DNA of 64,000 bases from NCBI GenBank assembly GCA_026389335.1, contig JAPLIB010000150.1:1-64000 (forward strand). Reading direction: 5' to 3'. The position numbers and the translations under genes were made by a program. The notes below the pieces were generated by a model. That model did no database searches. It was not told where the DNA came from and worked only from the letters and a program-made list of their open reading frames with translations. This DNA is from Cyanobacteriota bacterium. GTDB taxonomy: Bacteria; Cyanobacteriota; Cyanobacteriia; PCC-6307; Cyanobiaceae. Below, piece after piece: positions 1-64,000 of the stretch. Each line of letters begins with the position of its first letter. Within the stretch, counting starts at the first letter, position 1.

Positions 1-1
1 G

Positions 2-2005
2 GATGGGGAGTGGCACCTGGGCCACAGCGACGTCGAGCGTCCTGCCGCGGGGGCGCAAGCCGAAGGGACATACCAGGAGGTGGTGCTCCGCTTCAACCAG
101 TGCCAGAGCGTGCTGCCGGGCAGTCCGCATCCGGATACGGGTAGGCGATACCAATGGCTGAACTACAACGGCGCCCAGGTGGCGATGGCACCGGAGTGGG
201 TGCTGGAGGTGCTGCGCTCCGTCCGCAAGCCCGTCCAGTGGCTCAGCGATGCCGATCAGAAGGCGCTGGACGAGGAGCTGGGCGAGACAGCTATCCCCAG
301 CCGCCAGATCCGAGGCTGGTTCTTCAAGGAGGAGGTGCAGGACAAGCTGCGGCCTCGGCTGGCGGATCTGATCTTCAACCACCCGGTCTTCGACAAGTAC
401 GGGTGGAGGGAGCGGGATGGCTCGAAGCCCCAGATGATGTCCGGATGCCCCTGGCATGGGGGCAGGAGCGGCACGTCGTTCCAGTACTCGGTTGAGAGCG
501 GCTGCTGGGACTGCAAGGCGTGCGGGATTGGTGGCGATGTCCTCGATTTCGTACACAAGGCGCGTTCGAACAACATGCATGCCACCCGGCCTCAGGGGCC
601 GGACCTGGAGATGTACGTCGGTGAGCTGGCCACCGCCCTCGGGTATCAGTACCCCGAGGACGCACGGGTCCAGGTCCAGAAGGAGGCGCCGCGGCTGGTG
701 ATGGATGAGCGCCAGTTCCACGAGGCGCTGATCAAGATTCACGATGAGGAGCTCAACCCGGCGATCCGCATGGGGCGGATGGCGGGGCTCGCGGCAGAGA
801 CGGGACGGCGCCTTAACGGGTCCCAGTGTCTGGCTGCGATGGACGAGTACCGCTACTACGAGGACTCCAAGCGGATCAACGACAAGAAGAACTGGTGGCA
901 GGACGTGGAGCGCATGCAGTTCCTGATTCCCAACCTGCTCATGAAGCCCACCCAGGTGATGCTCCATGCGGCTGGCGGCCTCGGGAAGACGGCGGCGTGC
1001 ATGGGTCTGGCGACGGCTGTGGGGCGGGGCCGCACCACGCGGATCCGCGGGATTGACCTACCAGTGGGGCAGGGCCCGGTGCTCTGGATTCAGAACGACC
1101 AGAACCCGGCCAAGCTCCTGCAGGACTGCGAGGACAACGGCATTGACCCGGCCAAGGACACATGGTTTGTGGTCAAGCGGGGGTTCCAGCTCAACCACAC
1201 CCACGAGTTTTCGCGCTGGGTGAAGGAGATCAGGCCCGCCCTCGTGGTGATCGACTCCATCGGTTCCTGCTCTACGAAAATGCAGGTCGAGGAGAAGGAC
1301 AAGGCGTTTGCGTCGCCCTTCTACTACTACGCCGAGAAGAACGGTGATCCCAGTCCGGATGGGTTCCCGGCTACCTCGATCATCTGGATCCACCACGACA
1401 ACGCCAATGGGGAGGCGAGGGGCACTCGCTACTTGGTGGCGGCGGTCGATGAGCAGTGGCACCTCCGGACCCTCGCGGATGACGAGCGGGACGCCCTCAG
1501 GCAGCGGAACAGGACGCCAGGCAGCTGTCGGATGATCCAGATCAAGAAGAGCCGTCTGGGCCGCCAGGGGGACCTCCTGGTGGTGGAGCGGGAGCACGAC
1601 TTTGCGTACTCGGTGTGGGACTACACCCCCACGGAGCGGCGGGAGGACCAGGGCCTAGGGGACGCGGAGCCCAACACCATGGCGTTGCGGCTGGTCAAGG
1701 ACCACGTCTTCCAGGCTCGGGGTGCCGGAGAGGACGATCGGATCACGGCCAAGGAGGTCTGGGAGCAGCTGGTGGGTGAGATGACCGGGCAGGCAAGGAA
1801 GGCACCCTCGACCAAAACCGTGAAGCGGTGGCTGGATCGCTGGGTCAGTAACGGGGTGTTGGTGGAGAGGGCACCAGTCCCGATCTCGGGGCAGAGGAAG
1901 CCGGTCCCCTCGTACTCCCTTCTCCTTCTTCTTCGCGTGCGTTGTCTATGGAAGAGTGTCTTTTGTCCGTCCATCCAGCAAACCCCTTGCAGGAACTGGA
2001 TTTAA
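2..2005 (+). CDS. Primase-helicase of an integrative element, 5' end cut by window edge
   Basis: The frame is open to the left edge, so the true start lies outside; the first in-window start is GTG at 80 and residues below count from it. Visible parts: the tail of a primase-polymerase-like region (residues 1-30), a CHC2-like zinc finger (C123, H126, C142, C145/C148), a RecA/RepA-type ATPase with Walker A AGGLGKTA at about 298-305 and Walker B-like LVVIDS near 390, and a winged-helix-like tail near 565-610. Such proteins open and prime replication forks for mobile elements. It sits upstream of KilA-N, excisionase and integrase genes, which supports an element replication role. The last 30 residues look unlike protein, and another frame continues the coding character (see 1942-2298). 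Confidence 0.8.
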   Translation, partial: DGEWHLGHSDVERPAAGAQAEGTYQEVVLRFNQCQSVLPGSPHPDTGRRYQWLNYNGAQVAMAPEWVLEVLRSVRKPVQWLSDADQKALDEELGETAIPSRQIRGWFFKEEVQDKLRPRLADLIFNHPVFDKYGWRERDGSKPQMMSGCPWHGGRSGTSFQYSVESGCWDCKACGIGGDVLDFVHKARSNNMHATRPQGPDLEMYVGELATALGYQYPEDARVQVQKEAPRLVMDERQFHEALIKIHDEELNPAIRMGRMAGLAAETGRRLNGSQCLAAMDEYRYYEDSKRINDKKNWWQDVERMQFLIPNLLMKPTQVMLHAAGGLGKTAACMGLATAVGRGRTTRIRGIDLPVGQGPVLWIQNDQNPAKLLQDCEDNGIDPAKDTWFVVKRGFQLNHTHEFSRWVKEIRPALVVIDSIGSCSTKMQVEEKDKAFASPFYYYAEKNGDPSPDGFPATSIIWIHHDNANGEARGTRYLVAAVDEQWHLRTLADDERDALRQRNRTPGSCRMIQIKKSRLGRQGDLLVVEREHDFAYSVWDYTPTERREDQGLGDAEPNTMALRLVKDHVFQARGAGEDDRITAKEVWEQLVGEMTGQARKAPSTKTVKRWLDRWVSNGVLVERAPVPISGQRKPVPSYSLLLLLRVRCLWKSVFCPSIQQTPCRNWI

Positions 2006-2298
2006 GGACGGACACGAACTTGGTGCTCCCCGAGGATGTCCTTTCATCTGAGGAGGTTCAGCCAGATCGGGATATGAACGGACAACAACCAGAAACGGAA
2101 CAGGATGTCCGTTCAAGCAATCCAGTCACCGAGGGCGATCTCGGTGATGAAAGGACAAAAGACATCCCCACAGGCACTACGTGCGCGCGCGCGGGCGAGG
2201 GTGCTCGGCGCGTCCTCAGGAACTACGTCCCCGTCGAGGGCGAGTGGGACGCCGCGTTTGGACCGGGCCAACCAGATCCGGACAGTCGCCTAGGCTGA
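1942..2298 (+). CDS. Possible frameshifted C-terminal extension of the primase-helicase
   Basis: A 118-codon frame overlaps the end of the primase gene one frame away; its first possible start is TTG at 1942 and no clear ribosome site is seen. It is acidic and hydrophilic, with recurring short motifs (VLSS, DVRSS, KDIP), and resembles the disordered tails of cyanobacterial primase-like proteins more than a free-standing gene. The frame change would fall in the pyrimidine run CTTCTCCTTCTTCTT near 1920-1935. It could be a true frameshift mutation, slippage, an assembly error, or simply a non-coding frame. Confidence 0.3.
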   Translation: MSMEECLLSVHPANPLQELDLRTDTNLVLPEDVLSSEEVQPDRDMNGQQPETEQDVRSSNPVTEGDLGDERTKDIPTGTTCARAGEGARRVLRNYVPVEGEWDAAFGPGQPDPDSRLG

Positions 2299-2307
2299 CC
2301 AGATACA

Positions 2308-2339
2308 GCAAAGGGAGGGTGTGGAACCCCTCCCTTTGC
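2308..2339. other. Perfect 12-bp hairpin
   Basis: GCAAAGGGAGGG at 2308-2319 pairs perfectly with its complement at 2328-2339 across an 8-nt loop. It lies between the primase region and the KilA-N gene. There is no T-run on either side, so it is not a standard intrinsic terminator; it could be an element operator or an RNA processing site. Confidence 0.5.
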
Positions 2340-2396
2340 CTGTCACCGTTCATAGCGGGTGACCGCGTTGCACCGTTGGCGCGGTGCATTGCTTAC

Positions 2397-2876
2397 ATGA
2401 ATCTCGGTTCTTCTGATAGCAACAGGCTGGTGTCCCGTTCCTGGAATGGGACGCCGATCAGCCGCAGGACTACTGATGGGTTCGTCAACGCCACCGCCAT
2501 GTGCAAGGCGAACGGGAAGCAGTGGTCCCATTACAGGGAGACTGATCGCACTAATGAGTATTTGGAAGCACTGTCGGCGGAAACCGGAATCCCGTGTTCC
2601 AACCTGTGTCTCACAACAAGAGGTGGTGCTCACCAGGGCGCCTGGGTTCATCCTCAGGCTGCTGTGGATCTGGCCCGCTGGATCAGTGCGCCGTTTGCGG
2701 TGTGGATGGACGGCTGGTTCCTGGAGAGCGTTCAGGGCAAACAGACCGCCGTTGTTGAGACTCCCAGGCTCGGTGCCGCTGACATCCTTGCCCTTGTTGA
2801 GCGCAGCGTTGGGCTGTTTGAGCGACTCGGTGGGGTAGACCAGCGTGATCAGCTGCTCTTCAAGGCTGTCCAGTAA
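2397..2876 (+). CDS. KilA-N domain protein
   Basis: This 159-residue protein has a KilA-N domain over about residues 10-110: a WNGTPI start, the motif GFVNATAMCKANGKQW, and a closing region rich in Trp and aromatic residues (GAWVHPQAAVDLARWISAPF). The last 50 residues look helical. KilA-N domains bind DNA and are common in phage and mobile-element regulators. The ATG at 2397 was chosen because the domain begins directly after it and upstream codons are not protein-like. It is the gene after the primase. Its exact role cannot be told from sequence. Confidence 0.8.
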   Translation: MNLGSSDSNRLVSRSWNGTPISRRTTDGFVNATAMCKANGKQWSHYRETDRTNEYLEALSAETGIPCSNLCLTTRGGAHQGAWVHPQAAVDLARWISAPFAVWMDGWFLESVQGKQTAVVETPRLGAADILALVERSVGLFERLGGVDQRDQLLFKAVQ

Positions 2877-2888
2877 AAGGCAACCACC

Positions 2889-3094
2889 TCATTCCTGGTA
2901 GCAGGCGTTGAACAGCAGCAGCGCGGTGCTCTGCTGATAGACGGCATTGAGGTGGTCGATGGAGGTCATCCAGCATCCCGTTACCGGCGATTTCCTCCGG
3001 GTCGATGTATCTGGGCTCTTCGTATGCCCCATCTCTCACGATCCTTGCCAGCTGGTAAGGGTCGGGTGGGGGTGACGGTGTGGATGGTGCTCAT
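2889..3094 (-). pseudogene. Small broken ORF after the excisionase-like gene
   Basis: An ATG at 3094 overlaps the TGA of the excisionase-like gene as ATGA, the usual sign of translational coupling. That frame gives MSTIHTVTPT and then loses coding character at a C-rich stretch; the next frame carries PDPYQLARIVRDGAYEEPRY and more protein-like sequence; a third frame, from ATG 2969, gives MTSIDHLNAVYQQSTALLLF and ends at 2889. Two frame changes would join them into one protein of about 68 residues. It may instead be two tiny overlapping genes. No family was recognised. Confidence 0.35.
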
Positions 3095-3372
3095 TGGCCG
3101 GGGGCCTCGCTGAGCATCACCGACAGCACCGCTGCGGCGGGTTGGCGAGGGGCGGTGGTGGAGCGCTCCCGCACCACCGCCTCGATCTGATCAACAGCCC
3201 ACCGGATGGGGCTGTTGGGAGCGAGGCCACGCTGCCAGTGGATCCCCTCCTGCAGGCAGAAGTGCGGATAGTTGGGATCCTTGTAGCGCTTGAGGGTGTC
3301 GGCCGAAATGCCGAGATGCCGGACGGCATCACCAGTCGAGAGCCATAGCTCCCGCCGTGTTGTCGAATGCAT
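3091..3372 (-). CDS. Excisionase-like helix-turn-helix protein
   Basis: This is a 93-residue protein. Residues 9-35 (LWLSTGDAVRHLGISADTLKRYK) form a MerR/Xis-type winged helix-turn-helix of the sort that bends DNA at attachment sites or acts as a small repressor. A Trp-rich middle (IHWQRG, IRWAVDQIEAV) matches the pattern of small excisionase-like proteins beside cyanobacterial integrases. Its stop overlaps the next small ORF, and the integrase lies 270 bp upstream on the same strand. A directionality factor is the most likely role, but a simple repressor is also possible. Confidence 0.65.
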   Translation of the reverse strand: MHSTTRRELWLSTGDAVRHLGISADTLKRYKDPNYPHFCLQEGIHWQRGLAPNSPIRWAVDQIEAVVRERSTTAPRQPAAAVLSVMLSEAPGQ

Positions 3373-3638
3373 TGATTTCAGGTTGAGATCTCCTGGCCAT
3401 CAGCTGGCTGGAGGGGGATCTCGCTCTATTGGCTGTGATGGCGCCGGATGATGCTCCGGGCAGGTAACGCGCTACCTGCTGCGATCGGTGCCGATTTGCC
3501 TTGACCGCTGGGGAGCATCCCCCTCTGCGACTGTTATCCCCAAGCGAACAGGGGAATTGCTTCGGTAATGATAGCAGCTTTGGCAGCTAAATTGCATCTG
3601 TGCCGCTGCAATCCGCTCATCTGCGCCGATGCTCCCCC

Positions 3639-4925
3639 TCACCCCGCCGCCTGCTGGTGTTGTTCCTGGGCCACGGTGAGCCGCTGCTGAGCCCGTGCCA
3701 TGGCGGCGGCCACGGTGTCGGCATCACACCACCGGCCGTAGTGATTCACATGGGTCTGGAGGCTGTGGCCCATCAGGGCAGCCGCCACCCGCGGCGACAA
3801 CTCGGCAATCTCATGAGCCCGCAGCGCGAATCCGTGCCGGCAGCTGTAGACGGTGAGGTTCTCGCCAGCTGTGGCGGCCTCAGCCTTGAGGGCCTGCCAC
3901 ACCGCCCGGCGCCGGAGGTAGGTGTCGCAGGCGGAGGCGGTGCCGTCATCAACATTGGCTAGGGGCGGCAGCGATGGGGCTCCCGGCACCTTGCCGGCCA
4001 TGGCCAACTGGCCCAGCAGCTGCAGCGACAGGCCGGGCAGTCCTACCGGATCGAGCCCCATCACCTCCCGCGGCCGGGTGCTGCCCCGGCTGGTGCGCTT
4101 GCAGTAGCTCACCGCCAACCGCTGCCCATCGGCGCTGGGGCGGCAGTATTTCAACTCCACCGGCCGCAACCCAAAGCAGGCCATCAGACCCACCGCTAAC
4201 CGCCACCGGGCGTCAGGGATCCCCTCCAGCAGGCGCACCAGCTGGGCATCCGTAATAGGTGTGGAGTCGGCTTTCGACTCCAGCCGCTTGCCGACGAAGG
4301 CAGCGAGATCCTCCGGAGGCGCCCACCGGCTGGGAGCGCCGGCCTCCTCCACTGCGAACCGCAACAGCTGGGCGGCGTACTGGATCCGCTGGCGCCGGCC
4401 GCTGCTGCCGGGCTCGCCGCCGTAGTTGTCGCGGAGCCGTGCCAGCACATCCCGGCCGGTGTGGGGCAGCGGGCGCTCCACCAACACCACCAACACCTGC
4501 CGCATGATCGGCCCATACATCCGCTCCCAGGTGGAGGGTTTCACGTCGCCGGTGTGAGCGGTTTTGTGAGCGCCGAATTTCTCCACCATCACCGGCCAAT
4601 CGATCGCCTCGCCATTGGCGCTTAGGCGGCCGGTGGCGGAGCCGGTGGTGGTGGCAGCGGCCTGCAGCCGCACCGCATCGGCCAGCGACATTCCCACCTC
4701 GCTCATGCGGGTGCTGATCGTCTCGATCTGGCCTAGGACGGCGGTGGCGGAGGTGGAGGCCCAAGTGAGATCGAGCATTGCGCTGCTGCTGCCACCGGCC
4801 CACCGGCGGGTCAGCTTCACCTTTCCGGACTGTTCCCGGATGGCCCAGCCGGAGCCGTGCTGCTGCTTGATCATCGAGCGCAGCGTGGTTGCCCAGGCAG
4901 GGGTAGCGGAGGAGAGGGCAGGCAT
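3639..4925 (-). CDS. Tyrosine recombinase / site-specific integrase
   Basis: A protein of about 428 residues. The N-terminal half holds a core-binding-like domain. The C-terminal catalytic domain shows the first Arg in MACFGLRPVELKYC, a second Arg in SCRHGFALRAHE (Tyr stands where most families have the first His of HxxR, as in several cyanobacterial integrases), GH in LMGHSLQTHVNHY, and the tyrosine nucleophile in HYGRW. ATG 4925 is preferred over GTG 4928 because AGGAGG stands 7 nt before it. The start overlaps the TGA of the LysM gene, so both genes are probably co-translated. Together with the tRNA at 6359 it marks the integrating end of an island. Confidence 0.9.
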   Translation of the reverse strand: MPALSSATPAWATTLRSMIKQQHGSGWAIREQSGKVKLTRRWAGGSSSAMLDLTWASTSATAVLGQIETISTRMSEVGMSLADAVRLQAAATTTGSATGRLSANGEAIDWPVMVEKFGAHKTAHTGDVKPSTWERMYGPIMRQVLVVLVERPLPHTGRDVLARLRDNYGGEPGSSGRRQRIQYAAQLLRFAVEEAGAPSRWAPPEDLAAFVGKRLESKADSTPITDAQLVRLLEGIPDARWRLAVGLMACFGLRPVELKYCRPSADGQRLAVSYCKRTSRGSTRPREVMGLDPVGLPGLSLQLLGQLAMAGKVPGAPSLPPLANVDDGTASACDTYLRRRAVWQALKAEAATAGENLTVYSCRHGFALRAHEIAELSPRVAAALMGHSLQTHVNHYGRWCDADTVAAAMARAQQRLTVAQEQHQQAAG

Positions 4926-6193
4926 CACCGCACCTCCTGGCCGGCGCTACTGACGTTGGCGCACAGGGCTGCCACCATCTCGTCCTCTCCGGCGCGGAAC
5001 TTGCTATCTGGTCCTGCTGGTTTCTTCCAGCTCTGCCAGCCGCTATCTGAATGGAAGGTATTCACCAACAGCTTCTCGCAATGGACGCCAACGGTCCAGC
5101 GCTTGGCCGTTCCTCCACAATCGGTGGCGGTGGTGCGAACTCCGTTGGCGATCAGCCTCCAACCGCCCCAGTCGTAGTTGCAGGAGCCGTATTGCCTCCA
5201 GGTGCTGGAAGGAGCGCTTCGGATCTTCTGCAGTAGCGCCTGTTCGGCAGTGCTGAGCGGTTTATGGGTAGCGGTGGGGGCAGGAGTGCTGCGGGAGGAG
5301 TCGCCAGCGAGCCGGCCGATGCCGCACTCCTGGGGCGACAGGGCGACTCTGCTGCAGGCTTGGCGCCAGGCGGCATTCGTTGGGCCGTGGAGGCCGCCAT
5401 GAACCCGCACCCCTTCAGAAGGAGAAATCACACCATCGCGCACGAGCTCATCCAGGGAGGCATCGAAGCGACGGGGCGACAGGCTGCGCCGTTCGTCCGC
5501 CGAGGTCCGCAGCGGAGGTTCCGGCATTGGCTGCTGGTGGGCGAAATTGGGCAGTACGGGCCAGCTGAGCCCACCACTGTCCACCCGGTTCATGCCCCGC
5601 AACATGCGGGAGCGTATGTTCGGTTCAGACTGGGTGATGTGCACCGTGCTGCCCACCACAAGCCGAGCTGTCTCCAAGCCGGGATTGAGACGCAGGAGTT
5701 CAGCCAGGGTCAACCCATAGCGCTCGGCAATCAACAGCAGGGTGTCGCCGAATCGGACTACCCCGCCACCCACGGTGGGGGGTTGTGAGGATTGCAAGGG
5801 ACTGGCTAGGCGAGCGCCAGCGGGGTCGAGGGATGCAATGCGATCGAGCTGTTCAGCCTTGGAGGACGGCAGGGCCAGCAGGTCGCCGGCATTGAAGCGG
5901 TGGTCTTCGTCTACCCGGTTGAGTTTGGCAAGCTGGGTTTCGTCGAGCCCAAGCTGGGATGACAGTTTCTCAATAGTGATGGAGCTTTTGACCTTCACCC
6001 AGATAGTGGAAGGCTTGATGACAGGCAGGGAGCTGATGATCTGCTCAGTGGGTCTCTCCTGAGCCGATGGCGGACGCTGCGATGCGGCTGCCGGGTAGAG
6101 AGGACCCTCGCGCTGGGTGAACCCCGGTTCCGTAGCTGCCAGCGCCGGTGCGGCGAGCAGAAGCAGCGGGAGGAGGAGGCGGGTCACGATCAC
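4925..6193 (-). CDS. Exported LysM-domain protein coupled to the integrase
   Basis: This 422-residue protein starts at GTG 6193 with a clear signal peptide (hydrophobic core LLLPLLLLAAPALA, cleavage near residue 20). Two LysM-like regions follow, one near residues 65-110 (IWVKVKSSITIEKLSSQLGL with an NRVDED turn) and one near 145-190 (VVRFGDTLLLIAERYGLTLA with LNPG). The C-terminal part has several cysteines and aromatic residues and no recognised catalytic domain. LysM domains bind peptidoglycan, so it should sit in the periplasm or wall. It lies between the tRNA and the integrase and its stop overlaps the integrase start, so it looks like element cargo expressed with the recombinase. Confidence 0.75.
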   Translation of the reverse strand: MIVTRLLLPLLLLAAPALAATEPGFTQREGPLYPAAASQRPPSAQERPTEQIISSLPVIKPSTIWVKVKSSITIEKLSSQLGLDETQLAKLNRVDEDHRFNAGDLLALPSSKAEQLDRIASLDPAGARLASPLQSSQPPTVGGGVVRFGDTLLLIAERYGLTLAELLRLNPGLETARLVVGSTVHITQSEPNIRSRMLRGMNRVDSGGLSWPVLPNFAHQQPMPEPPLRTSADERRSLSPRRFDASLDELVRDGVISPSEGVRVHGGLHGPTNAAWRQACSRVALSPQECGIGRLAGDSSRSTPAPTATHKPLSTAEQALLQKIRSAPSSTWRQYGSCNYDWGGWRLIANGVRTTATDCGGTAKRWTVGVHCEKLLVNTFHSDSGWQSWKKPAGPDSKFRAGEDEMVAALCANVSSAGQEVR

Positions 6194-6257
6194 GGGCGGC
6201 GGTGTGGAGTGAGAGACGGTCCTTTAAGGCAGCTGCTCTCCCATGGCGCAAACCTTA

Positions 6258-6271
6258 GCGCAAGCTTGCGC
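6258..6271. repeat. 14-bp perfect palindrome
   Basis: GCGCAAGCTTGCGC lies between the start of the LysM gene and tRNA-Arg. It is a plausible operator or recombinase-accessory site for the LysM-integrase operon. It is short enough that chance in GC-rich DNA cannot be excluded. Confidence 0.4.
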
Positions 6272-6358
6272 CAATCTGCCCCAGCAGCTCGGAGCAGCCA
6301 AGAGAAAGGGGCTCCCGGTGAATCCCCAGAACCCTTGATCTAGCTTGCTTTTTGAAGA

Positions 6359-6432
6359 CGCCCCCTGTGTGATTCGAACACACGACCGGCTGCTTAGAAG
6401 GCAGCTGCTCTATCCGGCTGAGCTAAGGGAGC
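6359..6432 (-). tRNA. tRNA-Arg (anticodon UCU)
   Basis: On the minus strand the acceptor arm GCTCCCT pairs with AGGGGGC (one G-U pair). The D arm is GCTC/GAGC, the anticodon stem GCTGC/GCAGC holds loop CTTCTAA with anticodon TCT, and the T arm is GTGTG-TTCGAAT-CACAC. No CCA is encoded. The 3' end faces the LysM and integrase genes, the usual arrangement when an element has inserted into a tRNA 3' end. No second copy of the 3' part is present in the window. Confidence 0.95.
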
Positions 6433-6590
6433 TGGGCTGCTGGTTCCGGCCTGGGGCCCAGAAGCTGAGGCCAGTTGAACTGAACCAGGTTCTAATGATG
6501 CCTGTTCGCGGGCGTGGAGAGGCACGCAGCCGGCTGCTGAATCACCAGGGATGCGGCCCGTACAGTGATAGGCCGTGCAGCGATCGCCCC

Positions 6591-7745
6591 ATGGCGGCCA
6601 CCCGGCTCAGCGACAACCAGAAAACCGAGCTGGTGAGCGGCTTCCGCGCGGGGGAAAGCACCCAGGCCCTGGCCGATCGCTTCGGCTGCAGCGCCAATAC
6701 CGTGATTCGGGTGGCCAAGACGGTGTTGGGCGCTGTGGGTTACGAGCAACTCAAACGCCAGCGTGGTCGCGGCGGCTCTGAGGAGGCTCAGGCCGAGCTC
6801 CTGGTGCTGCCGATGATGGTCGCGGCCGACCCAGGAGCAACCGCTGAGGTGCACGACCCCGCCACGGATCTCGCTGAGGCTGGCCCCGGCCCCTTGAGCG
6901 TCGACAGCGCCCCTCGCGACGACGCTGCCGCACCGCCAGATCATGGGGCTGAGTCGCCTCTTTCAGGCCTTGAGTCCAACTTGAGCGGTGATGAAAACCT
7001 TTACTTCGCTGTAGATAGCGATTCAGACGTTGATGGGGCTGAAACTGACGATGATGACCTGGATATCGATGACTTAATTGGTGAGGACTTGGCTGCTGAT
7101 TCAGTCGCTGACAACTTGGGTGACGATGAGCATGTTGGCTCGGGCGTCTTCGTTGAAGTCGCGGCGATCTCCACTGATGCTGTTGTTGCTTTGGACGTTG
7201 ATGATGACGCCGAGATTGACGATGAAGTTGAACTTGATGATGAAGCTGAGCTTGACGACGATGGTGATTCCGACTACGGCGAAGATGATGACGACGATCT
7301 GATCGGCGATGAGGACGATGGAGTCGCTGATGACGCCTTCGATTCCGGCCTGAGCGGTGATGACGATCAGGTCAATAGTTTCTTGCCGATTGCGGTGATG
7401 GGCTTTGGCATCGAGGACCACGGCGCTCCCGCGGCGCTGAGGCCCCTGGCCAGTGCCCAGCTACCGGCCAGCGTCTACATGCTGGTGGACAAGACCGTGG
7501 AGTTGCAGTCCAGGCCTCTCAGTGAAATCACCGAACTTGGGCAGCTGGCGCCTGATGAGCGGGATCGCCAGGCTCTGGTGGTGTTTGCCAATCCGCGCCA
7601 GGCCAAGCGACTGTGTGGCCGTACCCAGCGGGTGATCAAGTTGCCGGACACGCGCGTGATCGAGCGCACCGCCCCCTATCTGCTCGCCCAGGGAATCAGC
7701 CGGGTGGTGATTGAAGGGGCTCTTTATTCCTTGCCGGGGAGCTGA
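6591..7745 (+). CDS. Helix-turn-helix protein with a long acidic linker
   Basis: 384 residues from ATG 6591; codons upstream run through the antisense of the tRNA and are not coding. Residues 5-50 form a helix-turn-helix (LSDNQKTELVSGFRAGESTQ, then LADRFGCSANTVIRVAK). About 200 residues follow that are mostly Asp and Glu (repeated DDDD, DIDD, ELDDEAELDD). The last 115 residues are a folded-looking domain (YMLVDKTVELQSRPL, RDRQALVVFANPRQAKRLCG, ISRVVIEGALYSL). The layout suggests DNA binding at the N-terminus and protein contact through the acidic part; similar proteins occur in marine Synechococcus. Targets are unknown. Confidence 0.75.
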   Translation: MAATRLSDNQKTELVSGFRAGESTQALADRFGCSANTVIRVAKTVLGAVGYEQLKRQRGRGGSEEAQAELLVLPMMVAADPGATAEVHDPATDLAEAGPGPLSVDSAPRDDAAAPPDHGAESPLSGLESNLSGDENLYFAVDSDSDVDGAETDDDDLDIDDLIGEDLAADSVADNLGDDEHVGSGVFVEVAAISTDAVVALDVDDDAEIDDEVELDDEAELDDDGDSDYGEDDDDDLIGDEDDGVADDAFDSGLSGDDDQVNSFLPIAVMGFGIEDHGAPAALRPLASAQLPASVYMLVDKTVELQSRPLSEITELGQLAPDERDRQALVVFANPRQAKRLCGRTQRVIKLPDTRVIERTAPYLLAQGISRVVIEGALYSLPGS

Positions 7746-7782
7746 TTCGGGGGGGAAGCCAGCCGGTTGATGAGACCTGGCT

Positions 7783-8022
7783 TCAGGCGTCGTCATCCGG
7801 GTCGCGACGACCCGGCAGTAATGCCACCACACTGCCGCCGCTGGCCACCCCGAGGGCCAGGGCCATGCCCACAAGGAAGCCGCTGGGCAGGGGCGCACTG
7901 CGGCCGGTACCGAGGTTGAGGCTGGGCCGGTCTTCCAGGTTCTGAGCTCCCAGACCCAGGGCCACCAGCAGCAGCGCACCGCCCATGAGGCTGCCTACGA
8001 AAAGGCGCAGGCGCAGCAGCAT
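7783..8022 (-). CDS. Small membrane protein with two helices
   Basis: A 79-residue protein with two predicted membrane segments, LRLFVGSLMGGALLLVALGLG near the start and GFLVGMALALGVASGGSVVAL near the end, joined by a short polar loop (LEDRPSLNLGTGRSAP). ATG 8022 was chosen because the first helix starts right after it; a longer reading from 8079 adds 19 residues. It is convergent with the acidic regulator gene. No function is inferred. Confidence 0.6.
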   Translation of the reverse strand: MLLRLRLFVGSLMGGALLLVALGLGAQNLEDRPSLNLGTGRSAPLPSGFLVGMALALGVASGGSVVALLPGRRDPDDDA

Positions 8023-8347
8023 GGGGTGATGGCCGAGGTGAACCCACTCTGCCGCAGCTGGCCACTCCATAGCCAGCAACCGGCGCGCGATCGTCGCCGG
8101 TCACGGTCACGGTCACGGTCACGGTCACGATCACGGTCACGATCCTGGTCGCTGCAGTGAGGCACTCGGGCAGGCGCTCGCTGGTTTGGCTGCCACCGGG
8201 ATGGCCTGGTCATGGCCCAGTGTTGAGCTGGCAGCGATGCCGAGTGGTCTCCGTTCTTGGCTGACGGCCGGCCGTGGACTTCGTTCTGCTTGATGCCAGC
8301 CAGCCAGCTGCTCGCCTGCAGGCCGCTGCTGGTCGGTCATCGGTCCG
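8023..8347. other. Gap with a hexanucleotide repeat and a start-less His-rich frame
   Basis: No gene is convincing here. A plus-strand frame from 8042 to 8295 reads GHGHGHGHGHDHGHDPG followed by ordinary-looking sequence, but it has no ATG, GTG or TTG before the repeat. The minus-strand reading of the repeat is Asp-Arg runs without other protein character. Confidence 0.4.
8099..8140. repeat. GGTCAC hexanucleotide tandem repeat, seven units
   Basis: Five perfect GGTCAC units (8099-8128) are followed by GATCAC and GGTCAC. The repeat keeps frame and encodes Gly-His on the plus strand. It is the only clear microsatellite in the window and is likely to vary in copy number. Confidence 0.85.
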
Positions 8348-9205
8348 TCACTCCTGCCGGTGCAACAGGGCGTAGAGATCGCGCTTGGCGTGGCCGCTGC
8401 TCTGGGCCAGGTGGCGGGCGGCCTCGCGGTTGCTGAGGCCGCCCGCCACCAGCTCGGCCAGCTGCTCCTTCAGGTGCTGCCCATCCCAGGCCGGCGGAGC
8501 GGCGAGGCTCGCTCCCCCCAGCACCAGGGTGCACTCGCCCAGGGGCGGTGTGCGGCGGAAATGCTCCAGAGCTGCCGCCACCGTGGGCCCCACCTGTTGC
8601 TCGTGGCGTTTGGTCAGCTCCCGGGCCACCTGCAAGGGTCGGTCCCCCAGCACCTCCAGCAGATCCTCCAGCAGCGCCAGCAATCGATGCGGCGATTCAT
8701 AGAGCACGATCGTGCGGGTTTCGGCGGCGAGAGCCAGGAGCTGCTGGCACCGCGCCGAGCGCTTCGGTGCCAGGAAGCCCTCAAAGCAGAAGCGGCCGGT
8801 CGGCAGGCCACTGCTCACCAAGGCGGTGGTCAGCGCCGAGGGCCCCGGGATGCAGATCACCGGATGGCCGGCCAGGCGGGCGGCCGCCACCAGCTCCTCG
8901 CCCGGATCGGAGATGCCCGGCAGCCCCGCATCACTGATCAGCGCCACCGCCTCACCGGCCAGCAGGAGCGCCAGCAGCTGTGGGATGCGGCCGTGTTGGT
9001 TATGGGCATGGAAACTGAGCAGTCGGCGGGAACCGATCCCCAGTCGCTGCAGCAGCAGGCCGCTGTGGCGGGTGTCCTCGCAGGCGATGCGATCGACACC
9101 GGCCAGCACCCGCCGGGCCCGCGGCGAGAGGTCGTCGAGGTTGCCGATGGGTGTGCCCACCAGATAGAGCACGCCGGCGGCCGGCTCCCCGGACGGGTGC
9201 TCCAC
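8348..9205 (-). CDS. rsmI: 16S rRNA (cytidine(1402)-2'-O)-methyltransferase
   Basis: 285 residues from GTG 9205. RsmI uses S-adenosylmethionine to methylate the ribose of C1402 in the ribosomal decoding centre. The tetrapyrrole-methylase fold is shown by VGTPIGNLDDLSPRARRVL at the start, CEDTRHSG, the glycine-rich SDAGLPGISDPGE, and IPGPSALTTALVSSGLPTG; the C-terminal tail (LSNREAARHLAQSSGHAKRD) is the usual small helical extension. The start puts the glycine-rich strand about 15 residues from the N-terminus as in homologues; an earlier GTG at 9241 is possible. It is divergent from cysQ, with about 70 bp shared upstream. Confidence 0.9.
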   Translation of the reverse strand: MEHPSGEPAAGVLYLVGTPIGNLDDLSPRARRVLAGVDRIACEDTRHSGLLLQRLGIGSRRLLSFHAHNQHGRIPQLLALLLAGEAVALISDAGLPGISDPGEELVAAARLAGHPVICIPGPSALTTALVSSGLPTGRFCFEGFLAPKRSARCQQLLALAAETRTIVLYESPHRLLALLEDLLEVLGDRPLQVARELTKRHEQQVGPTVAAALEHFRRTPPLGECTLVLGGASLAAPPAWDGQHLKEQLAELVAGGLSNREAARHLAQSSGHAKRDLYALLHRQE

Positions 9206-9274
9206 GGTGGCGCTGGGGGGATGGACCGGCGACTCCTGCACAATGCTGTCGTTACGGGCTGTCTTGCTTTGTCC

Positions 9275-10207
9275 ATGATGCCGGCTTTCCCCGCCCTTCC
9301 CGCCGGCGTGCCGATAACGGAGCTGCTGGCGGAGTTGCGGCGCCTCAGCTGGGGTGCCGCCGACATCCTGCGGGCCTATGCCCGCGCCGAAACGCCTCCC
9401 CATGGATTCCCGCCGGTCTTGAGCGTTGCCGATGGGGGCAGCGGGCCGGTGTCAGCAGCTGATCTGGCGGTGAACCAATGGCTGCTGGAGGGCTTGCGTC
9501 TTGCGTTCCCGCAGGCCGATTGGAGCCTGCTGAGCGAGGAGACCGCCCAGGAGCAGCTGGTGCCGGGGCAGCCGCTGGCAGCCGAGTGGCTCTGGATCCT
9601 CGATCCGCTTGATGGCACCAAGGACTTCCTGCAGGGCACCGGCGAATACGCCGTGCATCTGGCCTTGGTGCGTCGCGGTCGGCCGGTGCTGGGGGTGGTG
9701 CTGCTGCCCGAGCTGGAAGAGTTGTGGTTCGGCCTGGTGGGTGCCGATGGCGGGGCCGGCGAGGCCTGGCGGGAGAACCGCGCCGCTGAACGCTTTGCGC
9801 CGGCCTTGAGCCAGCGTCAAGGTCTGGCGGAACTGGTGCTGGTGGCCAGCCGCAACCATCGCGACGATCGCCTGGAGCAACTGCTGGCAGCCTTGCCCCT
9901 GGCGGATCGCCGCTCAATGGGCAGCGTCGGCGGCAAGGTGGCCACGATCCTGCGGGGCGAGAGTGATCTCTACATCTCGCTCTCGGGCCGTACAGCTCCG
10001 AAGGACTGGGATCTGGCCGCCCCTGAGGCGGTGCTGCTGGCTGCCGGCGGTGCCATCAGCCATGCCGACGGCCGGCCGCTCAGTTACAACGACGGCGATA
10101 GCCGCCAGGCCGGCTGTCTGATCGCCAGCCATGGGCCGGCCCACAGCGCGCTGTGCGAGCGAGCGAGCCAGGCGATGGCGGCGATTGATCCAGGTTTTGC
10201 GGTGTGA
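9275..10207 (+). CDS. cysQ: 3'(2'),5'-bisphosphate nucleotidase family protein
   Basis: 310 residues from ATG 9275 (a second ATG follows at 9278). It belongs to the metal-dependent inositol monophosphatase/CysQ family, which removes phosphate from PAP formed during sulfate assimilation. Metal-binding motifs are visible: SEET (about residue 88), DPLDGTKDF (about 111) and WDLAAPEAVLLAAGG near 250. The family also contains inositol phosphatases, so the substrate is inferred from the CysQ-like length and the cyanobacterial context. It is convergent with pnp across a 470-bp gap. Confidence 0.85.
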   Translation: MMPAFPALPAGVPITELLAELRRLSWGAADILRAYARAETPPHGFPPVLSVADGGSGPVSAADLAVNQWLLEGLRLAFPQADWSLLSEETAQEQLVPGQPLAAEWLWILDPLDGTKDFLQGTGEYAVHLALVRRGRPVLGVVLLPELEELWFGLVGADGGAGEAWRENRAAERFAPALSQRQGLAELVLVASRNHRDDRLEQLLAALPLADRRSMGSVGGKVATILRGESDLYISLSGRTAPKDWDLAAPEAVLLAAGGAISHADGRPLSYNDGDSRQAGCLIASHGPAHSALCERASQAMAAIDPGFAV

Positions 10208-10585
10208 TGTTGCCGATCCAACGAGGCGCGGGCGTCCTCGCGGGCGTCTGGCCGCCAGGCGCCGGGGCTGTCCAGGCGGGGGCGCACCGTTGACCGTGCG
10301 ACTTGTGCCCCTGAGCCGCAGCCCTGTGGGCACTGGATTGGGCCGGGGTTAGGCCGGGGTTGGGGCGGCCCCACGGGCGTGGAGCGCCGATGGCTCCATG
10401 CCGTGACCGGAAAGGTCCCGGCCCGTCGTGTCCTGGCTGCCGCGGTGCGGTGTTGAGCCTGCTGGTTGGCGGTGGTGCTGTGCTGCCTTCACCAAGATTG
10501 GTTGCCGCTGCCTGTGGCTGGCTGACCTGAAGCTCGCCGGATCTTCCGCCCCGGCCTCCCTGAGGCTGCGTCGGCACTGGGTCCA
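10208..10585. other. Gap between cysQ and the pnp terminator
   Basis: About 380 bp of GC-rich DNA with no convincing gene. Short direct repeats (GGCCGGGGTTA and GGCCGGGGTTGG near 10339-10362) are visible. The frames open here contain neither domains nor ribosome sites. Confidence 0.5.
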
Positions 10586-10635
10586 ATAAAAAAAACCAGC
10601 GTCTTCGCCGGCCTGAAGCCGGACGAAGACGCTGG
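10586..10635 (-). terminator. Strong intrinsic terminator of pnp
   Basis: The hairpin at 10596-10635 has a stem of 17 pairs (CCAGCGTCTTCG plus CCGGC against their complements) with one bulged A and a 5-nt loop. On the minus strand it is followed by a T-run (A-run at 10586-10595 on the plus strand). It lies 45 bp past the pnp stop. Confidence 0.9.
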
Positions 10636-10679
10636 ACTACTGCCTTGCTGGACCAGTGGGTCAGGCGAGGCTCAGGGCC

Positions 10680-12833
10680 TCACTCAGCGGCAGCCGCTGC
10701 TGCGGCCGGTGCCTCCGGTTCCTGCTGCGGTACGCCGCGCAGGGTGAGGTTGATGCGGCCGCGGTTGTCGATCTCGCGCACCCGCACGGTCACCTGATCG
10801 CCCACGTTCACCACGTCTTCCACCTTCTCCACCCGTGATTCGGACAGCTGGGAGATGTGGATCATCCCCTCCTTGCCGGGCAGGATCTCGACAAAGGCAC
10901 CGATCGGGATCACCCGGGTGACCGTGCCCTGGAACACTTCTCCCTCGCTGACCCGGCGGGTCAGGCCTTCGATGATGCGCTGGGCCTCTTCGGCGGCAGC
11001 ACCGTCATGGCTGGCGATCGTGACGATGCCGCCATCCTCGATGTCGATCTTGGTGTTGGTGCGCTCGGTGATGCCCTTGATCGTGCGGCCGCCGGGGCCA
11101 ATCACGGTGCCGATCAGCTCCGGATCGATGCGGAAGCTCAGCAGGCGGGGGGCATGGGGCGAGAGGGTATCGCGGGGGGCGTCGATCGCCTCCAGCATCT
11201 TGCCGAGGATGTGCAGCCGGGCCGGCCGGGCCTGGTTGATCGCGTCGGCCACGGTTTTCACCTCGAGGCCGGTGATCTTCATGTCCATCTGCAGGGCGGT
11301 GATGCCTTTCTCGGTGCCGGCCACCTTGAAGTCCATATCACCAAGGAAGTCCTCGATGCCCTGGATGTCGGTGAGGATGCGCACCTCGTCGCCTTCCTTG
11401 ATCAGGCCCATGGCGGCGCCGCCAACCGGTGCTTTCAACGGCACGCCCGCATCCATCAGCGCCAGGGTGCTGCCGCATACCGAGCCCATCGAGGTGGAGC
11501 CATTGGAGCTGAGGCACTCCGACACCACCCGCAGCACATAGGGGAAGCTCTCCTTGCTGGGCAGCACCGGCAGGATCGCCCGCTCGGCCAGGGCACCATG
11601 GCCGATTTCGCGGCGGCCGGGGGAGCGCATCGGCCGGGTCTCACCCACCGAATAGGGGGGGAAGTTGTAGTGGTGCAGGTAGGTCTTTTCGCTGGCCGGG
11701 TTGAGATCGTCCATCTCCTGGGCATCGCTGGGGGTGCCGAGAGTGGCGGTGGAGAGCACCTGGGTGAGGCCCCGGTTGAACAGTCCCGAACCATGCACCC
11801 GCTTGGGCAGCACGCCCACGGCGGCGCTGATCGGCCGCACCTCGTCGAGGCCCCGGCCGTCTACCCGCTTGCCCTCGCTGAGGATCTGCTGGCGCATCAG
11901 CTTCTTGGTGAGGCTCTTGTAGCTGTTGCCCAGCATCTTGCTGTTGCTGCTCACCGCCACCCGGATGGCGTCGTCCTCCTTGAGGGCAGCGACCTTGGCG
12001 CTCACCTCGGCCTTGATCGCATCAAGCTTCTCGTCCCGTTCCGGCTTGGTCTGGGAGAACTGCTGGAGCACCGCGCCGATGGCACTGGCGCATTCTTTCT
12101 CCAGGAAGGAGGGCACGGTGGGGTCATCCACCTTGTCTTCGGGGATCACCTGCTCGATGCCGAGCTCCTTGAGCAGGTTCAACTGAGCTTTGATCAGCTC
12201 GCCCACCGCCTCATAGCCGAAGTCGATCGCTTCGATCACATCCTGTTCGGGCAGCTGGTTGGCGCCCGCTTCCACCATCACCACGCCGGCAGGGGTACCG
12301 GCCAGCACCAGGTCCAGGTCGCTGCGCTCGATTTCGCGGAAGCTGGGGTTGAGCACGAAGTCGTCGCCCAGCAGACCCACGCGCACCGCCGCCATCGGCC
12401 CATAGAAGGGCATCCTGGCCAGCAGGGCGGCCATCGAGGCGCCAGTCACGGCGAGCACATCGGGTGGCACCCGCTCGTCCAGCGACATGCAGGTGGCGAC
12501 GATCTGCAGGTCATCGCGCAGCCAGCTCGGGAACAGGGGCCGCATCGGCCGATCAATCAGGCGGCAGGTGAGGATGGCCCGCTCAGGGGGCCTGGCTTCG
12601 CGGCGGAAAAAGCTGCCGGGGATGCGGCCGGCGGCATAGAGCCGTTCCTCGTAATCACAGATCAGGGGCAGAAAATCAATGCCTTCACGGCCCTTGGAGC
12701 GGGTGGCGGTGACCAGCACCGCAGTGTCACCGCACTCCACCATCACCGAGCCCCCAGCCTGGGGGGCATACCGACCGGTGGTCAGCCGGATCTCCCGACC
12801 ATCGAAGGAGATCGACTGAGTTTGTCCTTGCAC
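10680..12833 (-). CDS. pnp: Polyribonucleotide nucleotidyltransferase (PNPase)
   Basis: 717 residues, full length. PNPase degrades RNA 3' to 5' with phosphate and can add tails. Domains in order: first RNase PH fold (residues 1-140, [28 protein letters not shown]), helical linker, second RNase PH fold (about 320-540, including [20 protein letters not shown] and [22 protein letters not shown]), KH domain with the GxxG loop in [15 protein letters not shown], and an S1 domain ([17 protein letters not shown]). The Ala-rich tail is common. It follows rpsN on the same strand and ends at a strong terminator. Confidence 0.97.
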
Positions 12834-13203
12834 TTGGATTTATGTCCTTTTGTTGTCAAAGGCCATCCTGCCATCCGACCGCTACCAGGGCTTGGAAAGC
12901 CTGGGTTTTTGTTGGGATGGGACAGGGCCCGGCGGCCGCAAGCCGCCTGAGTGCGAGCCGCTCTGGTGCAATCACAGACCTTCCGCTGTTGGACTGCGTC
13001 GTTTGACCCGCAGGCCGAATCGCTGCCCTGGCAGCCCGGATTCCCGCATCGGCCGGACCGGGAAGTTGTCGGACCACTGGCTTCAGCGCCAGCGTCTCTG
13101 CGCCCTGGACCGAACTCTGCGGTCTGGCGCTGGTCCAGGCGGGGGGATGGTTCAGGGCGGGCCGCAGCCCGTCCTCCTCGTTCAAGCCTTCCCTGTCCAA
13201 TAA
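12834..13203. other. Leader region of pnp
   Basis: About 370 bp between the rpsN terminator and pnp with no convincing gene; the long frames here lack domains. It must hold the pnp promoter and 5' leader. PNPase leaders in other bacteria fold into a processed stem; none was identified here with certainty. Confidence 0.4.
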
Positions 13204-13230
13204 AGAAAGGCATCCTTGCGGATGCCTTTC
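13201..13230 (-). terminator. Intrinsic terminator of rpsN
   Basis: GAAAGGCATCC (13205-13215), a 4-nt loop, and GGATGCCTTTC (13220-13230) form a perfect 11-bp stem. On the minus strand it is followed by TTTATTGGA. It lies about 50 bp past the rpsN stop, so pnp is probably transcribed from its own promoter. Confidence 0.8.
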
Positions 13231-13278
13231 TCGCCAGCCAGCTCACCAGCTGAACCGGAATTACCAGCTGGACTTGAC

Positions 13279-13581
13279 CTACCAGCTTGACTTGACCACG
13301 CCGGGCAGCTCACCCTTGTGGGCCCGTTCGCGCAGTTGGTTGCGGCAGAGTCCGAAGTCGCGGTAGTAGCCGCGGGGTTTGCCGGTGGCCCAGCAGCGGT
13401 TGCGCACGCGCACCGGGGCGCTGTTGCGGGGCAGACCCTGGATCTTGCGGTGGATTTCCAGCCGCTCCATCGGATCGGCAGCGGCATCAAACGCTGCCTT
13501 GAGGGCAGAACGCTTGGCGGCAAAGCGCTCAACCATTTTTTTGCGCTTCACGTCGCGCGCAATCATCGACTTCTTCGCCAT
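13279..13581 (-). CDS. rpsN: 30S ribosomal protein S14
   Basis: 100 residues from ATG 13581. It is the long zinc-free bacterial type of S14: the N-terminus [20 protein letters not shown] and the conserved core [20 protein letters not shown] are clear, and no CxxC pairs are present. S14 binds 16S rRNA in the head of the small subunit. It is a single-gene unit here, upstream of pnp and downstream of nth on the same strand. Confidence 0.97.
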
Positions 13582-13616
13582 GCGGCTTGGTTCGTCAGCG
13601 TTTTGTTGATCGAACT

Positions 13617-14264
13617 CTACCGTCCAGGGTGGCTGGGACAGAGCTCGGCGATCGGGCAGTCCAGGCAACGCGGTTTGCGGGCGGTGCACACGGCTCGGCC
13701 ATGGAAGATCAGCCGGATCGAAAGGGTCTGCCAGTCGGCCTGGGGCACCAGCCGCATCAGATCCAGCTCGATCGTGCGCGGGTCGCTGCGGCGGCTGAGC
13801 CCCAGCCGTTGGCTGAGCCGGCTCACATGGGTGTCCACGGTGACGCCGGCGTTGATGCCGTAGCACCAGGCCAGCACCACGCTGGCGGTTTTGCGGGCCA
13901 CACCCGGCAGTAGCAGCAGTTCCTCCATGGTGCGAGGCACGGCGCCGCCATGGTGCTCCACCAGCAGGCGGCAGGCCGCCACGATGTGCTTTGCCTTGTT
14001 GCGATAGAAGCCCGTCGATTTCACGTAGGGCTCCACGGCGTCGGCTTCCACGGCCGCCGCCGCCGCCGCATCCGGAAAGCGCTCAAACAGCGCCGGGGTC
14101 ACCAGGTTGACCCGCACATCGGTGCATTGGGCCGAGAGCATGGTGGCCACCAGCAGTTCGTAGGGGTTACGCCAGTCCAGCGAGCAGGTGGCGTCGGGAT
14201 AGAGCTCCCCCAGGCGCTCGAGAATCAGGGGCGCCCGCTGGCGGGCTCCGGCAAAGCGGGGCAT
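13617..14264 (-). CDS. nth: Endonuclease III
   Basis: 215 residues, usual length. This DNA glycosylase/AP lyase removes oxidised pyrimidines. The helix-hairpin-helix [14 protein letters not shown] carries the catalytic Lys, the catalytic Asp lies in [17 protein letters not shown], and the iron-sulfur cluster loop is C-x6-C-x2-C-x5-C near the C-terminus ([17 protein letters not shown]). It is located between rseP and rpsN on the same strand, about 35 bp before rpsN. Confidence 0.95.
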
Positions 14265-14301
14265 GGGTGGTGTCGAGGGCGGCTTCGGGGTCGGCTTCGC
14301 T

Positions 14302-15390
14302 TCAGCGGCCCAACAATTGCTGCACCGCCGGCAGTTGGCTGGTGTCTTTGACGATCAGCAGCAGGCTGAGCCCCACCAGGAATACAAATCCAGACTGGAA
14401 GAAGGCCATCTGGAAGCGTTCCGGCAGCGGCCGACCCCGCACCCCTTCCAGCAACAGCAAGGCCATTTGGCCGCCATCGAGCAAGGGCAGCGGCAGGGCA
14501 TTGAGCACCGCCAGGTTGATGGAGATCAGGGCGCTGAACAGAAACAGGCTGCCCCCTCCCTGCTTGGCCAGCGAGGCCCCCATCTCAACGATCTTCACCG
14601 GGCCCGACACCTGGCCGGCGGTTTCGCCGAAGTGGGTGATCAGGGTGACAAACCCCTCCACCGTGCGGCGGGTCAGGGCGACGAAATCACGGTTGGCGCG
14701 GCGGATCGGCTCCAGCGGGCCACGGGCGGCCCGAAAGGCTTCGCTGCCGTTGGGCTGGAGCTGGGCACCGATGCGGCCAATTCCTCCCACCGAGCTCGGG
14801 TTGAGCGAGAGGCTGAGCGACTGACCGCCGCGCTCCGTGTCCAGGCGCAGGCTCTGGCCCGGGGCCTGGCGGATGCGTTCCACCAGTTCGGCCACGGCCT
14901 CCTGGCCACCGGCCAGTTTGTGGCCCTCCAGGGCCAGGATGCGATCCCCCGCCTGCAGACCCGCCGCCTCGGCTGGCTGGCCGCTCTGCACCGCCGCCAC
15001 CAGCACGCCCGGGGTGGCGCTGAAACCCGAGGGGATGCCAACGACAAACCCCTGGGCCACCAGCACGGTCCAGGCCAGCAGCAGGTTGGCCAGCACCCCG
15101 GCGGCAATCACCAGTGCGCGCTGGGGCAGGGGGCGGTTGCGCAGCAGATCGGGATCAGACGGGGGGATAGGGCTGTCTTCGTCGTCATCGGGAAAGGACA
15201 CGAAGCCGCCCAGCGGGATGGCTCGCAGGGCATAGAGCACGCCGCCGCGGCGCCATTGCAGCAGGGCTGGACCGAAGCCGATCGAGAAACCGCTGACCCG
15301 GATGCCCTGCCAGCGGGCAGCGAGGAAATGACCGCTCTCATGCACCACGATCAGACCCGCCAAGATCGCCAGTGCAGTGAGAACGCCCAT
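14302..15390 (-). CDS. rseP: RIP metalloprotease, RseP/site-2 protease family
   Basis: 362 residues from ATG 15390 (GGAG 10 nt upstream); a longer reading starts at 15417. This intramembrane zinc protease cleaves membrane-bound regulators. The first helix carries HESGH (HExxH zinc site) near residue 17; a PDZ domain lies around 125-200 (GFSATPGVLVAAVQSGQPAE, AGDRILALEGHKL); the second zinc motif is NALPLPLLDGG near 310; a C-terminal membrane helix follows (FLVGLSLLLIV). It ends 38 bp before nth. In marine Synechococcus rseP usually neighbours serS, but here a pilin operon intervenes. Confidence 0.9.
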   Translation of the reverse strand: MGVLTALAILAGLIVVHESGHFLAARWQGIRVSGFSIGFGPALLQWRRGGVLYALRAIPLGGFVSFPDDDEDSPIPPSDPDLLRNRPLPQRALVIAAGVLANLLLAWTVLVAQGFVVGIPSGFSATPGVLVAAVQSGQPAEAAGLQAGDRILALEGHKLAGGQEAVAELVERIRQAPGQSLRLDTERGGQSLSLSLNPSSVGGIGRIGAQLQPNGSEAFRAARGPLEPIRRANRDFVALTRRTVEGFVTLITHFGETAGQVSGPVKIVEMGASLAKQGGGSLFLFSALISINLAVLNALPLPLLDGGQMALLLLEGVRGRPLPERFQMAFFQSGFVFLVGLSLLLIVKDTSQLPAVQQLLGR

Positions 15391-15621
15391 GCCAGCCAAG
15401 CTCCGCAATGGCCCCATTGTGGGCCTTGCGAGGCATCGACCGGGTTCGGTCGCGTGCGAGCAGCGTTTTTGGCTTTGCCTGCACGAAGGTTTGGATGCGG
15501 AAGATTGGGAATCGAGGGCACAGGCGGACGTCCGTCAACAGGGCTCCAATGCTCAAGATCAGGCACAGAGTTCACAACTACGCCTGCCTGGATGGGCCCA
15601 AAGGGACAGTAGCCGTTACAC

Positions 15622-16713
15622 TCAGATGCCGATCTGGGCATCTGGGAAAATCAGATAGTTGATGTTCTGGAGGCTCACTTTTTCGTTCGGCCCCGATGAC
15701 ACATAACAGTTGACCCGGGTGCAGACACCGTTGCCACCATCTGCATTCTTGATGGTGTAAGCACTTTTCAGGTTAGGGAGATAAACAATGTCCTCGAACA
15801 AAGGTGAGCCGGTAATCGTAATTGTGCCTGGATTGGGCTCAATATAGAAATGCTGACGTTTGTCGATCTCTGTTGCAGGTGCTCCCTCGTAGATGATCTG
15901 ATGGCTGGTAAGCGTTTGATAGCAAATGCTGCTCAAGATGTTGGTGGTGCCGCGGGTGGCGCTGGCATCGTCACAGGCGCTGGGTGCCGTTGTCAGATAG
16001 GTGCTGCCATTGGCCACCTGGTCGCCGAAGGCGTACAGCGGATTGATCGCAGAGCGGGCGCCAAATATATAGGGCTTGAGCTGGCCGGTGGTTGATTGCA
16101 TGTTGAACTGAATTCTGATCCCCCGCGATAGGGAATTAGAGAGGTTGGCCAGGTCGCCACTGTTGATCACGGTGTCCCAGGGACTAGTCAATGATAATCT
16201 ATCCAAAACGACCGTTTTAACTGACTGGCTTCCAGATAAGATAAGATTTCCATTGGCATCGTAGGCGGGCCCACAGCGATAGAGGGTCATCGGTCCAGTT
16301 CAGCCAGGAGGCGGATTCTCAGCGGCAAATCCATAAACAATAGTCCATAGTCTGCGCGGACCAATGATCACCAATGGGTCATTCAGGCCGCAAGTGGTGG
16401 GATCGGTTGTGGGGACGGAGAGATCACTGGCATTGGCGATTTCCTTCTGCATCATTGCCGCCACCCTGATGGTGGCATCCTTGATATTGGAATACTCTTC
16501 GAAGGATCGCGATAATTTAACCTCGGAAACCATGATGTGTGCCATGGCATGAATAACGATCAAGCTGATCACCATGGCCACCAGCAGCTCAATCAGCGAC
16601 AGGCCCTGGCTCTTGCTGTTGGCTTTAGCCTTGCTTGCTTTTTTCAGTAGCTCACGCAGCACCAGCGATGACCAGGCTGGCCGATGGCTAAGGTGACGGC
16701 GTGAACATTTCAT
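15622..16713 (-). pseudogene. PilW-like minor pilin gene with an in-frame stop
   Basis: The prepilin motif is QG/LSLIELLVAMVISLIV after a 36-residue leader, so this is a type IV minor pilin of the PilW kind. The frame stops at TGA 16300-16302 after 137 residues, but the same frame goes on from 16299 for 225 more codons with normal pilin character (RCGPAYDANGNL, the cysteine-containing C-terminal half). No frameshift is needed: one codon, most simply TGG to TGA, breaks the gene. The downstream half could be translated alone from ATG 16290 but would lack the pilin helix. The ATG overlaps the upstream gene as ATGA. It could also be a sequencing error or be read through. Confidence 0.8.
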
Positions 16714-17276
16714 TTTGCGGTGTAGTCGCAGGTTTTGCTCCCGGACTTGCTCAGGCCTAGGCGAATAATCGCGGTAGGAATTGTCAGATTAACGCAGATT
16801 GTCGCGGTTGATCGCGGATCGGAGAGAAGAATTGTTTGATCAGTCAACAAGGCGTCAGCGTTTGTACTCATCCCATCAGCTCGAAAGGTGAAGACTGTGG
16901 TTTGATCGATGCTGAGACTGCTGGAACCGGAACGAGCCCTGAGACTGATTGAATTTGGTAGCAATGTTGTGCTGATGCAATTGGCAGGAGAAACCGCTGT
17001 GGTTACATTTGTGCTTACTTTGTCGATGGTTTGAACAATATTGCATGTGAGGTCTACTGGAATATTTTTGGCGGCTGTGTCTCTGGCTTTGGCGATGGCG
17101 CCGGAAAGTTCGGCAGCAGCCAGTCTGACCTTGCTGTAATTGGCAAATGATGATGATTGGCTACGAAGAAAGATGCTGCCGAGGACACTAATTAAGGCAA
17201 TCACCATGAGTAGCTCAATGAGCGAATAGCCCATGTGCTTCTCCCTGTTAGTTAATCGCCGTGGTGATTGCCTCAT
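16710..17276 (-). CDS. GspH/FimT-like minor pilin
   Basis: 188 residues from ATG 17276, which overlaps the preceding stop as ATGA; a start at 17291 would add five residues. The prepilin leader ends in KHMG, followed by YSLIELLMVIALISVLGSIF, with Glu at position 5 of the mature protein. The rest is a beta-rich globular domain with four cysteines and a FTFRADGMSTN segment, typical of GspH/FimT proteins, some of which bind DNA in natural transformation. It is the third gene of the 19572-15622 operon. Confidence 0.8.
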   Translation of the reverse strand: MRQSPRRLTNREKHMGYSLIELLMVIALISVLGSIFLRSQSSSFANYSKVRLAAAELSGAIAKARDTAAKNIPVDLTCNIVQTIDKVSTNVTTAVSPANCISTTLLPNSISLRARSGSSSLSIDQTTVFTFRADGMSTNADALLTDQTILLSDPRSTATICVNLTIPTAIIRLGLSKSGSKTCDYTAK

Positions 17277-17929
17277 GTCGGCGTGCACCATGCAACAGAT
17301 TCAAGCGCGACGGAGGCCTCGCGCACAAAGTTGATTGGTCGGTCATTGGTTGAGGTCACCTTGTAGACCACGTAGATCCTGTTGGCATTGGAGGCGTCGA
17401 CCGTTCTGCTCAGCGTGTAGCCGGGGCTGAGATTGGTGATCGGGATCGGACTGTTGGCGGTTGCTGAGAAGCTGTAAGGAAGCTTGGGTGTGACATCATT
17501 CGTTGTATTGGCGATACTGACGGCATCGTTGATGAATTGCTGCGAGAGATTTGTTGTGGTGAGATCACTGTTGGCGCATTCGTACTCAAGGACAGGTGAT
17601 ATCTGAAATGTGTCGCTTGATTTGGTATGGGAATTGTCTAGTGGATAGGGTCCGCTTTTCATTTTCCAGAACTTGGCGTAGCGCTTTATCCAGCTCAGGT
17701 CCAGCGAGGTGGCAGCTTCAATCGAATTGCGATCGGCTGACTGGCGACCGATTATCAGCGATTCATTGAATAAGGGATACAGGATTGTGGCTGCCACGAT
17801 GGCAATGATGGCTGCCATCATCACTTCCAGTATCGTGAAGCCAGGCTGAGCTGAGCCCTGCCTGTCGTCTCTTGCTTCCAGGTGGTTTGGCGAGGATTGA
17901 GATAGCCTTGAGAGGGTTGACTTTGTCAT
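17273..17929 (-). CDS. PilV-like minor pilin
   Basis: 218 residues. The 29-residue leader ends in QPG and is followed by FTILEVMMAAIIAIVAATIL (Glu at +5), the signature of a prepilin cut by PilD. The rest is low in Lys and Arg, with three cysteines near the C-terminal half, as in PilV/PilE-type minor pilins. It starts 2 bp after the upstream gene ends and overlaps the next by 4 bp. It probably forms part of the pilus tip complex. Confidence 0.75.
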   Translation of the reverse strand: MTKSTLSRLSQSSPNHLEARDDRQGSAQPGFTILEVMMAAIIAIVAATILYPLFNESLIIGRQSADRNSIEAATSLDLSWIKRYAKFWKMKSGPYPLDNSHTKSSDTFQISPVLEYECANSDLTTTNLSQQFINDAVSIANTTNDVTPKLPYSFSATANSPIPITNLSPGYTLSRTVDASNANRIYVVYKVTSTNDRPINFVREASVALESVAWCTPT

Positions 17930-17931
17930 GA

Positions 17932-19572
17932 TTAATAGGTGACTCCGTAGGCTCTGTAATTGGTGATATTGCTGGGGACGCCAGTGGGATTGAAAGTGTT
18001 ATCGGGATCAATGGTATTGAACTTATTCGGGAAGATTGTTGCAAGACCAGCAACTGCATTGCTTGGGCCGATGATGTCCAAATTGGCGGAGTTCTTGGAG
18101 TCAAAAGCGCAGACCCAGCGCACGCCATAGGGGCCATTGTTGCCCCCACCACCGCCGGGACTTGGATAAATAATTTTGCCCGCTGGCATCCAGATGAACA
18201 GGCCATCGAGTTGTAAGACGCCGATCAGGATTGTCTGCTTCGAGCAGTCTGACCCATCACCATCTTTGCCAAAAATTCTCAGTTTGGCCCAATTCAAGGG
18301 GATGAGATTGCTGAAGTCGCCGGTTCGTACGTCGATCGCGGTTCCCTCGCCTTTTACAAATACATTGACCGGGAGCCCTGCCGTATTAACTTTGATGTTG
18401 GGATTATTGATCGTCATCACAACGCAGTTAATCGATGTGGAGGCTGAGGTGATCTGGCTATTGCGGGTGCCGCCTGAATTATCGGGTTGGGAGCTGATAT
18501 TGTAATAGCATCTTTTTTCCAGTTGGTTCTTGATGAATGTCGAGGAGGATGCTGTGCTGGCTGTGGGGCAACCAGTGGCACCAAAATAAGGGAAATTGCA
18601 TAGGGTAGTATTGTAGGTAATGCTATCCTTGTCGCTTTCATATTGTTCGTCTGATCTCTTGTCCTGAAAGGAGGAAGGGGCTGCGGGGAACGTCGGTAGG
18701 GGGAGGCCGTTGGCGTTCAGTGGTCCGATGTTGGACGTGGGTGGCACACATGTTGGGCTGCCCGAGCACACCACATAGGTGGTCTGGAGGCCCGGAGATG
18801 GACTGTTACATTTGCGATTATTAGCCGTGATGCAGGCATCTGGAATCCAGGATAATCCGAATTTCTTCTGGTCCATTTTTGTTACGTCGTTATTGCTGCT
18901 TGCTCCCTTGCCCGTGATGAGTAATGGCGCATCAAAAGGCTCGCTGGATTCGGTGAATGGTCCACGTACAAAAACAACTTTCTTCAGTCGGAACGAAGCT
19001 TGTTGCTTGCCACCCCTGCTGATGGTTCCTAGAATCGTGAAGGTGGCCGACCCACCGAAAAGATTGCCAAACTTCGTGCAAGTGGCTGGAGCACTGGCGC
19101 TTGCGGGCGGAGTGTAGCCCTCTAGCTTGTAGGTTACAGTTGCGTTGTAGCCAGAAGTTTTGTAGAAGGAGGTGCTGCTTGGATAGCCTGGAGGTGCGCC
19201 CGCCAAGGTCGTGGCCGGATGGTAGATATTGCAACTGTTGAGGTCGGCGGCCGTCACGCCGCCGCTACCCCAATTGGCAAAATTGGTGACGAGGAGGTAG
19301 CTTCTTTCGTCGGTATTCAAGGCTGCCAAGATTTCGTTGAAGCCTGTTTCGGCGGCTTCCTTGGCTGTCTGAAGGTCGGAGGCATCGGATGAGGCATTCA
19401 ACGAATTAATCCCCTTGCTCATTAAGGTGGCGCCGCCGATGATTGCAACTAAGATCACCACTAATGTGGTAAGCAGGATGGAGCCAGCATGATGTTGATC
19501 GCTGTGTTTGGCGCCAAGTCTGCTGGCTATTTTTAGTGTGAATTGAAGCCTGAATCGAGTCTTGCTCGTCAT
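17932..19572 (-). CDS. PilX-like pilus assembly protein, first gene of the minor-pilin operon
   Basis: 546 residues. Residues 28-55 form an N-terminal membrane helix (AGSILLTTLVVILVAIIGGATLMSKG) preceded by a basic leader, as in PilX_N proteins; it lacks the usual Glu at +5. The long extracellular part is rich in Ser, Thr, Asn and paired cysteines and contains a Gly-rich turn (PSPGGGGGNNGPYG), as in pilus-tip or adhesive pilins. Order and overlaps place it first in a four-gene operon (PilX, PilV, FimT, PilW types). The DNA is clearly less GC-rich than its neighbours, which suggests transfer. Confidence 0.65.
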   Translation of the reverse strand: MTSKTRFRLQFTLKIASRLGAKHSDQHHAGSILLTTLVVILVAIIGGATLMSKGINSLNASSDASDLQTAKEAAETGFNEILAALNTDERSYLLVTNFANWGSGGVTAADLNSCNIYHPATTLAGAPPGYPSSTSFYKTSGYNATVTYKLEGYTPPASASAPATCTKFGNLFGGSATFTILGTISRGGKQQASFRLKKVVFVRGPFTESSEPFDAPLLITGKGASSNNDVTKMDQKKFGLSWIPDACITANNRKCNSPSPGLQTTYVVCSGSPTCVPPTSNIGPLNANGLPLPTFPAAPSSFQDKRSDEQYESDKDSITYNTTLCNFPYFGATGCPTASTASSSTFIKNQLEKRCYYNISSQPDNSGGTRNSQITSASTSINCVVMTINNPNIKVNTAGLPVNVFVKGEGTAIDVRTGDFSNLIPLNWAKLRIFGKDGDGSDCSKQTILIGVLQLDGLFIWMPAGKIIYPSPGGGGGNNGPYGVRWVCAFDSKNSANLDIIGPSNAVAGLATIFPNKFNTIDPDNTFNPTGVPSNITNYRAYGVTY

Positions 19573-20445
19573 GGCGAAGACCTCCTGTTCTGGTCGGCAC
19601 AGATTGCAAATCCATTAGCAATGTCCGCGCCACAGGCCGTCCTTGGCCTCGTGGTCAGGATTGCAACGGCTGCGTCCTTGCCGACCGGGGTCAGAGCTTG
19701 CCGTGCTGGATCCCATGGCCAGACAGGATGGCCGATGCTGCTGGGCCTGGATTGCTTGGTTTGAGAAACGCGGTCAGGTTTATCGCCCTCTGCCTCTGTC
19801 ATGCCATCAAGCCCCTAGGCCGTCTTCATTCAACACTAGGCTGGCTGCCATCTCTGGGACGTACAAAGGAGCCTGTCAAGCTGTATCACTGCAGCTAAAA
19901 AGGCGCGTCTTTTTGGCCCAGGCGTCCCTTGGCCGGCACACTTGTGCTGCAGTGGATCCGTCACCTCCCTGTCTGCTGTTGCCTGGGATAGCAGGAGCAG
20001 CGGGCTGAGCTGCTGTTATCCCATTCCGGTTCAGTCCCGATGCCAAGCCCGTGGCGTGGGTGCTGACCGGCTTGCACCGGCGCACCCAGGGTCTGTCAGC
20101 TGGTCATGGTGAACTGACTGTTAAGACGGCGTTGGCTTTCTCAGCAGATATAAACCTTCTCCAGGCGATCGATCGCCTGGGACCGGCCTCAAAGTTTGCG
20201 GTGCGAGGTCCTGCGGGGTCTGGTCTGAGCCGTCGTGGCGGCGCCCTTGTTGGACCAAGAGGCCTCCGTGGGGCCACTCTCAGGCACGTGCCTTGCTCAG
20301 ATCGGGCTGTGCTGATCAGACTGTGTTGATCAGGGTCCGCGATGTTCACGGGAGCATGGAGGCGCCTGATGGGTCATTCCGTGACGGCAAGTACGGTCAG
20401 CAGGCTCCCGTGGCGGCCGATCAAGAGCGCTGCCATCGGGCCCAT
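19573..20445. other. Long gap between pilin operon and serS
   Basis: About 870 bp with no supported gene or RNA. It should contain the promoter of the pilin operon at its left end. The one clear element is the palindrome at 20161. Open frames are GC-driven and lack domains. Confidence 0.5.
20161..20180. repeat. 20-bp perfect palindrome
   Basis: CCAGGCGATCGATCGCCTGG is a perfect inverted repeat with no loop, and its centre resembles the HIP1 octamer with GATC inserted. It lies in a gene-free stretch. It may be a protein binding site or an extended HIP1 element. Confidence 0.7.
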
Positions 20446-21732
20446 TCAGGGGCCTTCAATCCTGTCTGTGCCGAGATAGGGCACCAAGGCCTTCGGCAGC
20501 AGCACGCTGCCATCGGCTTGCTGACCATTCTCCAGCAGGGCGGCCATGGTGCGGCCTACGGCGAGGCCGCTGCCATTGAGGGTATGGACCAGGCGCGTGC
20601 CTTTGTCGGCTTTCAGGCGGATGTTGGCGCGGCGTGCCTGAAAATCGCGGCAGGTGCTGCAGCTTGAGATTTCGCGGTAAGTGCCGGCTCCTGCCAGCCA
20701 GACCTCCAGGTCGTAGGTGCGGGCCGCCGAGAAGCCGAGATCGGCGCTGCACAGTTCCATGCGGCGGTAGGGAAGGTCCAGGGTTTCGAGCACCGCTTCG
20801 GCGTCGAGGGTGAGCTGCTCATGGGCTGCATCGGAGTCTTCGGGCAGGCAGAACCAGTAGAGCTCCACTTTGTTGAACTGGTGCAGGCGGATCAGGCCGC
20901 GGGTGTCTCGGCCGTAGGAGCCGGCTTCCCGCCGGAAGCAGGGGGTGTAGGCCGCGTAGCGCAGCGGCAGCTGGTCGGCTGCGATCACCTCATCGCGGTG
21001 GAAGGAGGTGATCGGGACTTCGGCGGTCGGGGTGAGCCAGAGATCGTCGTCGGCGCAGCGAAAGCTTTCTTCAGCGAATTTGGGCAATTGACCGGAGCCG
21101 GTGAGGCTGGCGCTGTTCACCAGGATCGGCGGCAGCAGTTCGGTGTAGCCCCGCTTGGCATGCAGGTCGAGCATCAGGGCGATCAGGGCCCGCTCAAGGC
21201 GGGCACCCATACCCCGCAGGGTCACAAAACGGCTCTGGGCTATGCGCACCGAGCGTTCGCTGTCCACCAGGGCCAGCCGCTCGGCGATCTGCCAGTGCTC
21301 CTGCAGCTGCTCCCCCGGGTATGGACGGCGCGGTTCGCCCCAGCGCTTCACCTCAACGTTGTCCGCCTCTGATTTGCCGTCCGGACTCAGTTCAGAGGGC
21401 AGGTTCGGCAGGGCGAGCAGCTGGTCACGCAGCTGGGACTGCAGGGCCTTCTCCTCCTCCTCAAGGCCAGCCACCTGCAGCTTGATCTGATTTCCCTGCT
21501 CCCGGAGGGAACGCACCTCGGGTCCCTGCGGGCTGGCCCCGGCCTTGATCCGTTGCCCCACCTCCTTGCCGATGCGGTTGCCCTCAGCCTGGAGATTGCT
21601 GCGCCGTTCTTCCAGGTCCCGTTCCTGCAGCGCGCTGTGTTGCAGGCTGGTGAGATCGAGCTTCAGACCGCGGCGGGCCAGCTGTCGGCTGATCCGTTCG
21701 GGGTCGTCGCGCAGCAGGCGCTGATCCAGCAC
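20446..21732 (-). CDS. serS: Seryl-tRNA synthetase
   Basis: 428 residues, full length. It charges tRNA-Ser with serine. Residues 1-110 form the coiled-coil tRNA-binding arm (heptad-rich, LEERRSNLQAEGNRIGKEVG). The class II core shows motif 1 around RALIALMLDLHAKRGYTELL, motif 2 FRREAGSYGRDTRGLIRLHQ, and motif 3 NGSGLAVGRTMAALLENGQ. It is the last gene of the block cysQ-pnp-rpsN-nth-rseP-serS, separated from rseP by the pilin insertion. Confidence 0.97.
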   Translation of the reverse strand: MLDQRLLRDDPERISRQLARRGLKLDLTSLQHSALQERDLEERRSNLQAEGNRIGKEVGQRIKAGASPQGPEVRSLREQGNQIKLQVAGLEEEEKALQSQLRDQLLALPNLPSELSPDGKSEADNVEVKRWGEPRRPYPGEQLQEHWQIAERLALVDSERSVRIAQSRFVTLRGMGARLERALIALMLDLHAKRGYTELLPPILVNSASLTGSGQLPKFAEESFRCADDDLWLTPTAEVPITSFHRDEVIAADQLPLRYAAYTPCFRREAGSYGRDTRGLIRLHQFNKVELYWFCLPEDSDAAHEQLTLDAEAVLETLDLPYRRMELCSADLGFSAARTYDLEVWLAGAGTYREISSCSTCRDFQARRANIRLKADKGTRLVHTLNGSGLAVGRTMAALLENGQQADGSVLLPKALVPYLGTDRIEGP

Positions 21733-22035
21733 GGGGTTGAGACATCGCTGGGGCGAAGCCTAGACGTTGCTCTGGGGCCGATGGCCTTGCTGGCTTCAGC
21801 GCCGATAAGCCCGCCAGCCTGCCGTTCGCTTGCAAGGGCCATCGCTGCATCGAGGCCCGCTCTGCTTGGCCCCAGCCGCTCAGCGCCGCCGCCGAACGCC
21901 CAACGCTGTCCGGCATCGCGCTGATCTGGCTGGCTGCAGGCGCGCCGCGAAGGCCCGCCAGCTGGTGCCGTTGCGGTGTGTGGCGTTCTTGGGGGGCGCG
22001 ATGGTGAACCAGGCCAGTAGGCCGCATCGCCTGGC
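21733..22035. other. Gap upstream of serS
   Basis: About 300 bp of GC-rich DNA between serS and the TPR pseudogene. Only overlapping low-complexity frames are seen; it should hold the serS promoter. Confidence 0.4.
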
Positions 22036-23314
22036 ATGACAGTGGCTGACCTTTTGATTCGAGTCGGCGAGTTGCTGCAGGTCGGGGCGCTGGCAGCGGC
22101 AGAGCTCTGCGCCCTGGAGCTCCTGGCTTTGGAGCCCCTGGCTCTGGAGCCCCACAATCTGGGCGGCTGGTGCCGCCTCGGGGAGGTGTTCAGGCAGGCG
22201 GGTCGTCTCGGCGATGCGATGTGCCGTGCCGCACGGCCGTGGGCAACATCTTCCGCAACATGGCGTTACCGGAAGCTGCCATCCATTGGCATGGTGAAGC
22301 CTTGGCCCTGCGGCCAGACGACTTGATCCTGAATCTCAACCATCTGTGCGTGCTGCCGATCGTGGCGACTTCGGTTGAGCGGATTGGGGGGCTGCGCTAA
22401 CGCTGCCTCGCTGGGCTATGGCAGTTAGTCGAAGAGAGGCCAGATCTGGACTTCAAGGCAGCGTATCGGTTTTCTCTGCGGTTTTTTCTATCCCCACAGC
22501 AACAGTCGCGCTTTCGAGGGTGCCCGGTGTCAACTACGTAGGCGGGCCCACCTATCTAATCGTCGCCGAACACGAGGGGTTGATTCGCAACCTGGATCGC
22601 CGACGCTTCGAGGCGGTGGTGATCCATTTGCCCACCTCCCAGCGGGATCGGGTACGCGATCGGATTGATGCCTGTGCTGATCAGGCGGTGGTGCTGGCAG
22701 ACAGCTTTGAAGGCGCGGCGCGGCAGCTCGCCTGTCGACGATCGATCACTCCATCTCCGGTGCGCTGGTGGAGGGACCGGACGCGGATGTTCAAGCAGAT
22801 CGCCAAGCGGCTGCCAACGGCCTGGTTCGTTTTTGTGGAGGTAGAGATCACGTCCTACATCCAGATCTTCCTGAACCGGATTGCGGTTTTTGCTCCCACC
22901 CTGGCCGAGCGCCTGATCCTGTTGAGCCGCATGGGCCGGCAAGAGTTCATCAGCCTGGCCGGCTGCCTCGATGTGCTGCTCGACCCCCCATGCTTCGGCA
23001 GTGGCGTCCCCCTCTACGAAACAATCCACACCGGCATTCCGATTGTCACCTTTGAGGGCGACTTTCTGCGCTCCCGCTTCGTGGCCGGCGCTTATCGGCT
23101 GATGGGTCTGGAGCAGCCGCCGGTGGCCTATAGCGTTGCCGGCTATGTCGACCGGGTCGTGGCGCTGATCACGGACCCCGAAGGACGGGCGGGATTGCGC
23201 CGGGCCATCGCTGAGCGTGTCCGCCAAGGCCTGTACGACTGCCAGTATGTGGTGGCGGCCTTTGCCGACTTCGCGCTCAAAGCAATCGCCCAGTCCCATG
23301 GGATTGACGACTAG
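22036..23314 (+). pseudogene. Decayed TPR / SPINDLY-type glycosyltransferase (GT41-like)
   Basis: Pieces of one TPR-SPINDLY gene lie in three frames. Frame one (22036 to about 22215) has a TPR (LGGWCRLGEVFRQAGRLGDA). Frame three (about 22230-22490) has a second TPR (VGNIFRNMALPEAAIHWHGE, LALRPDD), crosses a TAA at 22398 and continues as RPDLDFKAAYRFSLRFF. Frame two (22500-23314) has the start of the catalytic region (GLIRNLDRRRFEAVVIHLP) and its end (ILLSRMGRQEFISLAGCLDV, LLDPPCFGSGVPLYETIHTG). The middle, which normally holds the nucleotide-sugar site with its DYFLSD-like region, is missing. Frameshifts, a stop and a deletion make it a clear pseudogene; 22418-23314 remains open. Confidence 0.8.
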
Positions 23315-23507
23315 GCGGTCTGACCAGACGTCCTGAGCGGATGCTGGCTGCTCTTGTGCCCTTTCCGCTTCGTTTCGGCTTTATCCCTGGTTTTGTTGGA
23401 AACAATGGGTTGGCCTCGTAAGACCACGGCTGAGCCGGACGGCGAGCACATGCAAGTCAGGCTCTGGCGGTGTCAATGGTTCTGGACCCTTGCGGCGGCT
23501 GCTGGGT

Positions 23508-23813
23508 TCAGAGCACCTGTACCACTTCGCTCACCTCGGGAATGGCTTCACGCAGCTTGCGCTCGATTCCCATTTTCAGGGTCATGGTGCTGCTGGGGCA
23601 GGAGCCGCAGGCCCCCTGCAGGCGCACCTTGACGATCGGTCCGTCGATTTCCACCACTTCGACGTTGCCACCATCGGCCATCAGATAAGGACGTAGCTCA
23701 TCCAGGGCACGCTCAACGTTCTCGAGCGTGAGCGCCCGGGGATCACTGGGCTCGGCGCTGGCGGCGACTTCGGTTGTGGGACTTGCGGTGGCTGCAGTTT
23801 CGGCGGTCGTCAT
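23508..23813 (-). CDS. NifU-like iron-sulfur scaffold protein
   Basis: 101 residues from ATG 23813. The NifU C-terminal domain fills residues 30-100: [20 protein letters not shown], then the CxxC in [18 protein letters not shown] that holds a labile 4Fe-4S cluster. Such proteins deliver clusters to apo-proteins, including photosystem I in cyanobacteria. The first 25 residues are Ala/Thr-rich and variable. It is divergent from lepA. Confidence 0.92.
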
Positions 23814-24079
23814 GGGGCTATCGGTGCATTTGTCCGCCACTGTAGGAAGGGGGGCGCAGGGCTGTTGGGATCCCTTTGGGGCTGTGATGCCGAGGCCACC
23901 CGTGCCGGGGCCACCTTGGGCGTTGGGTCCGGGGTCTCGCCGGAGTGCTTGCCTAGGATCGGTCAACCCTGGAAGGGCCTCAAGACGGGATGTTCACCCT
24001 TGGCCTTCCCCGCCCAGGCGCTGGCTGGCTGTTGGCCCTATCCCGCCTCGATTGACCTGACCGCCATGACCGAGCTGCG

Positions 24080-25888
24080 ATGACCGACGTTCCCGTTCAG
24101 CGGATCCGTAATTTTTGCATCATTGCCCATATTGATCACGGCAAATCCACCCTGGCCGATCGTCTGCTCCAGGCCACGGGCACCGTGGCGGCCAGGGACA
24201 TGCAGGCCCAGTTCCTCGACAACATGGAGCTGGAGCGTGAACGTGGGATCACGATCAAGCTACAGGCGGCGCGGATGGAATACAAAGCAGCTGATGGTGA
24301 GATCTACATCCTGAATCTGATTGATACGCCGGGTCATGTTGATTTTTCCTATGAGGTGAGCCGCTCGCTGCAGGCATGTGAAGGGGCCTTGCTGGTGGTT
24401 GATGCCAGCCAGGGGGTGGAAGCTCAGACCCTGGCCAATGTCTATCTGGCGCTGGAAAATAATCTTGAGATCATCCCTGTTCTCAATAAAATTGACTTGC
24501 CGGGTGCCGATCCTGAGCGCATCAGGGAGGAGATTGAATCGATCATCGGGCTAGATACTTCCAATGCCATTCCCTGTTCGGCTAAAACCGGTCTTGGTAT
24601 TCCCGAGATTCTGCAGACCGTGGTGGATCGGGTGCCGCCGCCCCCCGATCGGTTGGGGGAGCCCTTGCGGGCGCTGATCTTTGATTCCTACTACGATCCC
24701 TACCGAGGCGTGATCGTTTATTTCCGTGTGATCAGCGGCAGGATTGCCCGCAAGGACAAGGTGTTGTTGATGGCCAGCGGCAAGACTTATGAACTGGATG
24801 AGGTGGGGGTGATGGCGCCTGATCAACGCCAGGTTGACAGCCTCCATGCCGGCGAGGTGGGCTATCTGGCGGCATCAATCAAGGCAGTGGCTGACGCTCG
24901 GGTGGGTGACACCATCACCCTGTTTCAGAATCCTGCGACTGAGGCGCTGCCCGGCTATGCCGAAGCCAAGCCGATGGTGTTCTGCGGCCTCTTCCCCACG
25001 GACGCCGATCAGTATCCCGATCTACGCGAAGCCCTCGATAAGTTGCAATTGTCTGATGCGGCGCTCAAATTTGAGCCGGAAACCAGCAGCGCCATGGGCT
25101 TTGGTTTCCGCTGCGGCTTCCTGGGCTTGTTGCACATGGAGATTGTGCAGGAGCGGCTTGAGCGGGAGTACGACCTGGATCTGATTGTCACGGCGCCGTC
25201 GGTGATCTACCAGGTGACCATGATTGATGGCAGCACCTTGATGGTGGACAACCCCGCCACCTTGCCCGATCCACAGCAGCGCGAATCGATCGAGGAACCG
25301 TATGTGAAGCTAGAAATCTATACGCCTAACATCTATAATGGCGCGCTGATGGAGCTCTGTCAGGAACGTCGTGGAGAATTCATTGATATGAAATTCATCA
25401 CGACTGATCGTGTCACCCTGCACTATGAGATGCCTTTGGCTGAGGTGGTTACAGACTTCTTTGACCAGATGAAGAGTCGAACCAAGGGTTACGCCTCAAT
25501 GGAGTACCAGCTGATCGGCTATCGCAAGAATGAACTCGTGCGTCTTGATGTGCTGATCAATAGTGAGAAGGCTGATCCGTTGACGACGATCGTGCACCGT
25601 GACAAGGCCTATAACGTCGGCAAGGGGCTGGTGGAGAAGCTCAAGGAGCTGATTCCCAGGCAGCAGTTCAAGATTCCAATCCAGGCCTCGATTGGTAGCC
25701 GTGTGATTGCCAGCCAGAGCATCAGCGCTATCCGCAAGGACGTGTTGGCCAAGTGCTATGGGGGTGATATCTCCCGCAAGAAAAAGTTGCTCAAGAAACA
25801 AGCTAAAGGCAAGAAGCGCATGAAGGCAATGGGCAAGGTTGATGTGCCGCAGGAAGCCTTTATGGCGGTCTTGAAGCTTAATCAATAG
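24080..25888 (+). CDS. lepA: Elongation factor 4 (LepA)
   Basis: 602 residues, full length. LepA is a ribosomal GTPase that back-translocates or helps initiation. GTPase motifs: [10 protein letters not shown] (G1), RGITIK (G2), DTPGHVDF (G3), NKIDLP (G4). Domain II, the EF-G-like III and V domains, and the LepA-specific C-terminal domain follow, ending [20 protein letters not shown]. Codon use is slightly less GC-rich than in neighbouring genes. The start ATG 24080 lies 11 bases past another ATG in a different frame. Confidence 0.97.
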
Positions 25889-26688
25889 AGTTGATTGGTG
25901 GCTTTGTTGCCATCCGGGCTCTTGGTTGATGGGTCATCCTGAGGGCCTCACGAATATCTCTCGATGCGTTTTTGTTCTTGGCCAGGGTGAGCCAGATGCT
26001 GCAGGGCGTCTTCTGTATCACTTTTGTTGAGATTTGGATTTTTCTAGGGTCTCATTCAGTGGTTGGAAGGTGGAATGCTATCGGTATCATCTAAATATTG
26101 CGGACTTGCCTTCTCGTTCCGTCGTCATGGGGCTGGTAGCCAGCGAAACGGTATCGAGCCAATCTTTGCCTTTGGGATCGTGCGGCTGTTATCTAAGGGT
26201 CGACAGTCAGGAAACAGTGGCTTTTCGCCACTAAGCCAAATCGAAATATAATCGAAATATGGTAATGGTGGCTGAATCTTGAGCTGCTAGCCCAGATTAA
26301 TAGACTGTGCTGCAGGCGATGTTGGGTTTGGGGCTGGCCTGAAGTGGGGGCGCTGGTGAGACCTGCCTGCCACCGAATTGGGCACTGGCGCATAGCGCGT
26401 AGATACGTTCCGCTCGGAATGGTCTGCCGGCAACACGCTTCTGGGAAGTCGGTAGCGGCTCCTGCCTTTGCTCCGCAATCCATCGGGCTGCCAGTCATCT
26501 CGGGGTCGCCTCCCTGTATCAGCAAGCGTTCTGCTGTGGAGCTGCAGGAACGGAGCCAGGGTGTCCCCGCGGCTTGCGGATCTCGCTGCGGGGGTGAGCG
26601 TTCTGGCTCCGTGTCGATCGCCGGTGAATGCTGCATCCGGTCCGACCCTGGGAATGCTGGAAACGTCCTTGTTTTCGCGGCGCTGCCA
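25889..26688. other. 800-bp gap before the second pilin operon
   Basis: No convincing gene. The right half is open in one frame (26344 to the pilin start) but has no pilin or other character before ATG 26689. A small hairpin (GTGGC-TTTTC-GCCAC near 26218-26232) and two adjacent copies of AATCGAAATAT (26239-26249, 26250-26260) are the only visible structures; these may belong to the pilin promoter region. Confidence 0.45.
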
Positions 26689-27243
26689 ATGACGGGTCAC
26701 CTGGTTCGACGAGTAGGGCTTCCGAGGGGCTTCCGGCCTCGTGGTGCCGCTGAGGCCGGCTTTCTACTGCCGCTGGCGTCGACTGCTTCCTTTGTGCTGT
26801 TGCTCGGCTGCCTGTCTCTGCAGACGTTGACGCTGCAGAATGCCCATCGCCTCGCCTCCCTGGCCCGTCTCAGAGCGGCGGAGGATCAGTTGATGTCGTC
26901 GGCGCAGCACCTTGTGGCGCTGTTGCAGAACCAGCACCGCTGCCTGCTGACCCTGGCCCTGGATCAGTGGTCCACAGCCAGTTGTGTCAGCCCTGGTCAG
27001 CTGCCGGTTCTGGCTCAGGGGGAGGTGCAAGCCGTCTCTTACCAGCTCGTGGGCTGGCAGCCTCTGGCGACCACGGGGATGGCACCGGCGGATTCAGCTG
27101 AAACCAGGGCCGAGCTGCTGCTGGAACTGAAGGCCGCGAACGGCCAGCCGGCTTTGCGCTCGGCTTTCGCGGTGGCGTTGCAGGGCACTCCGCCTCAGGT
27201 GAGGGATTTGCGCCTGCTCGGGCTCCGGGGAACCACTCCATGA
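26689..27243 (+). CDS. PilX-like pilus assembly protein, second minor-pilin operon
   Basis: 184 residues from ATG 26689. A basic leader (RRVGLPRGFRPRGAAEAG) precedes a hydrophobic helix, FLLPLASTASFVLLLGCLSLQ, laid out like a prepilin but without Glu at +5, as in the first gene of the 19572-15622 operon. It is much shorter than that 546-residue counterpart. A helical stretch (ASLARLRAAEDQLMSSAQHLV) follows, then a small globular part. The stop overlaps the next start as ATGA. Confidence 0.6.
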   Translation: MTGHLVRRVGLPRGFRPRGAAEAGFLLPLASTASFVLLLGCLSLQTLTLQNAHRLASLARLRAAEDQLMSSAQHLVALLQNQHRCLLTLALDQWSTASCVSPGQLPVLAQGEVQAVSYQLVGWQPLATTGMAPADSAETRAELLLELKAANGQPALRSAFAVALQGTPPQVRDLRLLGLRGTTP

Positions 27244-27659
27244 CTTTGACTGAAACGGTGATGGCGTCACTGGTGTTCAGCCTGACGGCTGCGGCTTCGT
27301 TGCGCATCCTCAGTTTGGTGTCGGTTTCGCTGGTGGAGTTGGAGAAGCGACAGCAGCGCATCGACCAGCTGGAGGCGGGACTGGTGGCGTTCGAGAGTCA
27401 GTTGCGCAGCGAGATCCACCAGGCAGCGCCGATCGGTGATTGTTACCAGGCGGCTAGTCGATTGCTGCTGGTACTCCAATCTTCGATGCCATTGCCGGGA
27501 TTACACCAGGAGCTTGCTCTTTTGTCCTCGGGTGAGGCCCTGCAGCTGCGGCTTGCGGTGGATGGATTGAACCAAACCCGCCAGCGGCTTTACTATCCAG
27601 CGGCTTTTGGTCTCTGCCCGGCTCCATCGACTCAGGAGGTGGCCCGTGCGACTTCCTGA
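27240..27659 (+). CDS. PilV-like minor pilin, leaderless form
   Basis: 139 residues. The N-terminus MTLTETVMASLVFSLTAAASLRIL resembles a mature PilV-type pilin (TLTE with Glu at +5) directly after the initiator Met, with almost no leader peptide. A helical spine follows (LVELEKRQQRIDQLEAGLVAF). Position after the PilX-like gene and before the GspH-like gene matches the first pilin operon. How it would be processed by prepilin peptidase without a Gly at -1 is unclear. Confidence 0.6.
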   Translation: MTLTETVMASLVFSLTAAASLRILSLVSVSLVELEKRQQRIDQLEAGLVAFESQLRSEIHQAAPIGDCYQAASRLLLVLQSSMPLPGLHQELALLSSGEALQLRLAVDGLNQTRQRLYYPAAFGLCPAPSTQEVARATS

Positions 27660-28149
27660 GCGGCAGCACGCAGCCGGTTTCACGCTGGTGGAGTTGTTGG
27701 TGGTGGTGCTGCTGCTCGGCCTCGTCACCAGCACCGGCTTCATTCAGGTGAGACGGGATTTGGCCCGGGAACGGGTGGAGAGCGCCAGCCGACGCCTGGC
27801 TCTCGGCCTTGAGGTCGGCCGGGTGGCCGCCAGTCGCCAGGGGCGGCCCTGTGGGCTGAAACTCAGCGACAGCGGATGGCAGACACCAACGGCCAGCAGC
27901 TTGCCGGCTTGTCAGGACGAGCGTCTGGACCTGGGGGAGGGCATCGCCGATACGGCGGTGCGGATCGAGCACAACCTGCCTGAGCCGGTCCGTTTCAGCA
28001 GCAATGGTCTGGTGCTTGATGGCGGCACCGTGCGTATCGCTGCGGCTGGCACGGAGCTGGTGCGGTGCCTGGTGATGTCCCTGCCCCTTGGGGTGGTGCG
28101 TGTGGGGCGCTGGCAGGACAGCAACTGCCGCCCTGATTCAGCTCTTTGA
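27646..28149 (+). CDS. GspH/FimT-like minor pilin
   Basis: 167 residues from GTG 27646, chosen because AGGAGG at 27634-27639 stands 6 nt upstream. The short leader RLPERQHAAG is followed by FTLVELLVVVLLLGLVTSTG (Glu at +5). The globular part has the GspH pattern (ARERVESASRRLALGLEVGR, VAASRQGRPCGLKLSDSGW, and VRFSSNGLVLDGGTVRI). It overlaps the upstream gene by 14 bp. GspH/FimT proteins cap pseudopili or bind DNA during uptake. Confidence 0.85.
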   Translation: MRLPERQHAAGFTLVELLVVVLLLGLVTSTGFIQVRRDLARERVESASRRLALGLEVGRVAASRQGRPCGLKLSDSGWQTPTASSLPACQDERLDLGEGIADTAVRIEHNLPEPVRFSSNGLVLDGGTVRIAAAGTELVRCLVMSLPLGVVRVGRWQDSNCRPDSAL

Positions 28150-28161
28150 ACCTTGTGCGTG

Positions 28162-28743
28162 ATGGCCAGGATCGGCATTGACAATCGATCGGTTTCGGGG
28201 TTTTCCCTGGTGGAATTATTGCTCGCCCTGGGTTTGGGGTTATTGCTATCGACTCTGATGTTGCAGGCGCTTCTGGCCCATGGTTCCACCAGTGAACGGC
28301 TGGTGCGGCTGCTGCGCGAGCGCACGGTGCAGCGCCGCACGCTGGAGTTGATCCGGGGGGAGTTGCTGTTGGCCGAGCGGGTGGAGTTGGGCGCCACCGG
28401 CTCGATTCTGGCCAGCTGTTCTCTGGGCGGGCGACGTCCTTTGCTGCGGATGCTCACAGCCCAGGGGACGATCACCTATTCCCTGGGATCTCCCCCGAGT
28501 TCGATCTGGCGCGGTCTGGTGCTGATGCGCTGTGGCCCGGCCTTTGGCCTTGATGGCCAGCTGGGTTTGGGGGCTCCCCAGAACCGGGTGGTGATCGATG
28601 CCCTGACCAGCAAGGGATTGGCAGCCACGGTGGCGGGAGTGAGTCGGTTGCACCTTCAGATCACTCAGCAATTCACGCCGCCAAGCGGTGGCCCCCAGAC
28701 GATCACCAGCGAGGCTGATCTGGCGGCTGAGCTGGGGAGATGA
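28162..28743 (+). CDS. PilW-like minor pilin
   Basis: 193 residues from ATG 28162 (an upstream TTG at 28153 is also open). Leader RIGIDNRSVSG, then FSLVELLLALGLGLLLSTLM (Glu at +5). The middle reads WRGLVLMRCGPAFGLDGQLG, matching RCGPAYDANGNL in the broken gene at 15622-16713; this is the intact counterpart. It closes the PilX-PilV-GspH-PilW type operon and is followed by a hairpin. Confidence 0.8.
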   Translation: MARIGIDNRSVSGFSLVELLLALGLGLLLSTLMLQALLAHGSTSERLVRLLRERTVQRRTLELIRGELLLAERVELGATGSILASCSLGGRRPLLRMLTAQGTITYSLGSPPSSIWRGLVLMRCGPAFGLDGQLGLGAPQNRVVIDALTSKGLAATVAGVSRLHLQITQQFTPPSGGPQTITSEADLAAELGR

Positions 28744-28762
28744 CCTTGGGTATCAATCTCGG

Positions 28763-28790
28763 ACGAGCCTGCTGTCAGGCTCGTACTTTG
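28763..28790 (+). terminator. Probable terminator of the second pilin operon
   Basis: ACGAGCCTG (28763-28771) and CAGGCTCGT (28776-28784) form a perfect 9-bp stem with a 4-nt loop, 19 bp past the PilW-like stop. The following ACTTTG is a weak T-run. Confidence 0.55.
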
Positions 28791-29100
28791 AGACGGGGCA
28801 TGGAGGGCAGCAGCAACTAGATTTTGCCCATTAGGGAAGAAAACATGGGTGTGACCATGAAATGTTTTGAATACTTGTATCAGTTCGGGGGTTAGATATG
28901 GAATTCTCTTGCCTCAAGAGGCGCTACCTGTCATGGCCAATAATTGGCTTCCGTGAGATGGCAAGAAGCTGCTCGTTACAGAGCCGGTGTTCTGCCAGTT
29001 GATGTGAAATCTCTGAGAAAAAGCCGAAAATCTCTGCAGCGGAAGCAATCAAAGCTTTCCCCCCGCGCAGCCTGAACGATTGCAAATAACGATTAGATTC
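28791..29100. other. Gap between the second pilin operon and pilA
   Basis: About 310 bp, AT-richer than the neighbouring pilin genes, between two convergent transcription units. No gene, RNA or repeat was recognised. Confidence 0.45.
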
Positions 29101-29138
29101 AAAATAAAAAATCCGCGACGTCTATTGGGGCGCCGCGG
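29101..29138 (-). terminator. Intrinsic terminator of the pilA-like gene
   Basis: CCGCGACG (29113-29120) pairs with CGCCGCGG (29131-29138), one mismatch, and on the minus strand the stem runs into a T-rich tract (A-rich plus strand 29101-29111). It lies 160 bp past the pilin stop. Confidence 0.65.
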
Positions 29139-29295
29139 AGAGTATTGATGTAGCCAGATGGGTTAAGCTCAGTTGCCTGAACTTGCTCCACGCAGGGAAT
29201 TCTGGATGCTTTAAAATCTTTGCCTTGTTAAATGCTGGATCTGCGAGAGTCTTGTCAGGAATTGAGGAGGTGCTTCTAGAATGGTCGGCAAAAAT

Positions 29296-29796
29296 CTAGC
29301 TGAACTCGCATTTAATTGTGTCGCCGCCTGTTGAGGGAGGTGTTTGGAGTACCGTGATGACAGCTTGTGTTGACGTGGCTTCTGAGCTGTCTGTCAAGCA
29401 CTTGACGCCTGCAGCTTTCGCACCAGTGCCCCAAGTAACAGTCAAGGTGCCAGAAGTGGCAGCCTGTAGGCAAGTTTCCTCGACGCCGTCACCAGTTGTG
29501 CCTGTACGCAATGCTCCATCTTGTTCGGTGCCGATATCAGTGGAGAGGAATACAGCACATTCCTTGGCGAAACCAATGGCCTCCCCAACCCGCGAGCCGA
29601 TCTTGGCTGCGTTGCGGGCGGCGATGAAGTTGGGCAGGGCAACGGCGCTGAGGATGCCGATGATCGCCACCACGATCATCAGCTCTACCAAAGTGAACCC
29701 TTGCTGGGTAGCCCTGAGGCCTTTTTTGCCCTTGGAAAGATGCAGGAGAAGGCGGGTCTGAAACGAAGTGCTGGTGCGAAGTTGGACTGAGTTCAT
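29296..29796 (-). CDS. pilA: Type IV major-type pilin
   Basis: 166 residues from ATG 29796. A 33-residue basic leader ends in QQG and is followed by FTLVELMIVVAIIGILSAVA (Glu at +5) and LPNFIAARNAAKIGSRVGEA, the standard PilA helix. The C-terminal domain is rich in Thr, Gly and Ser with cysteines that can close the D-loop (KCLTDS and IKCEFS). The leader is longer than in Pseudomonas, as is common in cyanobacteria. It stands alone, convergent with the second minor-pilin operon, and has its own terminator. Confidence 0.9.
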   Translation of the reverse strand: MNSVQLRTSTSFQTRLLLHLSKGKKGLRATQQGFTLVELMIVVAIIGILSAVALPNFIAARNAAKIGSRVGEAIGFAKECAVFLSTDIGTEQDGALRTGTTGDGVEETCLQAATSGTLTVTWGTGAKAAGVKCLTDSSEATSTQAVITVLQTPPSTGGDTIKCEFS

Positions 29797-30177
29797 GGCA
29801 GGCTCAAGTGCGAGGGGGGGGAGCTAAAAAGCTTTGAAAAAACTGTAGCAGGGTCTGAAGCTTGGATGTAGGGATTGAGAAGAGCCGTCGGATTCCCCTG
29901 TGTTCAGGTTCTTCTTGAGTGGCTGAAGCTGGCTGGGGTTGATGTCCGTCAGTCCTGCCAATGGAATTCAGCGGCTAGAAGCCTTCGTCTTGATCGTCTG
30001 CTCAGGCCTGGGACGGGGGGGGACGCCTGCGGCAGTTATGACAAAAGTACTGAAATAAGCAGCAACATGATGCGAGATGCTGCAAGTGTTTCTGTTGTCT
30101 GTTTACTCATCGGGCATGGGGCTAGATTTCATCTGCAATCCTTCTAGCAGCTTCTGCGCAAGGAGCGCAACGCAGTC
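29797..30177. other. Gap upstream of pilA
   Basis: About 380 bp between divergently transcribed pilA and the histidine kinase. It must carry both promoters. No conserved site or RNA was recognised. Confidence 0.4.
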
Positions 30178-31572
30178 GTGGGAATCGGTTTACCGTCGCT
30201 GGAATCGTTGCTGCCGGCCCGGCCTGCTGCCTCGCTGCGCCTGTGGCTGCAATCCACGACGATCATCGCCGTTCTCGCCGGCTACACCATGCTGGTGGCG
30301 CTCACCTTGAGTCTCAATCGGATTGAGCGGCGTCAGGCCCACCAGCAGCTGATTGATCGCATCAGCACGGCCCTGATCCAGCGCGTACGCAGTCCGGATC
30401 AGTTCCTGCCGGTGGTGTCACCGATGGTGATGCCCGGTGTGGCGGTGAAGTTGCTACCGATGGGATCGGAGTTTGAGCCCCGGCTCCAGTGGCGAGCTGA
30501 TGCTGTGATTCTCGAAAGTGCCAGCCCGCTGATGCTGCGGGATGGCCAGTTGCGCTCCCTGCTGCTGCGCCAGGACGTGACCGACTCCATGGCCCAGCAG
30601 AATCTGTCCTTGCAGTTGCTGGCGGCCGCCGCCGGGGCTTCGGCCTTGTTGACAGGCCTGCTGCTGCGGCCGGTGATGACTTATGGCCTGCTTCAGCCCC
30701 TGGAGGCATTGGGTCAGCAGATCTCCTCCTACCGCTCACTCTCAGCGCCGCCGCCGCCCCTTGATGTGGCCAGCCAGCCGCAGGAATTGCAGCCGATCGC
30801 TGCCACCTTCAATGCCATGCAGGAGCGGCTGGCCTCCTCCTGGGAGCGGCAGCGCACTTTTGTTGATGGTGTGGCCCATGAGTTGCGTACACCGATCACG
30901 CTGATTTCAGGCCATGCCCAGAGCTTGCAGCGTCAGCCGGCGGCCGCCGCGCTTGGGCCCTCGCTGGCTCTGATCAGTGCCGAGGCCCGCCGCATGGGGG
31001 CGATGGTGAGCGACATGCTCGATCTGGCCCGTAAGGATGCTGGGCGTCTGGAGCTGCGGCGCCAGCCGATTGACGTGGAGGACATCCTGCTGGAAGCCTT
31101 TGAGCGCCTGGCCGGTGGTGCGGATGGACGGCTGCGGCTGCAAGCGCCTCAGGATGAGGGCCCCCTACCCCTGGCCGCTGGGGATCCGGAACGGTTGGCC
31201 CAGTGCCTGGTGGTGCTGATCGACAATGCGTTGCGCTACTCGCCGGCGCCGGCCCCGGTGCGGTTGTTGGCAGAAGCCACGGCAGTGTCGCTGGTGTTGC
31301 ATGTGGTCGATCGCGGTCCGGGGGTGGCAGCAGCGGAGCGGGAGGCGATCTTTGATCGGTTCGTGCGTGGCCAGGCTGCGGTCAACACGCGCGGGAGCGG
31401 CATCGGCCTGGCGGTGGTTCAGCTGCTGATGGAGGCGATGGGCGGCCTCGTGATGGTGTCGGAGGCTCCGGGTGGCGGAGCCGATTTCCAGTTGCATCTG
31501 CCGCGGTTTGAAGGCCCTGAACCCCCTGCGGCTCTCGCTGCCGACCAGCTCAGCGGGGAGGCCCTTCCTTGA
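30178..31572 (+). CDS. Sensor histidine kinase
   Basis: 464 residues from GTG 30178. Two membrane segments (about 24-46 and 148-166) flank a periplasmic sensor region of about 100 residues; a HAMP-like linker follows. The kinase core has the H-box VDGVAHELRTPITLISGH, N-box VVLIDNALRYSP, and G-boxes VVDRGPGV and GSGIGLAVVQL. It should phosphorylate the response regulator encoded convergently at 31550-32245; the two genes overlap tail to tail by 23 bp. The signal is unknown. Confidence 0.85.
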   Translation: MGIGLPSLESLLPARPAASLRLWLQSTTIIAVLAGYTMLVALTLSLNRIERRQAHQQLIDRISTALIQRVRSPDQFLPVVSPMVMPGVAVKLLPMGSEFEPRLQWRADAVILESASPLMLRDGQLRSLLLRQDVTDSMAQQNLSLQLLAAAAGASALLTGLLLRPVMTYGLLQPLEALGQQISSYRSLSAPPPPLDVASQPQELQPIAATFNAMQERLASSWERQRTFVDGVAHELRTPITLISGHAQSLQRQPAAAALGPSLALISAEARRMGAMVSDMLDLARKDAGRLELRRQPIDVEDILLEAFERLAGGADGRLRLQAPQDEGPLPLAAGDPERLAQCLVVLIDNALRYSPAPAPVRLLAEATAVSLVLHVVDRGPGVAAAEREAIFDRFVRGQAAVNTRGSGIGLAVVQLLMEAMGGLVMVSEAPGGGADFQLHLPRFEGPEPPAALAADQLSGEALP

Positions 31573-32245
31573 CCATGAACCCAACCCCACGCACGGTCTG
31601 GATCAGGGTGGGCTGGCCGGCGGGTTCAAGTTTCTTGCGCAGATAGCGCACGTAGACGTCCAGCAGGTTGTCGTCGCCCATCCAGTTTTCGCCCCAGAGG
31701 GCATCAAGGATGCTGCGGCGTTCATGCACCTGATTGGGTTGGCGGGTCAGATGTTGGAGCAGGTCGAATTCCCTGGCGGTGAGGTGAATGGCTTGCCCCC
31801 CCCGGCTGACTTCACGGCTGGCGGGGTTCATGGCCAGATCTCCCACCCGCAGGATGCCGTCTTCCGGTTCGTTCAGCCCGGTGCGCCGCAGCCGTGCCCT
31901 GACCCGGGCCAGCAACTCTTCGATTGAAAACGGCTTGGTGAGGTAGTCGTCGGCGCCGGAGTCGAGCGCTTCAACGCGCTCACGCACCTCATCCCGTGCC
32001 GTGATCATCAACACAGGTGTGCTGATCCCCCCTTGGCGCATGCGCCGGCACACTTCCACCCCGTTGAAATCCGGCAGGGTCCAGTCCAGCAGAATCAGAT
32101 CCCAGTGTTCAGCGCGTATCTGGCTGAGGGCCTGCTGGCCCGTGGCCGCCTCTTTGCAGCCGTAGCCCTCCACAGACAGTTCGGTGACCAGGAAGTTGCG
32201 GAGTTCCGGGTCGTCATCAACGATCAGCAGGCGGTGGGAGGACAT
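31550..32245 (-). CDS. OmpR-family response regulator
   Basis: 231 residues. The receiver domain carries the acidic pocket in LLIVDDDPELRNFL, the phosphorylated Asp in LILLDWTLPDFNGVEV, and the conserved Lys in DYLTKPF. The winged-helix DNA-binding domain follows (HLTAREFDLLQHLTRQPNQV, then DVYVRYLRKKLEP and TVRGVGFMV). It is probably the partner of the kinase at 30178-31572, with which it converges and overlaps. The operon-free, convergent layout is unusual, since such pairs are mostly co-transcribed. Confidence 0.9.
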   Translation of the reverse strand: MSSHRLLIVDDDPELRNFLVTELSVEGYGCKEAATGQQALSQIRAEHWDLILLDWTLPDFNGVEVCRRMRQGGISTPVLMITARDEVRERVEALDSGADDYLTKPFSIEELLARVRARLRRTGLNEPEDGILRVGDLAMNPASREVSRGGQAIHLTAREFDLLQHLTRQPNQVHERRSILDALWGENWMGDDNLLDVYVRYLRKKLEPAGQPTLIQTVRGVGFMVKEGPPR

Positions 32246-32589
32246 GGGGGTCTGACAGTTGGGGCCCGGGGCGGCTGCGGCCAGGTGGAATCTGGGCGCC
32301 TTTCAGCCTAGGAGCGTGTTGCGCATAGATCTCCGAGCAGAAAGTGGGGGCGTTTCCGCCGCCGAGGAGATTCAATCCGGAATCGAACTGAGAAAGATGC
32401 GAATTGATTTTGGGTCGGTGGTTCGCTCAAACTAGTTGCACCACAACCTGAGACCGAATTTGACGTTGGCGTGGAGCGAATCGGGTCTTTTCGTCCGGAA
32501 CGGTCTATGTGCAACAGGCTCCTAGGTGCCTCCTTCAGGACCGAGGCCCGAGCGGGTTTGAATGGACCAACTGTTGTCGTCCCTTGCTG
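32246..32589. other. Gap before the ABC permease gene
   Basis: About 340 bp between divergent regulator and permease genes. The permease frame extends upstream to ATG 32509, but these codons lack homology-like character. No regulatory motif was recognised. Confidence 0.4.
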
Positions 32590-33444
32590 TTGTCTTTGCG
32601 TTGGTCAGCCGCCAATCTCTCGGGCCGCATGGCCCTCTGGGGCCTGGCCATCGTGCTGATCTATGGCGCCATGGCAGTGGTAACGCCGCTGCTGATTCAT
32701 CTCGGTGTGCTCAGTGACCCCAACGCTGGACTGGATAACCCGATTTATGCTTCGCCTTCGCTGCTCCATTGGTGCGGCACCGACCGGCTCGGACGCGATG
32801 TTTGTGTCCGAACCCTGGCCGGCAGTGGCGTGGCCCTGCAGGTCGTGCTGATTGCCCTGGTGCTGGCCCTGGCGGTTGGCGTCCCCCTGGGCATGGTGAG
32901 TGGCTATCTCGGTGGCTGGGTGGATCGCTCCCTGGTGCTGCTGATGGACACCCTCTACACGCTGCCGGTGCTGTTGCTTTCGGTGGTGCTGGCCTTTCTG
33001 CTCGGTCGGGGTTTGCCCAATGCCGCCGCTGCTCTCTGTGTGGTGTACGTCCCCCAGTATTTCCGCGTCGTGCGCAACCAGACGGCCCAGGTGAAGGCCG
33101 AACTGTTCGTGGAGGCAGCGCGCTCCCTCGGTGCCGGCCCACTGTGGATTTTGCGCCGTTACCTGTTGCGCAACGTGATCACCTCGGTGCCGGTGTTACT
33201 GACGCTCAACGCAGCCGACGCTGTGCTCGTACTGGGCGGCTTGGGCTTTCTGGGGCTGGGGCTGCCGGAAACGATTCCCGAATGGGGCGGGGATCTGCAG
33301 CAGGCCCTGACCGCGGTGCCCACAGGCATCTGGTGGACGGCGCTCTATCCGGGGCTGGCCATGTTTGTGCTGGTGCTGGGACTCTCGTTTCTCGGGGAGG
33401 GCCTCGAGAGCTGGCTGTCGGGCCAGCCTGAGCGCAGCAGCTGA
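32590..33444 (+). CDS. Dpp/Opp-family ABC transporter permease
   Basis: About 284 residues from TTG 32590; ATG 32509 (longer) and ATG 32629 (shorter) are alternatives. Six membrane helices are visible. The DppC-type domain shows HWCGTDRLGRDVCVRTLAGS at the periplasmic side and the cytoplasmic EAA-like loop VEAARSLGAGPLWILRRYLL that contacts the ATPase. Family members import di- or oligopeptides or nickel. Here no partner permease, ATPase or binding protein is adjacent, as is usual for picocyanobacteria, so the substrate is open. Confidence 0.85.
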   Translation: MSLRWSAANLSGRMALWGLAIVLIYGAMAVVTPLLIHLGVLSDPNAGLDNPIYASPSLLHWCGTDRLGRDVCVRTLAGSGVALQVVLIALVLALAVGVPLGMVSGYLGGWVDRSLVLLMDTLYTLPVLLLSVVLAFLLGRGLPNAAAALCVVYVPQYFRVVRNQTAQVKAELFVEAARSLGAGPLWILRRYLLRNVITSVPVLLTLNAADAVLVLGGLGFLGLGLPETIPEWGGDLQQALTAVPTGIWWTALYPGLAMFVLVLGLSFLGEGLESWLSGQPERSS

Positions 33445-33536
33445 ACCGGTGGTGCCCGTTTTGGCCCCAATGGCGGGCGAGGCGCCCAGGTCTCATTAGG
33501 GTTGAACAATGCTCACGCTTTGGCTCCTAGCTCGTC

Positions 33537-33776
33537 ATGCCCTGGTGGTCGGTTCTGCTTTTTCTGGCGTTGGCGCTGCTGCTCTGGATGCGGGGACGCT
33601 CCCATCGCGATGAGGTGATCGGTCTGTTCACCAAGTTCCTGGCCGTGCTGGTCCTGGTGGTGGTGGTGGTGGCTGGCAGGCCCCTGCTGCTTGAACTTGT
33701 GCTTCTGGGCTTGGCGCTCTGGCTGCCCAGTGCCCTTCAGTGCGAACGTCAGGGCAGCGGCAGCCTGGAATCATGA
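33537..33776 (+). CDS. Small membrane protein
   Basis: 79 residues starting MPWWSVLLFLALALLLWMRG, then a second hydrophobic block (LFTKFLAVLVLVVVVVAGRP) and a third (LLLELVLLGLALWLPSAL). The polar loop between the first two is GRSHRDEVIG. The stop overlaps the next start (ATGA), so the two small genes are probably translated together. No function is recognised. Confidence 0.65.
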   Translation: MPWWSVLLFLALALLLWMRGRSHRDEVIGLFTKFLAVLVLVVVVVAGRPLLLELVLLGLALWLPSALQCERQGSGSLES

Positions 33777-33937
33777 GCTCCGGCCTGGTGTCGAACCTCG
33801 TGTTCCGCGTGTTTCGGATGCTGCTGATTCTCACCGGCGTGGTGGGGGCGATGGCGATCACCTTTCCTCTGATCCAGACCTTGACCACGCCTGGCCAGCC
33901 GCCCCGTGCGCGGCCCTCTGCTCCTTCGGCTCGCTGA
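33773..33937 (+). CDS. Very small membrane protein
   Basis: 54 residues from ATG 33773 with one membrane helix (FRVFRMLLILTGVVGAMAITF) and a short Pro/Ala-rich tail. It overlaps the preceding gene by 4 bp, which is the main argument that it is real. Function unknown. Confidence 0.55.
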   Translation: MSSGLVSNLVFRVFRMLLILTGVVGAMAITFPLIQTLTTPGQPPRARPSAPSAR

Positions 33938-34126
33938 CTCAGGCCCCAGGCCTGGGTGGCGGGGGCAGGATCGCCAGCCCGCAGCGTCAGGGCTCGGTCG
34001 GTCGCTCGGCTGGCATGGGGGCCAGGATCGTCGCCGGGGATGTTGGCTGTTCAGGGCTTGCAAGCACTTCCAAAGCCTGAGGCCGTGAGACTGAAGCCAG
34101 GTGCCAAACGGGCTGGCCTGCGGCAC

Positions 34127-34816
34127 TCAGCAGCGCAGTTTCAGCGTGCGCGGCAGCTCCTCCAGGATCGTGCCTTCCCCGTTGAGCTCGGGGTAGGGGC
34201 GCCCCTGCTGACGACACCAGCGGGCCACCTCCGGGTAGGCCCATTCGAACAGAGTGCGTTGATAGCGCTGCGGCTCGATGCCTTCACCCCGGCTGGGCAC
34301 CAGGCCGGCCTGCTGGCGTTGGCGCAGGGCTTCGAACAGCAGGGTGGCCGCTGCCACCGACACATTCAATGACTGCACCATGCCCTGCATCGGAATGAAG
34401 ATCGCTTGATCCACCAGCGCGGTGGTGGCTTCACTCAGTCCCCACTTTTCGGCTCCCAGCACGAAGGCGCAGGGACCGGTGTAATCGCAATCGCGGTAGT
34501 CCCTTGCCGCCACACCCAGCTGGGTGCCGAAGATGCGCAGGCCCCGGTCCTTGAGATGGCCCAGGGCGGTGGCGCCATCGGCATGGGCCAGCAGCTCCAC
34601 CCACTTCTGGCTGCCCTTGGCGGTGTCGTTGAGGGTGCGGGGCCGGCCGGCGAGGCTCACCACATGGGCCTCCATCACCCCCACGGCATCGCAGCTGCGC
34701 AGGATCGCCGAGAGATTATGGGGTTTGTCCACGTGTTCCAGCAGCACGGTGAGATCCCCCATGCGGCGATCGAGCACGGCCTTGAGGCGCTCAAAGCGGC
34801 GGGGCAGCAGGGGCAT
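34127..34816 (-). CDS. trmH: tRNA (guanosine-2'-O-)-methyltransferase, TrmH type
   Basis: 229 residues from ATG 34816. SPOUT-fold knot motifs are visible: DKPHNLSAILRSCDAVGV near residue 32, CAFVLGAEKWGLSEATTALVD near 120, and IPMQGMVQSLNVSVAAATLLF near 145. TrmH methylates ribose at G18 of tRNAs. The 80-residue C-terminal extension (RYQRTLFEWAYPEVARW) is of the TrmH type. It is divergent from the alkyltransferase-like gene. Confidence 0.9.
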   Translation of the reverse strand: MPLLPRRFERLKAVLDRRMGDLTVLLEHVDKPHNLSAILRSCDAVGVMEAHVVSLAGRPRTLNDTAKGSQKWVELLAHADGATALGHLKDRGLRIFGTQLGVAARDYRDCDYTGPCAFVLGAEKWGLSEATTALVDQAIFIPMQGMVQSLNVSVAAATLLFEALRQRQQAGLVPSRGEGIEPQRYQRTLFEWAYPEVARWCRQQGRPYPELNGEGTILEELPRTLKLRC

Positions 34817-34915
34817 CGGTGGCGTTGGCTCTGGGGCGGTTCTGACGTGGGGGATCCGGCTGGATCTCCGCCAGGATCGTGACTCAGTCCGGCAAGGTTC
34901 CGGCCCTGCTTCACC

Positions 34916-35305
34916 ATGACCCAGGTGCAATCCAGTTTCGATTACCAGGTCTACGCCGCGGTGAGTCGCATCCCCGTCGCCCAGCTCGCCACCTACGGCC
35001 AGATCGCGGAGCTTATTGGCGCCTGGGGTTGTGCTCGCCAGGTGGGCTGGGCCCTGCGGCGCCTACCGCTGCCTTCGGAGCTGCCCTGGCATCGGGTGGT
35101 GAACGCCGCTGGCCGGATCTCGCTGAGTCCTGGACGCGAGGGCAGCGACTGGATCCAGCGGCAGCTGCTGATCGACGAGGGGATTGCGGTGGATGGCCAG
35201 GGACGCCTGCCCCTGGCGCGCTATCGCTGGCGGCCCGATGCTCCAGTACATCTGGAGGCTGCTCACAGCGAACCTGTTCCGCCGTTGGATTCTCCCTTTG
35301 CCTGA
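34916..35305 (+). CDS. Alkyltransferase-like protein (ATL)
   Basis: 129 residues with the DNA-binding domain of O6-alkylguanine-DNA alkyltransferase (IPVAQLATYGQIAELIG, CARQVGWALRRL). At the active site the usual PCHRV is PWHRVV, so the acceptor cysteine is replaced by Trp and the protein cannot remove alkyl groups. Such ATL proteins bind damaged bases and flag them for nucleotide excision repair. Its 3' end is 4 bp before the rsmB start, so the two are probably co-transcribed. Confidence 0.9.
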   Translation: MTQVQSSFDYQVYAAVSRIPVAQLATYGQIAELIGAWGCARQVGWALRRLPLPSELPWHRVVNAAGRISLSPGREGSDWIQRQLLIDEGIAVDGQGRLPLARYRWRPDAPVHLEAAHSEPVPPLDSPFA

Positions 35306-35309
35306 CCCC

Positions 35310-36794
35310 GTGCGATCCAACGGCCTGCCGGCGCGGGAGGTGGCCTGGAAAGTGCTGCTGGCGGTGGCGGCCGGTGCCTATGCCGATGCCGCCCTAGAGC
35401 GGGAACTCCACCGACAGTCCCTCACCGGTGCCGATCGGGCCCTGGCCACGGAACTGGCCTATGGCGCCATCCGTCAGCGCCGCCTGCTCGATGCCTGGAT
35501 CGATGCCCACGGGCGTGTGCGGGCCGAGCAGCAGCCCCCCAGGCTGCGCTGGCTGCTGCATGTGGGGTTGTATCAACTGCTGTTCACGGCCCGGGTGCCC
35601 GCTTCCGCCGCCGTCAGCACAACCGTCGACCTGGCCAAGCAGGGGGGGCTGGGGCGCCTGGCCCCGGTGGCCAATGGGCTGCTGCGTTCGGTTCTGCGGC
35701 GTCGCCAGCAGGCCGGTGCTGGGCCCACCTCTGGGGGGCTTGCCACTGCCACTGGTGCAGCCACTTCCACTGCTGTAGCCACAGCTACAGCCACAGCCGA
35801 AGCCACTGCCATCGCTCCAGCTGATGACGATGCTGCTGCTGCCGCCCCGGCGGTCGCGCCCTGGCTGGGCTTACCTGTGAGCGAGGATCCGCTCGACGAT
35901 TTCGGCCTGCGCCATTCGCTGCCCGAGTGGCTGGCCGCCGACCTGCGGCGCTGGCTCAGTGCCGATCGCGCCGAGGCCTTCGCCCGGGCCTGCAACGCTT
36001 CACCGCCTGTCGATCTGCGGGTCAACCGGTTGCGCGGTGATCGCCAGAGCCTGGCGGCAGCCTTCACCGCCGCCGGCATTCGCAGCCAGTCCCTGCCCCA
36101 GTCGGAGTATGGCCTCACCCTGCTGGATCGCTGCGGCGACTTGCGCGGCCTACCGGGATATGGCGAGGGCCTCTGGTCGGTCCAGGACCGCAGCGCCCAG
36201 CGCATCGTGCCGCTGCTGGATCCCAGGCCGGGCCAGCGGGTGCTGGATGCCTGTGCGGCGCCGGGGGGCAAGTGCACCCAGATCGCCGAGTGGCTCGATG
36301 ATCAGGGTGAGATCTGGGCGGTGGATCGCTCCGAGGCGAGGTTGCGGCGGGTGGCCCTCAATGCCGAGCGCCTTGGGTTGACTTCGATCCAGCGGCTGGG
36401 TGCCGATGCGACCGATCTGGCCAACTTGCGGCCGCAATGGCTCGGTTGGTTTGACCGGATCCTGCTGGATGCGCCCTGCTCCGGGCTGGGCACCCTCAAT
36501 CGCCATGCTGATGCCCGCTGGCGCATGCAGAGCGAGACGATCGAAACCCTGGTGGCGCTCCAGCGGCAGCTGTTGGAGGGGCTGCTGCCCTTGCTGGCCC
36601 CCGGTGGACGGCTGGTGTACTCCACCTGCACGGTGCATCCCAGGGAGAATTCCGAGCTGATCTCGGCGCTGCTGGCGCACCATCCCCGGGTGCGGCTGAG
36701 GCAGGAGCAGCAGTGGTGGCCTGCTCAGCAGGACGATGGATCCGGCTCAGGCGATGGCTTCTTTGCCGCCGTTCTGGAACTGCAGGCGCCCTGA
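35310..36794 (+). CDS. rsmB: 16S rRNA (cytosine(967)-C(5))-methyltransferase
   Basis: 494 residues from GTG 35310, where homology begins (LPAREVAWKVLLAVAAGAYA). The N-terminal NusB-like RNA-binding domain covers about residues 8-140. A linker of roughly 45 residues made almost only of Ala and Thr, then Asp/Ala, separates it from the catalytic part. Catalytic motifs: LDACAAPGGKCTQIAEWL (SAM binding), LLDAPCSGLGTLNRHADARW with one Cys, and YSTCTVHPREN with the second. It methylates C967 in 16S rRNA. Longer starts at 35184 or 35238 overlap the ATL gene and are less likely. Confidence 0.92.
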   Translation: MRSNGLPAREVAWKVLLAVAAGAYADAALERELHRQSLTGADRALATELAYGAIRQRRLLDAWIDAHGRVRAEQQPPRLRWLLHVGLYQLLFTARVPASAAVSTTVDLAKQGGLGRLAPVANGLLRSVLRRRQQAGAGPTSGGLATATGAATSTAVATATATAEATAIAPADDDAAAAAPAVAPWLGLPVSEDPLDDFGLRHSLPEWLAADLRRWLSADRAEAFARACNASPPVDLRVNRLRGDRQSLAAAFTAAGIRSQSLPQSEYGLTLLDRCGDLRGLPGYGEGLWSVQDRSAQRIVPLLDPRPGQRVLDACAAPGGKCTQIAEWLDDQGEIWAVDRSEARLRRVALNAERLGLTSIQRLGADATDLANLRPQWLGWFDRILLDAPCSGLGTLNRHADARWRMQSETIETLVALQRQLLEGLLPLLAPGGRLVYSTCTVHPRENSELISALLAHHPRVRLRQEQQWWPAQQDDGSGSGDGFFAAVLELQAP

Positions 36795-36814
36795 AGCCAG
36801 AGGACGAGTGCGGT

Positions 36815-39043
36815 TCAGGGAACGGGCGGCGGCGCCATCACTGGCGGCGGCGGGCTGGGGGGCGCTGGCGGCGGCGGTGGTGGTGCGGCTGCTGGTGCTG
36901 GCGCTGCCGCAGGCGGCTGTTCGGCCGTGCGCGGGGCCGGGGCCGGCTCAGCCGGCGTACGGCCGGGGACTGGGGCGTCGGGGGGTTGCCAGGTGCTGGG
37001 TTCGCGCTGGGGGAGCTCCGTGCGGCTCTCGTTGCGCTCCGGGGGCGGCTCCAGACGGTTCTGTTCGGCGTCGGGTAACAGCGGCACCTCCCAGCTCTCC
37101 TGGCGCCCGGCCTGGCCCCGGGGCGGCTTGGGCTTGTGCTTCGGCGGCACGTAGGGAATGAAGGCGCCCGTCAGGGTGGGTTTGGGGGGGAACAGCTGCA
37201 CCGGCATGCCCTTGGTGACCTGGCTCATGAAGTTCGACCAGGCTGCGGCCGCCTGGGCGCTGCTGCTGTTGGTCTTGAAGTTTCCGTCGTAGCCGAGCCA
37301 GATGGCAGTGGTGAGCTGGGGTATGGAGCCAATGAACCAGAGATCACGGGCGCCTTCGGCGGTGCCGGTTTTGCCGGCCACGGGACGATCCGGCAGGTTG
37401 GCCGCGTAGCCGGTGCCATTGCGCACCACGCTCTGCAGCATCCACATCACGGTGTCGGCCACATCGCTGCTGAGGGCCCGCTTCGCCTTGGGACCATCGA
37501 CGCGGCGACTCCACAACAACTCGCCATCGGGCCCGTAGATCTCCTCAAACGGCACCGGTTTGACCCAGACGCCGCGATTGTTGACGGCGGCGTAGGCGGC
37601 CACCATCTCCAGCAAGGTTTTTTCGTTGGCTCCCAGCACCATCGCCGGGTAGTTGCCGATTACACCGGTGATGCCGAGGTCGCGGGCGACGCCGATGACG
37701 CGGGGGAAGCCCACTTTCTCGGCGGTGGCCACGGCGGCGGGGTTGATGGAGCCGGTGATGGCCTGCAGGAGGGAGATGCTGCCGGACGTGCCGGGAATGC
37801 AGAAGCGTTTTGGCGGCCAGCCCTCCTGATAGCAGCGTTCCCGCGCCGAGATCGTGTCCTCGGGTCGCATGCCGTACTTGATCGCGGCGGAGTAGGTGAA
37901 CAACTTGAAGGTGGAGCCAGGGGAGCGCAGGGCCTGAGTGGCGCGGTTGAACTGACTCTCGTTCCAGTCCTTGCCACCCACCATCGCCCGCACCAGGCCG
38001 GTGCCCGGCTCCATCGTCACTAGGGCGCCCTGCATGCTGCCGGCATAGCTGTTGATGGTTGCCTGGGCCTTCTCCTGCCACTCTTTGTTGAGGCCGGTGC
38101 GGATCGTCAGGCCGCCCACCTCGAGTTGCTCCTTGGTGAGCACCCCAGGCAGTTCCTGCTCCAGCCAGCTGGTGAACCAGGGGGCCGGGTTGGCGAAGTA
38201 CTTGGGCTCGGCAGGTTTCATCCCCAGGGGGGCCGCATCGGCCCGATCGAGCTGGATGTCATCGATGAAGCCCGCTTCCCGCATGCGCCGCAACACGGTG
38301 CGACGACGACTGAGGGCCAGATCGGGATTGACGAGTGGGGAATAGACCGAAGGGGCCGGCGGCAGGCCGGCGATCAGGGCGGCCTCCGGCAGGGTCAGCT
38401 GGTCGGGGGTCTTGGAGAAGTAGACCCAGGCTGCATCGGCAACGCCGTAGGCGCCGGAGCCCAGATAAACCAGGTTGAGATATTGCTCAAGGATCTGCTC
38501 TTTGCTGAGCTGCCGTTCGATCTTGCCGGCGAGCAGCGCTTCCTTGAGCTTGCGGATCAGGGTGCGGTCCTGGCTGAGGTAGACCGTGCGAGCCAGCTGC
38601 TGGGTGATCGTGCTGGCGCCCTCCTCCACGGAGCCCTGGCGCAGGTTGCTGAGCATGGCGCGGCTGATGCCCAGCAGATCAATTCCGTCGTGCTGATAAA
38701 AACGGCGATCCTCGGCGGCGACGAAGGCCCGCTGGATCAGCAGGGGCATCTTGCCGGTACTGAGTTTTTCGCGGGTGGCCGGCCCCTCCTTGACCACCAC
38801 CTTGCCATTGGTGTCGAGGATGGTGAGGGTGCCCGGGCGGTTGAAGGCACTGATCCGATCGGCATCGGGCAGCAAGCCGTCGATGCCGGCCTCCAGGGCC
38901 GACTGACCGAGGGCCACGCCAGCGCCGATGGCCGCGGCTACCAGGGCTGGGGCCAGAAGTCGCCGGCGGGACCTGCTGCGGCGAGGGCCTGATTTGCCTG
39001 CCGGAGAGGGCTCTGAGACTTTGGCGGGTAGCCCCCGGGTCAA
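36815..39043 (-). CDS. Class A penicillin-binding protein (transglycosylase/transpeptidase)
   Basis: 742 residues, starting at TTG 39043 overlapping the chlG stop. A membrane anchor (LLAPALVAAAIGAGVALGQS) is followed by the GT51 glycosyltransferase domain with catalytic Glu in FVAAEDRRFYQHDG and the EGASTITQQLARTVYL motif. The transpeptidase domain has SPGSTFKLF (SxxK), SIN in ITGSINPAAV, and KTGTAEG. The C-terminal 100 residues are Pro-rich (PPPPPPAPPSPPPP) and may cross the wall. It polymerises and crosslinks peptidoglycan. It is probably co-transcribed with chlG and petP. Confidence 0.93.
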   Translation of the reverse strand: MTRGLPAKVSEPSPAGKSGPRRSRSRRRLLAPALVAAAIGAGVALGQSALEAGIDGLLPDADRISAFNRPGTLTILDTNGKVVVKEGPATREKLSTGKMPLLIQRAFVAAEDRRFYQHDGIDLLGISRAMLSNLRQGSVEEGASTITQQLARTVYLSQDRTLIRKLKEALLAGKIERQLSKEQILEQYLNLVYLGSGAYGVADAAWVYFSKTPDQLTLPEAALIAGLPPAPSVYSPLVNPDLALSRRRTVLRRMREAGFIDDIQLDRADAAPLGMKPAEPKYFANPAPWFTSWLEQELPGVLTKEQLEVGGLTIRTGLNKEWQEKAQATINSYAGSMQGALVTMEPGTGLVRAMVGGKDWNESQFNRATQALRSPGSTFKLFTYSAAIKYGMRPEDTISARERCYQEGWPPKRFCIPGTSGSISLLQAITGSINPAAVATAEKVGFPRVIGVARDLGITGVIGNYPAMVLGANEKTLLEMVAAYAAVNNRGVWVKPVPFEEIYGPDGELLWSRRVDGPKAKRALSSDVADTVMWMLQSVVRNGTGYAANLPDRPVAGKTGTAEGARDLWFIGSIPQLTTAIWLGYDGNFKTNSSSAQAAAAWSNFMSQVTKGMPVQLFPPKPTLTGAFIPYVPPKHKPKPPRGQAGRQESWEVPLLPDAEQNRLEPPPERNESRTELPQREPSTWQPPDAPVPGRTPAEPAPAPRTAEQPPAAAPAPAAAPPPPPPAPPSPPPPVMAPPPVP

Positions 39044-40104
39044 AGGGCCTGGGCGACCTGGCCGCCGATTTGGATCAGCTCGCTGTGGCCGATGGCCAGG
39101 GCTGTGACCAGCATGCCGAGCACCAGGAATGGCTGGGCGCTGGCCTGGTATTTAACGTCAAAGGCGACGGGATCACGCAGCAGCCAGATGTCCTGAAAGG
39201 TGATCTGGGGCAGGATCAGCAACACCAGCAACACGGCGGCGAAGTTCTGGCCGATGGCGATCAGTACGGCCACCATCGCCAGTTGGAAGACATCGATCAT
39301 CGCCGCACTGATCCAGCTGGCTCTCTCAATACCAAACACCACAGGCAGGGATTGCAGCCCCAGGGCCCGATCGCCCTCAACACTCTTGAAATCGTTGACC
39401 ACAGCAATACCCAGGCCCGCCAGGCTGTAAGCGAGGGTGAGCAGGGCTGTGGTCCAGGTGAGCTGGCCGAAGAGGGCCTGACCCGCCCACCAGGGCAAAG
39501 CAATGTAGCTGGCACCGAGGGCGTAGTTTCCGAGCCAGCCGTTCTGCTTGAGCTTCAGCGGTGGTGCTGAATAGATGTAACTCACGAAGGATCCACCCAG
39601 GGCCAGCAGAAACAGCACCGGTGTGCTGTGACCCGCCCAGAGATCAAGTCCATAGGCCACACCGAGGCCGGCGAGCAGCAGCACCACGATCTGCAGCCTC
39701 ACCTGACCCAGCGGAATGGCCCCCGACGGGATCGGTCGGTAGGGCTCATTGATCGCGTCGATCTCGCGGTCGTAGTAGTCGTTGATCGTCTGGGTGTAGC
39801 CGGCCAACAGGGGACCGCTCATAACCATGCAGGCCAGAGCAGCCAGCAGATCGCTCAGGCGCCAGTGATAGTTGCCGGAGGCAGCGGCACCGCAGATCAC
39901 CCCCCAGATCAGGGGGATCCAGGTGACAGGCTTCATCAACTGGAGCCTGATCGCCCAGATGTTGGCGCTACTGCCGCCATCTTTCATGCCCAGCAGCTGG
40001 CGGGCACCTCCGGCTTTCGAAACAGGGCTCCGGCCAGCGTCTTCCACCATGTCGTTCACCGCTTGGGGCTGCTTGGGGCTGGGCTCAGGCAGGGGTGATT
40101 TCAT
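39040..40104 (-). CDS. chlG: Chlorophyll synthase
   Basis: 354 residues from ATG 40104 (a TTG at 40143 would extend it). ChlG attaches a phytyl or geranylgeranyl tail to chlorophyllide in the thylakoid membrane. UbiA-family Asp-rich motifs are clear: INDYYDREIDAINEPYRPIP and VVNDFKSVEGDRALGLQSLP; eight or nine membrane helices follow in order. Its start lies inside the end of petP and its stop overlaps the penicillin-binding protein start, so the three genes look like one operon. Confidence 0.96.
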   Translation of the reverse strand: MKSPLPEPSPKQPQAVNDMVEDAGRSPVSKAGGARQLLGMKDGGSSANIWAIRLQLMKPVTWIPLIWGVICGAAASGNYHWRLSDLLAALACMVMSGPLLAGYTQTINDYYDREIDAINEPYRPIPSGAIPLGQVRLQIVVLLLAGLGVAYGLDLWAGHSTPVLFLLALGGSFVSYIYSAPPLKLKQNGWLGNYALGASYIALPWWAGQALFGQLTWTTALLTLAYSLAGLGIAVVNDFKSVEGDRALGLQSLPVVFGIERASWISAAMIDVFQLAMVAVLIAIGQNFAAVLLVLLILPQITFQDIWLLRDPVAFDVKYQASAQPFLVLGMLVTALAIGHSELIQIGGQVAQAL

Positions 40105-40297
40105 CGTCGAAGAACCAGCTGGTACCGCCAGCGCTGAGTTCAACGATCACGCCGATGCCTTTGCCGTCGGTGACGCGGAAATCCTTCACAGTGCCAGTGG
40201 CATCGGCCTTGAGCGCAGCGACGAGGTCGGCGGGGATGCGATCACGCACCCGGGTGACCCGCACCTTGGAGCCGATCGTGATGGCAGCCTGGGACAT
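40085..40297 (-). CDS. petP: Cytochrome b6f small subunit PetP (DUF2862)
   Basis: 70 residues. The SH3-like protein matches PetP throughout: [40 protein letters not shown] and [11 protein letters not shown]. PetP is a peripheral cytoplasmic-side subunit of the cytochrome b6f complex that influences linear electron flow in cyanobacteria. It is the first gene before chlG and is divergent from hisF with only 44 bp between. Confidence 0.9.
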
Positions 40298-40341
40298 GGC
40301 CGACGCGTCATCTTAAGTGGCGCAACCTTACCAGTGAGCCC

Positions 40342-41130
40342 ATGGTTGCCAAGCGGATCATCCCCTGTCTCGACGTGGCCGATGGCCGGGTGGTGAAGGG
40401 CGTCAACTTCGTTGGCCTGCGCGATGCCGGTGATCCGGTGGAACTCGCCTGCCGCTACAGCGCCTCCGGCGCCGATGAACTGGTGTTCCTCGACATCGCG
40501 GCCAGTCACCAGGGCCGCGGCACCTTGGTGGAGCTGGTGCGCCGCACCGCCGAGGCGGTGACGATCCCGTTCACTGTGGGCGGCGGCATCGGCAGCGTTG
40601 AGGACATCACCGAGCTGCTGCGCGCCGGCGCCGACAAGGTGAGCCTCAATTCCGCGGCCGTGCGCAACCCTGAGCTGATCAGCGCCGGCGCCAGCCGTTT
40701 CGGCAACCAGTGCATCGTGGTGGCCATCGATGCCCGGCGCCGGCAGGGGGACATTCCCGGTTGGGACGTATATGTCAAGGGCGGCCGAGACAACACCGGG
40801 CTCGACGCTTTGGCCTGGGTACGCCGGGTGGTGGCGCTCGGTGCCGGCGAGATCCTGCTCACGTCGATGGATGGGGACGGCACCCAAGCGGGCTATGACC
40901 TGACCCTGACCCGGGCGGTGGCTGAGGCGGTGGAGGTGCCGGTGATCGCTTCCGGTGGGGCTGGTTGCATCGACCACATCGCCGCAGCGCTGCACGAGGG
41001 CAAGGCGGCGGCGGCCTTGCTGGCTTCCTTGCTTCACGATGGGGTGCTCACGGTGGAGCAGATCAAGCGGGAGCTGCTGGCCAGGGGGTTGCCCGTGCGG
41101 CCGCTGCTGGGGGAAGCCGGCTCGCGTTAG
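40342..41130 (+). CDS. hisF: Imidazole glycerol phosphate synthase subunit HisF
   Basis: 262 residues, full length. HisF is the cyclase half of the HisFH enzyme of histidine synthesis. The TIM barrel has the catalytic Asp pair in [18 protein letters not shown] and VVAIDARR, with phosphate-binding loops [21 protein letters not shown] and PVIASGGAG. It heads a rightward group with the membrane protein at 41217 and menG. Confidence 0.97.
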
Positions 41131-41216
41131 CAGGTTTGGTCGCGGCGGCAGACTCACGATCCTGGTGAACCTGTCGTTACCTTGATGTAACTGTTCTCAA
41201 TCTTCGCTGCCCTGCC

Positions 41217-41561
41217 TTGACCGCGCTGTTCGCCCTGCCTGGATCGCTGCTCACCGTCATCGCTCTGGTGATGGTGGGGGCCGTGGTGGCCCTGGTGGCC
41301 TGGGCGTTGCAGCTGATGCAGGCGGCCAGTGATCGCCAGGAGTTTTCCCTGATGCTGGCGGGCTGCATGGTGTGCTCTGCCGCCGTTGGGCTGGCTGCCG
41401 TCATGGTGCTTACGATCACCAGCCCGGGCCGCCTGGAGGCCGCCCACGGTGTGATGCTGCTCGGGCCCGATCGTGACAGTGGCATCAGCCTCGATGCGAT
41501 CGTGCTCCCCTGGGATGACAACCCTGCCCTTTCCCAGGCTCCTTCTTTTGAAACCCGGTGA
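41217..41561 (+). CDS. Membrane protein between hisF and menG
   Basis: 114 residues, apparent start TTG 41217. Two membrane helices: LLTVIALVMVGAVVALVAWALQL and FSLMLAGCMVCSAAVGLAAVMVL. The last 35 residues are polar. Its tail overlaps the menG start by 47 bp. Its function is unknown; its place between the two genes suggests a conserved operon partner in picocyanobacteria. Confidence 0.6.
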   Translation: MTALFALPGSLLTVIALVMVGAVVALVAWALQLMQAASDRQEFSLMLAGCMVCSAAVGLAAVMVLTITSPGRLEAAHGVMLLGPDRDSGISLDAIVLPWDDNPALSQAPSFETR

Positions 41562-42264
41562 TCCGGAGGCTGTGCGCGAACTGTTCGAGCGCATCGCCCC
41601 CCGCTACGACCAGCTCAACGACCTGCTCAGCCTCGGCTTGCACCGGCTCTGGAAGCGCCAGGCAGTTGCCTGGTTGCGGCCACGCTCTGGCCAACAATTG
41701 CTCGATCTTTGCTGCGGCACCGGCGACCTGGCGCTGATTCTGGCGACGAAGGTGCGGCCGGCTGGTCGGGTTCTGGGCCTCGATGCGGCCCAGGCGCCCC
41801 TGGATCTGGCCAGGCGCAGGGCGACGGCGCAGCCCTGGTTGACCCTGCATTGGCAGCAGGGGGATGCCCTGGCCACGGGGCTGGCTGACGCCTCCCAGGA
41901 CGGGGCGGTGATGGCCTATGGCTTGCGCAATCTGGCGGATCCAGCGGCGGCGTTGCGGGAACTGCGCCGGTTGCTCCGTCCCGGTGCCCGGGCGGCGGTG
42001 CTCGATTTCAACCGGCCCGACCTGGCTGCCGGGATGTCGGCGCAGGCGGCGGCCCGTTTTCAGCGCTTCTACCTGCGCCAGCTGGTGGTGCCCGCCGCCC
42101 GCCTGGCGGGGCTGCAGGAGGAGTACGCCTACCTCGAGGCCAGTCTCGAACGCTTTCCCCTGGCGGCAGAGCAACGGCTCCTGGCCCGCGAGGCTGGCTT
42201 CCGCCAGGCATCACATCGACCGCTGGCCGCTGGGTTGATGGGCATGCTCGAGCTGGTGGCCTGA
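41515..42264 (+). CDS. menG: Demethylquinone C-methyltransferase (UbiE/MenG)
   Basis: 249 residues from ATG 41515. The class I SAM fold has LLDLCCGTGDLALIL (motif I), GLDAAQAPLDLARRRA, and the UbiE signature regions FERIAPRYDQLNDLLSLGLH and YGLRNLADPAAALRELRRLL. In cyanobacteria this enzyme methylates the ring of demethylphylloquinone. It overlaps the preceding membrane-protein gene. Confidence 0.9.
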   Translation: MTTLPFPRLLLLKPGDPEAVRELFERIAPRYDQLNDLLSLGLHRLWKRQAVAWLRPRSGQQLLDLCCGTGDLALILATKVRPAGRVLGLDAAQAPLDLARRRATAQPWLTLHWQQGDALATGLADASQDGAVMAYGLRNLADPAAALRELRRLLRPGARAAVLDFNRPDLAAGMSAQAAARFQRFYLRQLVVPAARLAGLQEEYAYLEASLERFPLAAEQRLLAREAGFRQASHRPLAAGLMGMLELVA

Positions 42265-42459
42265 GCTTGCGGCCCGATTGCAGCGTCCGTTCGGGGGGCC
42301 AGTGTGTGCAGGGCTCGCCTCAGCCCAGGTCTGGCGGCGTACTGACGAGGACCCGCGCCTGGACGACTAACCACTCGACGCTCCGCCACTCGACGCTCCG
42401 CCACTGTTGCAATAGTGACAGTCTGGATCTGGCACAGGGGCCAGGATTCTCCTATTGAG

Positions 42460-42768
42460 ATGGTGTTCGTCGTGTCTGTTTCTTATTCCGCCTCCACCGC
42501 TGCAGCTTCCACCCGGGCCATGTCCATCCCCGCCAGCTCCCTGCGTTCGGTTGCCAGCTCCAGCAGCCGCTGCTACCGGCTTGTCGACCAGCAGGGTGAG
42601 CCCCACCCCGTTCTCGATGACCTCTACGACTCCCTTGAGTCGGCCTGGTCTGAGGCCCTGGGCTGGTGGCACGAACATGTCGGCGCCGATCAGTCCCCTG
42701 TTGGCATCGGCGTCGAGGTCAGCACCGCCAGTGGTGAATGGCGCACCCTGCGCCATCCAGGGGTCTGA
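42460..42768 (+). CDS. Small conserved-looking protein
   Basis: 102 residues from ATG 42460 (the frame is open to 42415). The first 40 residues are Ser/Ala-rich. The rest folds plausibly: RCYRLVDQQGEPHPVLDDLY, DSLESAWSEALGWWHEHVG and IGVEVSTASGEWRTLRHPG. Proteins with this pattern occur in marine Synechococcus but no function is known to me. Confidence 0.6.
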   Translation: MVFVVSVSYSASTAAASTRAMSIPASSLRSVASSSSRCYRLVDQQGEPHPVLDDLYDSLESAWSEALGWWHEHVGADQSPVGIGVEVSTASGEWRTLRHPGV

Positions 42769-43089
42769 GCCGCCAGCGCCAATCCGCTGCCGAGGGCCTG
42801 GCCTGCCCCGATGGCGTCCAGATTCCCAGCGGTGCAACCGCTGGAGCCCAGGTTCAGGCCCATGGACCATCCCCCCAGGACCTTTTTGGGCAAGCTTTGG
42901 GTGGACGAGTTTCAGGGCCATACAGGTCTGTTCGCAAGTCCATGCCATTGGGCCCCTGGATAGCCAAGCCCAGGGGACCACTGCTATCGGTTGTCACCAC
43001 GAACGGCCAGCCAGGCGAAGCAAGGTTGAGCAAATTCAATCCATGGGCGATCAGGCCGTATCGCCCCTGTGTCCGATTAGCCAGGCCCC
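42769..43089. other. Gap between convergent small genes
   Basis: About 320 bp without a supported gene, RNA or repeat. Confidence 0.4.
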
Positions 43090-43368
43090 TCAGGCCACCT
43101 GAACCCCTTTCCAGAACGCCACCCGCCCTTTGATCTGCTCGGCCGCCTGCTTGGGCTCCGGGTAGTACCAGGCAGCGTTGGCATTCACCTCGCCGCCAGC
43201 CAGCACGTCGTAGTAGTGGGCCTCGCCCTTCCAGCCGCAGACCGTGCGGTGATCGGAGGGTCGAAACAAGCTGGGGTCGAGAGCTGAGGCGGGGAAATAG
43301 GCATTCCCCTCCACCGTCACGATGTCATCACTGCTGGCCAGCACCTGGCCATTCCACCGAGCCTGCAT
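43090..43368 (-). CDS. DUF427 protein
   Basis: 92 residues filling one DUF427 domain: ARWNGQVLASSDDIVTVEGN, YFPASALD, TVCGWKGEAHYYDVLAGGE and WYYPEPKQAAEQIKGRVAFW. The conserved WKG-x2-HYYDV and the closing FW are typical. It is a small beta-barrel of unknown biochemical role. Confidence 0.9.
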   Translation of the reverse strand: MQARWNGQVLASSDDIVTVEGNAYFPASALDPSLFRPSDHRTVCGWKGEAHYYDVLAGGEVNANAAWYYPEPKQAAEQIKGRVAFWKGVQVA

Positions 43369-43471
43369 CGTCGTGCGTGTTCAAGGAAAACCCATCCTGG
43401 CGCTTGCGCTCCCCCGCTGACGGACTCCGAGGTGTGATCCCGTTCCCCTGCGCTGGTTCGCCCCGGCCCGT

Positions 43472-44038
43472 TCACCAGGGCATGCGGTCGTAGATCCGCA
43501 GGGTGGCCGTGCCGACGGGGCTGGCCACCGGCTGGGGGCCAGCCGGCCAGGCGGTGACCTGAAACAGATAGGTGTCTGCCGTGACTGGGTTGGTCCAGGG
43601 TTTGAGCATCACCGTCACGGTGCTGCCTGGTGCCACCGGCTCAGGGAAGTCGACGGTGACCAACCGTTCCCGCGGTGCAAACGTGGCTCGGATCGGCACC
43701 GGAGCGCCTTCCCGACGTGGACGCCCCAGGAAGGCGCGGCTGCGTTCAGGCGCAAACGGAAATTGCCAGTCGGCGCCGCGGGACTGTTGGATGGTGAGGC
43801 GCTCGAGCGAGGCGCCAGCCTGGGGATCGAGACTGATGGTGAGGTAGTACTCCGCCGAGGGATCGCTGGTGTGGTCGTAGTAAGTGATCAGTTCGGCTTT
43901 CCACGGGGCCTTGACGAAGTAGGTGGAGCCGCGAAGCTCCAGGGCCCGAGCCGGTGCCAGGCTAGGCAGCGGTGTCAGGGCCAGCGTGCCCGTGAGCAGG
44001 GTGGCCACGACAGGGAACGCCCAGGGCGATCGGTTCAT
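43472..44038 (-). CDS. Exported DUF2808 protein
   Basis: 188 residues with a signal peptide (FPVVATLLTGTLALTPLP, cleavage near residue 32 after ARA). The mature part matches DUF2808: FVKAPWKAELITYYDHTSDP, YYLTISLDPQAGASLERLTI and a beta-rich end (TADTYLFQVTAWPAG). The family is largely cyanobacterial; its role is unknown. Expected location is the periplasm or lumen. Confidence 0.8.
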   Translation of the reverse strand: MNRSPWAFPVVATLLTGTLALTPLPSLAPARALELRGSTYFVKAPWKAELITYYDHTSDPSAEYYLTISLDPQAGASLERLTIQQSRGADWQFPFAPERSRAFLGRPRREGAPVPIRATFAPRERLVTVDFPEPVAPGSTVTVMLKPWTNPVTADTYLFQVTAWPAGPQPVASPVGTATLRIYDRMPW

Positions 44039-44117
44039 GGTGGTCCCATCGCGATGGTCTGGAGATTAGGCCTGGTTCTGGAGGCCAGGACTGGAGGTTT
44101 GGCCTCCAGATCGGCGC

Positions 44118-45368
44118 TCAACCCGCTTGCAGGTCCAGGAACGGCAGTGGATTCTGGTCCCGCCGATGCTGGCGCGGTATCTCCGGTCCCTGCAGGGCGG
44201 CAGCTTCCGGATCCAGGCCGGCCACCGCTTCAAGGGCCCTGCGCAGGCGCCGGGCCGCATGCAGGGGCATATCCCGGGGCACACAGATGCGATCGCGCAG
44301 ATAGCGCAGGGCTGGGGCTGATCCCGCTGGTGGCGGGCAGAGCCGGCCGCTGATGAGGGTTGTCAGAGAGCAGCGCAGCGGTCGATCAAAATCCTGCGCC
44401 AGGGGATTGCGCTGCAGCAGGGCAGATCGGTGCTTCAGCACCCGGGCCAGGGCCAGAGCTGCCGCATGTGGCGGTTCCGCCTCGCTGGTTTCAGGGTCGG
44501 GCTGGGCCCCGTCGACGATCGGCCAGGGGCCTTGGTCGATGCGGTGGCTCAGGTGCCGTTGCTCGGCGCTGCCATTGGCATGGCAGCCGCCCATCTGGGG
44601 CGGCAGATCGTGGGCGTGGGTGTGGAAATCGCTCTGGGTGCCCAGATAGGTGGGCCTTTGCTCCAGGGCACCGAACCAGCGGTCGATGGCTGGATGGTGT
44701 TGGCGCAGCAGATAGCCCTTGTCGTAGGCCAGGCTGGCGTTCATCCGCTCCACATAGGGCACGAACACCAGGTCGGCGGTGCTCAGTTCCCCCAGCAGGA
44801 AGGGCCCGGGCCCGGTTTCTATCGCCTCGCCCATGGCCGCGGCGTAGCGATCAAAGGTCTCTCTGGCCCGTCGCTCGGCCGCTGGGCCCAGGCCAGGCAC
44901 ACACAACCACTGGCACCAGGCCCGGAACAGCAGGCGCTCCAATTGCCGCAGCTGCCGCACCCTGGGCTCCTGCATCCCGGGGCCGAGGCTGCCGAAGGCC
45001 CGTTCCAGGGCTTCCAGGATGCGATCGCTCTCGGTGAGCAGGCGACCGTCCAGCTCCAGCGCCGGCAACATGCCGGAGGGCACTAGCTGGGTGAACCAGC
45101 GTTCCTTGTCGCCATAGCAGAACATCGTCACCTTGCGGATCCGATAGGGAATGCGGCGCTCCTCCAGCCATAGCCATACCTTCTGGCAATAGGGACACCA
45201 GGCATGGTGATCGCGATACAAGGTGACGCGTACCTCCGCTTCCTCCTGGCCAAACAGACGCAATCGGGCCCGGGCACTGGTGGGGCCATGCACCAGGTCG
45301 GGTTCAGGGGCTGCCAGGTCGTTCAGGGCCTCCCAGCTCAGGGGCTCAGGGGGCGCACAACTGTCCAA
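44118..45368 (-). CDS. Glutathione S-transferase-like protein with C-terminal extension
   Basis: 416 residues, much longer than a usual GST. The N-terminal thioredoxin-fold domain (about 48-125) has a glutaredoxin-like CPYC in HAWCPYCQKVWLWLEE and the ESDRILEALE segment. The helical C-terminal domain follows (to about 250). The last 150 residues, rich in His, Pro and Ala, match no family I recognise. It may reduce mixed disulfides or conjugate glutathione; the gor gene lies 2.6 kb away. Confidence 0.8.
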   Translation of the reverse strand: MDSCAPPEPLSWEALNDLAAPEPDLVHGPTSARARLRLFGQEEAEVRVTLYRDHHAWCPYCQKVWLWLEERRIPYRIRKVTMFCYGDKERWFTQLVPSGMLPALELDGRLLTESDRILEALERAFGSLGPGMQEPRVRQLRQLERLLFRAWCQWLCVPGLGPAAERRARETFDRYAAAMGEAIETGPGPFLLGELSTADLVFVPYVERMNASLAYDKGYLLRQHHPAIDRWFGALEQRPTYLGTQSDFHTHAHDLPPQMGGCHANGSAEQRHLSHRIDQGPWPIVDGAQPDPETSEAEPPHAAALALARVLKHRSALLQRNPLAQDFDRPLRCSLTTLISGRLCPPPAGSAPALRYLRDRICVPRDMPLHAARRLRRALEAVAGLDPEAAALQGPEIPRQHRRDQNPLPFLDLQAG

Positions 45369-45763
45369 GGCTCAGGAAATCGTCGATGGCCAACGATCCT
45401 GGCGCAGCCCAGCCAGGGCCGGCGCGGTCGCTCTGTGAGGAACGCTGCGGTCTGATGCCAGCGGTGAAGCCTGGCTGCCGGCTCAGGCCCAGCTCGGGCC
45501 CATACCAATGGTCCAAGGCAGACGAGAGTCAAACCGTGGTGAAACGGCAGAGATTGAAGGTCGTCGGCTTGCTTGCTTTGCAGACCTGAGGCAGTGCAGG
45601 CATGGCAGGCATCCTGGCTTCAGTGGCTGCCCAGTTGGGTGGCTGGCCACCAGACAGGGCCAGGATTCTGGAGCGAAGGGTCAAATTGTTTCCCTTGTTA
45701 CAGAGGTAAACACCCTCCTGGGCGCACCGTATCGGAGTGAACTCTTGAGAGGTTTTCCCCCTA
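45369..45763. other. Gap upstream of the ammonium transporter
   Basis: About 395 bp between divergent genes. It holds the promoter of amt with the candidate NtcA box at 45687. No other feature was recognised; an open frame at 45508-45804 overlaps the box and the amt start and is not coding. Confidence 0.5.
45687..45702 (+). promoter_or_regulatory. Candidate NtcA box
   Basis: TGTT-N8-TACA matches the NtcA pattern TGTA-N8-TACA at 7 of 8 fixed positions and lies 62 bp before the amt start. TATCGG at 45730 is a weak -10 candidate about 28 bp downstream. A second dyad, TTAC-N4-GTAA, overlaps the right edge (45699-45710). NtcA controls amt and glnB-type genes in cyanobacteria, which fits the position. 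Confidence 0.6.
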
Positions 45764-47586
<1,823 letters not shown>

Positions 47587-47645
47587 AGTCCGCTTCGCAG
47601 CAGCGTCACGCTAGTCAGTCGAGTTCCAAGGGACAGACTCTTCGT

Positions 47646-47675
47646 GCCTCCCAGAACCCTGGGAGGCTTTTCTTT
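47646..47675 (+). terminator. Intrinsic terminator of the amt-PII operon
   Basis: GCCTCCCA (47646-47653) and TGGGAGGC (47660-47667) form an 8-bp stem with a 6-nt loop, followed by TTTTCTTT. It lies 60 bp past the PII stop. The rest of the 370-bp gap to gor holds no other feature. Confidence 0.88.
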
Positions 47676-47957
47676 GGCCGCTCCTGACTCTGCTGATGGG
47701 TCGCTCTGGAGGGAGCAGAATGGAGCGCAAGCCAAGCTCGAAGCCCATTCCAGGCCCCAACCAGCCACCGATGGTCAGGATCTCCATCGGCTGGCAAGCG
47801 ATCGTGTCCGATGGCCGTGGTGATCTGGCCGGCTCCCTCGTCTCGGCTGGAGATCAGCCTTTGAACCTCATCCGGCACCCAAAGGCAGCAAAATCAGCTG
47901 TTGCCTTCAACGCGCATCACGCTCCTGCCCACGTTTCTTCTCCCCCTTACCACCGCC

Positions 47958-49328
47958 ATGGATGACAGCTTCGATCTGATCGTGATCGGCGCCGGCTCAG
48001 GTGGGCTTGCCGCCGCCAAGCGAGCGGCTTCCTATGGCGCCAAGGTGGCGATTCTGGAGGGTGACCGGGTGGGTGGCACCTGTGTGATTCGCGGCTGCGT
48101 GCCCAAGAAGTTGTTGGTGTATGGATCGGCCTACGGCCATCACTTGGCCGATGCGGCCAGCTATGGCTGGATTCTGGAGGGAGTCGCGACTCCCTTTCGC
48201 TGTGACACCGCGCTGTTGCTGGCCCATGTGCGTGCCGAGGTGGATCGCCTCAACCGGCTCCATATCGGCGGGTTGCAGAAGTCCGGCGTGCAGCTGATCA
48301 GCGGTTGGGGGCGCTTTGAGGATCCCCACCATCTGCTCGTCACAGACAGCAGCGGTGACAGCCGGCGCCTGCGTGGCGAGCGCATCCTGATCGCCGTGGG
48401 CGGCCGCCCCCAGCGCCCGCCCATCCCTGGCGCGGAGCTGGGATGGGTCAGCGACGATCTGTTCGAGCTGAAGCGATTCCCCGACAGCGTGGTGGTGGTG
48501 GGAGCCGGCTACATCGCCTGCGAATTCGCGGGAATCCTGCGGGGTCTGGGGGTGGCCGTGACCCAGCTGGTGCGGGGCGACCATCTGTTGCGGGGCTTCG
48601 ATCGGGAAGCCTCCGCCGTGGTGCTCGAGGGCATGGTGGCTGAAGGCATCGATGTTCGCTTCGGCCAGAGACCGACGGCGATTGAAGGCGAGCCTGGCAA
48701 CCTGAGCGTGAAGACCGATTCCGGCGCCGTGTTGGCGTGCGGCGGGGTGTTATTGGCCACCGGTCGTCGTCCGTTTCTTGAGGGTCTGAACCTGGAGGCG
48801 GCCGGCGTTGAGCATGGGAGCGGGCGCATTCCCGTGGATGCTGACCAGCGCACCAACGTGGCCCATCTCCACGCGGTGGGCGATGTGACCGACCGTATCA
48901 ACCTCACCCCGGTGGCGGTGGATGAGGGCAGGGCTTTCGCCGACAGCGTCTACGGCAATCGCCCCCGGCAGGTGGACTACAGCTTGGTGGCCAGTGCCGT
49001 GTTCACCCAGCCGGAGCTGGCCTCGGTGGGACTGGGGGAAGAGGAAGCCCTGGAGCGTTATGGCAGCGAGGGCGTGACGGTGCATCGTGCCCGCTTCCGA
49101 TCGATGGCCCAGGCCCTGCCGCAGCGCGGCGGCAAGGTACTGCTCAAGCTGGTGGTGGAAACCGGCAGTGGCAGGCTTCTGGGGGTGCACATGGTGGGCG
49201 ATCACAGTGCTGAGATCATTCAGATGGCGGCGATCGCCCTGGGTATGGGGGCGACCAAGGCCGACTTCGACCGCACCATGGCCCTCCATCCCTCGGTGGC
49301 GGAGGAGTTTGTGACCATGCCGAACTGA
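47958..49328 (+). CDS. gor: Glutathione-disulfide reductase
   Basis: 456 residues from ATG 47958. FAD motif IGAGSGGLAAAKRAASYG, redox-active disulfide in GGTCVIRGCVPKKL, NAD(P)-binding VVVGAGYIACEFAGIL, FAD-contacting HAVGDVTDRINLTPVAV, and the dimerisation domain with the active-site base in ALHPSVAEEFVTM. The last motif and CVIRGC pattern fit glutathione reductase rather than lipoamide dehydrogenase. It keeps glutathione reduced in the cytoplasm. Confidence 0.93.
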   Translation: MDDSFDLIVIGAGSGGLAAAKRAASYGAKVAILEGDRVGGTCVIRGCVPKKLLVYGSAYGHHLADAASYGWILEGVATPFRCDTALLLAHVRAEVDRLNRLHIGGLQKSGVQLISGWGRFEDPHHLLVTDSSGDSRRLRGERILIAVGGRPQRPPIPGAELGWVSDDLFELKRFPDSVVVVGAGYIACEFAGILRGLGVAVTQLVRGDHLLRGFDREASAVVLEGMVAEGIDVRFGQRPTAIEGEPGNLSVKTDSGAVLACGGVLLATGRRPFLEGLNLEAAGVEHGSGRIPVDADQRTNVAHLHAVGDVTDRINLTPVAVDEGRAFADSVYGNRPRQVDYSLVASAVFTQPELASVGLGEEEALERYGSEGVTVHRARFRSMAQALPQRGGKVLLKLVVETGSGRLLGVHMVGDHSAEIIQMAAIALGMGATKADFDRTMALHPSVAEEFVTMPN

Positions 49329-49388
49329 GGTTAACTTCGGCTTTCAGCCTGCGCCAACGCTGTTGTTCAACGAATGGTGATCAGCCTT

Positions 49389-49670
49389 TCAGAGTTCGTC
49401 TTCCACTTCCGGCTGGATGCTGCAGTCGGCCAGGGGATAGCTGACACAGAGCAGGGCAAATCCAGCGCCAATCTGATCGTCGTCGAGGAAGCTCTGATCC
49501 GATTGATCCACACTGCCGGCCAGGATCTTGCCGGCACAGGTGCTGCAGGCTCCGGCTCGGCAGGAATAGGGCAGATCGATACCCTGTTCCTCGGCGGCGT
49601 CGAGGATGTAGGTGTCATCGGCGCAGGCGAAGCTGACGCCGTCTTTAAGTGTGATCGTGTAGCTGGCCAT
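49389..49670 (-). CDS. Plant-type 2Fe-2S ferredoxin
   Basis: 93 residues from ATG 49670. Cluster ligands: C-x4-C-x2-C in [15 protein letters not shown] and the fourth Cys in FALLCVSYP. The protein is acidic, as expected for an electron carrier reduced by photosystem I. Family members serve FNR, nitrite reductase and others. It is divergent from nothing close and follows cysK on the same strand. Confidence 0.95.
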
Positions 49671-49837
49671 GGAGGATCCTGACTTTCCAACCCCATCCCA
49701 AAGGAGCAGGATCCACAAATTTGTATCCCCCAGCACTGGGTCTTTGGCTCCGGACAGGAGGGTGACCCCCATGTCGCTCCCGCTACCGCACTGATCTTCG
49801 CTGAATCGGATCCCTGCCTCCAGCTGCCGAATGGCGC

Positions 49838-50818
49838 TCACACGGCCGCAAGGCCGCGCTCATTGAATACCCCTTCGAATAGCACCGAGCTCAGATAGCG
49901 CTCGCCGGAATCCGGCAGCACCACCACGATCGTCCGGCCCCGATAGGCCTCCTCGCGGGCGAGCCGCACGGCCACCGCCGTGGCGGCACCGCAGGAGATG
50001 CCCGCCAGGATTCCCTCCTCTTTCATCAACCGCCGCGCCATCGAGACGGCCTCCTCATCGCTGGCACTCTCCACCCGATCGAGCAGGGAGAGATCGAGGT
50101 TCTGTGGCACGAAGCCGGCACCGATGCCCTGGATTTTGTGGGGACCGGGCTTGAGTGCCTCGCCGCTGAGCGTCTGGCGGATCACTGGACTGTTGGTCGG
50201 TTCCACCGCCACCGCCACCAGGGGCTTGCCCAGGGTGGTTTTGATGTAGCGGCTGACGCCGGTGATCGTGCCGCCGGTGCCCACGCCGGATACCAGCACA
50301 TCCACCTGTCCTTCGGTGTCCTGCCAGATCTCCGGACCGGTGGTGTCGTGATGGATGGCCGGATTGGCTGGATTCATGAACTGCTGCAGCAGCACATAGC
50401 GCTCGGGATCGGTGTCGGCCAGCTCCCGGGCGGCGGCGATGGCACCGCTCATGCCCAGCCGGCCCTCAGTGAGCACCAGATGGGCGCCATAGGCGGTGAG
50501 CAGCTTGCGCCGCTCCAGGCTCATCGTTTCAGGCATTGTGAGCGTGACCGGAATGCCGCGGGCCGCCGCCACGAAGGCCAGGGCAATGCCGGTGTTACCG
50601 CTGGTGGGTTCGATCAGTTCCTTGCCGGGGCCGAGCAGCCCGTCTTTCTCGGCTTGCCAGATCATCGCCGCACCGATGCGGCACTTCACGGAGTACGCCG
50701 GATTGCGCCCTTCGATCTTGGCCAGCACCCGCGCCCCACAGCCTTCGGTCACCCGGTTGAGTTGCACCAACGGTGTGCGGCCGATGCTGAGGCTGTTGTC
50801 GGGATAGATCGAGCTCAT
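49838..50818 (-). CDS. cysK: Cysteine synthase (O-acetylserine sulfhydrylase)
   Basis: 326 residues from ATG 50818. The PLP Lys lies in [16 protein letters not shown], the substrate loop is [12 protein letters not shown], the phosphate-binding loop [14 protein letters not shown], and [13 protein letters not shown] with [10 protein letters not shown] close the fold. Most family members have SVKDR; here it is SVKCR, as in CysK-type enzymes. It makes cysteine from O-acetylserine and sulfide. Confidence 0.94.
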
Positions 50819-50994
50819 CGGGGCACGGGGGGATGCAGGTGGGAGCAATCCTGCCGGCACCCTAGTCAGCGACAGCAGAAATGCCAGGCACTTCAGGCTA
50901 TTAAGCGCTCCAGTCTGTCAAGCGCTCGGAACACAGGCTCTGGACGATCCGAACCCATACCATTCTTGGCAGTTAGGTCCAGACGAGATCGTCT

Positions 50995-51507
50995 TTGTAT
51001 ACCGCCTCCCCAGGACTGATCCCCGCGCTGAGCGGGCCGATCGGCGTGCTGCTGGTGCTGGTGTCGATCGCTGTGGTAACGGTGGCTTTCGACCGCTGCC
51101 GCTGGTGGATTCAGTGGTGGCGTCGGCGCCAGAGTCGCCGGCAGCAGTGGCGGCGCCAGCTGGAGGCTGGCCCCACCCAGGCCCGTCATCAGCTGGAGGA
51201 CTGGGATCGGGAGATTCGCTTTGGTGAGCCGCTGCTGCGGGCCGCCAGCCTCATCGCCCCGCTGCTGGGCTTGATCGGCACCGTGATCGGTCTGATGCAG
51301 GTGCTCTCGAGCCTTGGACCCCAGCTGGTCCTGCCCGCCGGAGCCAGTCTTCAGGGCTATGGCCAGGTGCTGCTGAGCACGGCCCTGGGATTGATCGTCA
51401 GCCTGGTGGCCACCACCACCCTGTCCCTGAACCAGGGTCTGTGCCAGTGGCAGATCGGCGAGTTGGAGCGCCAACTGCGGCGCCCATGGGAGTTGGTCCA
51501 GCCATGA
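50995..51507 (+). CDS. ExbB/TolQ/MotA-family protein
   Basis: 170 residues, apparent start TTG 50995. Three membrane helices: PIGVLLVLVSIAVVTVAFDR, AASLIAPLLGLIGTVIGLMQ and GQVLLSTALGLIVSLVATTT, with a basic cytoplasmic loop (WRRRQSRRQQWRRQLE). The pattern is that of ExbB. The Glu conserved at the start of the third helix (E176 in E. coli ExbB) is Gln here (GYGQVLLSTALG), while the Thr of the second helix remains. It is the first of four ATGA-linked genes and should be the pentameric motor part of a TonB-like complex. Confidence 0.8.
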   Translation: MYTASPGLIPALSGPIGVLLVLVSIAVVTVAFDRCRWWIQWWRRRQSRRQQWRRQLEAGPTQARHQLEDWDREIRFGEPLLRAASLIAPLLGLIGTVIGLMQVLSSLGPQLVLPAGASLQGYGQVLLSTALGLIVSLVATTTLSLNQGLCQWQIGELERQLRRPWELVQP

Positions 51508-51860
51508 GTCTGGCCCTGCAATGCCTGGTGGGACTCACCCTGCTGGTCTGCGGGGCCGTGGCTGCCCTGCCGGAGCTTGCCCGCGACCGGATCCCCCGCT
51601 CGCGGGCCCTGCAAAGCAGCCACGGGGGGGCCTCGCTGTGGCTGGTTCAGGCCCCAGCCCAGCGCTGGTATCTGGCCGGCCAGCCGATCGAAACCGGCCG
51701 ACTCGCCGCCCTGCTGCGCCACCAGGGTGGCAGGGCGGCCGTGCACTATCTGCCTTCGGCGGCCCTGCCGATCGGCGAGATCTCCAGCTCGCTGCGCTGG
51801 TTGCGCTCGCTCGGATCGGGCCCGGTGCTGCTGGAACTGCCGCCGTCAGCAGGGCCATGA
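51504..51860 (+). CDS. ExbD-like protein, first copy
   Basis: 118 residues from ATG 51504, overlapping the ExbB-like stop. One membrane helix (LALQCLVGLTLLVCGAVAAL) and a small periplasmic domain of the ExbD pattern: LWLVQAPAQRWYLAGQPIET, LLRHQGGRAAVHYLPSAALP, GEISSSLRWLRSLGSGPVLL. The membrane Asp essential in ExbD and TolR is absent. Similarity to ExbD is structural and weak; position between ExbB- and ExbD-like genes supports it. Confidence 0.6.
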   Translation: MSLALQCLVGLTLLVCGAVAALPELARDRIPRSRALQSSHGGASLWLVQAPAQRWYLAGQPIETGRLAALLRHQGGRAAVHYLPSAALPIGEISSSLRWLRSLGSGPVLLELPPSAGP

Positions 51861-52246
51861 CCCCCCGGCGCCTTCCCATCAACGCCAGCGGTGCTGAAGC
51901 GGTTGTGGGCCTGTCCGGTGCCATTGAGGGCTTCGCCGTGGGCTTGATGGCCACCGGGCTGGCCCTGCTGACCCTGGCGCTCACCGTGGTTCCCCAGCGC
52001 CTGATGCAGCGCCCCGCCGGTGCCGGGGTGATTCTGTTGCGGCTGGATTCCCGCGGCCAGCTGCGGCTTTGGAACCATGCCGTAGCGCCGCAGGACCTGG
52101 GCGCGGTGTTGAAGCGGCTGGCCCGGCAGCGCAGCGATCTGCGGCTGCGGCTGGTGAGCGATCCCCAGGTGCCCTGGGGGCAGGTGCAGCAGCTGGTGGC
52201 ACGGCTGGAAACCGGTCCGTTGCCCCTGGAGCTGCAACTGCCATGA
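51857..52246 (+). CDS. ExbD-like protein, second copy
   Basis: 129 residues from ATG 51857, overlapping the previous stop. A membrane helix (FAVGLMATGLALLTLALTVV) leads to a periplasmic domain close to ExbD: VILLRLDSRGQLRLWNHAVA, LGAVLKRLARQRSDLRLRLV, SDPQVPWGQVQQLVARLETG. Again no Asp stands in the membrane helix. Together with the previous gene it suggests a heteromeric ExbD pair. Confidence 0.7.
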   Translation: MTPRRLPINASGAEAVVGLSGAIEGFAVGLMATGLALLTLALTVVPQRLMQRPAGAGVILLRLDSRGQLRLWNHAVAPQDLGAVLKRLARQRSDLRLRLVSDPQVPWGQVQQLVARLETGPLPLELQLP

Positions 52247-53109
52247 AACGCTTCCGGCGCCTGGCGGCGACATGGCCCGGGCCGCTGCAACAGCGGCTGG
52301 CGGCTTCCACGCCACTGCTGTTCGCCTTGCTGGCTGCGGTGCTGCTCCATCTGCTGGTGCTCTCCTACCGCCAGCTGCGCGCCGAGCGGCCGCTCCAACC
52401 GCGTCCGCCGCAGCTGGCCGATGACAGCCCCGAACTGCTGCGGTTCAGTCGCCGCCAATCATTGGAGGAGTCGCTGCTGACCGTGCCGCTGCCGCCGCTG
52501 AGCAGCCTGCCGCCCGAGCCTGCTGTGCGATTCCTGCCGCCATCCTCCGGCCTTGCTTGGGCGGCTCAGAGTCCGGAAGAGCGCCGGCCTGGGGCTGGCC
52601 AACCGCGGATTCCAGGGCTTTCGGCCGCTGGGAGGGCCGTCCCGGTGCCGCGCCGGGGCCGGCGCCCGCTGCCACCGGGGACCATGGCGTCCACCCCAGC
52701 CGCGGCAACCATCAGCGCGAGTGCCACCTCTGGGCCCGATGCCGCCCTGGCCGCCCTGGAGCTGCTGCGCAGCCGGAGTTGGCCTGATGGCGAGGAGCCT
52801 CCGGCAGGGGGCGATTCCGCTGAGAGCGACATTCAGTTGTGGCGACCCGGGGCTGAAGCCGCTGAGCCCTATCGCCGGATCTGGGGGCGGGCCGCAATGG
52901 TGCCAGGCTTCCCGGGCCGGGCCAGCGGCCTGCCGGCCGATGTGGTTCTGCGCCGACTCCCCCTGGCGGCCCTGAGCCGGGGCCAGGGGTTTGCTCTGCG
53001 CCGTCAGGGAGTGCTTCTGGATGACCGGCTGCTGTTGCTCTGGCCCGATGACACTGTTCTCTGGCTGCTGCAGGCCCCTCTACAAGCGAATGGGCCGAGG
53101 CCCCGTTGA
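52243..53109 (+). CDS. TonB-like single-helix envelope protein
   Basis: 288 residues from ATG 52243, overlapping the ExbD-like stop. One membrane helix (PLLFALLAAVLLHLLVLSYR) carries a His in the position and spacing seen in TonB anchors. A Pro/Arg-rich middle (VPVPRRGRRPLPPG) could span the periplasm; the C-terminal 55 residues (VVLRRLPLAALSRGQGFALR, VLLDDRLLLLWPDDTVLW) form a small domain that does not show the TonB C-terminal motif. TonB-like is inferred mainly from operon position and layout. Confidence 0.6.
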   Translation: MKRFRRLAATWPGPLQQRLAASTPLLFALLAAVLLHLLVLSYRQLRAERPLQPRPPQLADDSPELLRFSRRQSLEESLLTVPLPPLSSLPPEPAVRFLPPSSGLAWAAQSPEERRPGAGQPRIPGLSAAGRAVPVPRRGRRPLPPGTMASTPAAATISASATSGPDAALAALELLRSRSWPDGEEPPAGGDSAESDIQLWRPGAEAAEPYRRIWGRAAMVPGFPGRASGLPADVVLRRLPLAALSRGQGFALRRQGVLLDDRLLLLWPDDTVLWLLQAPLQANGPRPR

Positions 53110-53418
53110 GTTTCCGCACCCAACGCTGGCGGGCGCCTGCCATCTACAGGGCCCATTTGTCTCTGGCGCATGTGCCTGTCGTTGGTTCAGGCCCTGGCGC
53201 CGCCGGATCTGGGAGTCCGGGGCCGCCGGGAACCAGGTTCAGCCAGCTGGGATGAAGTCAAAGACCAGGAGATCCGCCTCATTGTTGAAGGTATGCATGT
53301 TCCTGGCGGCCAGGCCATGGATCAGTTCCTCCACCCAGGGCAATTGGATCGTGCGTTCTTCTTAAGCGTCGGCGGCTGTGAGCATTTCGGGGACGGTTCC
53401 CCGGGTTTACTCGACTGA
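53110..53418. other. Gap with a short orphan frame
   Basis: About 310 bp after the TonB-like gene. On the minus strand 53239-53364 reads QLPWVEELIHGLAARNMHTF and NNEADLLVFDFIPAG without a good start and with a TAA directly before it. It looks like a gene remnant. The opposite frame 53170-53418 is its shadow or equally doubtful. Confidence 0.35.
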
Positions 53419-54771
53419 TCAGGGCCTGGAGTCGGGCCTCAGTTCCCTTGCTTGCCCAGGGTCGAGTAGCCCTCGGAACAGCCGCTCCATGGCCTGCGCC
53501 AGCGTGGGTTGATCCAGCAGGCCGTAACTCAGCCGCAGGGTTGCCTGGCCCGCCTGCGCCGCCAGCCCGAAACTCTCGCCGGGCAGGGTCGCCACGCCAT
53601 GGTCGAGCACCAGGCGCTCCATCAGGGCTTCACCAGAACGCGACGACTTCACCGCCAGCAGTCCATAAAAGGCCCCGTCCGGAGGCGCCAGCAGAGAGGC
53701 GGCCAGACCCTGGGCCTGGGCTGCCTGGAGGGCTGCCAGCAGTTGGCGTCGCCGTTGGCGTAGGGCCGTGAGCTGGTCCGCCAACCAGGGAGCCCCAGAG
53801 CTGAGGGCGGCGATGGCGGCTTGCTGCACCAGCCTGGGGGGACAGATCAGAATCGTGTCCTGCACCTTGGCCAGGGCGGCCATCAAGGAGCTGGGCACGG
53901 CGGCATAGCCGAGGCGCCAGCCGGCCATGCCATGGGACTTGGAGAGGGAGTGCAGGGTGATCGTGTGGGCCCCGGCTCCGGCAGCGGCTCCTGGGCTCCA
54001 GTGCGGCACATCACCATGCACAAACACGGCATAGGCCTCATCGCTGATGTGAAAGAGGCCGTGCCGGGCGCAGAGGGCATTGATTTCGGCCAGCACGGCG
54101 GCCGGAATCACCACGCCACTGGGATTGTTGGGCGAGATCGTCACGATCGCCCGGGTGCGGGGGGTGATGGCGGCCGCCAACAGAGCTGGATCGGGGATCA
54201 GCCCGGCGCTGGGGGTGATGGGTCTGCCCCCGGCCAGCTGAACCGCCATCACATGGTTGAAGTAGTAGGGCGCAGGCAGGATCACCTCATCGCCCGGATC
54301 ACAGATCACCTGGGCCAGGGCGTTGAAGGCCATGTTGCTGCCGGCTGTCACCAGCAGGGAACTGTCTTGGAGATCCAGGCCCCAGCGCCCCCCCAGTTCG
54401 GTCTCGATTGCGGCGATCAGGGCTGGATCGCCCGCCATGGGGCCATAACGATCAAGGTCGGCGGCCTGTTGCGTATGGACAGCCGCCGACTCCAGCGCCC
54501 GCAGGAGCGCCTGCCGCACCTCCGGTGGTGGTCCCCAGCCGACCATGCCCTGGGCCAGGGACAGGCAGCCCGGTCGGCGCGCCATCAGGCGGCCGACCAG
54601 AGGAATCACGGGGCTGAGCACGGTGCCGAGCCGGGCGGCGGCCTGCGGTTGGCGGCTCTGAGCCGCGACGGGCTGGGGCTGCATGGGCTGCTTCTGTGTT
54701 GACGCTGGGAAACCAGTCTGGGGATCGCTGATTGGTGGCTGGGGGGTTGGGGCCATGGGGCTCTCCAGCAA
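53419..54771 (-). CDS. Class I/II aminotransferase
   Basis: 450 residues, start 54771 (or ATG 54756); the first 40 residues are a Gln/Pro-rich extension. PLP-dependent fold type I: VTAGSNMAFNALAQVICDPG, ITLHSLSKSHGMAGWRLGYA with the PLP Lys in SLSKS, NNPSGVVIP, and a C-terminal Arg segment ATLRLSYG. Family members transaminate aspartate, aromatic or branched substrates; the exact one is not evident. It ends the phoR-side group on the minus strand. Confidence 0.85.
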   Translation of the reverse strand: MLESPMAPTPQPPISDPQTGFPASTQKQPMQPQPVAAQSRQPQAAARLGTVLSPVIPLVGRLMARRPGCLSLAQGMVGWGPPPEVRQALLRALESAAVHTQQAADLDRYGPMAGDPALIAAIETELGGRWGLDLQDSSLLVTAGSNMAFNALAQVICDPGDEVILPAPYYFNHVMAVQLAGGRPITPSAGLIPDPALLAAAITPRTRAIVTISPNNPSGVVIPAAVLAEINALCARHGLFHISDEAYAVFVHGDVPHWSPGAAAGAGAHTITLHSLSKSHGMAGWRLGYAAVPSSLMAALAKVQDTILICPPRLVQQAAIAALSSGAPWLADQLTALRQRRRQLLAALQAAQAQGLAASLLAPPDGAFYGLLAVKSSRSGEALMERLVLDHGVATLPGESFGLAAQAGQATLRLSYGLLDQPTLAQAMERLFRGLLDPGQARELRPDSRP

Positions 54772-54789
54772 ACGGGCGGATCGGTCCCC

Positions 54790-56106
54790 TCAGCCTCCCA
54801 CCGGTAGCAGCAGTTCCAGCCGAGCCCCCCCGTCTGGATGGTTGCCGGCCTGGACGCGACCGCCGTGGGTGAGGGCGATCTGCTGGACGATCGCCAGGCC
54901 CAGACCACTGCCGCCCCGGCGACTGCGCACCCGGGAGGGGTCGCCGCGGTAGAAGCGCTCGAACAGGCGTTCCTGGTCTTCCTCGCTGAGTCCGGGCCCT
55001 TCGTCCCGCACCGTCAGCAGACACCACTGGTCCGTGGACTGCACCCGCACCCACACGCAGCCCCCGTCCGGGCTGTAGCGCAGGGCGTTGTCGATCAGGT
55101 TGAGCAAGGCCCGATGCAGCAGCGACCGATCCCCCTGAATCTGAATCTCACCGCCACCACCACCACCACTGCCACCACCGCCGTCGCCACCGGAGTCTGG
55201 GTGGCTGTCGTGTGGGCGATTCAGCGGTTCCGTGCCGGGGGCACTGGGGTTGGCGTTGTCATCGGCAGTGGCGTTGTCATGGGCCTGGACGACGGTCTTG
55301 TCGCTGGTGTTGGTTGCCGTGGGGGCCTCGCTATTGCCGCTGCTCTGGCTCAAGCCCTGGCTCCGGCCGACCACCTTCAGCTCGAGCCGGATGTGGCGTT
55401 CCTCCGCCAGGGGCCGCAGCCCAACCCACACCTGCTGCACCAGCTGCGGCATGTCGACCTCGGAGCGCCTCAGGCCATCCCGGGGCAGCGTGTTTTCCAG
55501 GCGCGACAGTTGCAGCAGGTCGCCCACCAGCTCCTGCAGCCGCAGCAGTTCTCGCTGCAAGCGTTCCACCAGCACCGCATTGCCGCTGTTCACCTGGGCA
55601 GCCAGGCTGTCACCCACCAGCAGCAGGGCTGTCAGGGGGGTCTTGAGTTCGTGGGCCACATCGCTCACCCAGCGCTCCTGCTGTTCGAGCTGGGCTTCCA
55701 GGGAGCGGCGGCTCTGCAGCACCAGGGCCACCCAGCCGCCTTCGCCGGGCAGGGCGAAGAGCACCAGCTCCTGGCCTGAGCGCTGCCATTCCAGGCGCTG
55801 GGTGCGTTGGCGCAGGCGGGCATCACGAATCAATTCAGTCAGTTCCGGTGCCGGGCACACCCGCGTCAACGGCGGCGTGTGCATCAACGCCGCCCCCAGC
55901 ACATCCAGCAGTCGTTCAGCCCGGTGATTGATCAGAATCACCTGGTCGGCCGGATCAACGATCAGCCAGCCGCTGGGACTGGAGTTGAGCCAGCGGATCA
56001 GCTGGGTGCGCTCCAGCCGGTTGAAGGGCCTACGGCCCGGACCCCGTGGCCGCGGCAACAGCAGCCCGATGCCGAGTCCCAGCAGCGCTGCCAGAAGGAA
56101 ACCCAC
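54790..56106 (-). CDS. phoR: Phosphate sensor histidine kinase PhoR (SphS)
   Basis: 438 residues. One N-terminal helix (GFLLAALLGLGIGLLLP), a PAS-like domain (WLIVDPADQVILINHRAERL), then the kinase core: H-box WVSDVAHELKTPLTALLLVG, N-box LLNLIDNALRYSPDGG, G-boxes VRDEGPGLS and GSGLGLAIVQQIA. About 90 residues rich in Asn, Asp, Ser and Gly are inserted in the ATPase domain ahead of the N-box, which is unusual. It follows phoB without a gap; the ptrA-like gene precedes both. Confidence 0.88.
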   Translation of the reverse strand: MGFLLAALLGLGIGLLLPRPRGPGRRPFNRLERTQLIRWLNSSPSGWLIVDPADQVILINHRAERLLDVLGAALMHTPPLTRVCPAPELTELIRDARLRQRTQRLEWQRSGQELVLFALPGEGGWVALVLQSRRSLEAQLEQQERWVSDVAHELKTPLTALLLVGDSLAAQVNSGNAVLVERLQRELLRLQELVGDLLQLSRLENTLPRDGLRRSEVDMPQLVQQVWVGLRPLAEERHIRLELKVVGRSQGLSQSSGNSEAPTATNTSDKTVVQAHDNATADDNANPSAPGTEPLNRPHDSHPDSGGDGGGGSGGGGGGEIQIQGDRSLLHRALLNLIDNALRYSPDGGCVWVRVQSTDQWCLLTVRDEGPGLSEEDQERLFERFYRGDPSRVRSRRGGSGLGLAIVQQIALTHGGRVQAGNHPDGGARLELLLPVGG

Positions 56107-56802
56107 TCAGCCAAACCGGTAGCCGAAGCCCCGCACGGTGATCAGATGGACCGGGGCCGAGGGACTGGCTTCGAGTTTTTCGCGCAGCCAGCGGATGTGG
56201 ACATCGACGGTTTTGCTGTCGCCGAAATAGTCCATACCCCAAACCTGCTCCAGCAATTTGTCGCGGCTCCAGACCCTGCGGGGATGCTGCATGAACAGCT
56301 CCAGCAGCCTGTACTCCTTGGGGGAAAGATTCACCTCCAGTCCATCGCGGGTGACGCGACATTCGTCCGGGTAGAGCCGCAGGTTGGCATGTTCCAGCAG
56401 CAAGGGAGCCGCCTCGGTTGCCGGTTGGCTGCGGCGCAGCAGGGCCCGGCAGCGGGCCACCAGTTCGCGCATGCCGAAGGGCTTGATCAAGTAGTCATCC
56501 GCACCCACCTCCAGGCCCACCACCCGATCGGTCTCGCTGTCGCGGGCACTCACCATCAGGATGGGCGTGCGATTGCCGGCACTACGCAACTGGCGGCAGA
56601 GATCCAACCCGCCGAGTCCCGGCAGCATCAGGTCAAGCACCACCAATGCAAAGCCGCCCTCGGCGTTGGCCCGCGTGAGGGTGTCGAGGGCATCGCGGCC
56701 ATTGCCGCAGGCAGTCACCGCAAAGCCTTCCAGGGCCAGGGCATCACGAATGGTCTCGCGGATCGTTTCATCGTCTTCAACGACCAGCAGGGAAGGTTGC
56801 AT
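56107..56802 (-). CDS. phoB: Phosphate response regulator PhoB (SphR)
   Basis: 231 residues from ATG 56802. Receiver: LLVVEDDETIRETIRDALAL, phospho-Asp in FALVVLDLMLPGLGGLDLCR, Lys in DDYLIKPFGMREL. The DNA-binding half has LSPKEYRLLELFMQHPRRVW, KTVDVHIRWLREKLEA and TVRGFGYRFG. Sequence and neighbours fit PhoB/SphR, the activator that binds Pho boxes on phosphate shortage. Its stop abuts the phoR start. Confidence 0.9.
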   Translation of the reverse strand: MQPSLLVVEDDETIRETIRDALALEGFAVTACGNGRDALDTLTRANAEGGFALVVLDLMLPGLGGLDLCRQLRSAGNRTPILMVSARDSETDRVVGLEVGADDYLIKPFGMRELVARCRALLRRSQPATEAAPLLLEHANLRLYPDECRVTRDGLEVNLSPKEYRLLELFMQHPRRVWSRDKLLEQVWGMDYFGDSKTVDVHIRWLREKLEASPSAPVHLITVRGFGYRFG

Positions 56803-56846
56803 CCCACCATTGTGGGTCGGCAGGTGGTCGGTCCAGAAGAGGGTGA

Positions 56847-57479
56847 TCACCGGGGGGGCAGATGGCTGATCACCAGGCGGCGTTGCCCATCGAGACTCAG
56901 CCAGCCTTCCTGGCGCAGCACGCCGATCACCCGAGTGACGGTGACGCGGGTGGTGCCAAGGGCGCTGGCCACCTCCTGGTGGGTGAGCCGTAGGTCCAGC
57001 CGCAGCCCCTGGTCACAGGCCTGTCCATATTCGGTGGCCAGAAGCTCCAGAAAGCCCCGCACCCGTTCTTCCACCCGGCGCAGGCCCATCAGCGCCAGCA
57101 GCGACTGCGACTGGCGATAGCGCTTGGTCACCGCCTGCAGCATCGCCACAGCGAGGCTGGCATCGGAACGGATTTCCTCCAGGCTCAGGCACAGCAGGTC
57201 GGTGTCGCAGAGCGTGCGGGCCTCGAAGGCCTCCACATCGGTGAGCGGTTCGCCGAACGGTTCACTCGGACCGGCCAGTCCCAGCAGCAGGTCGTCGCCG
57301 TGGATGGTGATCGCTCCGAGCTTGACCATGCCGCGCACCACCAGCCAGATGCTGTTGCGCAGCATCGGCACCTGACTGCCGGCCGCCAGATGCACCAGGG
57401 TGCGCTTGCGGTAGCTGGCCTCGAGGAATTCGCGGAAAGCTCCGCTGCCGGCAGCGCCACGGGACGGCGTGAACACCAT
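56847..57479 (-). CDS. ptrA: CRP-family regulator, PtrA-like
   Basis: 210 residues. A cyclic-nucleotide-binding-like barrel (SQVPMLRNSIWLVVRGMVKL, GPSEPFGEPLTDVEAFEART) and helix LAVAMLQAVTKRYRQSQSLL precede a CRP-type helix-turn-helix (LTHQEVASALGTTRVTVTRV). The residues that bind cAMP in CRP are not kept. It lies directly before phoB-phoR and has a Pho-box-like repeat upstream, as for PtrA of marine Synechococcus, a second-tier phosphate regulator. The symbol is inferred from memory of that family and this position. Confidence 0.75.
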   Translation of the reverse strand: MVFTPSRGAAGSGAFREFLEASYRKRTLVHLAAGSQVPMLRNSIWLVVRGMVKLGAITIHGDDLLLGLAGPSEPFGEPLTDVEAFEARTLCDTDLLCLSLEEIRSDASLAVAMLQAVTKRYRQSQSLLALMGLRRVEERVRGFLELLATEYGQACDQGLRLDLRLTHQEVASALGTTRVTVTRVIGVLRQEGWLSLDGQRRLVISHLPPR

Positions 57480-57553
57480 GAAAAGCCGTGCAAACGGGTT
57501 GGCAAAACTGTATGGAGAGCCACCGAGAGGTGGGCAAAGGGGTGATCATCATT

Positions 57554-57572
57554 CGGTTAAGAGCTGGCTAAG
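57554..57572 (-). promoter_or_regulatory. Pho-box-like repeat upstream of the ptrA-like gene
   Basis: On the minus strand CTTAGCCA-GCT-CTTAACCG: two 8-bp units close to the cyanobacterial Pho box unit CTTAACCT, with the usual 3-bp spacer. It lies 75 bp before the ptrA-like start and could drive the ptrA-phoB-phoR operon. Confidence 0.65.
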
Positions 57573-57782
57573 GCGATCCAGTCAGGGTCGGCGTTCGGCG
57601 CCAGGCCCCAGGGATGGCCGGGCTTCTGGCTGGCTGGTTTGGACTGGGGGCTTGGCTGCGGGATCCGGCCTGGGCTGGGATCCGGGCTGCTGCGGTCGCG
57701 CTTATTGCCGTGGGTCGGCTGCCGCAAGGCCCGCGCCCAAGGTCGTGGGTTTTCATCGGGGAGGTCCGATGGGCAAGCCCGG

Positions 57783-57878
57783 CCACCACTGCTTGCCGCC
57801 ACCACTGCTTGCCGCCAGCACGGCTTGCGGCCAGTACGGCTTGCGGTCACCACGGGTTGCCGCCAGCACGGCTTGCGG
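57783..57878. repeat. Six tandem copies of a 16-bp degenerate repeat
   Basis: The units read CCACCACTGCTTGCCG twice, then CCAGCACGGCTTGCGG, CCAGTACGGCTTGCGG, TCACCACGGGTTGCCG and CCAGCACGGCTTGCGG, with no spacers. The period is not a multiple of three, so it is probably not coding. The surrounding gap (57480-58024) otherwise holds only the Pho-box-like site. Confidence 0.9.
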
Positions 57879-58024
57879 TTGGTCCGAGGCCAGCCCGCCC
57901 TGGTTGCTCCAGCTTCTCCCCCCAGTCCTCGGATTTCCGCCAGGCGGCCGCGGGATATCCGCCTGCGCCGAACCCACCCCCGGCGCTCCAGAGTGAGGGC
58001 CGGTCTGTGGAAGGCGATTCAACC

Positions 58025-58663
58025 GTGGTGAGGAAGCAACCCCTGCAGCGGCTGCGCCGCTGGCTCCATCAGCGCCTGTCGACCTGGGCTCAGCATCTGG
58101 CCCCTGCCCCGGTTGAACCAGCTGCTCCCCTCCAACCTGCCGCACCAGGGCCAGCCGACGAGTCCTTTGAGGCTGGCCCAACGATCACGATGACGTTGCC
58201 CAGCCTGCTGCCGACCGCAGGCACCCTGGAGTTCATCGCTGATCGGGCTGCCCTCTGTCCTGGCCTGCGGGAACCGCTGAGCGTGGAGCAGGCAGTGCTG
58301 GCCAGGGATCTGACGTTGCTGAAGCGCGAGGCCGCTGACGCCTTGGCCGCTCTCGGGGCCGCCCATGCTCTGGTCACCTCCGCCCGTCTGGCCCAGGTGC
58401 AGGTCCTCAGGCCCCTGGTCGAGAAAGGTGAGGTGCCTGGAGAGGCGCTCAAAGCCCTCGCCGCCGACTATCAGGGCTGGCAGAACGATCAAGTGCGGCT
58501 GTTCGATGCTCTGGCCCTGGTGATGCGGATGCAGGTGCCCCAGGGGCAGGTGCTGGAGCAGGTGGATCCGGCGCTGCGGGAGCAGGCCAAGCAACATCTG
58601 GCCTCGCTTTCGGTGGAATATCAGCGTCGGCAGCTGCAGCACCAGATCAAGCGCCAGGGCTGA
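58025..58663 (+). CDS. Helical hypothetical protein
   Basis: 212 residues from GTG 58025 (58007 and 58028 also possible). A basic start (KQPLQRLRRWLHQRLSTWAQ), a Pro/Ala linker, then about 140 residues of clear helical character (LREPLSVEQAVLARDLTLLK, ADALAALGAAHALVTSARLA, LVMRMQVPQGQVLEQVDPAL, KQHLASLSVEYQRRQLQHQI). I do not recognise a family. It is on the plus strand between phosphate genes. Confidence 0.55.
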   Translation: MVRKQPLQRLRRWLHQRLSTWAQHLAPAPVEPAAPLQPAAPGPADESFEAGPTITMTLPSLLPTAGTLEFIADRAALCPGLREPLSVEQAVLARDLTLLKREAADALAALGAAHALVTSARLAQVQVLRPLVEKGEVPGEALKALAADYQGWQNDQVRLFDALALVMRMQVPQGQVLEQVDPALREQAKQHLASLSVEYQRRQLQHQIKRQG

Positions 58664-59306
58664 TTCTGATCGGCAGCCTCAGCTGTGATCTTCCGGTTTG
58701 GAGGCAGCGGCCGGGTGTGCCGAGCCCATGGGTGGTTGACGCGTTCCCCCCTGAGTTCAGGGCAACGCCCGCCACTCACTTGCTGCCCCTGCAGGCGCCA
58801 GCGGCGCAGCCCAATTTCAGATGGTCACGCCGGCTGGCCACCAGCGTTCGGCCCCGGCGGCCATGCCTGCTGAGACCGTGGCTCCCGACCCCGAGGCCGG
58901 CCGGCGCCGTTCCCAAGTCTTGCCTGGGCCTGGCTCGGGCCGTGGCCCTGCAGGGGCTCCTCGGGAGGGCACCAGCCTTGGAGCAGCCAGCCGGCCCCAA
59001 GAATTGAAGCCTGGAGCAGCAGGCAGGTGGCGATCGCTGCCAGCTGTGAGTCTCCCTTGCTCAGCACGACGGACTCCGGCATCAGTTGGGGCACCCCATC
59101 CCAGCAGCGAAGGCCACCGGCCGTTGGTTGTGTTCATCACATCCCGGTGCTCGCCAGCTGCAAGCGCCCATGGTCTGGGGGCGTCTTGATTTTTTTCAGC
59201 TCAACAGGATTGTCTGGGAAATCGCCTTACGGTTCAAGGGTGATCGGTGGGATCTGGCCCTTGGTTGGAACCGCTGACTCCCTTTCTCCCCCTTGCCACC
59301 CCCACC
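58664..59306. other. Gap before the phycobilisome linker
   Basis: About 640 bp without a supported gene. Overlapping frames on both strands are GC-driven. It should hold the linker promoter near its right end. One HIP1 octamer lies at 59030. Confidence 0.45.
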
Positions 59307-60281
59307 ATGACCCTTGTGCAGGCGCCCACTCTGGGCATTGCGCGTTATGCCAATGACCGCAATAAGGAAAGCTGGTCACACGCCTCGGATAACGATAAAA
59401 ATGTGATCATCCGGGCGGTTTACAGACAGGTTCTGGGCCAGCAGTATGTTATGGATAATGAGCGACTGAGTGGTGCTGAATCTCTGTTCAAGGACGGGGC
59501 GCTGAGCGTCAGAGAATTCGTGCGAACTGTTGCCAAGAGCGGCCTCTATCGCTCCCGTTTCTTTGAAAATTGCAACGCCTATCGCTTCATCGAGCTCAAC
59601 TTCAAGCATCTGCTCGGCCGGGCCCCTCAGAACAAGGCCGAGATGCTCCATCACTTCACGATCCTGCAGGACCATGGCGTTGAAGCTGAGATTGATTCCT
59701 ATATCGATAGCGCTGAGTATCAGGAGCGCTTCGGCCAGGATGTGGTGCCTTATCTGCATGGCTGGGACTATTCCAGGGGCCATCAGGGCCGTCAGTTCTC
59801 CTGGTTGATGCAGCTGGCCTCAGGCGCTGCCGCTTCTGTCAAGGGCGATCGCAGCGGCATTCAGGCGGCCCTCAATCGGCCCCTGCATCAGAACCAACCG
59901 GTGGCCGTGCGTGGCGCCGCTGCTGCGGTGATCATCCGCAACGTGCAGCTGCGCCGTGACTACAGCGGCATCAGCACCGACGGGCCATTCCGGGCCACAA
60001 TCTCCGATCAGGCAGGTCTCTATGGCGGTGAGACTCCCGGAGCCGCTCCCAGGAGTGCCTCCCAGGAGCATCGCCAGGCGGCCCTGAGGGTGTCGCCAGC
60101 GCTGCGCGGTACCAATGCCAGTGGTTCCAGGCTGGTGACCATCAAAGCCACCGGCATCGCTGATAACGACTATGTTCGCAGCGGTTCTTATGTGTTGCGC
60201 GTGCCCTTCAGCCGCATGAATGAGGCACTGCAACGGGTGAGTCGTCTGGGTGGCCGGGTGATCGATGTGGTTGTGAGCTGA
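59307..60281 (+). CDS. Phycobilisome rod linker polypeptide
   Basis: 324 residues from ATG 59307. Residues 20-160 form the phycobilisome linker domain: VIIRAVYRQVLGQQYVMDNE, FVRTVAKSGLYRSRFFENCN, AYRFIELNFKHLLGRAPQNK and YIDSAEYQERFGQDVVPYLH. The C-terminal 60 residues are a CpcD-like domain (RLVTIKATGIADNDYVRSGS, YVLRVPFSRMNEALQRVSRL). Such linkers join phycocyanin or phycoerythrin hexamers into rods. It stands apart from any phycobiliprotein genes in the window; which pigment it serves cannot be told. Confidence 0.93.
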   Translation: MTLVQAPTLGIARYANDRNKESWSHASDNDKNVIIRAVYRQVLGQQYVMDNERLSGAESLFKDGALSVREFVRTVAKSGLYRSRFFENCNAYRFIELNFKHLLGRAPQNKAEMLHHFTILQDHGVEAEIDSYIDSAEYQERFGQDVVPYLHGWDYSRGHQGRQFSWLMQLASGAAASVKGDRSGIQAALNRPLHQNQPVAVRGAAAAVIIRNVQLRRDYSGISTDGPFRATISDQAGLYGGETPGAAPRSASQEHRQAALRVSPALRGTNASGSRLVTIKATGIADNDYVRSGSYVLRVPFSRMNEALQRVSRLGGRVIDVVVS

Positions 60282-60308
60282 GGAGCGGTCCCTGTCGGCC
60301 CTGGCGCC

Positions 60309-61172
60309 ATGAATCCCACCCTTTCCGCGCGATTGAGGGGCTGGCAGCAGTCTCCCTATTGGAGAGTGCATCCTCCGGCCCCGTGGGCTGTGCAGATAGC
60401 ACCCGCCACGGCCCTGCTGCACCTGCCTGCCGCGCCAGCCCCAGCTGGTTTGCCGCCAGCTGATTCACTCCCGGCTGGTAGCGAGGCTGCTGATTCCCCA
60501 GCAGTGGTTTCGCAGGCGGCTTTCGCGCCGACGGCTAATGCGCTGGCAGCTGTTTCGTCGGCTGCTGTTGGGCCGGCAGCGGAGGCGTTGCCGGCCCTTG
60601 GCGCTCCTCCTGGTGCTGCGGAGCCTGTTGGGGGCGCCACGGCTGGTGAGCGGACTGCCGTGGTTTTGGCAACCGGGGCTCAGGAAACCGGGGCTCACGA
60701 AACCGTGGCTCACAAAACCGTGGCTCAGGCCGCTGCGGTGCAGGCAACTGCGCTGCAGGCGAACGCAGCAGCAGCGACCTTCCATCGGACGCACCCCTGG
60801 CCGGTAGCCGCGGGGGCGTCCCGATTGAGCCCGACCAGTCAGCACTCGCCCTTGATCGGGCTGCTGATCCTGGCCCTCGTCACCCTGCTGGAGGGCTGGC
60901 GGGCAGTCCGGTTGCTGATCCGCCAGATCCATGCGATCTGGGTGGCTCCGGCCGCCGGGGCGGGCGGGTTCGCTACGGCCAGCTTCGGCCTGCTGTGGCC
61001 GTTCCCGTCGTCGTGGGCGGCGGGGAATTGCCTAGCCCCCCACTCCATCGTTCTGCTTGATGACCCAGAAAGCTCTGTGAAGCCAGAGACAGCTGCCAAG
61101 GAGCTGCTTCAACGCAGAGGGGACCGGGCCGTTGCTGAATGGGATTGGCAGCCTATGGAGGCATCTCGGTAA
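60309..61172 (+). CDS. Ala-rich putative membrane protein with internal repeats
   Basis: 287 residues from ATG 60309, 27 bp after the linker gene. The first 160 residues are mostly Ala, Pro, Gly and Val. DNA at 60669-60728 repeats a 15-bp unit four times, encoding variants of ETVAH. One membrane helix is likely (SPLIGLLILALVTLLEGWRA). The last 60 residues are ordinary. It may be real, given the close spacing and the helix, but codon bias alone could keep such a frame open. Confidence 0.45.
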   Translation: MNPTLSARLRGWQQSPYWRVHPPAPWAVQIAPATALLHLPAAPAPAGLPPADSLPAGSEAADSPAVVSQAAFAPTANALAAVSSAAVGPAAEALPALGAPPGAAEPVGGATAGERTAVVLATGAQETGAHETVAHKTVAQAAAVQATALQANAAAATFHRTHPWPVAAGASRLSPTSQHSPLIGLLILALVTLLEGWRAVRLLIRQIHAIWVAPAAGAGGFATASFGLLWPFPSSWAAGNCLAPHSIVLLDDPESSVKPETAAKELLQRRGDRAVAEWDWQPMEASR

Positions 61173-61309
61173 TCCAGTCGCGTTGGTTGATCATCGAAAA
61201 CTTCGGCCAAGTCCAACACTTGCAGGAGCCCTGGGAGCACTTCGGGCCGTTGCGGGCTACGCCTGAAGCCAGCTGTTGATCCCGGGATCGAGGCGCCACA
61301 GGCGCCATG

Positions 61310-61337
61310 AAAAAGCCCCCCTCCTGCACAGGGGGGC
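61310..61337 (-). terminator. Intrinsic terminator of pstS
   Basis: GCCCCCCT (61315-61322) and AGGGGGGC (61330-61337) form an 8-bp stem with a 7-nt loop; on the minus strand a T-run follows (A-run 61310-61314). It lies about 40 bp past the pstS stop. Confidence 0.88.
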
Positions 61338-61378
61338 CAGCCATGGTGATCACTCGTGGGTGATCACTGGGCGATCGA

Positions 61379-62371
61379 CTACTTGCCGATGCTGTTGACG
61401 GCGTTGCGGGACTGGCTGAGGATTGATCCCTTGAGGGGGATGAAACCGAGCACTTCGGCGCGGAACTGGTTGCTGTTGGTGAGCAGATGCTCCATTGCCT
61501 TTTGAATCACCTCGGCTTTTTCACCGTTGCCGGTTTTGTAAGCCAGGATCCAGGTCAGGGTGGAGATGGGGTAACTGGCCTCGCCGGCAGGGTTGGCGTC
61601 TTCACCGGCCAGCATGCCGTCGAGACGGATGTTGTTCAGGGCGGCGGCACCGCTCTTAGCGTTGGGCTTGACGAAGCGACCGGCCTTATTCTGGACAGAG
61701 GCAGCCTTGATCTTGCCCTTCACGAAGGCAAGGCTGAGGTAGCCGATCGAACCGGGAGTGTTGTTGATCGTGCCTGATACACCCTCGTTGCCCTTACCAC
61801 CGACACCCACGGGCCACTTGACGCTCTTGCCTTCGCCCACCTTGCTCTTCCACTCCGGCGAGAAGGCCGAGAGTGAGTTGGTGAAGGCGAAAGTGGTGCC
61901 GGAGCCGTCCGAACGGTGCACCACTTTGATGGGGCCGCTGCCGCACTTGAGCTCCTCCCAGGTGTCAATCTGGCCGAGGAAGATACTGGCCACCTGCTTC
62001 TGGGTGAGCTTGAGGGCCGGGCAGTTCGCGTTGTTGTAGGCCACGGCGATCGTGCCGCCGGAGGCGGGAAACTGGATCACACCTCGTTTGACCTTGGCCG
62101 CATCGGAGGCCTTGATCGGCTCATCGGTGGCGCCGAAATCGACGGTACCGGCGATGAACTGCCGCACCCCGGCGCCCGAACCCACCGACTGGTAATTGAC
62201 CTTGACGCCCTGCTTGGCAAGGCCGATAAAGGAGGCCTGATAGAAGGGGGCGGGGAAGGTGGCCCCAGCACCGTTGATGGTGGCGGCGGCCAGAGCAGCA
62301 GCAGTGATGGCCAGACCGCCGCCGAAGCAGGCGGTGGTGCCGAGGATCAGGGCCTTCTTCGCGAAGGTCAT
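61379..62371 (-). CDS. pstS: Phosphate-binding protein PstS
   Basis: 330 residues. A signal peptide (ALILGTTACFGGGLAITAAA, cleavage near ALA) precedes the phosphate-binding protein: GAGATFPAPFYQASFIGLAK, YQSVGSGAGVRQFIAGTVDF, ATDEPI, and HRSDGSGTTFAFTNSL, whose Thr, Ser, Asp and Arg residues hold phosphate in the family. It delivers phosphate to the Pst ABC transporter, which is not in the window. A Pho-box-like triple repeat lies 53 bp upstream and a terminator follows, so it is a single-gene Pho unit. Confidence 0.96.
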   Translation of the reverse strand: MTFAKKALILGTTACFGGGLAITAAALAAATINGAGATFPAPFYQASFIGLAKQGVKVNYQSVGSGAGVRQFIAGTVDFGATDEPIKASDAAKVKRGVIQFPASGGTIAVAYNNANCPALKLTQKQVASIFLGQIDTWEELKCGSGPIKVVHRSDGSGTTFAFTNSLSAFSPEWKSKVGEGKSVKWPVGVGGKGNEGVSGTINNTPGSIGYLSLAFVKGKIKAASVQNKAGRFVKPNAKSGAAALNNIRLDGMLAGEDANPAGEASYPISTLTWILAYKTGNGEKAEVIQKAMEHLLTNSNQFRAEVLGFIPLKGSILSQSRNAVNSIGK

Positions 62372-62423
62372 TGCAATGCCAAGGATGGAGCTCTACCTGA
62401 TTAGCGGCCAGCCGACCCCGGGG

Positions 62424-62452
62424 TCGTTATGAGCTGTTTAAGAGCCGCTCAA
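62424..62452 (-). promoter_or_regulatory. Pho-box-like triple repeat upstream of pstS
   Basis: On the minus strand TTGAGCG-GCTC, TTAAACA-GCTC and ATAACGA follow each other with an 11-bp period, as in PhoB-type operators. The repeat overlaps the end of the upstream CHAD gene. Confidence 0.65.
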
Positions 62453-63451
62453 GATCCGCCCCCAGGGGGGCAGCGCCGGCTCTCGGACGAGACTCCGCAA
62501 GTCCAGGGTCCGCCAGGGTTGTCTCCAGCCAGGACTGGACTCCCGCAGCAAATCCCGCCAGAGCTGGCGTCGCCTTTGGGGCCGCTGCAGATCGACGGAT
62601 TCAAGGCCCCAGCGCTGCCAGCAGCGCTGGGTGTCCTGCTTCAGCAGCTGGGCGAGTATCGGCAGATCAGCCAGGGTGCCGGCCGGGAGCTGGTCGTCGA
62701 TGGCTCGCCGGAGTACCTCCAGGTCATGCAGTTCACCGAGCAGATCCTGAAGCCCGCGGAAGCGCCCGGCCCAGGCACGGCAGCGGGGGCCTGTGTGGCT
62801 GAGGAGATTCTCGAGGGCGTAGCGGGCGTGTTTGCACTGCTTGCGCAGATCGTGCACGTCCGCCACGGGGCCGTCGGGCTCCAGCACCGCCCAGCCGGGA
62901 TGCTGGAAGATGGTTACCAGCTCGGGCGCCTGCCATTCGCTGAGCCACTCCCGCAGCGGCCTTTGGCCCAGGGCCGTGAACTGCGGCGCCTTCTGCCAGC
63001 GCTGCAGCTGGGCCAGGAGATTCAGGTAGCTGCCGCTGCGCAGGGTTTTCTCCACCTGGTTCTGGGTGTGCTGGCGTTCCCGCTGCAGCTGGCGCAGCAT
63101 GGGCTCCAGTTGCTGGCGCTCCCCCGCTGGCAGCTGCGGCAGCAGGTTGCGCTCCAGGTGGGCCCTCAATACATCGAGATCCCGGGCCAGCCCAAGCCGT
63201 CGGGCGACCCGGGCGATGCGCTGATCCCGTATCGCTTCAGGCAGCTCCAGGGCCGGGGCGAATTGGCGCAGGGCCGTGCGCAGGCGGCGCATCGCCACGC
63301 GCATCTGATGCAGGGGTTCCGGATCGCGATTGGCGACAACCTCGTTCTGCAGGTCCACCAGGCGACGGCTGGACCGTTGAATCAACCCCAGGGCGAACGC
63401 ACCGTTGGTGAGGGTCCGTGGATCGCCGGGGGACTGCCCCGCAGAGGCCAT
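62438..63451 (-). CDS. CHAD domain protein
   Basis: 337 residues from ATG 63451 (TTG 63457 is also open). CHAD is an all-helical domain with conserved His and Arg/Lys that bind polyphosphate: LHQMRVAMRRLRTALRQFAP near residue 55, RVARRLGLARDLDVLRAHLE, and DVHDLRKQCKHARYALENLL near 200. CHAD proteins attach to polyphosphate granules. Position directly upstream of pstS with a Pho-box-like site in front fits a phosphate-storage role. Confidence 0.9.
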   Translation of the reverse strand: MASAGQSPGDPRTLTNGAFALGLIQRSSRRLVDLQNEVVANRDPEPLHQMRVAMRRLRTALRQFAPALELPEAIRDQRIARVARRLGLARDLDVLRAHLERNLLPQLPAGERQQLEPMLRQLQRERQHTQNQVEKTLRSGSYLNLLAQLQRWQKAPQFTALGQRPLREWLSEWQAPELVTIFQHPGWAVLEPDGPVADVHDLRKQCKHARYALENLLSHTGPRCRAWAGRFRGLQDLLGELHDLEVLRRAIDDQLPAGTLADLPILAQLLKQDTQRCWQRWGLESVDLQRPQRRRQLWRDLLRESSPGWRQPWRTLDLRSLVREPALPPWGRILSGS

Positions 63452-63501
63452 GGCCAAGATCTCCCTGTTGATTCGACTTTGCGCCCCGCCCCAGCATTCC
63501 G

Positions 63502-63520
63502 GGGTTAAGGGAAGGTTGTC
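63502..63520 (-). promoter_or_regulatory. Pho-box-like repeat upstream of the CHAD gene
   Basis: Minus strand GACAACCT-TCC-CTTAACCC: the second unit matches CTTAACCT at 7 of 8 positions, the first at 5 of 8, with a 3-bp spacer, 51 bp before the CHAD start. Confidence 0.55.
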
Positions 63521-63539
63521 CGCAATCTTTCGACCCGGG

Positions 63540-63558
63540 CTTGATCTGCCCTTAACCC
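63540..63558 (+). promoter_or_regulatory. Pho-box-like repeat upstream of the DUF7219-like gene
   Basis: Plus strand CTTGATCT-GCC-CTTAACCC: units match CTTAACCT at 6 and 7 of 8 positions with a 3-bp spacer, 50 bp before GTG 63608. With the opposite site at 63502 it forms a perfect 12-bp inverted repeat (63500-63511, 63549-63560). Confidence 0.6.
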
Positions 63559-63607
63559 CGAACCTGGGGACTGAGATCTAGCCTGCGCCAACATTATTAG
63601 CAATGCC

Positions 63608-63877
63608 GTGGCAAGTGATGACAGTGTCGCTGGTTCCCCTGGCGTCAAATCTCCGATGGAGGCCCATGCCAGTTACCGCGGCAACGACTGGTCTCCTCAA
63701 CGGCTGCTGTTCCATCAGAACCTGGAATCCTTCGCCGAGCGGGTGGGGTTGATTGTGGCCCTGCAAGGCAACGGCAAGCTCAGCCAGGAGCAGGCCTATG
63801 CCCAGATCAGGGCGATCTGGAAAGAGCTCAAGGACAGCAAAGGCAACCTGATCAATGGCAAGGGACCCGCGGCCTGA
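63608..63877 (+). CDS. Small DUF7219-like protein
   Basis: 89 residues from GTG 63608 (ATG 63656 would give 73). The core SYRGNDWSPQRLLFHQNLES, FAERVGLIVALQGNGKLSQE and YAQIRAIWKELKDSKGNL is a conserved helical cyanobacterial family (recalled as DUF7219). No function is known. It is divergent from the CHAD gene across a 150-bp region with paired Pho-box-like sites, which suggests induction on phosphate shortage. Confidence 0.7.
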   Translation: MASDDSVAGSPGVKSPMEAHASYRGNDWSPQRLLFHQNLESFAERVGLIVALQGNGKLSQEQAYAQIRAIWKELKDSKGNLINGKGPAA

Positions 63878-64000
63878 GCCCGTTCGGCTGCCTCGCGGGG
63901 CTTGGCGTACCACGCAGATGTTGGTGGTATGGACCCACCCTGGTCCCCTTGCCGTTTCCTGTCTGATTGGCATCTGATTGTCCCGTCAAGAGCTTGATTG

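Follow-up and report, generated by a model that had tools for sequence, protein, structure and literature searches.

An aspartate on the axle counts as the defining part of 5:2 ion-driven motors. In MotA, ExbB and TolQ, a ring of essential threonines is described as lining the lumen near this aspartate (PMC12204202). A first-helix serine is reported to contact the histidine of TonB or TolA in the E. coli complexes (PMC12215075), and the D-box of TonB, directly before the polyproline stretch, is described as held between two ExbD protomers (PMC10907165). The AglR-AglQ-AglS system of Myxococcus combines one ring gene with two MotB/TolR-like genes; the conserved aspartate is described for AglQ as well as for AglS (PMC9389320). 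In GldL-GldM of Bacteroidota, the essential acid of the stator is placed on the ring protein, at E49 of GldL (PMC8986121). Here we describe a four-gene relative of the proton-driven Ton and Tol envelope motors that has lost the aspartate from both axle proteins and is carried by many small freshwater and marine cyanobacteria. It lies in a 64,000-nucleotide stretch of cyanobacterial DNA, hereafter the window, and is a real, conserved and derived variant of the ExbBD-TonB kind. Like the Agl system it joins one ring gene to two axle-type genes; unlike AglQ and AglS, neither of these has the aspartate.

The operon spans positions 50995 to 53109 on the plus strand and is tightly packed, in the order ExbB / ExbD-like / ExbD-like / TonB-like. 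The ExbB/TolQ-like ring protein, B (50995–51507, 170 residues), begins at a TTG codon that occurs at the same position in seven relatives. It is followed by two ExbD-like axle proteins, D1 (51504–51860, 118 residues), whose helix runs from residue 3, and D2 (51857–52246, 129 residues), and by T (52243–53109, 288 residues), a TonB-like transducer by architecture. All three junctions are ATGA overlaps (51504–51507, 51857–51860 and 52243–52246), in line with the 4-bp overlaps given in the first-pass annotation. The window's own genome (4.05 Mb, 171 contigs) contains a single PF01618 match, which is the window's B, and a search of it for the ExbD family, PF02472, found no match at E ≤ 0.001.

B is a true member of the MotA/TolQ/ExbB family. 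In the profile search that the first-pass annotation had proposed, its match to PF01618 (MotA_ExbB, E = 8.2e-13) scored 48.7 bits against a cut-off of 22.9. Three hydrophobic helices are evident by inspection. Searched against the PDB, the B profile found TolQ and ExbB (best five matches, E = 6.8e-7 to 3.3e-6), with TolQ as the best matches. In the profile alignment, the segments GTV and STA pair with GTV and ATA of TolQ, and GYGQ lies opposite GIAE of TolQ and ExbB, which puts Gln124 at the site of the third-helix glutamate and bears out the earlier reading that glutamine replaces the family residue there. Across 73 B rows, one of them (L167) with a broken frame, this ring site was Gln in 39, Asp in 13, Glu in nine, Arg in four, Lys, Met and Thr in two each, and Leu and Ala in one each; five of the nine glutamates belong to the acid-bearing sister operons described below. 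Residues Thr96 and Thr129 align with the pore threonines of TolQ, which we take to be those of the essential ring, and are kept in 70 of 73 rows (the other three have Ser) and in 71 of 73, respectively. Ser24 of the first helix is invariant in the B alignment and pairs with Ser28 of TolQ, where the alignment is weak (3.5 bits). The tryptophan that shares the serine–histidine contact in the E. coli complexes is not conserved in B.

Neither axle protein reached the Pfam cut-off for ExbD: D1 had no match to PF02472, and D2 scored 12.1 bits against 25.4. Seven D2 genes of the genus match PF02472 at E ≤ 1e-3, yet also stay under the cut-off. By hhalign, both proteins matched 52 cyanobacterial ExbDs that had been chosen by their Asp-bearing pattern (D1, E = 4.1e-8; D2, E = 2.2e-8), and they matched each other (E = 2e-7). 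The D2 profile also found ExbD in the PDB (E = 0.0012). An AF2 model of D1, built from 10 sequences with a modest mean pLDDT of 74, was compared with the PDB by Foldseek; the best six matches were all ExbD or TolR, with a probability of 1.00 and E-values from 2.4e-3 to 2e-2, and none reached E ≤ 0.001. The ExbD/TolR periplasmic fold and homology are thus indicated for D1 by fold, for D2 by sequence and for both by hhalign. On sequence comparison, and for D1 on a predicted model as well, the two proteins are true ExbD relatives.

As read from an alignment of 35 and a motif scan, T comprises one transmembrane helix with His36, a conserved DDSPELLRFSR segment, a proline-rich linker and a C-terminal domain. 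A membrane anchor with a polar residue (in the genus rows inspected, His or Asn), a segment after the membrane and a proline-rich linker are the features of a TonB/TolA-like transducer. The segment reads D-D-[TS]-P-E-L-L-x-F-S-R in the genus; of 70 loci at which T was matched, 41 show the strict pattern and most of the others, by eye, looser variants. The segment occupies the same place as the D-box of TonB. The C-terminal domain had no Pfam match and no credible PDB match, either by sequence or by the fold of a low-confidence AF2 model (mean pLDDT 62), and Pfam detected no TonB_C domain in T or in the 37 genus genomes searched. Overall, the operon resembles the Ton system in its ring family, in the ExbD-like periplasmic fold, in a membrane-anchored, proline-rich transducer and in a segment at the place described for the D-box (PMC10907165), but differs from it in lacking the Glu and Asp residues, in having two dissimilar ExbDs, and in that no TonB_C domain and no Plug receptors of the genus were found. 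With TolQ-TolR-TolA it shares an envelope-bridging layout and a ring protein whose best PDB matches are TolQ; unlike Tol-Pal, it lacks the acids, and neither a known domain in T nor an OmpA/Pal match in its own genome was found.

The arrangement is conserved well beyond the window. A PF01618 match of the window's kind occurred in 35 of 41 same-genus relatives, and all 35 same-genus loci keep the order B-D1-D2-T, with contig ends cutting T of L043 and B of L049. Six of the 41 genomes had no PF01618 match, and three of these (G020, G027 and G037) again gave no match to the family's own B profile. Run against 251 family genomes, the B profile gave matches in 66, in some cases to ordinary ExbB genes. 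Of 40 family loci fetched (L133–L172), 37 are the operon, 32 in acid-less and five in acid-bearing form; D2 and T of L154 lie outside the stretch, and T of L169 falls under the profile threshold, with a TonB-like frame following D2. The acid-less form occurs in ten genera, the window's and nine more (g1, g5, g9, g60, g64, g67, g75, g78, g81 and g89). The five acid-bearing operons, with Glu, Asp and Asp, occur in the sister genera g54, g62 and g74, and carry the motifs GI[AS]EVL in B, PLIDVLLV in D1 and PL[VA]D[LV]LLVL in D2. In one of them, L164, B and D1 score over the Pfam cut-offs and D2 under, at 18.3 bits. Searched across the class (291 genomes, of which few belong to the family), the D2 profile gave seven matches, three of them in the family (E of 1e-27 or better). 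The other four, weak and from outside the family (E = 2e-7 to 2.9e-6), turned out to be standard ExbD loci bearing Asp or Asp/Thr, and were rejected. One locus, L032 (CALPNT020000009.1), is titled as a Bifidobacterium breve MAG and holds the cyanobacterial operon at 81% identity; the label of this record looks wrong.

The suspicion that these are unrelated membrane proteins in an ExbB/ExbD look-alike order can draw on the missing Pfam matches of D1 and T and the sub-cut-off score of D2, but is refuted by the PF01618 score of B, by the hhalign and fold matches and by the textbook motifs in the operon of the sister genera; we give it almost no credence.

The profile alignment of D2 with ExbD covers the periplasmic part only, so the Asp sites were placed from the homologous operons and by reading the helix without gaps. 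In the acid-bearing sisters, the aspartate of D2 lies 14 residues before the proline at the helix end, a position held by Ala32 in the window; the D1 site, anchored in the same way 13 residues before the helix-end proline, is Gly10. We then counted the 64 acid-less operons in which B, D1 and D2 were readable. Dropped beforehand were L049 (B cut by a contig end), L154 (D2 outside the stretch), L163 (B split) and L167 (stops), and L152 was retained, as its B, D1 and D2 are open although T is in two frames. Other ExbB-family genes at L076 and L079–L082 were excluded, and G254 was also outside the locus set. With the five acid-bearing sisters set apart, no operon had an acid at either Asp site (0/64): the D1 site was Gly in 36, Ala in 21, Val in four, Ser in two and Leu in one, and the D2 site was Ala in 34, Ser in 16 and Gly in 14. 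Whether relatives share the missing acids, a check raised by the first-pass annotation, can be answered in two parts: the absence of both aspartates is shared by all 64, and the ring-site glutamine by 39 of the 73 B rows.

That annotation had also held that neither ExbD-like helix contains the essential aspartate, which is correct for Gly10 and Ala32 but leaves out Glu24 of D2, an acid where the helix begins on its N-terminal side. Glu24 precedes the Asp site by 8 residues, or about two turns, and the proline by 22. We considered Glu24 as the ExbD aspartate itself and rejected it, as the sisters' aspartate, anchored on the proline, falls at Ala32. An acid at this border position (20–24 residues before the helix-end proline) is found in 44 of the 64 operons. 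All 35 counted operons of the window's genus, the window's own included, have it, in a surrounding N-terminus that varies; several genera lack it. B has Asp or Glu at the ring site in 17 of 64. Taking the two positions together, 57 of 64 operons carry an acid at one or both, and seven (L137 and L157–L162) carry none at any site examined. An acid within the D1 helix was seen once in the 64, in L063 (G030), the most divergent member of the genus. This locus has a ring-site Glu in B in addition to the Glu inside the D1 helix, and its D2 has Asn at the border position with a Glu two residues earlier; it is a possible case of acids shifted between subunits.

Given the border acid of D2 and the ring-site Asp or Glu of B, a proton route could survive. 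The motor would then still be run by protons through a relocated acid, either the Glu or Asp at the start of the D2 helix or, in other genera, the ring-site Asp of B, in a manner like that described for GldL-GldM. Such a motor would account for an acid at one of these sites in 57 of 64 operons and for the constancy of the border acid in the genus despite the variable residues around it, and a working ion path would likewise be compatible with the conserved pore threonines. However, seven operons have no acid at any examined site, the border acid sits about two turns from the Asp site and is lost in several genera, and the ring site tolerates Q, D, E, R, K, M, T, L and A, whereas the acid of GldL is strictly conserved. 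We regard proton drive by a relocated acid as rather unlikely, and as the stronger of the competitors to a complex that no longer uses protons in the known way.

In a tree of ExbB sequences, the 48 acid-less rows fell on one side of a branch (SH-aLRT 99), adjoining the five acid-bearing rows, and the two sets together stood apart from 18 other cyanobacterial ExbBs (100). The tree held 71 rows, with 48 of 68 acid-less rows used, and was made by a quick method that flagged long branches, L113 being the worst. As the acid-less ExbBs form one clade, the simplest account is that the acids were lost once, in the common ancestor of part of the family; the acid-bearing form is probably ancestral, judging from the wider family. 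The first-pass annotation had allowed that homologues keeping Glu and Asp would point to local decay. Such homologues do exist, in five operons of three sister genera, but the acid-less operons constitute a conserved clade rather than an instance of local decay.

Selection on the operon is real but loose. Over 159 close pairs, the median dN/dS was 0.264 for B, 0.304 for D1, 0.418 for D2 and 0.463 for T, with at least 158 of 159 pairs below 1 for each gene; a neighbouring cysK-like gene gave 0.064 in 156 of the same pairs. Distant pairs gave medians of 0.47, 0.56, 0.55 and 0.72 for B, D1, D2 and T, and maxima of 1.5 for D1 and 1.2 for D2, but these values are saturated and superseded by the close pairs. 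Three damaged copies were found: L167 (G182) has stops, L163 (G257) a split B and L152 (G214) T in two frames, reflecting either decay or sequencing errors in single genomes. Invariant residues are present in all four proteins. A lesser rival explanation takes the operon for a relic on which selection has relaxed, its acids lost once the motor was no longer needed and its genes slowly disappearing. The dN/dS of 0.26–0.46 against that of the cysK-like neighbour, the six genus genomes of 41 with no PF01618 match, the three damaged copies and the failure to find Plug receptors would all suit a relic; but the remaining loci of the 72 checked, across ten acid-less genera, have no break except at contig ends, and near-universal dN/dS below 1 and invariant residues in every protein argue for retention. 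We think slow disappearance improbable.

The Plug domain of TonB-dependent receptors (PF07715) was not found in any of 42 genus genomes (41 relatives and the window's own), and was found in 18 of 251 family genomes. Only one of these 18, G108, carries an acid-less operon (L135); it also carries another ExbB locus, L172, which shares a contig with one of its Plug genes. None of the five genomes with acid-bearing operons was among the 18, assuming that the same family sample was searched. In the window's own genome, no match to the Pal/OmpA domain (PF00691) was found. With no receptors found, no OmpA match in its own genome and no conserved neighbour that we read as pointing there, roles in TonB-receptor transport, Tol-Pal function and gliding were considered and rejected. 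Beyond the gene next to the operon, the window encodes a sensor kinase, a response regulator and a Crp-type regulator (54790–57479); by eye, similar genes follow the operon in several other genera as well. The genes noted above at L076 (G006) and L079–L082 belong to the MotA_ExbB family, several with about 450–550 codons, and are weakly or not B-like.

Two ExbD-like subunits in one operon had been called uncommon, a view that does not hold for cyanobacteria: read by eye from coordinates, tandem ExbD genes occur in 12 of 38 same-class genomes, and also in G048. Among 13 such pairs whose sites were read, ten combine an Asp with an Asn or Thr, and three have two Asp. Two further pairs are Asp/Thr, bringing the one-Asp pairs to 12 of 15 (loci L113–L116, L119–L121, L123–L125, L175 and L176); none of the 15 pairs is without an Asp. 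More broadly, 72 distinct ExbD reading frames from other cyanobacterial loci had Asp in 62, Asn in eight and Thr in two, and 57 ExbB-like frames from fetched cyanobacterial loci had Glu in 53 and Gln in two, with two not read. The one-Asp pairs suggest heterodimeric axles with a single acid. Like these operons, the window's operon has an ExbB adjoining two ExbDs; unlike them, it has no Asp in either. The half-charged axle is frequent in cyanobacteria, and the window's operon would stand at the uncharged end of a series, although by the ExbB tree it is a separate line of descent from the tandem-ExbD operons. Among titles and the openings of abstracts, we found no paper on acid-less ExbD in cyanobacteria; this search left most of the subscription literature uncovered and does not prove absence.

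True homologues that lack the Glu and both Asp cannot use the known Asp-based proton coupling. The first-pass annotation had made this conditional on homology, which our comparisons support. We put at about one half the probability that the operon encodes a retained pseudo-stator that does not use protons in the known way and has a different task in the envelope. Its ancestor would have been a cyanobacterial ExbB-ExbD-ExbD-TonB-like motor, probably a 5:1:1 assembly in which five B surround a single copy each of D1 and D2, with T riding on B. The line lost the proton-binding Asp from each axle helix, along with the conservation of the ring Glu, and was then kept as a four-protein complex that would have no proton-driven stroke. 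By analogy with the grip of ExbD on the D-box of TonB, the periplasmic domains of D1 and D2 might hold the DDSPELLRFSR segment of T, and the complex could serve through T as a passive or regulated bridge from the inner membrane to the cell wall or outer membrane. More specifically, and tentatively, we propose an evolutionarily stable pseudo-motor within the ExbBD/TolQR/MotAB superfamily of rotary stators: both axle aspartates lost, perhaps in one step, and the envelope-spanning complex of four proteins kept across ten genera as a proton-independent tether, a tension sensor or a rotor driven by a partner.

If this is true, the operon would extend the one-Asp ExbD pairs seen in other cyanobacteria into a series that runs from two acids through one to zero. 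A natural acid-less family beside acid-bearing sisters offers a ready comparison for the roles of ring and axle beyond protons, as pseudokinases do for kinases, and may represent an envelope-bridging system for picocyanobacteria that lack TonB-dependent receptors.
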